This document shows positions 1-38,786 of a DNA stretch of 38,786 bases, one piece after another. Both the position numbers and the translations under genes were made by a program. The DNA is taken from the IMG/VR virus record IMGVR_UViG_3300017527_000735, positions 1-38,786 of that record; one strand, given 5' to 3'. The DNA comes from a virus. Position 1 is the first letter of the stretch; the number at the start of each line of letters is the position of its first letter. The notes under the pieces are model-generated. The model was not told where the DNA came from, did not search any database, and saw nothing but the letters and a program-made list of their open reading frames with translations.

Positions 1-20
1 AATTTCATTCCTCGTGGCAT
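1..20 (-). CDS. start of next leftward gene, cut by window edge
   Basis: The stop of the spike gene and a new ATG share bases as an ATGA overlap, and a second in-frame ATG follows four codons later. Only about six codons are inside the window, so the product cannot be identified. From its position after the spike it is probably another baseplate or tail protein; that is inference only. Confidence 0.35.
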
Positions 21-685
21 CACTTCACCTTGTGGTCATCTGACAAGATAGTATCATCCACAGTTGGAAACACATTACTCAAAGCAGTAGTAGCACCACC
101 ACCAGCAGGACACGTATGACCATGAGCATCATACGCTGTTTTCATATCAGTCAATAATTGCTTCAATACTGTTCCAAGTGGAATAGGTTGGTCAGCACCA
201 TCTCCAACCAACACACTCTGACCAGATGGTGGGCTCAATTGAATACCACCATCGTTCGTCACTCGAATTTCACATCCACTTGGATGCTTGTAATAGAACA
301 CTACTGAATCTTCAGTGTCATCAAAAATCAAAGTGTGACCCGCTCGAGTTACCCAGCCACGACGATTTGGATAGTTCTCTTGAAATTCATCCGGGACTGT
401 CCCATCCGGATATAACGTACATTCCCATCTAGGATCTAACCCAATGACCTCTGCATCCTCACCAGCCTCTATACTCACAGTAACAGTTGCACCAATGTTA
501 GGAATCCACATACAACCAGCTTTAGCATTCTCGTCACCATTATCGATGAAATGAAACTTCGGTTCGACCCAATCACCAAGAGCTTCACCAGAAACAATCT
601 CAGGACACTCGACAATAAGACGACCCCTCATCTGAGGATCGTTGTTGTCTCTGACGACGCCTGTAGCTTCTTCTCTTTGCGGCAT
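20..685 (-). CDS. baseplate spike / assembly protein V (gp5-like OB fold)
   Basis: A 221-residue protein that probably forms the central membrane-puncturing spike under the baseplate hub. Residues about 8-30 match the usual opening of gpV/gp5 OB domains, a turn of the form G-x-V-x-x-N-x-D-P-x-x-x-G-R followed by a beta strand. The middle is beta rich, and a Gly/Pro-rich segment with HGHTCPAGG lies near residue 190. It follows the hub gene, as in P2 and T4-type modules. The ATG lies two bases beyond a 19-bp palindrome and there is no Shine-Dalgarno sequence; the hub stop codon lies inside the palindrome. Family assignment is good; the trimeric spike role is inferred. Confidence 0.8.
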   Translation of the reverse strand: MPQREEATGVVRDNNDPQMRGRLIVECPEIVSGEALGDWVEPKFHFIDNGDENAKAGCMWIPNIGATVTVSIEAGEDAEVIGLDPRWECTLYPDGTVPDEFQENYPNRRGWVTRAGHTLIFDDTEDSVVFYYKHPSGCEIRVTNDGGIQLSPPSGQSVLVGDGADQPIPLGTVLKQLLTDMKTAYDAHGHTCPAGGGATTALSNVFPTVDDTILSDDHKVK

Positions 686-687
686 AG

Positions 688-706
688 TTGTAAAACCGTT
701 TTACAC
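688..706. repeat. 19-bp palindrome, copy 1
   Basis: TTGTAAAACCGTTTTACAC differs from the perfect palindrome at the last base only. It contains the hub stop codon (701-703) and lies two bases from the spike ATG, replacing the normal ribosome-site position. See the finding on the eight copies. Confidence 0.85.
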
Positions 707-2929
707 GTTGACGGTCTCAGACTCAGGTGTAGGCTGTGACTCACCAAGAACTGTCTGATCTGTCACGAGCATATCATCGCCTTGTTCATCACCTTCTCTG
801 AACGGACTCTTTGCACGTCCAACAAATGATGTCCTATATCCTTGCCCAGGTGACATACCATGTCGAGACTGTGTGATGAAAAATTCACCTGAGTATCGAC
901 CGAACCCTTCGAGTACATGATACTCTCTTGCTCGCATCTCCGGAATTCCGACAATGGTATCACCTTCAATAAAATAGAAATCCCTTGCATGCTCAAGCCA
1001 GAAAGACATAAGCCACACTCGAGCATCGTCCGCGCTCGTGAATCTTCTATCAGCATTGACACGAACACGCTCACCATGAATTCGCAAAATAACTTCAGGA
1101 CCATTACCAATTGGATCTCGTCGCTCTGTCATCTCACCTGGAACACTAAGCTCCTCCATGTTCTCATTGAGATTATCCAGAGCAACACGAAGACGATTCT
1201 CACGACCATTGACAGGATCAACATAAATAAGATCAATCTCAGTTGATTGATTCTTAGCTGAGAGATTCGGCCTGACAGTACCAAGTGTCGTCTCGTCACC
1301 AGCATTATATCTGAATGTGTACTTTCGGAACTGAGGCACGTTGTCTTCTGGACCCCAATACCCAATCCACTCATGTGATTCAATGTGAAAGAATACAAAC
1401 ACAATGAAGCCATGCTGCTTAGCAAGCTTCATAATGAAATCCCAATCAGTCGTACCAGCACGCTGTGTGACTTCCCGCTGTCTAGTCTCACGTGTAGTCT
1501 GAGGTGGAGTTTGTTCTGCCCAACGCTCAGCCAATACATTCCGATAACGATAATCATCTGTCCATTGATAGTCAGTAAAACCAGCTCCAGCATTACGACC
1601 ACGTGTAATACTGGAGCTGTCATCGATCAACTGATTCGCCTCGCCAGTAAAATCAACAGGACGAACATTCAACATATTGACGTATGGTGTTGCACTTTCA
1701 GCACGGTCTGCATCACCTAATTCCGCTGTCCGGTTAGATGCATAATCACCACCAGGTGGAGCCGGAAGAGTTGGATCTCCAGCCGCAGATTCCGATGCCA
1801 ATCGTTCCCGTGCGTTCTCTAACGATTCATCAGGTCCAGCAGCATCTTCAATTCGTTGCAGCTCAGCTTCACTGATATCATCAATACTCTCTGGAGAACC
1901 ACGAGATGGACGACCAGTTCGATCAGATGAACTACCACTATTCGGATCTACTGGTCGGTTCCTGCCTGTATATACTCTCCTGTGTTCACTCGTCGCTTCT
2001 ACATATGGAACAATGTCATACGACTGAAAGATAGCAGCGACAATTTCAGAGTCAGTCTTTCCTCTCCAAACCTTTCCAGCTTGTCTACTTCGACGACCAA
2101 ACTGCTGTCGCTGCCAACCTTGTTGAGTCTGAGCTTGCTGCGTTCTACCAAGTGCTTGTTGAGCAGCATCGAAATTCACATTTGGATCATCTTCCACACC
2201 AGCAGGAGTTCTGACTTGTCCACCTTCAACAACTATTCTTGTCAAATCTTGATCAGAATCCAACGCTGTCAGTGCTCCAACCGTTCGCATCCGAACAGGT
2301 TCACCTTGTTCCTCTGCGAGAGTATTGACACGATCTATATGAGCAAGATCGTTTTCACTTGGTGCTGTATTACCATGTGCATTGTTATATGATATTGTCG
2401 GATTCAACGGAGTAGGAGCAACAGAAGCTTGTGTACGACGTTCCCACCACGATGAACCTTCAGGAACAATCTCAGCTTTCCCTTCCTCCATCATAAAATA
2501 GGATTTGTCATACGCTTTGATTTTGATCGTTGGAATTGTATCTGCTGGAAACTCAGGTTGAACTTCCACGATAATTCCACGCATCATATAGAATGGTGAA
2601 CGACCATCATATCCCATATACAAATCAATATTATTTCCGATTTCGAATAGTGGTGAGTTTTGTAGATCGACTCTTGGATTGTTGATTGTGATATTGATTG
2701 CATCAGCACCTTCAATGTCCTCTTCCATCTGAACATCATTGATGATGAGCCCATTCAAATCATATCCACCCGTCTTCGCTACTGTTCCGGATGACATTAT
2801 AAGAGTATCGTCTTTGTCAGATATATCGACCTGGAAGTACGGAGCAATTTGTCGCCCATACTTCTCACTGATGGAACGGTCGTCATCGTGATATCGCGTT
2901 CCAATCTCAGCAGCATCGTATACAGTCAT
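701..2929 (-). CDS. baseplate hub protein (gpD / gp27-like)
   Basis: A 742-residue protein that probably forms the hub ring joining tail tube to spike. Residues about 60-150 resemble the first barrel of late-control gpD proteins, a domain rich in strands that ends in an AYDKSYFM segment. Near residues 525-545 is the typical TDWDFIMKLAKQHGF motif of the second hub domain. Between them, residues about 170-480 are polar and Gln/Arg/Ser rich, probably disordered, which makes the protein much longer than P2 gpD or T4 gp27. Neighbours are a LysM tail protein and the spike, as expected. The ATG follows palindrome copy 2 with no Shine-Dalgarno. Confidence 0.8.
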   Translation of the reverse strand: MTVYDAAEIGTRYHDDDRSISEKYGRQIAPYFQVDISDKDDTLIMSSGTVAKTGGYDLNGLIINDVQMEEDIEGADAINITINNPRVDLQNSPLFEIGNNIDLYMGYDGRSPFYMMRGIIVEVQPEFPADTIPTIKIKAYDKSYFMMEEGKAEIVPEGSSWWERRTQASVAPTPLNPTISYNNAHGNTAPSENDLAHIDRVNTLAEEQGEPVRMRTVGALTALDSDQDLTRIVVEGGQVRTPAGVEDDPNVNFDAAQQALGRTQQAQTQQGWQRQQFGRRSRQAGKVWRGKTDSEIVAAIFQSYDIVPYVEATSEHRRVYTGRNRPVDPNSGSSSDRTGRPSRGSPESIDDISEAELQRIEDAAGPDESLENARERLASESAAGDPTLPAPPGGDYASNRTAELGDADRAESATPYVNMLNVRPVDFTGEANQLIDDSSSITRGRNAGAGFTDYQWTDDYRYRNVLAERWAEQTPPQTTRETRQREVTQRAGTTDWDFIMKLAKQHGFIVFVFFHIESHEWIGYWGPEDNVPQFRKYTFRYNAGDETTLGTVRPNLSAKNQSTEIDLIYVDPVNGRENRLRVALDNLNENMEELSVPGEMTERRDPIGNGPEVILRIHGERVRVNADRRFTSADDARVWLMSFWLEHARDFYFIEGDTIVGIPEMRAREYHVLEGFGRYSGEFFITQSRHGMSPGQGYRTSFVGRAKSPFREGDEQGDDMLVTDQTVLGESQPTPESETVNV

Positions 2930-2931
2930 TG

Positions 2932-2950
2932 TTGTAAACCCGTTTTACAA
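2932..2950. repeat. 19-bp palindrome, copy 2
   Basis: TTGTAAACCCGTTTTACAA has one mismatch, in the left arm. It fills the whole gap between the LysM-gene stop (2951-2953) and the hub ATG (2927-2929), leaving only two spare bases and no Shine-Dalgarno. Confidence 0.85.
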
Positions 2951-3808
2951 CTATCGCCTTGGATAAGTAGCTACCTCAGATGAACGAAGTTCAAAGAAAT
3001 AGCGTCTGTTGTCGGCTGCAATATAATTATCCTGTCTGAGAATATGACAGAGCGGTCGAATCTTTTCACGATTCAACTCAGTAACAGGATACAACTTCAC
3101 ACGCTCACCCACTTTGAGGTCAGCAACTCCAGTTGGAAACTGAGCATCCATCGGGGCTCGAGGATTCTTCTGCCTCAAGAGCACGCCGAGAAGAGGATCA
3201 CCATATCGACGATGGGCAATCATCTCATACGTCTCACCGTGCTTCGAGACATGAGCTGGAGTCTGTGATGTCTGTGGTAAGGTAGTCTGTTCATAGATGT
3301 ATTGCTTGTGGCGTTTCAGTGTCATATTCATTGTGACGCCACGAATTGATCCATCATCACGAATATCATCGAACGTCACACCACCGAGCGACTCGACCAT
3401 ACATGGCATGCCATCCGGAATCGCAATCCCCCAAAAGAATGCAACCACCGGAGGACGATTCGTGTCATTGTGATACTCATCGACAAGGATCTCTAACTGA
3501 CGTTTCTTCTCGGCAGCAGTGTTGTCCTTGCTATGCTCAGAAAACAATCGAACACTCATTGACAAAGTACGAAGCTGTCCACCAACCCATTGAATGATTG
3601 GTGACGTCCTAGAGAATCCCCCTGCCGCTGGAATATTAGCTCCAATATTTTCTGTCACCTGTTGCGGTGTAAACTGACCAGTGATACGTGTCCCCTTCTT
3701 GAGAAGACCTGTGTCCTCCATGACAATGACGTACCACTGTTTGACACTTTTGATTGGGTCTTCGGAATCAGAACCGAGATCAGGTAGTTCATTTGTTTCC
3801 AAAGCCAT
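2951..3808 (-). CDS. LysM-domain tail/baseplate protein
   Basis: A 285-residue protein. The first 180 residues are a beta-rich tail domain. Residues about 185-250 look like a LysM fold, with HGETYEMIAHRRYGDP, a helix, and a closing segment VGERVKLYP. Proteins of this type (PBSX XkdP-like, T4 gp53-like) lie between tape measure and hub and attach the tube to the baseplate. The LysM part may bind peptidoglycan or be purely structural. The ATG at 3808 overlaps the tape measure stop, and a GGGGT sequence lies upstream as a weak ribosome site. Confidence 0.75.
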   Translation of the reverse strand: MALETNELPDLGSDSEDPIKSVKQWYVIVMEDTGLLKKGTRITGQFTPQQVTENIGANIPAAGGFSRTSPIIQWVGGQLRTLSMSVRLFSEHSKDNTAAEKKRQLEILVDEYHNDTNRPPVVAFFWGIAIPDGMPCMVESLGGVTFDDIRDDGSIRGVTMNMTLKRHKQYIYEQTTLPQTSQTPAHVSKHGETYEMIAHRRYGDPLLGVLLRQKNPRAPMDAQFPTGVADLKVGERVKLYPVTELNREKIRPLCHILRQDNYIAADNRRYFFELRSSEVATYPRR

Positions 3809-6447
3809 TACTGTACCCCTGCCTCGGCAACACGTCGTCGTGACCCAGGACGAATGCTAGCACCACGACGTTGATCAACATCAAGAGTGTGTCTACCAAC
3901 AGCTCTAGCAATTTCTCGACCATCAATTACAACAGGAATTTCGATCGTCTCCTCGACAGTAAACGTACCACCACCTCCACCATCACCCTGTGGAGTTGCA
4001 GATACTTGCTGTGGTGGTGGAGGTTGAACCAAAGCACCTGGAGCACCAGCCATTGCACGAGCAAGTTCATTCCTATGAATGAGAACATCACCAGCAGTCA
4101 CCGGGAATGGAAGATACCCAGAACTACCAACCACAACATCTCCACCAACACCACCACGAGTTGATTGAAGACCTGCAAGTTCGCCACCGCCACGCAATGC
4201 ACCACGTCTAAACGCAGAAGTTGCTTCCTCCGATGCAATCGTCAACAATCTGAGAGACGCTGCAGTACCGTCAACTGAATGACCAGTTCTCTCATATCTA
4301 TCTCGTTCAGAACTGATTGAAAGCCCCAATTGATCAAATTGACGAATCGTCTCTTGAACTTCCCCACGCATTCCTTCAACACGTTCATCAGACATTCCAC
4401 CACGACGCAACGCTCTCATAGTTGCAGCTTCACGATACGCGGCAGTATTACCTTCACGTGCACTCATAACAATAAGACGTTGCAAGTCTTGACGCCGCTC
4501 AAGGTTGGTAGCTCGCATGCGAGCATAACCAGCCTCACGACCAGAACGACCAGCCTCACTTCGGCGGACCTGAGTCTCACGACGTGCAATTCTCTCATTG
4601 ACTGGAGCCGTCTCACGTGCATATGTTGATGCACGTTGAGCTTCGAGAGTGTCATTTACCTCTGAAAGTTCCCGATTTGCTAAAACAATACGACCAATTG
4701 ATCGTGCAGCTCGATTCAAAATTGGAATATGAGTCAACCAACCAACACCAGCTTCATTCAAATATTCATCTGTCTGACGCCCCATCTCTTCATATGTAGT
4801 TCCAAGTCCAGCCGCTTCAGCAACGTGTGCACCAAGAACATCGCCAAGAGCAAGAGCCGCAGGAATCGCCATAACCCAAAATGCAATCATCCCACCGAGG
4901 GAAGTACCGGCAGCATGCCCAGCAATTGTGAAAGATGTAAGTTTGATAGTCAGTGCATTCAATCCAATTGCAGCACGCCCCATAGCAGCAACCATCTGTG
5001 CACCAAAGACAGTAATAAGTGGACGTATAATACTACCAACCGCTAGCAATGCAATTGACAATCTAGGCCACTCAGCAGTAAAGCGACCAACAGCCAAACC
5101 AATGCGACCGAGAATCCTCAAAAGCTCAGCAAGTCCTTCGAGTGTTCTACGAAACTCACGACCAGACTGACGCAGCTCAGGAGTCAACTCAGAATACTGT
5201 TCGAGCATGATGCCGGTCATCTCAGTGTTCTCATCAGCACCACGCACAGCCAAAGCTAGGTTACTGAGATACTCACCGAATCCACCATTGGCTTCCTCGA
5301 ATGGACCAATGAGCATTTGCATGAACGTGATACCGAACTGCTCAACTGCCACCCTAGCGAATCGAAGTTGTGCCCCAAATCCTCGAGTGTTCTCCTCTGC
5401 TGCCTGTGACATACGCGCAACATTCTCTTCCGAATCTGACAACTCCTCCAAGACATTGCGGAAGTCATTGGCTCTCGGGTGCAATCCAGAGAGAATGACA
5501 CCAGCCGCATATGCACGACGACCAAACAATGCAGTCGCCAACGTCAATCGTGCAGCGTGTGTTGGTAGGTCCTCAAAAATTCCTGTAAGTTCATCAGAAA
5601 CCTCAGTCATTCGACGAAGACTACCATCATTATTATAAAGAACACGATCCAATCTCTCATGCTCGAGGTTATTATCGCGCATGACATCACGAGACCGACC
5701 AGTAATTCTCGTCAATGCGAGCATCGCTCCACGAAGACGAGTACCAGCAGTCGTACCACGAAGACCAATTGATGACAGAGCACCGAGAGCAGACGCCACC
5801 TCATCGGCTTGGAAGCCCATAGCAGAAAGCTCGACACCTGCATATCGGAACGCTTGCTGCAACTGAGGGATTGAAGTAGATGACATACGAGCAGCAACCG
5901 TGATAGTAGCTGCAAGTCGCTGCGCTCCCTCTTCACTCTGATCGTTGAACTGACGCATAGAGTCAACAACAACTTGTGTCGCAGATTCTAAATCTGAATT
6001 CGAAGCTGCTGCGAACTGACTGATCGTTCCAAAGTATCGCATCGCCTCATGCGCTTGAACACCGGTCTCGAGCAACGTGCCCATTGCCTCAGTGGACTCA
6101 CCAATTCCAAACCCGTATTGCCTTGCAGCCACTTCTGCAGATGCAAGCATTCCAGTTTGAAGTCGCATGCTGGAGCCAGTAGATGCAAGAATACCTCGAA
6201 GACGAGCGTTCGCATTCGAGAACCGTTCATAGCTACGAACGGCTGAACGTGCAGCTATACCAGCTCCAACCATGACAGCACCGGTACCCATGAGCATGTT
6301 GTTCATACCCAACAGTCCAGCACGAAGTCTTTGAGTCCATTGGAAGAGACCTTGGAGGGTAGCTCTCGCGCGCCGAACACCAGCTTCGAGCGGTCTCGAA
6401 TTCATCTTGAAGTTGATGATGGCTTCTCTGATCGTTGATTTTGCCAC
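3808..6447 (-). CDS. tail tape measure protein (TP901 family)
   Basis: An 879-residue protein that sets tail length and is ejected with the DNA. Residues about 70-260 are Ala/Gly-rich helices of the TP901-1 tape-measure type, with segments such as ALSSIGLRGTTAGTRLRGAM. Hydrophobic stretches, probably membrane-active, lie at about 455-545. The C-terminal third is charged and coiled-coil prone, and a Gly-rich linker lies near residues 820-830. The start is GTG, chosen because AGGAG lies six bases upstream. It is short for a tape measure, so the tail should be fairly short. It directly follows the frameshifted chaperone pair, as in lambda. Confidence 0.9.
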   Translation of the reverse strand: MAKSTIREAIINFKMNSRPLEAGVRRARATLQGLFQWTQRLRAGLLGMNNMLMGTGAVMVGAGIAARSAVRSYERFSNANARLRGILASTGSSMRLQTGMLASAEVAARQYGFGIGESTEAMGTLLETGVQAHEAMRYFGTISQFAAASNSDLESATQVVVDSMRQFNDQSEEGAQRLAATITVAARMSSTSIPQLQQAFRYAGVELSAMGFQADEVASALGALSSIGLRGTTAGTRLRGAMLALTRITGRSRDVMRDNNLEHERLDRVLYNNDGSLRRMTEVSDELTGIFEDLPTHAARLTLATALFGRRAYAAGVILSGLHPRANDFRNVLEELSDSEENVARMSQAAEENTRGFGAQLRFARVAVEQFGITFMQMLIGPFEEANGGFGEYLSNLALAVRGADENTEMTGIMLEQYSELTPELRQSGREFRRTLEGLAELLRILGRIGLAVGRFTAEWPRLSIALLAVGSIIRPLITVFGAQMVAAMGRAAIGLNALTIKLTSFTIAGHAAGTSLGGMIAFWVMAIPAALALGDVLGAHVAEAAGLGTTYEEMGRQTDEYLNEAGVGWLTHIPILNRAARSIGRIVLANRELSEVNDTLEAQRASTYARETAPVNERIARRETQVRRSEAGRSGREAGYARMRATNLERRQDLQRLIVMSAREGNTAAYREAATMRALRRGGMSDERVEGMRGEVQETIRQFDQLGLSISSERDRYERTGHSVDGTAASLRLLTIASEEATSAFRRGALRGGGELAGLQSTRGGVGGDVVVGSSGYLPFPVTAGDVLIHRNELARAMAGAPGALVQPPPPQQVSATPQGDGGGGGTFTVEETIEIPVVIDGREIARAVGRHTLDVDQRRGASIRPGSRRRVAEAGVQ

Positions 6448-6456
6448 ACGAGACTC

Positions 6457-6648
6457 CTAAGCGCCTGCGTACTTACGTTTCAATTGTATCAAAATTTCGA
6501 ACGCTATATTCCTTTCTTCCTTAGTCCATTTTGTCACATCGAAGGACGCAGCACCATTGGTTCCCATACCGAGTAGTATTACCTCCTCGATCGCCTCCTT
6601 CGTTGACTGGATCGGGAAGATTGCCTGAAAAAATTTGAGTACCTCCAA
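6457..6648 (-). CDS. tail assembly chaperone, -1 frameshift extension
   Basis: This short frame overlaps the end of the zinc-ribbon gene in the -1 frame and stops just before the tape measure. Its only in-frame start is a TTG placed inside the overlap, so independent translation is unlikely. Read through the slippery site at 6627-6633 it adds 56 residues, helical and ending KRKYAGA, to the first 310 residues of the upstream product, giving about 366 residues. This mirrors lambda G/GT. The role in binding the tape measure during tail assembly is inferred from position. Confidence 0.7.
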   Translation of the reverse strand: MEVLKFFQAIFPIQSTKEAIEEVILLGMGTNGAASFDVTKWTKEERNIAFEILIQLKRKYAGA

Positions 6649-7556
6649 TCGATCATATGGTCGAATTCACGATCGCATTTCGGGCAGTTTCCTTCGATGG
6701 ACCATTCAGGCCCACCAGCAGACAGATCAACCTCTTCAGCAAAGATTGACATATCCCATTTCAAAAGCTGAGCAACATCCTCGTCTGTCATGGTCGAGCC
6801 TTCGCCAAGACCATCGATTTCAACAACAACATCTTTGACCATCGAACGGAACATCTCTGTCTCGTTCGTATCAGGAGCATGAGACAGAGCAAGGAAAGTG
6901 GCCGGTCGAATCTTGACCCTCTTCCTCACCTCACCAACCACCTTGAATCCATCTCTGAGATCAATCCATTTGTACAGACTCTTTGGATCTTTCCGAGTTG
7001 CAATTTCAAGTGAGTTGAGATCGACTGGAAAGTTGAACACGTGCTTGCACTTTGGACACTCGATGTCCTTGATTGTGAAAATGTCACCGAGTGATGCAAT
7101 GCGAGCCATCGTGTACATATAGAAGATGTCGCCGCCGAACATATTGTTCAGAACCGCCATGCGACGTTCTGGCTTGTGCTTCTTGAAGCTCTCACCTGCA
7201 AGCACTGTCACGGTGTAAACAAGCACACAGACAAGATAGTCGAGGATGGTTGCGTCAGGTTGGCGTTGAACCTTCTTCCATATCTCCGAAATCTCACGCT
7301 CGAGATTCCAATCAATGCCAATGACATCGAAACTCTTCCGTAGAACTTCACGCTTCCCCTTGTCGTCCTCGACAACATCCAGCAAACCAATTGGTAAGTT
7401 CTTACCAAGCTCACTAAGAAGCACAAGCTTCGGAATCTGACCACAGTGTGGGCATAGGTCTACACCAGCAGGACACTTCCGTCCACACTCGACGCACACA
7501 ATCTCTTCTATCTCTGGTTCTTCATCGCGCAGGAGTTGCGCTGCTTTATTGCTCAC
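6579..7556 (-). CDS. zinc-ribbon tail assembly protein (T4 gp26-like family), zero-frame product
   Basis: A protein of about 325 residues with three CxxC-type zinc sites: CVECGRKC with CPHC near the N terminus, CPKC near residue 160, and CPKC near residue 295. The middle (FYMYTMARIASLGDIF, then a zinc ribbon) recalls baseplate and tail-chaperone proteins of the T4 gp26 family. I place the start at the GTG at 7556, since GGAGG lies five bases upstream; a GTG at 7586 has no ribosome site. The zero-frame tail is a very basic RS/RR stretch, lost when the ribosome shifts frame. It lies between tube and tape measure, the standard place for the tail chaperone. Confidence 0.7.
   Translation of the reverse strand: MSNKAAQLLRDEEPEIEEIVCVECGRKCPAGVDLCPHCGQIPKLVLLSELGKNLPIGLLDVVEDDKGKREVLRKSFDVIGIDWNLEREISEIWKKVQRQPDATILDYLVCVLVYTVTVLAGESFKKHKPERRMAVLNNMFGGDIFYMYTMARIASLGDIFTIKDIECPKCKHVFNFPVDLNSLEIATRKDPKSLYKWIDLRDGFKVVGEVRKRVKIRPATFLALSHAPDTNETEMFRSMVKDVVVEIDGLGEGSTMTDEDVAQLLKWDMSIFAEEVDLSAGGPEWSIEGNCPKCDREFDHMIDWRYSNFFRQSSRSSQRRRRSRR
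6627..6633 (-). other. programmed -1 ribosomal frameshift site T TTT TTC
   Basis: Read on the minus strand, the zero-frame codons are AAT TTT TTC, giving the slippery heptamer T TTT TTC. Slippage lets the two tRNAs re-pair on TTT TTT and continue with CAG in the frame of the 6457 extension. A GGAGG (6642-6646) lies eight bases upstream, like the Shine-Dalgarno stimulator of E. coli dnaX. I did not identify a downstream stem-loop. Confidence 0.75.
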
Positions 7557-7603
7557 TACATCCTCCAAATATGCACCAATGTGCACTTGTGAGAGACGTT
7601 ACG

Positions 7604-8041
7604 TTATCGTGGGAAGATCTGGTCTACGCTCATCGACCATTCAAGCTCGTCCAGCTCGCCTTCGTTCTCCATCTCCAGATCGGAAGTGACTCGCTTCCAA
7701 ACCCAAAGACCTTGCAGGAGATACGTAGCAATGCCGAATCCAGAAATCGAACGCTTGAGCAGCGTACCGACCTTCTTGTACGTAGGGAATACTGGATCTT
7801 GCCCTTCACTGAACCAGTTCTCCATCGCGATTCGTTCGATGAAGTGGTGGGTCGGGTGTCGGACATTGAATTCGGTTGACTTGGTATTGCCACCCGAAGC
7901 CGCTGTCCGATCAGGCATATCCACCTTCTCCAGTTCTTCCTCGAGACTCCCGACGAAGGTGAACGTGATCTCGGGCAAGCCGACCACCTTCAGCTTGTAC
8001 TTATTTCGCGGGATATGATCCGGTGCGATTGCGCCTTTCAC
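7604..8041 (-). CDS. tail tube protein (gp19-like)
   Basis: A 145-residue protein, the usual size for contractile-tail tube subunits. It begins with a strand (KYKLKVVGLPEITFTF), has a loop with a T-E-F-N-V-R-H-P segment, and ends in strands around LLQGLWVWKRV. This order matches the T4 gp19/Pvc1-type tube fold. The start is GTG with AGGAGGA eight bases upstream. It lies two genes after the sheath and before the tail chaperone, as in most contractile tails. Confidence 0.8.
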   Translation of the reverse strand: MKGAIAPDHIPRNKYKLKVVGLPEITFTFVGSLEEELEKVDMPDRTAASGGNTKSTEFNVRHPTHHFIERIAMENWFSEGQDPVFPTYKKVGTLLKRSISGFGIATYLLQGLWVWKRVTSDLEMENEGELDELEWSMSVDQIFPR

Positions 8042-8094
8042 TTCGGTCCTCCTTCGTATGGTGTACCCGGTAGGGACGAATGCTCAGGTTTGAC

Positions 8095-8379
8095 CTAGCC
8101 CTCGCACTCGTAATAGACGGGATTGCCCGAGCTGTTGACGTCTGCACCGTTCGCGACGGTGAATCCGTCAGCATTGATGGTGACACCCACATCGGCTGCA
8201 GTGCTGGACAGGTAGTTCGCTCCGTCCATTCCGACCTCATCAGCCATCTTCAGTCCCCATCCACCACCCGTGAACCAGAACTTGATTGTCTTGGGTTGGA
8301 ATGGAACCTTCTCAACATCGATATCGGCTGCCGCCCCAACGAACGAACCGACAAATTTCATGGTGACTCCGGAAGACAT
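8095..8379 (-). CDS. small putative virion protein between sheath and tube
   Basis: A 94-residue protein with no Cys pair or membrane segment; it is mostly beta strands. The C-terminal part reads GVTINADGFTVANGADVN and ends in a strand YYEC. This type of ending is seen in small phage structural or decoration proteins, and a looser version occurs in the 35330-36094 product. It has a strong ribosome site (AAGGAGGAAGCT) and lies behind palindrome copy 3. I cannot assign a function; a decoration or tail-associated role is inferred from context. Confidence 0.65.
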   Translation of the reverse strand: MSSGVTMKFVGSFVGAAADIDVEKVPFQPKTIKFWFTGGGWGLKMADEVGMDGANYLSSTAADVGVTINADGFTVANGADVNSSGNPVYYECEG

Positions 8380-8404
8380 AGCTTCCTCCTTTCACTTTCC
8401 TTAG

Positions 8405-8423
8405 TTGTCAAACCGTTTTACAA
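8405..8423. repeat. 19-bp palindrome, copy 3
   Basis: TTGTCAAACCGTTTTACAA, one mismatch in the left arm. It lies in the 79-base gap between the sheath stop and the next gene, just after a GC-rich hairpin and 25 bases from the ATG. Confidence 0.85.
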
Positions 8424-8427
8424 CTTC

Positions 8428-8439
8428 GCCCCTCGGGGC
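8428..8439 (-). terminator. short GC hairpin downstream of the sheath gene
   Basis: On the minus strand GCCC-CGAG-GGGC forms a four-base-pair GC stem with a tetraloop, about 20 bases after the sheath stop. There is no U tract, so it is more likely an attenuator or a 3' end stabiliser than an intrinsic terminator. Confidence 0.35.
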
Positions 8440-8458
8440 TACCTAGACGATAGTAGCA

Positions 8459-11400
8459 CTACACCGTGCCTTCCACCACCCCCATCGGACCGATGAAGAT
8501 ACGGAGACGTTCGATGGTATCGGCAAGACGCAGGGAAATCTCGACGATCTGATCGCCATCTCCTCGCGTTGCGTCGGTGTTGTTCTCAGCATCCATCTTG
8601 AAAATGGCTGCTGGATTCTGACCGTTGATGAATGCCGCACCACGAAGAGCCCGTTTCCTGTACTCGGGCAGGAAGTAGTCGTGGAGAACGGCAAGCACGT
8701 CGGCATCTGCTTCCGGATCGTTGATGTCGAAGATGGTGAAATCGAATCCTTCGAGAAGATCGATCTCATACTGCGACAGCATCGCACGCTTGTGATAGAA
8801 GCGGAACGCGGTCGATTCGGCGAGTGTCCTGTCACCCCAAAGGATGACGTAGACCCCGCCTTGCTTCCACTTGACCACGTTGATACCGGATGGGTTGAGA
8901 ACTTCCTCGTCGAGTTGAGTCGGATTCTCTGGTTTGCCCACGACTGGAAGCTCGATGACATCGGGAAGCGTCGCCTTCGTACCAGCGGGTGCCTTGTGGT
9001 AACCCTTGTACTGGTGTGCGATGCGAGCTTCCTCCCCGAGGATGTACCCCAAGAGAGGCACGATGATGGCTCGAGCTTCTGACTCGGCTTCCGCGAACGG
9101 GTCTCGAATGTACCCGTAGTTTGGGAAGTGAGTTGTCGAGTAGTCCGCGTCGTCGCCACGAACGAAGGTGTTCGTGAGCCAGTCCACGAGATCGTACTCG
9201 TAGTACACATCCCAATCGTGGAATGACCACGGCATCTCGACCTTGTTGCCCCAGTTGAACCTGGCAGCGAGCGTCTTGAGCTTCTGTTGGAATGCGAGTG
9301 CCTGTGAGAGATACCCAAGACCAGGCGCAGCCATCTTGACCAGCCCGTATCCACGTCCGCGAAGGTTCGCCAGAGGCGTCGTCCCAGGATCGATCAGTTG
9401 TTCGTAGTCGTTGGTTGCCATCCCAGCAAGGTATCCATCGTACCCCTGTTCCATCTGAGTGCGGAGCTGGATACGATACTGCTTGCCAGCCGTGTTCGAC
9501 CCACCGTCCGTGAGATCGTTCAGGACCGAAACGTCGACCCAATCGACATCGTTGTCGATGATCTCGAAGTTCTGGTTTCGCTGCGCCACGTCCTCGACGT
9601 TCGGGTAGACACGACCACCGATGGCTTCATCGATCTCCAGAGGCTTCAGGTAGACGTAGAAGACATCAGCAGCTTGCGGAGTCCCCGAAGCTGTGGTGAC
9701 AGTCATGTCACCAACTTGGTCGCCCATGTCAACAGCTCCACCAATCGAACCGCTCCAAGTCCTATTACCTTGGTCAGTTGCAACCGTGAAGTCTGTCACA
9801 TTGCTCATGGTGATAGTGAGCATCTGAGGCTTCGCATCCGAGCCCCATGAGTTCCACGTGAGCGTCGGAACCCAATCACCACCAACCGAAAGGCCCTGGT
9901 AGTACGGGTCCGCAATCGTCAGACGTGTCGTCGTGAGCGCAGCCGACTGTCCAAAGTGATTCGCCGGTCGTGCCGTCGCCTGGAGGCGATCACCAGTGAA
10001 CACATCCGTGACCGTGATCACATCATTCTTCTTGTCCTGGTTGATCGTGTCCGCCCAATAATTGGACTTACCTGAGTCCATCGACAGGTTCTCGTACTTG
10101 AGAACCGTATCGCCATTGATCCGAACGATCATCCCGAATTCACTTCCAGGTCGCAGAGCACCGTCACGGAATTCGATGCTGCACGCCTTGAGCTTGTCAC
10201 GGTAGTTGATGTTCGTGCGTACGAGCGTCACGTTCAAGCTGGCATCGCTCCCATCGTGCTGGGCTCCATCGAACCCAAGCAACGTGATGAGGTTCCCACT
10301 CATCGTGACATAGCCACCAGAGCCGGATACGATCGTCGTGACAGTGAACGTGGTACCAGATGCGATAGCGGTTGCATCCGACGCACCAAGACCAATCGCC
10401 GTGGTCAAAGCAGTCGCCATCTCAGCAGCAGTCGCCGCGAAGTGGTTGACCACATCACCCGTACCAGCCGTCTCCGTTGGAGTCGTCGTGCTGAACACGT
10501 CTGAGATCATATCGGTCGATTCTGCAGCATCGATCGTGACAGTTGCTCCACTGCCCATTTGATCGGTAGTAACCACGACATTACCAGCAGCATCGGAAGC
10601 ATTGACACCTGGAATGGCAGCATCGATTGCATCGATGTAATCATCGATCGCAGCCTCGGTACCAGCGAATGTCACTCGATAGATGACACCGTTGACATCG
10701 AAGTCAATCCACTCTGCGCGTGCATTGAACGCTGGAACTCCATCGTCACCAACAGTCGCAGCAGTTGCAGCGATAGTTGCAGTGTCCGGACCACCAGTCT
10801 CGGTCGTGACAGCAATCGTCCATGCTGACGAGACCGTTCCAAGGTTGTACGTCTCAGCACCAGACGTTTCACTGCCGAACATCTCACCAGCAGCTCCACC
10901 CCAATCAGCCTCGACGTCTTGGTCGGGCTCGAGTGTGATGAGACCGGTTGGGGAGTTGTTGACAATCTTGTACGAACTACCAGGAATCCCCTCGAGTGTG
11001 ACGCTTCCATTCCTGAATTCGTCGTACTTGAGCGTCAACGCTGCAAGTCCATAGAGCTGAATCTGATTCGATGCTGGGAAATCGTTGCCCGGTACGCCTT
11101 CAAGCACACCGAGGTAGACCTTGCGCTTGCCAGCCCATGCTCCACCGTTGTGAGCTTCGATGGTACCGAGGACCACCGGCTCCGCTTCGCGGTTCCACAC
11201 AGTGAGTACGGACTTGTCCGGTGTGTCGTCCTGTGATCCATCGACGAACGTCGGCACCACACGCATGCAGATGAGCGTACCCGCTCCCTTGGACCTCTCC
11301 CAGAAATGCTTCGCCATGAGAGGTGTCCACACACTCGCGTACGTCATGACGTCGTATTCGGCAGGATCGAGGAGACCACCCATCTTCCGCCCGAGAGCAC

Positions 11401-11563
11401 GCTTGCTGGGGAGAATCGTGATGCCACCCTCGAGTCCACGTTCAAATGGTCCGATAAGAACGGTAGAGCCGAGTCTCCCCTGCTCTATCGTTTCGTCGCC
11501 GGTCCTCTCATTGACCTGTGTACCTGCGCCCAGAATCGGACCAAATACCCTTGCTTCAGACAT
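8459..11563 (-). CDS. tail sheath protein (gp18-like)
   Basis: A 1034-residue contractile sheath subunit. The N terminus (EQGRLGSTVLIGPFERG) and the C terminus (GDGDQIVEISLRLADTIERL, then a final FIGPMGVVEGTV strand) match the arms that interlock sheath subunits. It is much longer than T4 gp18 because residues about 215-430 hold a Thr/Ala/Gly-rich insertion that appears to contain two similar beta domains, each with an helical ATALTTAI-type element and an ITLLGF-like closing strand. The start is ATG behind GGGAGGA. It has higher GC than the flanking tail genes, consistent with high expression. Confidence 0.88.
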   Translation of the reverse strand: MSEARVFGPILGAGTQVNERTGDETIEQGRLGSTVLIGPFERGLEGGITILPSKRALGRKMGGLLDPAEYDVMTYASVWTPLMAKHFWERSKGAGTLICMRVVPTFVDGSQDDTPDKSVLTVWNREAEPVVLGTIEAHNGGAWAGKRKVYLGVLEGVPGNDFPASNQIQLYGLAALTLKYDEFRNGSVTLEGIPGSSYKIVNNSPTGLITLEPDQDVEADWGGAAGEMFGSETSGAETYNLGTVSSAWTIAVTTETGGPDTATIAATAATVGDDGVPAFNARAEWIDFDVNGVIYRVTFAGTEAAIDDYIDAIDAAIPGVNASDAAGNVVVTTDQMGSGATVTIDAAESTDMISDVFSTTTPTETAGTGDVVNHFAATAAEMATALTTAIGLGASDATAIASGTTFTVTTIVSGSGGYVTMSGNLITLLGFDGAQHDGSDASLNVTLVRTNINYRDKLKACSIEFRDGALRPGSEFGMIVRINGDTVLKYENLSMDSGKSNYWADTINQDKKNDVITVTDVFTGDRLQATARPANHFGQSAALTTTRLTIADPYYQGLSVGGDWVPTLTWNSWGSDAKPQMLTITMSNVTDFTVATDQGNRTWSGSIGGAVDMGDQVGDMTVTTASGTPQAADVFYVYLKPLEIDEAIGGRVYPNVEDVAQRNQNFEIIDNDVDWVDVSVLNDLTDGGSNTAGKQYRIQLRTQMEQGYDGYLAGMATNDYEQLIDPGTTPLANLRGRGYGLVKMAAPGLGYLSQALAFQQKLKTLAARFNWGNKVEMPWSFHDWDVYYEYDLVDWLTNTFVRGDDADYSTTHFPNYGYIRDPFAEAESEARAIIVPLLGYILGEEARIAHQYKGYHKAPAGTKATLPDVIELPVVGKPENPTQLDEEVLNPSGINVVKWKQGGVYVILWGDRTLAESTAFRFYHKRAMLSQYEIDLLEGFDFTIFDINDPEADADVLAVLHDYFLPEYRKRALRGAAFINGQNPAAIFKMDAENNTDATRGDGDQIVEISLRLADTIERLRIFIGPMGVVEGTV

Positions 11564-11575
11564 CTCAGTCCTCCC

Positions 11576-12958
11576 TTATTCGGTGATCTCGAACGATTCT
11601 TCCCATGCTCTCGGGCTGTCGTCCGTATGACTTGTAAACACGATCCTCGAACCACCATCTGATGGATCTTCGTGTGAAGGTTCCGGTTCCGCGAACGTAA
11701 GAACCAATCTCGTAACACCCTTGGTATCTTCTGACACGAACGGCATTCGCACGTCCATGATTTCGAATCGTGTCCAAAAAGTTTTCTGGTCCGCTCGGTT
11801 CGGAGTAATGAGATCGCGAAACTCTCGAATGATTTGCATCCGATATGATTCGTCCAATCCGATTGAACGCAGTAACTTGTTCTCGTCGAAGAATTTCATG
11901 ACAGCCGACATCAGACGCATCTCGTCCACGGCGTGATCCGCATCCACGTGAAGTCTGAAATCGAGTGTCGCTTTCCATGGCTCGTGTATTAGGACTGCAT
12001 CGCCAGTCCCCTTATCGACAATACCTTCCCTTGCACCGAGATTATAGGCACTCTCGGTTGGTACTTCAAGACGTTGTAATGTCAAGCATGGAAGTTTGAC
12101 TACTTCAAAGTAGTCCTGATGCGTCGTATAACTGACCTCCGGAGCATACCTGAACAAGATAAATGGAATCTCATCAGCCAATATTGGAGTCGTCAAAGTT
12201 ACGACTTTCGTGCCCGTATCATAACTACTGAGAATGTCAGTTAGGAATTCAGGATCAGTTGAATGATTGAACACTGCTTCGACGTCAGTGATATTGAAAG
12301 GAGTATCCAATTCATAGTCATCAAGATCGATTGTCGATGAATCAGTCTCGAGTGCGGGAAGTGCATAATTCGCAACGGGACGAATCTCAGATTTGATAAG
12401 TGGAATGAGACTGCGGAAAATCAAATCCTCAAGATAATCAATACGTATCTCCATAAGAACACGAATCTCTGAAACACTCGGTGTTTCATATTCATCAGTC
12501 GTTACTAAATTCACGACAATTGCAAATTGACGACCAGGAAGAATTGTAAAGTCCTGAATGTTCGCGTTGAAATCACCTTCAGTATTCCAATTACCAGCAC
12601 CAGCAACAGACCACGATCCACCATCCCAATACCAATGGTCTGTACCATCCGAGATGCGAACCTGAGTTGTTGTAGATTCAGAGACACGATGATCAAATAC
12701 CTGAAGCATTAGAATTTTACGAAGAGCTTTCGGGTTCGTAACCCACGTCTCGAAATAAATATCAGCATCGGTTGGATATAGACCACCTGGAGATTGCTTT
12801 TTGAGACAAACCTGACAGTTCGTTGAATTGAAGCGAATCTTATCGGAATCCGAAAACACCAATTCCTCGTACAGGTTTCGTCCCATACCAGGCTCGAAAT
12901 CGAATTCCTTGATGTACCGATAGACCTCTGCAACTGAAGTATCGCTCAAGGTTTCCAT
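11576..12958 (-). CDS. putative tail/neck structural protein, function unknown
   Basis: A 460-residue protein. Residues about 60-200 form a strand-rich, Trp-rich region (HWYWDGGSWSVAG) that could be a jelly-roll, and the C-terminal half is mixed, with helices near residues 350-385. A similar Trp-rich segment occurs near the N terminus of the fibre gene at 15084-16928. It stands directly before the sheath, where tail terminator or neck proteins are usually encoded. The ATG follows the previous stop at once, with only a weak AAGAAG upstream. I do not recognise the family. Confidence 0.7.
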   Translation of the reverse strand: METLSDTSVAEVYRYIKEFDFEPGMGRNLYEELVFSDSDKIRFNSTNCQVCLKKQSPGGLYPTDADIYFETWVTNPKALRKILMLQVFDHRVSESTTTQVRISDGTDHWYWDGGSWSVAGAGNWNTEGDFNANIQDFTILPGRQFAIVVNLVTTDEYETPSVSEIRVLMEIRIDYLEDLIFRSLIPLIKSEIRPVANYALPALETDSSTIDLDDYELDTPFNITDVEAVFNHSTDPEFLTDILSSYDTGTKVVTLTTPILADEIPFILFRYAPEVSYTTHQDYFEVVKLPCLTLQRLEVPTESAYNLGAREGIVDKGTGDAVLIHEPWKATLDFRLHVDADHAVDEMRLMSAVMKFFDENKLLRSIGLDESYRMQIIREFRDLITPNRADQKTFWTRFEIMDVRMPFVSEDTKGVTRLVLTFAEPEPSHEDPSDGGSRIVFTSHTDDSPRAWEESFEITE

Positions 12959-13540
12959 CTACTTCTTCTTCCAAACTTCTTTCAAAGTGCGTTCGATAAC
13001 CTGTTCACCAGCATAATTGAACTTCTTCAAGACTAACTTATCAGTCACAATCTTTCCAAGGAAAGGACGTGGGGGTATTCTCCATTTTTCTTTTCGATCT
13101 CCCTGTGGAGATGGAGCCCCAGATTCTCTAGCCTTGATTGCAACTGCCAATCTCTCACTAGGCTTTGGACTCCATTCACGACCAACTTCCATCGTAGCTG
13201 CCAGTTTTGGATATGGATAGCCTCTAGCAGTTGAGCCTCCAAGCCAACCAACTTCAATTCCAATCAAGCCTGGACCTTCACGGTTATATTTGAATTTGGC
13301 AGCATTTAGAAATCCAGATGTGTGAACAAGTAGCTTCTGACCACCTTTGATATATTGTTGAACCCCAAGCTTAGGTCCTTCAATTCCGGAGCGCATCCTC
13401 CGTTTGATTTCATTCTTTACAAATGTACCAAATCCAAGAAGCTGACGAGAAACGTGCTTATTGAATACTCCCTGGAATCGATTCATATCACGAATCAATC
13501 CCTTATCATCCACCGTCATCGTTATAATACCAGCAGGCAT
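12959..13540 (-). CDS. HK97 gp10-like / Mu gpG-like tail completion protein
   Basis: A 193-residue basic protein with the usual features of this neck/tail-completion family: an N-terminal helix with KNEIKRRM, a central SGFLNAAKF element, and IPPRPFLGKIV followed by a C-terminal helix. Such proteins connect tail to neck. The ATG at 13540 overlaps the upstream stop as TAATG, with AGGGAGA in front. It lies next to the head closure and connector candidates, giving a coherent neck module. Confidence 0.7.
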   Translation of the reverse strand: MPAGIITMTVDDKGLIRDMNRFQGVFNKHVSRQLLGFGTFVKNEIKRRMRSGIEGPKLGVQQYIKGGQKLLVHTSGFLNAAKFKYNREGPGLIGIEVGWLGGSTARGYPYPKLAATMEVGREWSPKPSERLAVAIKARESGAPSPQGDRKEKWRIPPRPFLGKIVTDKLVLKKFNYAGEQVIERTLKEVWKKK

Positions 13541-14019
13541 TAGAGATCTCCCTGTTGTGATGACGGATGACGATCATCGAAGTTGACCTGAATCATTGTT
13601 TGCCCGAGCTTCGGATAGTGTGCGAAGTCTTTGAACCCTGTCACAAAAAGATTCACAGGTCTCCGCTCCAAATATACGATTCGATCTCCTCGTTTGATTT
13701 TGACATCCGTGAACTTCCCGGTTGTCGCGTCCACATCCAACAAATCAGCACGTTTCATATCGATGAACCGGAATACGACATATCCGGTTGTTCTTTCAAG
13801 TACACCTTCACGAAGCCATTCCGGATAATCAAGCTTAGCTCCAGCGAAGTAAAACGATACCTGCCCCCTTATTGTAATCTGGTCTCCAGTATTCGGAGCC
13901 GATCCCTTCCTGACTGCCTGCCTCACAGGTTCACGGGCATGGTCGTCAAAAAAGGAACTGTCACGATCGATTTGCTCGAACGTGACCCGGATAGGATGTA
14001 TCAGTCTAGGTATCGGCAT
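13540..14019 (-). CDS. putative head closure / stopper protein
   Basis: About 159 residues, almost all beta strands, with an OB-like run from about residue 40 to the end (GDQITIRGQVSFYF, then a series of short strands). I place the start at ATG 14019 (MPIPRLIHP). An upstream ATG at 14100 would overlap the connector gene by 70 bases and would place palindrome copy 4 inside the coding region. Position between connector and gp10-like gene suggests the head-closure role of SPP1 gp16-type proteins; this is inference. No Shine-Dalgarno is present: the ATG abuts the palindrome. Confidence 0.65.
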   Translation of the reverse strand: MPIPRLIHPIRVTFEQIDRDSSFFDDHAREPVRQAVRKGSAPNTGDQITIRGQVSFYFAGAKLDYPEWLREGVLERTTGYVVFRFIDMKRADLLDVDATTGKFTDVKIKRGDRIVYLERRPVNLFVTGFKDFAHYPKLGQTMIQVNFDDRHPSSQQGDL

Positions 14020-14038
14020 TTGTAAAACCGTTTTACAA
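14020..14038. repeat. 19-bp palindrome, copy 4 (perfect)
   Basis: TTGTAAAACCGTTTTACAA, both nine-base arms intact around a central C. It contains the connector stop codon (14033-14035) and directly touches the ATG of the next gene (14017-14019). Confidence 0.9.
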
Positions 14039-15082
14039 CTGGAACCTTCTTGGTGTACCAACATAAGCAGGCTTCCGGTACATTGCCAAAGCATTGTCAA
14101 CGTCCGTCAAACCAGTCGGACTCCACTGTTGAATATCATCCCACAGACTTGAAAACTCAATTCGGTGCCTATCAGTTACCTCTTCAATGACACGACCACT
14201 TCGCATCGCGTCGATGTCACCATCCGACAACACCTCCATAGTCGTGACAACCAACTGTATGATGGCACGCCATACTCCATACGGAACAGAACCATCCTCC
14301 TCAATATACCCGAACGAACCAACAACCTTCTGATTCAAATCACCAGCCACAAACTTGTAGCCAGAAGCAGCAGAGAAAATATCAGTCGTACTTCGCTTGA
14401 GCTTGATACGAGGATTCTTTCTATCGTCATCCGGAACATAGCGGTTGTACACAGTATAGTTGTCCGTATCGACAGCATTCGTGAAGTCATCATTGATATA
14501 CAATGCAGTGACATCGATGATTGGAACTGGCAACCACAGAACACGAGAACCATTCCCATCAAATTCAAGCTCGAGATCCTTCGGTGTGAACCACTGACCA
14601 ACACGAGCTTCAAACCATTTCTGCCAACCAGTAGTGAGAAACAAAGCTCGATCGTCACTCAACTCTGCTACTGTGATTCCTTCATCCCGAATATCCTGAA
14701 CCGTAACGTACAAATCTGTTGGAGGAGTCAACGCGGCAGGAAGCGTAACTACAAACTCAAACGCTTCAGTCTTCTCAGGATGTGAAGCCGTCTCCTTGTA
14801 GAACCAATGAACCTCATGAATACCAATCGGTTCTGCAGAAGGCACTGTCCATTCAGCAACATACTTCCCTGTGCTCAGTCGATGACCTACAGGGCAATCA
14901 TTGAGATCGACAGTCTCTCGACCACTCGGAGGATACACCTGCACAAGAGCTGGAGCGCTCGTTACACGCTCATAGATAATGAATTCCAAAATGTACGGGT
15001 CTGTAAGAACACTAGAAATCTTGCACGTAACATCAATCTTCGGATTCGTGCAATCGCTAGTCTCGTCTCTCTCGATTCCCAT
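14033..15082 (-). CDS. head-tail connector (gp6/gp15-like) with N-terminal Ig-like domain
   Basis: A 349-residue protein. Residues about 10-115 look like a single Ig-like beta sandwich (ending FEFVVTLP). Residues about 120-349 match the connector family: a helix with VQDIRDEG, a second helix WQKWFEARVGQWF, then DGNGSRVLWLPVPIIDV and C-terminal helices. Connectors dock beneath the portal. The fusion to an Ig-like domain is less common and may be surface exposed around the neck. The ATG has GGAG nine bases upstream. Confidence 0.75.
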   Translation of the reverse strand: MGIERDETSDCTNPKIDVTCKISSVLTDPYILEFIIYERVTSAPALVQVYPPSGRETVDLNDCPVGHRLSTGKYVAEWTVPSAEPIGIHEVHWFYKETASHPEKTEAFEFVVTLPAALTPPTDLYVTVQDIRDEGITVAELSDDRALFLTTGWQKWFEARVGQWFTPKDLELEFDGNGSRVLWLPVPIIDVTALYINDDFTNAVDTDNYTVYNRYVPDDDRKNPRIKLKRSTTDIFSAASGYKFVAGDLNQKVVGSFGYIEEDGSVPYGVWRAIIQLVVTTMEVLSDGDIDAMRSGRVIEEVTDRHRIEFSSLWDDIQQWSPTGLTDVDNALAMYRKPAYVGTPRRFQL

Positions 15083-15083
15083 C

Positions 15084-16928
15084 TCACATCTCCGTCAACT
15101 TCATTCCGTATTCAGATTCCCATGAGCCTGGACCATGAATACCAGCTTGTAGCGCTTCGATTGCAGCGGGAATGCCAGCAATTGATGCATTTAAATAATC
15201 GGCCCTTACTATAGTATACCCTTGTGCAGTCAATGCCGCTTGTACAGCAGCTTGATCCAAATCATTCAACGCAGCTATCGCAGCTTGAGTTGCTGTATGT
15301 TGAGCAAGTTGATTCGATTCATCTGCTGGATCAGCCGGTAGACGAAGATCGATAGCTGCAGTATCAGCCTCAATGTCATCGAGATGTTGATCTACCGAAC
15401 CGGCTGCAGGGGCACCAATCGTGGGTGCAAGCTTCATAGCATCGCGAATCTGCTGAGACGTAAGTCCACCTGCAGCTTGCCAGGAACCAGCTCCGTGACC
15501 CTGAGTCACCTCCAGCTCTGTGTTGATCGCAGTCAGTGCCGCTGCCGTCAATGCCATGCTGTCCCCAGGCACAGCTCGACTGCTCACCATGGCATCCAGG
15601 TTCGTCGTGGCCAGCGGCTCGATAATCTGGGTGTCGGCCTCGATAGTGTCGAGGTGCTCGTCCACAGAACCCGCCGCAGCCACTCCACCAGTCGGAGCCA
15701 ACTTCATCGCATCCCGAACCTCTTGCGAGGTCAACGGGGTGCCGGCCCCGGTGGTCCACGGTCCCGCGCCACCAGTCGTCTGCGTTGTCCCGTGTGCCGC
15801 TATGTCGGCGGCAGCTCGAGTCGCGGCATCCGACTCAGCCTCCCGCGAACTCACAGTGGCGTTGAGGTTCGTGGACACAAGTGGCTCGATAACTTCTGTA
15901 TCTGCAAGGATGTCGTCCACGTCGCTCGGGAGGTTCGCGGCGTCCAGTTCCGCGAGCCGAGCCGCCGTGATCTCATCGAGGTTGTTCGCCCTCGCCGTCG
16001 TAATCTTCGTGTTATCGAGCGAGTCGGTGTCGGCGAGGATATCCTCCATGGTCCCTACCGCAGTTGTCGGGTCTGTCTGCGAACCGTCCATGGCCAAGCG
16101 GAAGCGAATCTGCTCCTTCTCAGCGGCAGACCAGTCAGATGCGGTGCCATCCCAAGCTCCGGTACCATGACCCTCGGTGACGGCTAGGTGCGTGTCGATC
16201 GCATCCAGTGCCGAAAGTGCAAGCTCGCTCGCCCCAATAGCATCTGCGGCGATCTCATCTGCACCAATTGCATCAGTAGCGATCTTGTCTGACGTGATAG
16301 CATCCGTAGCAATCTTGGCAGCCGTGATGGCGTTAGCCGCGATAGCGTCAGCGTCAATAGCACCAGTCGCGATGGCCCCTGCATCAATAGCGTCATCTGC
16401 GATGGCGTCCGCGTCGATGGCGTCCGTATCGATAGCAGTCGCGTCCACAACGCCAGCCTGCATGTTGCTGACGTCAGAATTCATCGCTCCGCCAACAAGG
16501 ACTGCTGGAATGCGAGACTGAATATCTTGCGTGTCGGTCTCGATGTCATCAATCTGATCCATCCACTGACCAACGGAAACCTGACCTTGCTGCGGCACGT
16601 TCTTGGCGATGTTGTTGTCGTCTCTGATGATGAACTCGCACATATAATCGTCGGTACTCACGGGAGGAGTCCACACTCGATAGGCGATGCCCGTTGCCTC
16701 TGTATCGTCGATAAACGTGAGAGACTCTCGAAGGGTCGTCACTGAGCCAAGAGCCTTCCAGGAGCTGTCATCCCAATCCCACCACTGAATCGCTGATCCA
16801 GACCACCGCCATATAGCGATATCTAGATCCATCCCGTCAGTGCTATCCAGTTGTCCACCCTCGGGGTCCCCATCATGAAGCACTTCAGTGTGAAGCGGAA
16901 TCGGTTGACCTGATTGGACGTGTAGCAC
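15084..16928 (-). CDS. repeat-containing fibre-like virion protein
   Basis: A 614-residue Ala-rich protein. The N terminus is a Trp-rich beta domain (IQWWDWDDSSWKAL). Residues about 163-243 contain at least 14 five-residue repeats of the form A-I-x-x-x or K-I-x-x-x (AIDADAIADDAIDAGAIATG). The C-terminal part repeats a longer unit based on TSQEVRDAMKLAP, a GSVDEHLDTIEADT segment, and a spacer. Such proteins are usually trimeric fibres or whiskers on the neck or head. The start is GTG behind GTAGGAGG. A sharp GC shift inside the gene is reported as a finding. Confidence 0.75.
   Translation of the reverse strand: MLHVQSGQPIPLHTEVLHDGDPEGGQLDSTDGMDLDIAIWRWSGSAIQWWDWDDSSWKALGSVTTLRESLTFIDDTEATGIAYRVWTPPVSTDDYMCEFIIRDDNNIAKNVPQQGQVSVGQWMDQIDDIETDTQDIQSRIPAVLVGGAMNSDVSNMQAGVVDATAIDTDAIDADAIADDAIDAGAIATGAIDADAIAANAITAAKIATDAITSDKIATDAIGADEIAADAIGASELALSALDAIDTHLAVTEGHGTGAWDGTASDWSAAEKEQIRFRLAMDGSQTDPTTAVGTMEDILADTDSLDNTKITTARANNLDEITAARLAELDAANLPSDVDDILADTEVIEPLVSTNLNATVSSREAESDAATRAAADIAAHGTTQTTGGAGPWTTGAGTPLTSQEVRDAMKLAPTGGVAAAGSVDEHLDTIEADTQIIEPLATTNLDAMVSSRAVPGDSMALTAAALTAINTELEVTQGHGAGSWQAAGGLTSQQIRDAMKLAPTIGAPAAGSVDQHLDDIEADTAAIDLRLPADPADESNQLAQHTATQAAIAALNDLDQAAVQAALTAQGYTIVRADYLNASIAGIPAAIEALQAGIHGPGSWESEYGMKLTEM
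16205..16445 (-). repeat. 15-bp tandem coding repeats (AIxxx pentapeptides)
   Basis: The DNA has a 15-base period that encodes A-I/K-I-x-x-x units inside the fibre gene. Copies differ at the DNA level, mainly GCG/GCA/GCC alternation, so they are old or selected at protein level. A coiled or beta-solenoid shaft is likely. Confidence 0.75.
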
Positions 16929-16936
16929 AACGCCTC

Positions 16937-17617
16937 CTACGCAGTCTCAAGTAACACTCTTAGTGTACCATCGATGGGATCGGGGACTTCCTCGGTGCAC
17001 AGAAAATCGTAGATACCCTGCGAGAGCACTTTGTATTGATACAACCCGTTTTGCATGACCAATCCATAGAATGCCGGCGTTGCCATGAAATCGTCAAGCG
17101 CCTGCTCGAGTGTCGCTCCGCCAGCAACGAAGGCATCCTGCGCTCCTGGCTGTCCAGCGAAAGCGACCATCGCTGCCTTCATCAGTTGAGTCAGACCCGG
17201 CGCCCACATTGAGCCCGATCGAGTGAAGCCATCGTAGGGCTGCACGGTCCCCGTCGAGCAATCTGGACAGGTTTCGCCAAGACCCCGATCCTGCCACGCC
17301 AGGCATGCTGCGTCGTCGCACCGTCCTAGGGGCGGTCCGTCACTTCGAGGGTCACCACCTGGCAGGGCCGGGCGAGCGTGTGGATTCATGCCGTTGCTGA
17401 TCCGGTAATACTGAGCGATGGCGTGACTCTCGGGGTCCATCTGCTCGACGAACACGGGCGGATCGCCGACCTCTCGCCCCCAAACGACGAAGACATCGAC
17501 ATACTGATGATTCATTCCGGGCGCGTGCTTGCAGAGGTTATTTTCAATCTCGATCCTCATGGTGCGCGCCATGTCGAGCGTGACGGACTGTTTAGGTTGC
17601 GCGAGTATTACGGGCAT
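16937..17617 (-). CDS. hypothetical protein with Cys cluster
   Basis: A 226-residue protein of unknown family. Residues about 100-122 hold a C-x4-C then C-x2-C arrangement (RCDDAACLAW, then ETCPDC), probably a zinc site. The flanks are a strand-rich N-terminal domain (VDVFVVWGREV) and a helical C-terminal half. The start ATG has CGGAGG upstream. It overlaps the end of the glycosyltransferase gene by 26 bases, so the two are translationally linked. The N-terminal part resembles small neck proteins only in size; I give no function. Confidence 0.7.
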   Translation of the reverse strand: MPVILAQPKQSVTLDMARTMRIEIENNLCKHAPGMNHQYVDVFVVWGREVGDPPVFVEQMDPESHAIAQYYRISNGMNPHARPALPGGDPRSDGPPLGRCDDAACLAWQDRGLGETCPDCSTGTVQPYDGFTRSGSMWAPGLTQLMKAAMVAFAGQPGAQDAFVAGGATLEQALDDFMATPAFYGLVMQNGLYQYKVLSQGIYDFLCTEEVPDPIDGTLRVLLETA

Positions 17618-19001
17618 TCCATGCCTCCGATGTCTGGCGGTAGACCTCGACGGTCTGCGCCGCTATGTTGTTCCAATCGAACCTGGGGTCCTTCACTCTC
17701 TTCAGACCAAGCCCAGAGTAGATCTGTTGTCCCGTTTCGTTGTCTAGGAACCACCGCAACGCGCTGGCAATCGCCTTCGAGTCCCTCGGTGGGATAATCA
17801 TGGCGTAGTCTGTCTTGCCATCGCTGACGATTTCACCGAGTCCATTCATCGTCGTCGCGATGAGAGGTGTCCCCATTGCCATCGCCTCGAATGCGACGAT
17901 TCCAAATGGCTCCGTTGTCGAAGGCATGATTACGCACTGAGCTGCGGCGTAGAGGTCCTGCAACTCCTGGTCGCGTTGGAATCCGAGCCAGGCGAGTCGC
18001 TTGGGATATTTCTTCTCAAGCGCTCGTATCCACTGCGTGACGTACCAGTCCTCTCCACCGACGTCGGCATTGACCTCGCCTGCGATGACGACCTGATATC
18101 CCGTGTCTTCGTCAGACACAGCTTGGAGGATGTACTCGATCCCTTTCATGGTGGCGATTCGACCAACGAAGAGAGCAATGGGTCGCCATCCGATCTTGTC
18201 GTGGGTCTCTCGGGCCCGCCGAGCATCACCAGCCCCTGGGTGCCAGTCTCCGCAGTCGATACCATTTGGAATCATGAACGGGCTTTTTTGCCACATCGAA
18301 TTGATTTTGTAATACTTTTCCGACATCTCGCAGTAGGCATGCGAGCACAGGATCAGCTCATGCGTCTCAATGTTGAGCTTCCCCTCCTGATTTGCCGTCC
18401 AAGCATCGCACTCGAGACCGGCTGCCTCTTGGACGATGATACTCTCTCGGATCTTCTTTTTCTGGTTCCGAGTCAGCGGTTTGGCTTCTTTTTTCACGAG
18501 CGACTCTTGGTATTCCTTGAGCAGCACCTTGGTTCGTTTTGGGAGCTTCATGGGCTTGTCGAGATCCCACAGGGATCGCATGCACAGGTGCATCGTGCCA
18601 ACGATAGGCAATTCGAGCACGCGCGATGCCATCTGTGCAACCTGCAGGGAACTCCACTCGTGAGCGTGGATCACGTCCCACTTATAACCAGAGTTGACCA
18701 TCTCAAGGAGGCGCGAAAGCCACATCACATCCGTCTGGAAGACCGACCGTATGCTGGGAAATCGGCCCTTCTGCGAGGCAATCACATCCCACGTCCACTT
18801 GCGGTAACCGTGATATTCCACAAATGGTTTGTGCTCGTCATGCTCATCGAGCTTTGCAGGGCATGCCGTCAAGAGGTCGATCTCGACGTCATCCCGCTGG
18901 GCCATGTGGCGATAGAGTTCCCGGATGTGCCGGCCCATCCCGCCAAGCAACATCTCGGGATCTTCGACGCATATCGCTAGAACTTTCAACACTCCGGACA
19001 T
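17592..19001 (-). CDS. GT-B glycosyltransferase (GT4/GT5-like)
   Basis: About 469 residues with both Rossmann halves of a GT-B retaining glycosyltransferase. The N-terminal half has a glycine loop (LLGGMGRHIREL) and WDVIHAHEWSS. The C-terminal half has ALFVGRIATMKGIEYI and, near residue 365, the E-x7-E motif EPFGIVAFE, which contacts the nucleotide sugar. A Lys-rich helical insertion lies at about 155-195. The N terminus resembles glycogen-synthase-like GT4 enzymes. I start at ATG 19001 because GGGGAG lies just upstream; a GTG at 19007 is possible. It sits inside the virion operon. Acceptor unknown: virion protein, DNA or host glycan. Confidence 0.85.
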   Translation of the reverse strand: MSGVLKVLAICVEDPEMLLGGMGRHIRELYRHMAQRDDVEIDLLTACPAKLDEHDEHKPFVEYHGYRKWTWDVIASQKGRFPSIRSVFQTDVMWLSRLLEMVNSGYKWDVIHAHEWSSLQVAQMASRVLELPIVGTMHLCMRSLWDLDKPMKLPKRTKVLLKEYQESLVKKEAKPLTRNQKKKIRESIIVQEAAGLECDAWTANQEGKLNIETHELILCSHAYCEMSEKYYKINSMWQKSPFMIPNGIDCGDWHPGAGDARRARETHDKIGWRPIALFVGRIATMKGIEYILQAVSDEDTGYQVVIAGEVNADVGGEDWYVTQWIRALEKKYPKRLAWLGFQRDQELQDLYAAAQCVIMPSTTEPFGIVAFEAMAMGTPLIATTMNGLGEIVSDGKTDYAMIIPPRDSKAIASALRWFLDNETGQQIYSGLGLKRVKDPRFDWNNIAAQTVEVYRQTSEAWNARNTRAT

Positions 19002-19192
19002 ATCCACTCCCCGCCTTCGTATCGCCAGCCTCGATCTTTGAATGCGTTCGCCGCAGCGCCGATGCCAAAAGTCAATAGATTGCCAGACTGGACGAATTGA
19101 CCTTCGATGCGCTCACACGTTCCACATTGGACGTAGTACGTGTCCGGCTGTCCAATCGGCTTACCGAAGTCCCTCCCGAGCTTGAATACCAT
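18986..19192 (-). CDS. small zinc-ribbon protein
   Basis: A 68-residue protein with two CxxC pairs: VQCGTCE near residue 23 and WICPEC at the very end, about 40 residues apart. A Trp-rich hinge (GWRYEGGEW) precedes the second pair, as in treble-clef or rubredoxin-like ribbons. Its ATG overlaps the upstream stop (TAATG) and its end overlaps the glycosyltransferase start, so the three genes are tightly coupled. Function unknown. Confidence 0.7.
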   Translation of the reverse strand: MVFKLGRDFGKPIGQPDTYYVQCGTCERIEGQFVQSGNLLTFGIGAAANAFKDRGWRYEGGEWICPEC

Positions 19193-19716
19193 TATCCGAT
19201 GATTCCTATCTGACCGTAGGCAGTGAGTGTGTAATACGATCCGCCATAATTTGTGAACACCATTCTACAAACCCTCGTGCTCGGTCCAGTCTGATAAAGA
19301 TATGCATCTGTTAAGGCAACGTATTGCCCCGAGGTAGTCCAGATTCGATGACTAATATCGAGCGCGTTGGCGACTTTCGAGAACACGCCAACATAAGAAC
19401 CATTTCGCCAATTCGTTGGTCCACCAAATGAGATTCCAGTCGCTTCGAGCCACGCCGTTCTTGTCGCTGTCCAGTGACCACCTCGTTGACCACCGACGTC
19501 ATTGGCCTGCCAGCCTGAAACCAGATCAATCGTCGCAATGTTTGCATCGAATGGCACAGCGACGTCCCATACACCAGGACCACCCGGAAGCGGCTCGATC
19601 TGCTGCACGACGTTTGAGATCGGGATGATGCTCGGCCTAAGATGATGCTGCTCTGGCAGGATGTTTGTCGCAGCCGAGTGCTTGAAAACGTGCCGTATTG
19701 GTGATTGTGCCAGCAT
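19192..19716 (-). CDS. putative beta-rich virion surface protein, paralog C
   Basis: About 174 residues. I start at ATG 19716, which overlaps the upstream stop as TGATG. The C-terminal 45 residues (LTDAYLYQTG, a variable strand, then FTNYGGSYYTLTAYGQ) follow the same pattern as the two upstream genes: strand, turn, strand, an N-x-G-G-type turn, final strand. The middle holds WTATRTAWLEATG, a sandwich-like region. I infer a surface or adhesin-like head or tail component from location and duplication; no family is recognised. Confidence 0.65.
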   Translation of the reverse strand: MLAQSPIRHVFKHSAATNILPEQHHLRPSIIPISNVVQQIEPLPGGPGVWDVAVPFDANIATIDLVSGWQANDVGGQRGGHWTATRTAWLEATGISFGGPTNWRNGSYVGVFSKVANALDISHRIWTTSGQYVALTDAYLYQTGPSTRVCRMVFTNYGGSYYTLTAYGQIGIIG

Positions 19717-20189
19717 CACTTTGCCCAGCAAAGACCCCAACAGCGTAGGGTCCGATTTGACCCCGCACCATTATTGAAGAGGATGACCGTCTCGTCTCCG
19801 TCGAGGTAGAGATCCTTGAGTCGAATAGAGGTACCAAAAACAGCCTGTGAGAGATACGCATCACCATGAAGACGCATAAATGAGGCGATATACAAATAGG
19901 TGCCGCTACCAGAAACATGCTCGGAGCCGCTCTGTGCAGGTGTCTGCGTTCCTGACGCCCACGCTCCAGAGCGACCACCCTGAAAGTACAAATTGGACCC
20001 TGCAAGGCACGCCTCGGTGATGATGTGGTTGTCTCGATTCCACTGAATCCGAACCTCGTAGTCACCAGGTGAAATCGAAGTGCCATTGATTATGAGCTTC
20101 TCAACCTCGGCTTCCGGGTGATGATCGTCTGGCTCGATGACGAAATAATCGTGGTCAGTAATACCTCGTGGAACTCGTGCCTTGCTCAT
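19716..20189 (-). CDS. putative beta-rich virion surface protein, paralog B
   Basis: A 157-residue protein. It begins with a short disordered segment containing DDHHPEAEVEK, then IINGTSISPGDYEVRI and strand-rich sequence. The C terminus (LKDLYLDGDETVILFNNG, then LRCWGLCW) shares its layout with the genes on both sides. The ATG overlaps the upstream stop. An alternative frame at 19637-20086 was not chosen, since it lacks a ribosome site and breaks the operon overlap pattern. Role unknown, probably virion. Confidence 0.65.
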   Translation of the reverse strand: MSKARVPRGITDHDYFVIEPDDHHPEAEVEKLIINGTSISPGDYEVRIQWNRDNHIITEACLAGSNLYFQGGRSGAWASGTQTPAQSGSEHVSGSGTYLYIASFMRLHGDAYLSQAVFGTSIRLKDLYLDGDETVILFNNGAGSNRTLRCWGLCWAK

Positions 20190-20698
20190 AGTAGATCAGC
20201 CTTTCCACGAATCCAGATGAACGCAGAACCACCAAACTGATTGTGCATCCTGAGCCGAAGGACTGCGCCTATAATCCAGCAGTCCTGAATCGCGATGTAT
20301 CGCGCTGATGAGCCCGTATTCGAGTCGTAAACGTAGTCAGTCAAAACCGCTGCACCTTGGAGCTTCGAGAACGATCCGTTGTACTGCCGATTGGCTGAAA
20401 CGGACCGGGCACCATGACCCACTGCATCAGTCGTAACCATACCAACTTCGAGTGAGTGACCCTCGTATCCAGACGATGATGGCGTTATGTAGACAGCCGC
20501 CTTCGGCCCGTGCACTTGAACATGGGCTCGCTGGTAGTCGGATCGGGGAAGTGTGATATCGAGGTCATGCGTCGAACCTGGCGGGATAGAGACGACGCCG
20601 AGAGAGGAGATGCTCACCATGGTAGGCGCAGCATGATGATCGTGGAGCCCGCCATCTGGTGGGTGGATCAACCCATCTGTACCTAGACCGACGCTCAT
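20186..20698 (-). CDS. putative beta-rich virion surface protein, paralog A
   Basis: A 170-residue protein with a His/Asp-rich start (DGGLHDHHAAPT), a strand-rich middle, and the C-terminal pattern found in its two downstream neighbours (IQDCWIIGAVLRLRMHN, then SAFIWIRGK). Ser, Gly and Tyr are frequent, as in surface-exposed jelly-roll or fibre-tip domains. The ATG overlaps the stop of the membrane coiled-coil gene (ATGA). Function not recognised. Confidence 0.65.
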   Translation of the reverse strand: MSVGLGTDGLIHPPDGGLHDHHAAPTMVSISSLGVVSIPPGSTHDLDITLPRSDYQRAHVQVHGPKAAVYITPSSSGYEGHSLEVGMVTTDAVGHGARSVSANRQYNGSFSKLQGAAVLTDYVYDSNTGSSARYIAIQDCWIIGAVLRLRMHNQFGGSAFIWIRGKADLL

Positions 20699-21369
20699 CT
20701 CTTGCCGTTTCGCCTTTCGGCCCGCTTGATTATGGCACGTATGCGGGTTCGCTCGCCATCTGTGAGTTCGTGGGCATCATCCACCGCATCATCGATGTCC
20801 GGTTCCGGCATTGCAGCTTGAACTTTCTGAGGTACAGCTCGAACCTCTTTGATGAAAACTTGCCGATCCGCCGCACTGGCTTTCTCAAGTGCTTGAAGGT
20901 GAACCTCGTGCCGCGTAACATTGCCCTTGATTGCTTGCCTTTCAACCTGGGCCGCTCTGGCATCGCCATTCGATGTGAGCGCCCACCCGATAGTTATCGA
21001 AACTACCGTCACGATGAGACCACCCAGCCACCACCGCCACTTTGACAACCCTGCTATTTCTCGTTCTTGCGCTGAGATCGATCCAGTCGCTATAGCGATA
21101 GCCAGTGTGTTGGACCTTATGGTTTCAGACTTGTCGCACTGGTAGTCGAGTGACGGTCGATCTTCGAGTGACTTCACTCGAGCTACAGTTGCCTTCTGTC
21201 GCTCGGTCAAACGGATAACTCCATCTCGAGCTTCGGTGGCTGCCTTCGCAACAGGTGGTAGCTGTTCTTCTTGAATTGAAGTGACACGACCTTCAATACG
21301 ACCAACGGCTTCAGTCAGTAAACGAAGATCGGTGGTAGGAATCGGAGTATGTTTTGGGTTAGATGGCAA
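20695..21369 (-). CDS. coiled-coil protein with one central membrane segment
   Basis: A 224-residue protein. Residues 1-105 are helical and coiled-coil-like (EAVGRIEGRVTSIQEEQ). A single hydrophobic segment, WWLGGLIVTVVSITIGWAL, spans about 113-131. The charged C-terminal half is again helical. The start is TTG at 21369 with a weak AGG upstream, so the exact start is uncertain. It could be an internal head or ejected protein, or an infection-stage inner-membrane protein. No family recognised. Confidence 0.65.
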   Translation of the reverse strand: MPSNPKHTPIPTTDLRLLTEAVGRIEGRVTSIQEEQLPPVAKAATEARDGVIRLTERQKATVARVKSLEDRPSLDYQCDKSETIRSNTLAIAIATGSISAQEREIAGLSKWRWWLGGLIVTVVSITIGWALTSNGDARAAQVERQAIKGNVTRHEVHLQALEKASAADRQVFIKEVRAVPQKVQAAMPEPDIDDAVDDAHELTDGERTRIRAIIKRAERRNGKR

Positions 21370-21419
21370 TTTGTAACCTACTTTCCCATCAACTTCGACA
21401 CAAAATCAATAAAATTATA

Positions 21420-21725
21420 TTATTCAGTGAAGTTTATTACAACTCTGCCATCAGAAAAATACAGAGTCGTTTGAAGTATTCTCTTACCATATCTCATGTT
21501 GACCCTTTCACCCTTGACCATACCATTCTTAGACAGAAACTCTATCCAAATCCTAGTATTCCTACCCTTCAAAGGTGGAAGGTCTGCGCGATGACCTTCT
21601 CTGTCCAAAATTGACACACGACTAATACCGCGTTGATTATATGGATGATCGATAGCTTCCCGATCCCGCTGAACCGCAGGGTCGAGTTTCAGAGTTGTAC
21701 CATTCGTGAGATGGACAAGAATCAC
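21420..21725 (-). CDS. hypothetical protein, 101 residues
   Basis: A small, strand-rich basic protein with no Cys pair or membrane segment. It starts at GTG 21725, overlapping the upstream stop by four bases (GTGA). Sequence features include VHLTNGTTLKLDP at the start and LYFSDGRVVINF at the end. It stands in the head gene group downstream of the capsid gene, so a minor head or decoration role is possible. It is followed by a 50-base gap without clear signals. Confidence 0.6.
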   Translation of the reverse strand: MILVHLTNGTTLKLDPAVQRDREAIDHPYNQRGISRVSILDREGHRADLPPLKGRNTRIWIEFLSKNGMVKGERVNMRYGKRILQTTLYFSDGRVVINFTE

Positions 21726-22015
21726 TTCAGTTCCAGAACCTCAAAGCGAGGATCTTGCTTGAAGTAGTCAATCTTCTCTCGACCTGATACTGGAAAGGTC
21801 CTGCCCTTTTCGTAGTTACGTCCATGTCGAGTCAGAGAAGCACAACCGACAAGAGTAACTTGAGCACGTGCGACCACCTTCACAGGCTTCTCGACCTTCG
21901 GCTCTTCAACCTTCGGAGCCTCTGGTTCGTCCGTTGTCACCTCTGGTTCGTCCGTGGTCACCTTCGGCTTAGCCTTGCGTGGCTGTCGGACCTTCTTCGT
22001 TTTTGGCTTCGCCAT
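21722..22015 (-). CDS. Lys/Pro-rich small head-region protein
   Basis: A 97-residue protein in two parts. Residues 1-48 are low complexity: a basic start (KTKKVRQPRKAKPK), then direct repeats VTTDEPE twice and PKVE-type repeats. Residues about 50-97 form a small beta domain (RAQVTLVGCASL, RNYEKGRTFPV, DPRFEVLEL) like small head-tail proteins whose genes follow the capsid gene in many phages. It has an excellent ribosome site (CGGAGGAG). Function not known. Confidence 0.65.
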   Translation of the reverse strand: MAKPKTKKVRQPRKAKPKVTTDEPEVTTDEPEAPKVEEPKVEKPVKVVARAQVTLVGCASLTRHGRNYEKGRTFPVSGREKIDYFKQDPRFEVLELK

Positions 22016-22037
22016 TGCTACTCCTCCGATGACGTTG

Positions 22038-22056
22038 TTGTAAAACGGGTTTACAA
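22038..22056. repeat. 19-bp palindrome, copy 5
   Basis: TTGTAAAACGGGTTTACAA, one mismatch in the right arm. It lies in the 121-base gap after the major capsid gene, downstream of a stem-loop and 22 bases from the next ATG. Confidence 0.85.
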
Positions 22057-22082
22057 CTTAGAGTGGCGAGGACGAGGGGACG

Positions 22083-22103
22083 GAGGGGAACCCACATCCC
22101 CTC
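22083..22103 (-). terminator. stem-loop downstream of the capsid gene
   Basis: On the minus strand GAGGGGA and TCCCCTC form a seven-base-pair stem with a seven-base loop, about 35 bases after the capsid stop. A second TCCCCTC follows and could pair alternatively. There is no U tract, so it may limit read-through or protect the capsid mRNA end. Confidence 0.45.
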
Positions 22104-22136
22104 GAGCCTCAACCACAACCCATCGTCAACTCAGGT

Positions 22137-23348
22137 CTAGTTGAGACCAATGTTGATTCCCTTGACGATCGCAGTGACCTCTTCGATGTTAACCGAGAGG
22201 CGAGTCGTGATCGCGAACTGCGTGACACCACGATAGATGTCTCGGTCGCTCTCGATCATGATGTCGCGTCCGATCGCCATGATGAGGTTCTGGAAATCGG
22301 TCAGGAGCAACTGACCAGCCGTCTCGAACGTCACCTTGAACGTACCACCGGCATTCAGCGCACCACCACCAACGGACGTGATTGTTCCGTTGGTGCGGTC
22401 AACCGTGTAGTCCGAACCAGCACCCTCGACCATCGGAGTTGTCGGAGTGCTACCGAGCGTGGTCGCTGTGATGACGACCGTCGTGCCGATGGGTGCATAC
22501 CCGAGCGACACGGTGTCGGGCGCAGCGACGAACACGAGATGCTTGACCACACGCGGCTCGCTCTCCAACAGCGGAATGCCGATGAGCGGAACACCGTATG
22601 GAGTCAGTGGCGTCTGACTCTGGTTCGCGACATCACCCTGTTGCGTCTGTCGTGCTCCGACCTTCTCACGGTGAAGCTGCTCGTGATCGAGAGACGCGAG
22701 GAATCGGAGATTCGGTCGAACGCGACGGAACTTGGTCGGCATTCGGTTGATCATCCGAGAGAAGATGCTCGACGAGATGTCGTTGCCCTCGGCGTCGTAG
22801 ATGTTTCCACCGTCCGCGACACGAAGCCATCCGTCGAACTGCGCGATGAAGCTGTCCTTGATCACGTCGGTCGCATGCCCACCCTCGAGCAGGTCAGCCT
22901 CGACACGTGCCGGTCCGAGTACATCCCCTGTGATGCACAGCTCTTCGAGGTCATTTCCGGTCTGAGTCGCCATGAGCCGTGTCACGGTGTCTTCGACCTT
23001 CTCACCTTCGATGCACTGATCGGGGAAGTTGTCGGAGATCTCGAAGGGCGTCATCTGATCCTTCGGGGTCAGCTCGATCTTGGAAGTCGTGACACCACGG
23101 CGAATCTGCGGAGCAGAAGCTTCCGACTTCGGCACGGTGACACGAGTACCGACACCGATCTTGTCGATCTGCATCGTCTCTTGGCTGAAGCGGACGACTC
23201 GAACCTGCCCCTTCAACATCGTAAGATCGATCACGTAATCGATGAACTGATCAGACTGCTTCGGAGAAAGCTTGCCAGCAGTCGCCAGTGCATCTGTCGT
23301 GATGACCGCCTTCTCAATGATCTGCTCATTGGTCATTGCACGTCCCAT
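22137..23348 (-). CDS. major capsid protein (HK97 fold)
   Basis: A 403-residue capsid subunit. The N-terminal helices, the central block with MTPFEISDNFPDQCIEG, the NLRFLASLDHEQLHRE helix and YGVPLIGIPLLES match the P and A domains of HK97-type capsid proteins. A strand-rich insertion of about 65 residues (roughly 280-345, including MVEGAGSDYTVDRTNGTITS) resembles an Ig-like or decoration domain on the shell surface. The C terminus has the usual FAITTRLSVNIEE strand. The ribosome site is TAGGAGGA. It follows the scaffold-like and protease genes. No delta-domain cleavage site was identified. Confidence 0.85.
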   Translation of the reverse strand: MGRAMTNEQIIEKAVITTDALATAGKLSPKQSDQFIDYVIDLTMLKGQVRVVRFSQETMQIDKIGVGTRVTVPKSEASAPQIRRGVTTSKIELTPKDQMTPFEISDNFPDQCIEGEKVEDTVTRLMATQTGNDLEELCITGDVLGPARVEADLLEGGHATDVIKDSFIAQFDGWLRVADGGNIYDAEGNDISSSIFSRMINRMPTKFRRVRPNLRFLASLDHEQLHREKVGARQTQQGDVANQSQTPLTPYGVPLIGIPLLESEPRVVKHLVFVAAPDTVSLGYAPIGTTVVITATTLGSTPTTPMVEGAGSDYTVDRTNGTITSVGGGALNAGGTFKVTFETAGQLLLTDFQNLIMAIGRDIMIESDRDIYRGVTQFAITTRLSVNIEEVTAIVKGINIGLN

Positions 23349-23402
23349 TTATCTGTCCTCCTATGGTTCCAGTCATAGTGGCGACTGGCTGAACCTACGT
23401 TA

Positions 23403-24896
23403 CTACCGCTTGACCGTGCCTTGCAGGTGCGGTGGCATGATATTGGTGAAAATCGAATCATCGCCACCCTCCGGATTGGAGGGGGTTTTCGTCTCATCCG
23501 GGCCTGAACCCTTCGAGACGGGACGAGCACGCTCCATCTTCTCGACTTTTTCAGTCGTCGAACCGAGATCCTTTTCAATAGTCTCGAGTTTCTCAGCGAT
23601 TGGAGCGACAGCTTCGGAGATCACACCCTTCATCAAATCAACCATCTCTTTGTTCGAGTTGGTTTTTTCGACTGGTGCATCGTCCGACGAAGATTTCTCC
23701 TCTTCTTCGTCTTCCTCTTCCTCGGCAGCCTTCTCCTCGGCGGCAGATTTCTCTTCTGCACTCATCTCTTCCTCTTCCTCCTCTTCCTCTTCTTCGGGTG
23801 CCTGACTCTCCACGGCACCCGAGCCCAACATATCCTCGAGCTTCGCGGCTCGCACGAGGATGTCAACTGCTTCTCCGAGCTTCCACCGGAGATCGTAGTT
23901 GTCCATGCTCTTGGCAGCCTCGGTATCGAGTGCGAGCGATTCCATGACAGAATTGAGCTTCTCTGTTGCGGTACCGACCTGCTTCTTGACTTCGACCTGA
24001 TCAAGATCGATCTTCTCCGCAGACTTGGCCACCTCTGCAAATTTGATGGTCATCTCGTTGTCCTCCTGTGGTCCCTCGACCGACTTGCTGACCTCCTCCA
24101 GAATCTTACGCGCCTTGGCTTGAAGCTCGTCTCTCAAGGATTGAGACAGATTGGACTGCGGAATCCTGGCGATGGCATTGCGCAGATGCGGGAGATCGAT
24201 TTTTCCATTCTCATCTTTATATGGAAACTTACGGTTCGTTCGCGGAACCGTCTTTCCGTCTTCGTCTTTCTCTCCACCCGATGCGATGTACAAGAATGCC
24301 GAATCCGGGAGATCGTTTACGTACGCAGTCGACCAAACCGCTTCCTCGATTTCCTCGGTTTCTTCATCAGCACTCTTTCCGATGACTGCATTGAAACCAT
24401 CAATGACAGTTTCAAGCTCATCCACAAACTCAGATGGAATATCGTCACCTTCATCACTGAGAAGTGTCGAGACAGATGCAGCAAGCTTCTCGCCAACAAC
24501 ATCGAGCATGCTCACCATCTTGTCACGCTTCGCTCCAGACACCTTTGCGTCCGCGAGTCGATTCCCACCAGCTTCAATGGACTCACCCATGTCAGCAAGT
24601 TCATCTCGCGTACGAGAAAGCATCGACATGATCGGAGATGGAATGTCAGAGTCTTCATCAGTCTCGGCCTGCATGAGCCATTCACGTGTTGACTCGAGCC
24701 GATTGAGGATTCCCTGTGCGAAACTGGCGATTGCCGCCTTGAGACTTTCATCTTCTGCGGAAGCTTCGGAAGTTCCTTCCTTGCTCTTCGCAATGAAAAA
24801 GAACTGAGCGTTCGCCCCTTCGTCAACAAGCGATACCTTGGTCGGACGAATGTTCGATAGCTCTTTATCAGGTGTGTTCTCTTCTTCCGTCGCCAT
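23403..24896 (-). CDS. acidic scaffold-like head morphogenesis protein
   Basis: A 497-residue acidic protein. It opens with IRPTKVSLVDEGANAQFFFI, common at the start of phage prohead protease/scaffold polyproteins. Residues about 195-275 carry a known phage head domain: DLPDSAFLYIASGGEKD, FPYKDENGKIDLPHLRNAIA and a helix ARKILEEV. Residues about 370-410 are nearly pure Glu with Lys/Ser, and the rest is coiled-coil. The order protease, this gene, capsid suggests a scaffold, perhaps with a delivered subdomain. It lacks a visible catalytic set. The start has AGGA upstream. Confidence 0.7.
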   Translation of the reverse strand: MATEEENTPDKELSNIRPTKVSLVDEGANAQFFFIAKSKEGTSEASAEDESLKAAIASFAQGILNRLESTREWLMQAETDEDSDIPSPIMSMLSRTRDELADMGESIEAGGNRLADAKVSGAKRDKMVSMLDVVGEKLAASVSTLLSDEGDDIPSEFVDELETVIDGFNAVIGKSADEETEEIEEAVWSTAYVNDLPDSAFLYIASGGEKDEDGKTVPRTNRKFPYKDENGKIDLPHLRNAIARIPQSNLSQSLRDELQAKARKILEEVSKSVEGPQEDNEMTIKFAEVAKSAEKIDLDQVEVKKQVGTATEKLNSVMESLALDTEAAKSMDNYDLRWKLGEAVDILVRAAKLEDMLGSGAVESQAPEEEEEEEEEEMSAEEKSAAEEKAAEEEEDEEEEKSSSDDAPVEKTNSNKEMVDLMKGVISEAVAPIAEKLETIEKDLGSTTEKVEKMERARPVSKGSGPDETKTPSNPEGGDDSIFTNIMPPHLQGTVKR

Positions 24897-24951
24897 CTCA
24901 AATCCTGTTACAAGTTATACTAGCGATCGAATGGTTCAAGCAAGTGATTCG

Positions 24952-25845
24952 TTATGCTGCCATAGACAGAATCTTACGCAACTCTCGAACTCTTGCAAGT
25001 CCAGCAATCGACCAACCAGTGTAATCACCAGATTTCACCTTACTCCACAGTGTATCAGAAATGATACGGGCGTACAGAATCCAAGTCCCCTTTGGAAGGG
25101 TAATTGTCTCTGTTGATTTCGATGGATGTTCTTCATCGTCAAGTGCCGGTACGTCAACAGTATACGTCCGTTCTTCGTCCAACACAAAGCTTTGTACTGG
25201 ACGAATAGAATTACGGACGACTTCACCATCATGCATAACATCCATGCCGTGGTCATCGTCCTCGTACATATGCTCTAAGAAATAATACGCAGCAGCACGT
25301 ACAGTTTCCTCATCATAAATCTCTTCGTGTAGATCCGTAACACCCGGAACAAGCACAGCCGATGCAACAATTCTATCTTCCAAATTCTTGCGAATTGGAA
25401 CCATCTTGATAATGTTCGATGGAAGATAATCCTCGACATTGATGACGACACCTTCCGACTTCGCTATCTTGACAGTATCCTCGAACGGCTCGTAACTCGA
25501 TACTCGATATCCATATGTACTACCAGAACCAGCACCTTCTGGTAGTCCATGCAACTTCTGCATGAAATCATAGTCATCAGAAGTCATCTCAAATGAATGC
25601 CCGAGCTTGACAGCTCCAGTGATTTGTCCATCTGACATGACAAAGAATGGCTTCGTACTCGAATTCTCAATGCTCTTACTGAGCACGAGCATCTTCAACG
25701 AACCATCAAGCACTCCATCAGCAGACGACTTCTCAAGATTCAACGCCTGAAATGGTTGCTTATCTTCGTTGTCAAGAAAACTACCGGGGAATCGAGCCGG
25801 GGCTGCACGTCCACCATCGTCAAGGTCAGAAGATGTAATGGTCAT
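24952..25845 (-). CDS. XkdF-type prohead serine protease
   Basis: A 297-residue protein. Residues about 155-295 match the PBSX XkdF peptidase family, with EDRIVASAVLVPGVTDLHEE, a probable catalytic His205 in DVMHDGEVV and Ser279 in YTGWSIAG, and TWILYARIISD between them. It would cleave scaffold and capsid precursors during head maturation. Residues 1-150 form an extra N-terminal domain (SKSIENSSTKPFFVMSDG, VKLGHSFEM) of unknown type. The ATG has GGAG ten bases upstream and palindrome copy 6 just before that. Portal and scaffold genes flank it. Confidence 0.82.
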   Translation of the reverse strand: MTITSSDLDDGGRAAPARFPGSFLDNEDKQPFQALNLEKSSADGVLDGSLKMLVLSKSIENSSTKPFFVMSDGQITGAVKLGHSFEMTSDDYDFMQKLHGLPEGAGSGSTYGYRVSSYEPFEDTVKIAKSEGVVINVEDYLPSNIIKMVPIRKNLEDRIVASAVLVPGVTDLHEEIYDEETVRAAAYYFLEHMYEDDDHGMDVMHDGEVVRNSIRPVQSFVLDEERTYTVDVPALDDEEHPSKSTETITLPKGTWILYARIISDTLWSKVKSGDYTGWSIAGLARVRELRKILSMAA

Positions 25846-25856
25846 GACACCACTCC

Positions 25857-25875
25857 TTGTAAAACGGTTTTACAA
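25857..25875. repeat. 19-bp palindrome, copy 6 (perfect)
   Basis: TTGTAAAACGGTTTTACAA, perfect arms, central G. It fills the space between the portal stop (25876-25878) and the GGAG ribosome site of the protease gene. Confidence 0.9.
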
Positions 25876-27576
25876 CTACGCTGCCATCCGATTCAAGAAT
25901 GAGAGAAGCTCAACCTTCTCATCGTTGGTAAGCGTTCCTTCCTGCTCATTACGAGCAAGAATGTTCATCACGGTAGGAACTATCGACTCCCCAGCAGACT
26001 TCTCAGTCGCCTCGTCCACGAATCCCTGTGCAGCAGCATTCGCCTTCGCAGTCTCACGTGCCATCGTAAGAGAGAACGGAAGATCGGGATTGATCTCAAT
26101 CGGTGGCTCCGGAAGCTCCATGTTCGTAACATCCTCAACAATCCGAGTAGCGGTGCGAGGAGTAAGACCACCACCACGCTCACCAGTCGCAAGCAACTGT
26201 GTCAGCTCATAGTTATCAGTCACGTTCGGTCGATTGCTCTGGAACACAACACTTGCAAGACCAAGCCTCGCGATGATGGTGTTCGTAAACATACGATCGA
26301 TCATATCGCGTTCCGGACCGAAGATCTGCTCCTCGGCCAGCTTCCTACTTGCTTCAGCGACAGCACGGTTGTAGTCCTCTGCACGTCCAACGAAAATTGG
26401 AGGAAGTCTGAACGCACGACGAATCATGTCGTTGTTCATCGTGATGTAGTTCTGGAACAGAGCATCTGTATGTTGATCCTCTGTCAGAGACTTCAACTCC
26501 AACTTCATGGCAGCAGGGTCTTTCATACCCTCGCCAATCGGTTCAGCTTCAATGAGAAGTATGGTCGCGTAGTTCTTGTTCCCCTGCACGCGCTCTTCTA
26601 TGAATTCCTGCATTCTATCGACAGAGCCATCAGTCACAGCAACATTCGTCGCCATGAGTGCCATCGCAGGAATTTGGTTGTTGTCGAACGTGACGTAGTT
26701 GATCTCTTCAGCGGCACGCACACCAAAGATAGCGAAGAGATGCCCAATCCACCGTGGAAGTCCATATGGACTACGTGGAGAGTAGAGCTTCAGATGGATA
26801 ACTTCGTGAGCCAACTCCTCTTGTGGTGTTCCTTCTGGAGCTACAGTTCCATCCTTCGCGAGGATATCTCGAGGATCGCCCCACTCTTTGAAGAAGACTG
26901 TCTCGAGTCCGTGTTCACGAATCTGAACGAAGCGACGAAAATACTTCGACGTCGGAAACTGCTTCATCGACCACTTGTTTTTACCGTCACGAACAGGACG
27001 TGGAACCTCATATGGAGTCTGCTCCTTATCCTGTCTACGAAGACGAGTAGTCCAACTCGGAAGATGACCTAGACCCGCTGGCTTATGTAGATCTGAAATG
27101 GTTGGAATGACTTCGATGTACGCATTCCCCGTGGTCTCGAGATCGTTACGAAGACGAGAACGCAATTCGTCGAGCGTTCCTATCTCCTGATCGAGCACTG
27201 CGTTCTCAAAGAAGTTTGTCGCCTCGGCAACCTGATCAAGAACGTTATCCGGAATCTTGTCGTTTGGATCGTGTGTGTTCTTACGTGGAGTAACGCGATT
27301 GCCCAGCTTCTCAATGTTGACGCTCATCGCATCAAGAGCTGGACCAAGCTCAGCACAATTCTCACGCATCGTTGAGAGCGTGAACATGGAGAACGGAGGT
27401 TCAATGATTCCGTCCTTGCCATACTTCCCAGCAAATGGATCGTCCCCAAGTGCCTTTGACGCTGCACGCTCGACGCTTTTCTCTGCTTTGATTACACGAA
27501 ACTTCAAGACCGGCTTGATTCGCTCCGATGCTCCCTTGACCTCGCCTTTTGGTTTATCCGTCTCTGCGGCTGCCAT
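25876..27576 (-). CDS. portal protein
   Basis: About 566 residues, forming the dodecameric DNA entry ring. Typical portal segments are the N-terminal clip approach (MFTLSTMRENCAELGPALDAM), the central LYSPRSPYGLPRWIGHLFAI block near residue 260, a long helix with VDRMQEFIEERVQG, and RRAFRLPPIFVGRAEDYNRA near residue 390, as in HK97/PBSX-type portals. I start at ATG 27576, preceded by GGAGGT; a TTG four codons upstream lies on the ribosome site itself. It abuts the terminase stop. Confidence 0.88.
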   Translation of the reverse strand: MAAAETDKPKGEVKGASERIKPVLKFRVIKAEKSVERAASKALGDDPFAGKYGKDGIIEPPFSMFTLSTMRENCAELGPALDAMSVNIEKLGNRVTPRKNTHDPNDKIPDNVLDQVAEATNFFENAVLDQEIGTLDELRSRLRNDLETTGNAYIEVIPTISDLHKPAGLGHLPSWTTRLRRQDKEQTPYEVPRPVRDGKNKWSMKQFPTSKYFRRFVQIREHGLETVFFKEWGDPRDILAKDGTVAPEGTPQEELAHEVIHLKLYSPRSPYGLPRWIGHLFAIFGVRAAEEINYVTFDNNQIPAMALMATNVAVTDGSVDRMQEFIEERVQGNKNYATILLIEAEPIGEGMKDPAAMKLELKSLTEDQHTDALFQNYITMNNDMIRRAFRLPPIFVGRAEDYNRAVAEASRKLAEEQIFGPERDMIDRMFTNTIIARLGLASVVFQSNRPNVTDNYELTQLLATGERGGGLTPRTATRIVEDVTNMELPEPPIEINPDLPFSLTMARETAKANAAAQGFVDEATEKSAGESIVPTVMNILARNEQEGTLTNDEKVELLSFLNRMAA

Positions 27577-27577
27577 A

Positions 27578-29218
27578 CTAACCTCCAAAGAGACCAGGCT
27601 CTTTCGTCCGCTTGTTTCGACGCCTACCGCCTCTTACCGCACCCCATACTGCAATGTAAAGAGCATCGAACAAATCTTTCAATCTCAAATGCGGAAAGCC
27701 AGTCAATTGCCCCTCAAGTTTAGCCGACCGGCCCTTTCTATGGAATACCTTGTGTCGTTCATAGTACCAGGAGAAGGCTTCGGCGCGTGTAACCTTGTCC
27801 TGTGTCGTCCAAATTGGCTTGACTCTTACATCCGGAAAATCCTCAGAAACACTCGAATGTAAAGCTTCTTGATATGCATTCGATTCGAGATACGTTCGTA
27901 TAGGGTCCCACTCATCATACATCTCGATGAGAAGTTTCTTTTGTCGATTGAATGAATACCTACCAGCAAGATAATCAAGAACATATACGTCAAGAAGACC
28001 TGGTACAATCCCGACAACCATAACAGCGAATTCATCATTTTTAGTTTTCTCAGAAATCGCAAGGTCAGCAGCCATCCAAACTTTCAAATCAAGACGCTTG
28101 ACAAGATCCTTTGGATTCTCTTCGTAGTACCTGAAGTCATCGCTATCGAAATAGTCACCACGTAACATCTCAATGCGATTCTGATACTGAGCCTCGAAGT
28201 CACCCTGTGGCATACCTTCGCGACGTTTGAGAAGCTTCTCGGATGGGAATCCTTCCTCATCCCAAACCATTGCATTCTCAGGAAGGGAGAATGTTCCGTC
28301 TTCATTCTCCTCGAGATCGACTGTTTCTCCGGTCGTCTTATCGAACACACCCGGAAGAACCATGTACGAATTCCTGTAGTACGGATCTTTCGTCGTCAGA
28401 TGTCCATACAAGTCTTCCGGATGGTAACGAGTACCAAGAACACGAATCTCTCCATTCGCCTTCAGACATGGAAGCAACGACTTGTAGTAGAACTTCATTA
28501 CCACTTCACGTTGCGTTTCAGTCTTGGCATTCTTCTCATCAACCAGATCATCACAGATAATCAACTCAAAGTGCTTGGAGACAACAGCACCATCTGCACC
28601 TGCAACGTGAAACGTATGCTCCTTTTGTCCAGGTTCCCGACCTTTGATACTCGCAGCAGTCTCATCCCACTTCTTCCCCTGAAGCTCTCCAAAGACTTCA
28701 ATGAACTGTGGTCGCTCAAAGTGACCCTTGATAGCTGAAAGGAATGATTTGGATTGTTCGAGTGCTCGAGATGCGATGAGGATATTGATATTCGGATTTT
28801 GTAACGCACGCATAATCGCGTAGCAGATATCACATGCGGTTGACTTACCAGAGCCACGTGGACCAAGAAGAAGTCCACTGTCGATTCCATTCTTTTTCAG
28901 AGTCGCAAAGAAATCAATAAACACTCGATGGTGTGCAGACACACGAAGACCAAGCAAACGCATGAGTACGTCAAGTCTCGAGTCTTCAATTACGAGACGA
29001 CGAATCATCTCTTTCTGCATCGTGTCCACTTCAAGGATCGATGCGATGATCCTGTCGCGTTCGCTACGTCCAGTTGTATGCTGATCTAAGTGCTTCGCAT
29101 ACCCATCTGTGATGATGTCAAACTGTCGCGGTCTCCTCCCAGGCTTCTTCGTTGGGACTCTCGGAGAATTCCGCGTCGATGATCGCGTCCGCTTCTTCGT
29201 ATGCGTTGACTGTTGCAT
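27578..29218 (-). CDS. terminase large subunit (ATPase and nuclease)
   Basis: A 546-residue packaging motor. Walker A is GPRGSGKS at 119-126, and Walker B is LIICDDLVDE at 219-228. The C-terminal RNase-H-like nuclease shows candidate metal ligands D385 (AADLAIS) and D518 (LFDAL), with LESNA near residue 445. The first 35 residues are very basic. It overlaps the small subunit gene by 101 bases, and no good Shine-Dalgarno precedes the ATG, which suggests translational coupling. All catalytic motifs are intact. Confidence 0.92.
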   Translation of the reverse strand: MQQSTHTKKRTRSSTRNSPRVPTKKPGRRPRQFDIITDGYAKHLDQHTTGRSERDRIIASILEVDTMQKEMIRRLVIEDSRLDVLMRLLGLRVSAHHRVFIDFFATLKKNGIDSGLLLGPRGSGKSTACDICYAIMRALQNPNINILIASRALEQSKSFLSAIKGHFERPQFIEVFGELQGKKWDETAASIKGREPGQKEHTFHVAGADGAVVSKHFELIICDDLVDEKNAKTETQREVVMKFYYKSLLPCLKANGEIRVLGTRYHPEDLYGHLTTKDPYYRNSYMVLPGVFDKTTGETVDLEENEDGTFSLPENAMVWDEEGFPSEKLLKRREGMPQGDFEAQYQNRIEMLRGDYFDSDDFRYYEENPKDLVKRLDLKVWMAADLAISEKTKNDEFAVMVVGIVPGLLDVYVLDYLAGRYSFNRQKKLLIEMYDEWDPIRTYLESNAYQEALHSSVSEDFPDVRVKPIWTTQDKVTRAEAFSWYYERHKVFHRKGRSAKLEGQLTGFPHLRLKDLFDALYIAVWGAVRGGRRRNKRTKEPGLFGG

Positions 29219-29900
29219 TTTTCAATATGTTGCTATAGCCATCTGGAAGCCTCTTTACTTCCTGAATCGTATCTTCGAACCACTGCATTCTCTCACGGAA
29301 AAGATCACGCAGTTCATCTGTCGGCATTACGGTCAAATTCAACTCGCCAAGGACTCGAATATCCCTAGCTCGTTTCTTCACGATACCAAGGTCCTGACCC
29401 ATGGTCATAACGTCTTTATAGATTTGAGCCTTGGCTTTGATTGCACCAACTACCCCAGAAGTTTTAGGGTCGGCACTCATATGCGAATTGATGAAGTCGT
29501 CAAGCTCTCGTGAGCATTGTTCCATTCGAAGCATGTAGTAGTAATAGCGATGTGCAGTACCCATCTCCGCAAACTTGCTACCATCATGTTCAAGTAGACG
29601 AGCTTCAACTTGATCGAAAATGGAATCGTCTATACCCAGACGAGACTTGATCTCCTCTCGTGACAAACCTTCCGCAATAAAAGCGCGAAGATACGTAACA
29701 GCAGACCTATACCACTTCTTACGTTGGTTCTCATTTACATTCACACGATACGGACTCAACGGAACAAGGTCACTCGATAGGTATCTCGAGCGCTCATGAG
29801 TCGTATCAACACGAGTTTTAGAAGTGATGCTTTTCGTCTTTGATTTAGACGTTGGCTTCGACTCCTTCTTCCCCTCTTGCTTTGGCATACGCACACGCAT
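29118..29900 (-). CDS. putative terminase small subunit
   Basis: A 260-residue protein upstream of the large subunit. The first 35 residues are Lys/Ser/Thr rich (KSKTKSITSKTR). Residues about 65-110 form a helix-turn-helix-like region (LSREEIKSRLGIDDSIFDQV), and the rest is helical with an acidic tail. That order fits small terminases, though no signature is diagnostic. Two in-frame ATGs, 29900 and 29888, are possible and neither has a Shine-Dalgarno. A sigma70-like promoter ends only a few bases before the first ATG. Confidence 0.7.
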   Translation of the reverse strand: MRVRMPKQEGKKESKPTSKSKTKSITSKTRVDTTHERSRYLSSDLVPLSPYRVNVNENQRKKWYRSAVTYLRAFIAEGLSREEIKSRLGIDDSIFDQVEARLLEHDGSKFAEMGTAHRYYYYMLRMEQCSRELDDFINSHMSADPKTSGVVGAIKAKAQIYKDVMTMGQDLGIVKKRARDIRVLGELNLTVMPTDELRDLFRERMQWFEDTIQEVKRLPDGYSNILKNATVNAYEEADAIIDAEFSESPNEEAWEETATV

Positions 29901-29908
29901 TGTTCAAT

Positions 29909-29936
29909 AACTATACAACTCTAATGATCAACTTCA
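29909..29936 (-). promoter_or_regulatory. putative promoter for the leftward late operon
   Basis: On the minus strand TTGAAG, 16 bases, then TATAGT. The expected start point is within about three bases of the terminase small-subunit ATG at 29900, so the leader would be absent or extremely short. The -10 is good and the -35 is moderate. Confidence 0.45.
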
Positions 29937-29948
29937 AAGTCAATATCA

Positions 29949-29954
29949 TATAAT
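29949..29954 (+). promoter_or_regulatory. TATAAT -10 element for the Dam operon
   Basis: A perfect TATAAT lies six bases before the Dam ATG. A -35 match is poor (TGATCA at 29925, 18-base spacing). If used, transcription would start at or next to the A of the ATG, giving a leaderless mRNA. Confidence 0.4.
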
Positions 29955-29960
29955 CCACAC

Positions 29961-30794
29961 ATGAGCGCATTACTGAGATGGGTTGGCTCCAAACAATGGA
30001 TACGACATGACATTGCTGCAATTGTACTTGAACGGATAGGCAAAAACTGTACCTATTGGGAACCATTTGCCGGTTCTGCATCCGTTCTATTCACTCTCAA
30101 GAACATCAAACAAGCGTGTATATGTGACGCGATTGAGCCACTCATACGAACCTACGAAGCTATCAAGGATGAACCCGTTGATGTGTGGTTGTGGAGCAAG
30201 AAGTTTGGAGATCATGGAATCGAATCGTACTATGAACTTCGCAACTTATTCAACGAATATCTATTCACACAAAAAACTCCAAGTTCAGAACATGAATTCG
30301 CTGGTCTGTTCATCTACCTGAATGCATGCTGTTTCAATGGACTGTGGAGACAAAATCCAGAAGGTAAATTCAATGTCCCTGTGAGCGACAGGACAAAGGT
30401 CAAGATTCCAAAGCAACGATTCTTTCTCATAGCTTCTCAGATACTTCAGCGCACAGACATACGACTTGTCGAACCACCAACCGACATATTCAATATCATC
30501 AACGAATCTCAAAATGGTGATGTCATATTTGCCGATCCTCCATACTACGGATCGTTCGACGGATATGATGGACTACTCATGACAGGAGAAGGATTCCACG
30601 AACGACTCGCGTCAACATTGCAAGACGCACATACAAGGGGGGTATGTGTCGTAGCAATGAATTCAGATAAACCATTCGTCCGGAAGTTATACCGCGACTG
30701 GTGTCGTATCAAGACAATCGAACGACACCAAACCATCGCAAGTACAAAAGAAGGTAGGGGGGAATGGAAACAAGTAATGATGGTGGGACAGTGA
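29961..30794 (+). CDS. dam: DNA adenine-N6 methyltransferase (Dam, D12 class)
   Basis: A 277-residue enzyme that transfers methyl from S-adenosylmethionine to adenine N6, probably at GATC. Motifs are in the alpha-group order of D12 methylases: RWVGSKQW at 6-13, WEPFAGSAS at 33-41 (SAM binding), CFNGLWRQNPEGKFNVP at about 124-140, and the catalytic ADPPY at 191-195. The expected length is 260-285 residues. It heads the rightward operon and lacks a Shine-Dalgarno. It may protect phage DNA from restriction or control timing or packaging. GATC as target is inferred from the family. Confidence 0.9.
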   Translation: MSALLRWVGSKQWIRHDIAAIVLERIGKNCTYWEPFAGSASVLFTLKNIKQACICDAIEPLIRTYEAIKDEPVDVWLWSKKFGDHGIESYYELRNLFNEYLFTQKTPSSEHEFAGLFIYLNACCFNGLWRQNPEGKFNVPVSDRTKVKIPKQRFFLIASQILQRTDIRLVEPPTDIFNIINESQNGDVIFADPPYYGSFDGYDGLLMTGEGFHERLASTLQDAHTRGVCVVAMNSDKPFVRKLYRDWCRIKTIERHQTIASTKEGRGEWKQVMMVGQ

Positions 30795-31030
30795 TCTGTT
30801 CATTATGCGAAGAAGAATACCCAAAGACTGAAACGAAACTCGTGTACGGAAATGAAGTTTACAAACTCTGTCATGCGTGTTCAGAAGAATACATTCAGGC
30901 TTTGGAAAAGATAGATCGTCAACTATCACAGACGAAAGTCAAGAAACTGAAAACATGGCTAAAGGAGCGCAGAGCTGTAAAACGGTTTTACAAACGTCAA
31001 CTAGTTCTGCCGATAAAAGAGGGGAATTAG
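30764..31030 (+). CDS. small zinc-finger-like protein
   Basis: An 88-residue protein with CSLC near residue 12 and CHAC near residue 36, a treble-clef-like pair, followed by a long basic helix (KVKKLKTWLKERR). It overlaps the Dam gene by 31 bases and has AGGGGGGA upstream. Palindrome copy 7 lies inside its coding sequence, where it encodes AVKRFYK. The basic helix could bind nucleic acid; function unknown. Confidence 0.65.
   Translation: METSNDGGTVICSLCEEEYPKTETKLVYGNEVYKLCHACSEEYIQALEKIDRQLSQTKVKKLKTWLKERRAVKRFYKRQLVLPIKEGN
30975..30993. repeat. 19-bp palindrome, copy 7 (inside a coding region)
   Basis: CTGTAAAACGGTTTTACAA, one mismatch at the first base. It is the only copy inside a gene body and the only one in the rightward operon. 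Confidence 0.85.
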
Positions 31031-31031
31031 A

Positions 31032-31238
31032 ATGAGGGTAAGGGGAATACGAAAGCCAGCCACAACATGGGGTTTCATAAACTCAACAGCTAAAGACAGA
31101 ATACTCTGTACTAACTGTAGTAATAAAGAATTACCAGACTCCTGTCCCAGATTCAGACTGACAACTAAACAGAAAGATGAACTGATAGCTATAAACTGTA
31201 ACTTTTACTCCGACCAAGCTGACGGCGAAGCCATATAA
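31032..31238 (+). CDS. small Cys-rich protein
   Basis: A 68-residue protein with CTNC, a further Cys-Pro about 10 residues on, and a fourth Cys near residue 56, so a zinc site is plausible. The ribosome site AGAGGGGA is clear. It follows the previous gene by one base and probably belongs to the same transcript. Family not recognised. Confidence 0.6.
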   Translation: MRVRGIRKPATTWGFINSTAKDRILCTNCSNKELPDSCPRFRLTTKQKDELIAINCNFYSDQADGEAI

Positions 31239-31248
31239 TTATCTCAGA

Positions 31249-31569
31249 ATGCCAAAGACCCTTAGCATCAGAGAAGCTCGGAAGATCCTAGACTTAGACA
31301 CGAGCGCAAGTGCGAGTGAAATCAAAATAAGATTTCGAGAACTAGCAAAAAAACATCATCCCGATCGCGGAGGTGATGCACATGAATTCAACCGTATTCG
31401 AGAAGCATACGATGTGCTCGTGAATACACCAGTAGATGACATCGCAGCAAATGACGTTGAACAAATGATATTCGACGAAATATTCAATGACTGGTTAGGA
31501 GCACAAGACGATGGCGTTCGTGAAACCGTCACCAAACAGCTCAACGAGCTGGAGAACAAGAAGATATAG
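31249..31569 (+). CDS. J-domain (DnaJ-like) protein
   Basis: A 106-residue protein. Residues 5-60 are a J domain: helix I EARKILDLD, helix II IKIRFRELAKKHH, the HPD motif at 37-39, then GGDAHEFNRIREAYDVL. The C-terminal 45 residues are acidic and helical with no zinc or substrate domain. J domains recruit and stimulate host DnaK. In phages this can aid replication-complex remodelling or virion assembly. The ATG lacks a clear Shine-Dalgarno, but a TATAAT lies nine bases upstream, overlapping the previous stop. Confidence 0.85.
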   Translation: MPKTLSIREARKILDLDTSASASEIKIRFRELAKKHHPDRGGDAHEFNRIREAYDVLVNTPVDDIAANDVEQMIFDEIFNDWLGAQDDGVRETVTKQLNELENKKI

Positions 31570-31984
31570 AGAAACGTTAGCCGCAAAGGAAGAAGACAAG
31601 CTATGGGAAATCATCGAAACCTTCATCGACTCTGGTGTCATGAAGCCCCGATCCCAACTTCGATTCTTCAAAGCAATCGAACAATTCACAAAAGCTGTTC
31701 ACATCGAACGTGTTCGATGGAAACAAATGAAAGAATCAAAGCTTCAACCACAAATCGATATCGTTGTACAAGAAGCATACAAACGATACGATATAACAAT
31801 AAACGAATTGCTCAGAGGATTCAAAAACCCATCCTCAAAACCAAATCTTATGAAAGCTCGCAAATTCGTAGCAACAACTCTCGTATATGAAGTCGGTCTA
31901 ACAAGAAAGAGAAGTGCAATTATGCTCGGAACATCCACACATAGATTCGTTCAATGGTTGAATTTAGATGTCAACATTGATTGA
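31511..31984 (+). CDS. DnaA domain IV-like DNA-binding protein
   Basis: A 157-residue basic protein. Residues about 85-155 look like the DnaA C-terminal helix-turn-helix: YDITINELLRG, KARKFVATTLVYEVGL, then RKRSAIMLGTSTHRFVQW. This corresponds to the region of DnaA that reads DnaA boxes, although the DHTTV signature is replaced by STHRFV. The N-terminal half is helical with many charged residues and no ATPase. It overlaps the J-domain gene by 59 bases in another frame and has AGGAG nine bases before the ATG. Probable role: origin or promoter binding, inferred. Confidence 0.65.
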   Translation: MAFVKPSPNSSTSWRTRRYRETLAAKEEDKLWEIIETFIDSGVMKPRSQLRFFKAIEQFTKAVHIERVRWKQMKESKLQPQIDIVVQEAYKRYDITINELLRGFKNPSSKPNLMKARKFVATTLVYEVGLTRKRSAIMLGTSTHRFVQWLNLDVNID

Positions 31985-32654
31985 GAAGGGTCCGCGACCC
32001 TCAATGACTGAAGCAATCAAAGCCAAGTGCTTCGATTGTACAGCAGAATTCTACGATGGGCGTCGAGACTGTGGAATTCCACGGTGCCCACTACATTCAC
32101 GAATGCCATACCGAAGCACTCCATCCAATTTCGATTGGCTCTGGGGTCCATGGAGTGAGAAACACCGCAATATTCTCGCGAAGCTCGGGATGACGGCGGA
32201 CGAATATATCGAGAACGTTATCACGGTCGGAATGACAGCAAAGGGAATCCCGAAATACAAAGCCCCATTGAGCGACATAATTCGAGCCAAGTGCTTCAGA
32301 TGTTGTGGTGACTACAGTCAAGAGTGTGTGACACTCATCCCACTTCGCTACGTTGATGTGCTAAAGAAGGGCAGCAATAAAAAGTCCAGGCGACTCGAGA
32401 AAGCTCAAGGTCCTTTCGCAAAAATCAACGGCAAGCAACACAAAATCATCGTATCAAACAACGAAGCTGGAAAGGTCGCATGTAGTACACCTGGTTGTCC
32501 GTTGTTCTGGTGGACGCCATATCGAAAAGAGATTCCAGAATACGATTGGTTGTTCGAGTCTGACTACACAAAGAAACACCGACTCGCAATTGCAGCACTC
32601 GGACTGAGCGAAAAAGAATACGTCCGCCGTCTACTCGTTGAGAAGTCACTATGA
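31968..32654 (+). CDS. duplicated Cys-motif protein
   Basis: A 228-residue protein built of two similar halves. The first has AIKAKCFDC, RDCGIPRCPLHSRMPYR and WSEKHRNILAKLGMTADEYI. The second has IIRAKCFRCC, CSTPGCPLFWWTPYRK and YTKKHRLAIAALGLSEKEYV. Each half thus carries a C-x2-C plus C-x4/5-C-P-L site and a closing helix. Single-copy forms of the C-P-L-W-P-Y-R motif are common in phages, function unknown. The first half is interrupted little, while the second has a Lys-rich insertion. The start overlaps the previous gene; ATG 32004 is an alternative. Confidence 0.65.
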   Translation: MSTLIEKGPRPSMTEAIKAKCFDCTAEFYDGRRDCGIPRCPLHSRMPYRSTPSNFDWLWGPWSEKHRNILAKLGMTADEYIENVITVGMTAKGIPKYKAPLSDIIRAKCFRCCGDYSQECVTLIPLRYVDVLKKGSNKKSRRLEKAQGPFAKINGKQHKIIVSNNEAGKVACSTPGCPLFWWTPYRKEIPEYDWLFESDYTKKHRLAIAALGLSEKEYVRRLLVEKSL

Positions 32655-32944
32655 TTGACGATGGATGGCACCACGAATTCCAAGAATTCGATGACCTTCC
32701 TGATACGATGTTCATGTTATACTTCAAGAACATCTCCGGGAAGTGGTCATTGAGACCGCGTATCTTTCTCACCCGTGATATGGCCGAGTACATCGGCTCA
32801 TTCTTTGAGCGACCTACCTACATCGTTCCCGTTACAACTCACACCCCTGAGCTACATCCAAATATGAAACTCACAAAAGTACGCATGCCGAAAACAAAGA
32901 AGGTCAAAAAGGTCAAAGTCAGAAAGGTGAAGGTTCCGAAATGA
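32651..32944 (+). CDS. hypothetical protein with Lys-rich tail
   Basis: A 97-residue protein. The first 68 residues are compact and aromatic (MFMLYFKNISGKWSL). The last 25 are a run of K-K-V-K-V type repeats, typical of a nucleic-acid-binding or positively charged tail. Both ends overlap neighbours as ATGA, so it is coupled to the genes on each side. Confidence 0.6.
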   Translation: MIDDGWHHEFQEFDDLPDTMFMLYFKNISGKWSLRPRIFLTRDMAEYIGSFFERPTYIVPVTTHTPELHPNMKLTKVRMPKTKKVKKVKVRKVKVPK

Positions 32945-33618
32945 AAAAGATCCAAACCGATTGTGTGACGATCTACGACTTTCGTGATAATCGCGACAAT
33001 CCACCAGAGCCAAAAAGAAAATATAAACGTCGAGGCAAGGTCGTCGAACGCGATCCATCGACAATCATAGGAGTCACCATCCACCAAACGGCTGTCAAGT
33101 ATGGCATACGTGAATATCAAATCCGAGCGGCTGGTGGAGATCGAGATCTGGCACTGGCACAGCGAGCACTGCGTGTTGCATGTCACGCAATGTCATTTCA
33201 CGACGGATTCGTTTCGATGACCAACCCTCTCACTTGGTATGTCTATCACGGCAATGGATTCAACGCGACCGAACTTGGTCTTGAAATCGATGGAAACTAC
33301 CCAGGTCTCATCGGTGGACAGACTTGGAATAAGAAAGCTGCCACCAATACCACAGACACAAGCATCCGAGCAGCACAAGTAGCTCTCAGGCAACTCGTGG
33401 AAGACGGACGTGAGATGGGAATGCCCATCGAATTCATCCATGCTCATCGACAATCGTCTGCAACTCGACGTTCAGATCCAGGTGAAGAACTTTGGAACCG
33501 AGTCGTCTTGGACTTTGCTGTTCCGGTTCTCGGATTGAAAACTGAACCAGGACACACACTCAGGAAGGGTCGACCAATCCCATTGGAATGGGACAAGGAT
33601 GGAATAGGTTCGTACTAG
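32941..33618 (+). CDS. N-acetylmuramoyl-L-alanine amidase (endolysin)
   Basis: A 225-residue amidase-2/PGRP-type enzyme that cuts the bond between muramic acid and the stem peptide. Likely zinc ligands are H48 (VTIHQTA), H167 or H169 (FIHAHRQSSATRRSDPG) and D179. GLEIDGNYPG near residue 113 is the usual core strand. There is no signal peptide, so release should need a holin. The basic first 35 residues are unusual and may bind the wall or the membrane. It ends in a four-base convergent overlap with the metalloprotease gene. Confidence 0.85.
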   Translation: MKKIQTDCVTIYDFRDNRDNPPEPKRKYKRRGKVVERDPSTIIGVTIHQTAVKYGIREYQIRAAGGDRDLALAQRALRVACHAMSFHDGFVSMTNPLTWYVYHGNGFNATELGLEIDGNYPGLIGGQTWNKKAATNTTDTSIRAAQVALRQLVEDGREMGMPIEFIHAHRQSSATRRSDPGEELWNRVVLDFAVPVLGLKTEPGHTLRKGRPIPLEWDKDGIGSY

Positions 33619-34244
33619 CGATTCTCCCACTCGTGAACTAACTCCACATCTCCATCGGTCAATCCGCAGTTCCAGGCAGGTGGACTTGACATGCAGGAAC
33701 CAAGATCCAAACTATCCTCATCGTGATCAAGACCGAGAGTATGGCCAAGCTCGTGAAGAAAGCGATCTCGAAACGTTTGTTCGTCATATGCATGCTCGTA
33801 GTCAATGACGATATCCGCGACCCAGATACCACCAGTTTCATCCCACGTTAGATCCGCGATGCCACCCGGACCAGGCTCTTCGAAATCCGGATCAGGAAGC
33901 GCCCCAATCCATACGAGAATGACGCCAGACCTATCAACATCATCTCGAGCCTCCATCTCATAGAACCTATCCTGATTGATTTCACCATCGAACACCTCCA
34001 ATGGAGCCAGCCAGTTGTTCATGAGATTGAGACACTCATTGAATGTCGCAGGATGCTCTATGCTGTCGTCACCGATCACTGTCCATGGAAGAACGCTTGG
34101 TCCTATCTCCAGACCGTTGATCGTCATCCGTCCGTTGTCCAGACTCTCCAGACGATTCTGTTCGCAATCCGAGGCACTCAACAGGCACAGACAAACTGTT
34201 GCGAATGCGATCCATGCAATGTTCTTGGTACTTCTCGAATTCAT
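33615..34244 (-). CDS. secreted metzincin-type metalloprotease
   Basis: About 209 residues. The motif HELGHTLGLDHD at 164-175 is a complete metzincin site (three His plus Glu), and CMSS near residue 184 is a candidate Met-turn, as in matrixins. Residues about 8-26 are hydrophobic (AWIAFATVCLCLL), a signal peptide or lipoprotein-type anchor, although no canonical lipobox is visible. I start at ATG 34244, preceded by GGAGAAAG; a TTG 21 bases upstream has no ribosome site. Neighbouring genes are lysis-like. Substrate unknown. Confidence 0.78.
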   Translation of the reverse strand: MNSRSTKNIAWIAFATVCLCLLSASDCEQNRLESLDNGRMTINGLEIGPSVLPWTVIGDDSIEHPATFNECLNLMNNWLAPLEVFDGEINQDRFYEMEARDDVDRSGVILVWIGALPDPDFEEPGPGGIADLTWDETGGIWVADIVIDYEHAYDEQTFRDRFLHELGHTLGLDHDEDSLDLGSCMSSPPAWNCGLTDGDVELVHEWENR

Positions 34245-34295
34245 GGTCTTTCTCCAACGGCTCAATTGGTTGCCACTTGAACCATGGTTCCCATC

Positions 34296-38786: not shown

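Follow-up and report, generated by a model that had tools for sequence, protein, structure and literature searches.

The window, that is, the whole stretch of DNA analysed here, is a 38.8-kb viral fragment (IMG/VR record IMGVR_UViG_3300017527_000735, positions 1–38,786). The left part of the window is a tail module encoded on the minus strand and contains the following features:

8459..11563, minus strand: tail sheath gene (phrog_17610, tail sheath, E = 4.8e-12)
7604..8041, minus strand: gene of a probable tail tube protein, directly upstream of the chaperone gene; assigned by its position and its conservation beside the chaperone
6579..7556, minus strand: predicted short tail assembly chaperone (TAC-N), PF12322; 325 aa from GTG at 7556, listed ORF from 7586
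6642..6646, minus strand: GGAGG, Shine–Dalgarno-like, 8 nt upstream of the heptamer, within conserved W–R codons
6627..6633, minus strand: zero-frame slippery heptamer T_TTT_TTC; proposed site of tandem slippage of two tRNA-Phe into the −1 frame
6579..6626, minus strand: overlap, with the zero-frame tail RQSSRSSQRRRRSRR*, weakly conserved and predicted to be disordered
6457..6627, minus strand: −1 extension (TAC-C), QAIFPIQSTKEAIEEV..., 56 codons and a stop; modelled as helix–loop–helix
3808..6447, minus strand: tape-measure protein gene (PF10145, E = 2e-26; phrog_1533, tail length tape measure)

The sheath gene predicts a contractile tail for the phage of the window. A small ORF sits between the sheath gene and the probable tube gene. 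The probable tube protein is 86% identical in the nearest relative, L007 (IMGVR_UViG_3300037851_000433), and 47% identical in viral contig L009; a comparison with the PDB gave a weak tail-tube match only (E = 0.12). The tape-measure ORF begins at 6447, 9 nt past the stop of the −1 extension, and the order of sheath, tube, chaperone, extension and tape measure recurs in several isolated phages.

Zero-frame protein

The short form matches the PF12322 (T4_baseplate) profile with 35.6 bits against a cut-off of 24.5 (E = 1e-8; profile positions 61–209 of 219), which bears out the earlier assignment of the zero-frame protein to the T4 gp26 family, and it also matches phrog_150 (E = 3.8e-8). A Foldseek search with the short form gave E-values down to 6e-16 with models of T4-like baseplate hub assembly proteins. 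In its PDB fold search, the HK97 chaperone 2ob9 took the fifth and tenth places with non-significant scores (E = 1.1 and 2.2, probability 0.30 and 0.25).

A GGAGG at 7562–7566 (minus strand) is located 5 nt before the GTG at 7556, which lies 30 bases downstream of the longest-ORF start at 7586. Judging by this GGAGG and by homology to L007, the GTG at 7556 is likely to be the true start of the chaperone, rather than 7586. Counted from this GTG, the short form has 325 aa and the shifted form 366 aa. The zero frame ends with the stop at 6579, and its tail after Phe–Phe is predicted to be disordered (pLDDT < 50, residues 324–335).

Slippery site and extension module

Minus-strand positions 6646–6627 read GGAGG TACTCAAA TTTTTTC, and the zero-frame codons at the site are TGG AGG TAC TCA AAT TTT TTC AGG. 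Read one base back, the sequence becomes TTT TTT CAG GCA ATC (F F Q A I), so that a −1 slip would join ...YSNFF to QAIFPIQSTKEAIEEVILLG...; the −1 frame is then open until the stop at 6459–6457. The preliminary description had placed T_TTT_TTC in the zero frame, the extension in the −1 frame and a GGAGG eight bases upstream of the heptamer, and reading of the minus strand at 6633–6627 and 6642–6646 agrees with it on each of these points. The AlphaFold model of the extension module is a helix–loop–helix (pLDDT 86.8); the fold search with the extension alone gave no significant match.

The window contains four copies of TTTTTTC, and shuffles gave an expectation of 5.02; the heptamer per se is therefore not significant, and it is the comparison with relatives that carries weight. 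The significant features, in sequence terms, are the in-frame place of the heptamer at the gene end and its conservation.

The GGAGG had been described as a stimulator of the shift. Its duplex with the anti-Shine–Dalgarno sequence (−10.6 kcal/mol) is indeed the strongest in the chaperone gene; however, the sequence at this position is GGAGA in L007 (−6.4 kcal/mol), and the pairing is missing from most of the family, so the GGAGG is not a defining part of the site. It may be a lineage-specific stimulator that could raise the efficiency here. Downstream folding in the window was not above chance (z = 0.55, −1.01 and 0.81 for 74, 104 and 40 nt; 0.32 in a second run).

Comparison with the nearest relative

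The zero-frame protein gave no matches, either by tblastn in the phage collection or as the single query of a scan of viral contigs. L007 was reached via the major capsid protein and is the only close relative that covers the chaperone locus; the other capsid relatives, L003–L005, end short of it. Contigs L029, L030 and L032, retrieved with a degenerate DNA pattern for FFQAIFP, were discarded as chance matches.

The zero-frame protein of L007 is 63% identical to that of the window and the extension 74–75% identical. The 27 bases around the heptamer (CAAATTTTTTCAGGCAATCTTCCCGAT) are the same in both, so that the heptamer is kept exactly. Before the heptamer, substitutions are spread over zero-frame codon positions 1, 2 and 3 as 26/19/54; past the zero-frame stop, they are spread over −1-frame positions 1, 2 and 3 as 10/6/18. 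Since the wobble substitutions shift from the zero to the −1 frame, the coding constraint changes frame at the heptamer. Within the overlap, the −1 reading is identical in L007 at 14 of 16 positions, against 9 of 16 for the zero reading, stop included.

Two further observations concern the structural genes of the window and the capsid relatives. A group 1 glycosyltransferase gene is found amid the structural genes of the window (17592–19007, minus strand), and a 44% identical copy occupies the same place in L003. In the portal region of L005 (4593–7397), the matches fall into two blocks, 4593–5834 and 6762–7397, about 0.9 kb apart; the gene looks as though it were interrupted by an insert or an intron.

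Slippery heptamers in the family

A set of 23 distinct loci was assembled via the tube-like protein and PF12322 relatives, with L039, a near-copy of L038, as an extra; it includes viral contigs L009, L011, L034, L037 and L038, plus annotated phages. The tube-like protein was also used to scan bacterial and archaeal genomes, with no hits. Of the 23 loci, 14 have the conserved extension in the −1 frame and nine in the +1 frame. The automatic choice of frame had put L037 among the +1 loci; this was rejected, its −1 extension being the homologous one.

An X_XXY_YYZ heptamer is present in the possible shift window of all 14 members with a −1 extension, where about 1.0 would be expected from the background, and in none of the nine +1 members. 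It is T_TTT_TTC in 12 of the 14, T_TTT_TTT in XacN1 and C_CCT_TTC in L038. In three members the shift window is very short (L034, 13 nt; Vibrio phage 2.275 and Phosso, 16 nt each), so the heptamer fills nearly the whole of it. Elsewhere in the 23 family genes (last 150 nt excluded), zero-frame T_TTT_TTN occurs at none of 5,394 codon positions, and the X_XXY_YYZ background amounts to 0.35–0.53% of positions. A heptamer would be present with a probability of 0.06–0.71 per gene if the encoded protein and the codon usage of that gene are taken into account, since the conserved Phe–Phe makes it easier to obtain; the product is about 1e-9 with shared ancestry ignored. Conservation of the heptamer in relatives, which the preliminary description had set as a check on its proposed −1 frameshift at T_TTT_TTC, was thus found both in L007 and across the family, and together with the switch of constraint it supports that proposal.

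Large, strong stem-loops are found a few bases past the heptamer in Atu_ph07 (L021), Phosso (L025) and XacN1 (L022), with z = −7.0, −4.5 and −4.9, respectively; these three phages have no Shine–Dalgarno-like site at the heptamer. The slippery site would accordingly be the conserved part, and the helpers appear to vary between lineages. The outer stem in Atu_ph07 and Phosso pairs the same places with some bases different. One member of the set, L013 (LR756511), is an uncultured phage of 595 kb with an unannotated record; it carries a PF12322-like chaperone, T_TTT_TTC and a −1 extension.

Relatives with a +1 extension

The nine loci with a +1-frame extension are L012 (BRock), L014 (GXN1), L015 (SP-15), L016 (LR756508), L017 (LIS04), L018 (GiJojo), L019 (LuckySocke), L020 (Mel-JY01) and L023 (Slickus01). 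The reading frame of their extension is already open where the zero frame ends, and several records annotate it as a separate hypothetical protein. This layout suggests +1 frameshifting; the candidate shift sites are TTT C and CCC/GCC/ACC CGA, with the exact site not pinned down. By HHalign, the modules of the −1 members are homologous to those of the +1 members (probability 96.6%, E = 5e-10; at most 0.18% in twenty column-shuffled controls).

It seems rather probable that the PF12322 module is joined in three ways: by a −1 shift at T_TTT_TTC in the window and 13 others, by a +1 shift elsewhere (SP-15, LIS04, GXN1, the BRock group, Mel-JY01, Slickus01 and a 484-kb phage), and as part of a separate gene in T4 gp51. 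If so, it is the need for two forms that is conserved, not the decoding mechanism. At best, three changes between the −1 and +1 directions can be placed on the tree, which also fits one. The apparent use of +1 shifts by relatives might be the part that a specialist would find new. The loci combine a single slippery heptamer with stimulators that vary and with relatives of the +1 type, and they form a comparative set in which the evolutionary retention or replacement of a decoding event can be tested.

Proposed mechanism and alternative explanations

Taken together, the data make it very probable that the gene in the window encodes a PF12322 tail assembly chaperone of a contractile-tailed phage, produced as a short form and a −1-shifted long form. 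That the shift takes place, and how often, is inferred from sequence comparison, as are the partners of the protein and its role as a chaperone; the last of these is deduced from the place of the gene, its family and the lambda model. Most ribosomes would read to the zero-frame stop and yield the short form of about 325 aa. A minority would slip one base back on T_TTT_TTC at a low to moderate rate, both Phe-tRNAs re-pairing perfectly or by wobble, and would add the helical module of 56 residues, so that the long form reaches about 366 aa. On the model of lambda gpG/gpGT, the tape-measure protein, whose gene is the next one, would be coated by numerous short copies and a small number of long ones, the module would recruit tail-tube subunits, and neither form of the chaperone would stay in the virion.

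The downstream module might instead be translated as a small protein by itself, either from a start codon in its frame or by translational coupling, with no fusion. L034, Atu_ph07 and Phosso do carry a −1-frame ATG that overlaps the zero-frame stop (ATGA), and the window has a TTG at 6648, before the heptamer and with no Shine–Dalgarno sequence; its only other −1-frame starts near the site are an ATG in the middle of the module and, further on, a GTG. L007, however, keeps the TTG only, inside a conserved Asp–Trp codon pair, the internal ATG and the GTG being lost there; in L011, RaK2 and PA5oct the extension frame lacks start codons in its near part; and it is right at the heptamer that conservation of the −1 reading sets in, rather than at a start codon. 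The preliminary description had noted that the downstream frame has no good start. None of the three codons is indeed usable, and it is quite improbable that the −1 frame is an independent gene that yields a separate protein.

The shift of frame could also arise during transcription, if RNA polymerase slipped on the run of six T at the site in some transcripts. Six T is short for transcriptional slippage, though, and L038 and L039 have C_CCT_TTC, which is no homopolymer, at the same place. In addition, the T run always stands in the X_XXY_YYZ phase, which is relevant to ribosomes only; slippage of the polymerase is accordingly a still weaker candidate than a separate protein. A homopolymer is a usual place for a frame-breaking mutation or a sequencing error, either of which could have split a once-continuous gene, but the same frame relation is found in 14 divergent family members with independent sequences, and such an origin can practically be discounted.

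Under ribosomal −1 frameshifting, the small orphan ORF between the chaperone gene and the tape-measure gene would be explained, which is of use for phage annotation. In T4-related and jumbo phages, many of the genes labelled 'baseplate hub' or 'hypothetical' may likewise be readable as chaperones with a hidden frameshifted long form.

Comparison with known systems

The E. coli dnaX gene combines the heptamer A_AAA_AAG with a downstream stem-loop. The site in the window had been likened to it, and the likeness holds for the presence of a Shine–Dalgarno-like sequence upstream of a canonical −1 heptamer; it does not extend further, as the window differs from dnaX in having no downstream stem above chance and in that its GGAGG is not conserved.

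In phage T4, gp26 (E = 9e-64) and gp51 (E = 4e-52) both belong to PF12322, as does the short form in the window. T4 gp26 stops at the end of the PF12322 domain and has no extension; gp51 continues for about 48 residues past it, in register with the modules, although the match is weak (E = 0.094 to the −1 set and 0.004 to the +1 set). The two T4 proteins are encoded by separate genes on opposite strands, whereas the window has one gene and a probable −1 shift. According to PMC10885494 and PMC12846349, Vladimirov, Gautam and Davidson (2022) had suggested a role as tail assembly chaperones for gp26/gp51-type proteins, and some T4-like phages have short and long chaperone genes instead of frameshifting. 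A gp26 without and a gp51 with the extension match this published two-gene view. The preliminary description had suggested that the shifted product links two chaperone styles; this did not hold, since gp51, itself a PF12322 protein, has a C-terminal tail where the module sits.

Lambda gpG/gpGT, with the conserved tail-gene frameshift (Xu, Hendrix and Duda 2004; reviewed in PMC5009743), resembles what is predicted for the window in having a short and a frameshifted long form encoded directly before the tape measure and in the use of a −1 slippery heptamer. Unlike the lambda protein, the zero-frame protein of the window matches PF12322 and no lambda-type chaperone family in profile searches. In Pakpunavirus Adele, and in Vandenendeviridae and Andersonviridae (PMC12846349), a myovirus chaperone gene carries a poly-T −1 site that is conserved and precedes the tape measure, as in the window; the slippery motif of the Adele-type chaperone locus, GTTTTT, is a different one. 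Judged against these systems, the −1 frameshift would be the ordinary route to the long form, and the predicted chaperone of the window is of a known kind.
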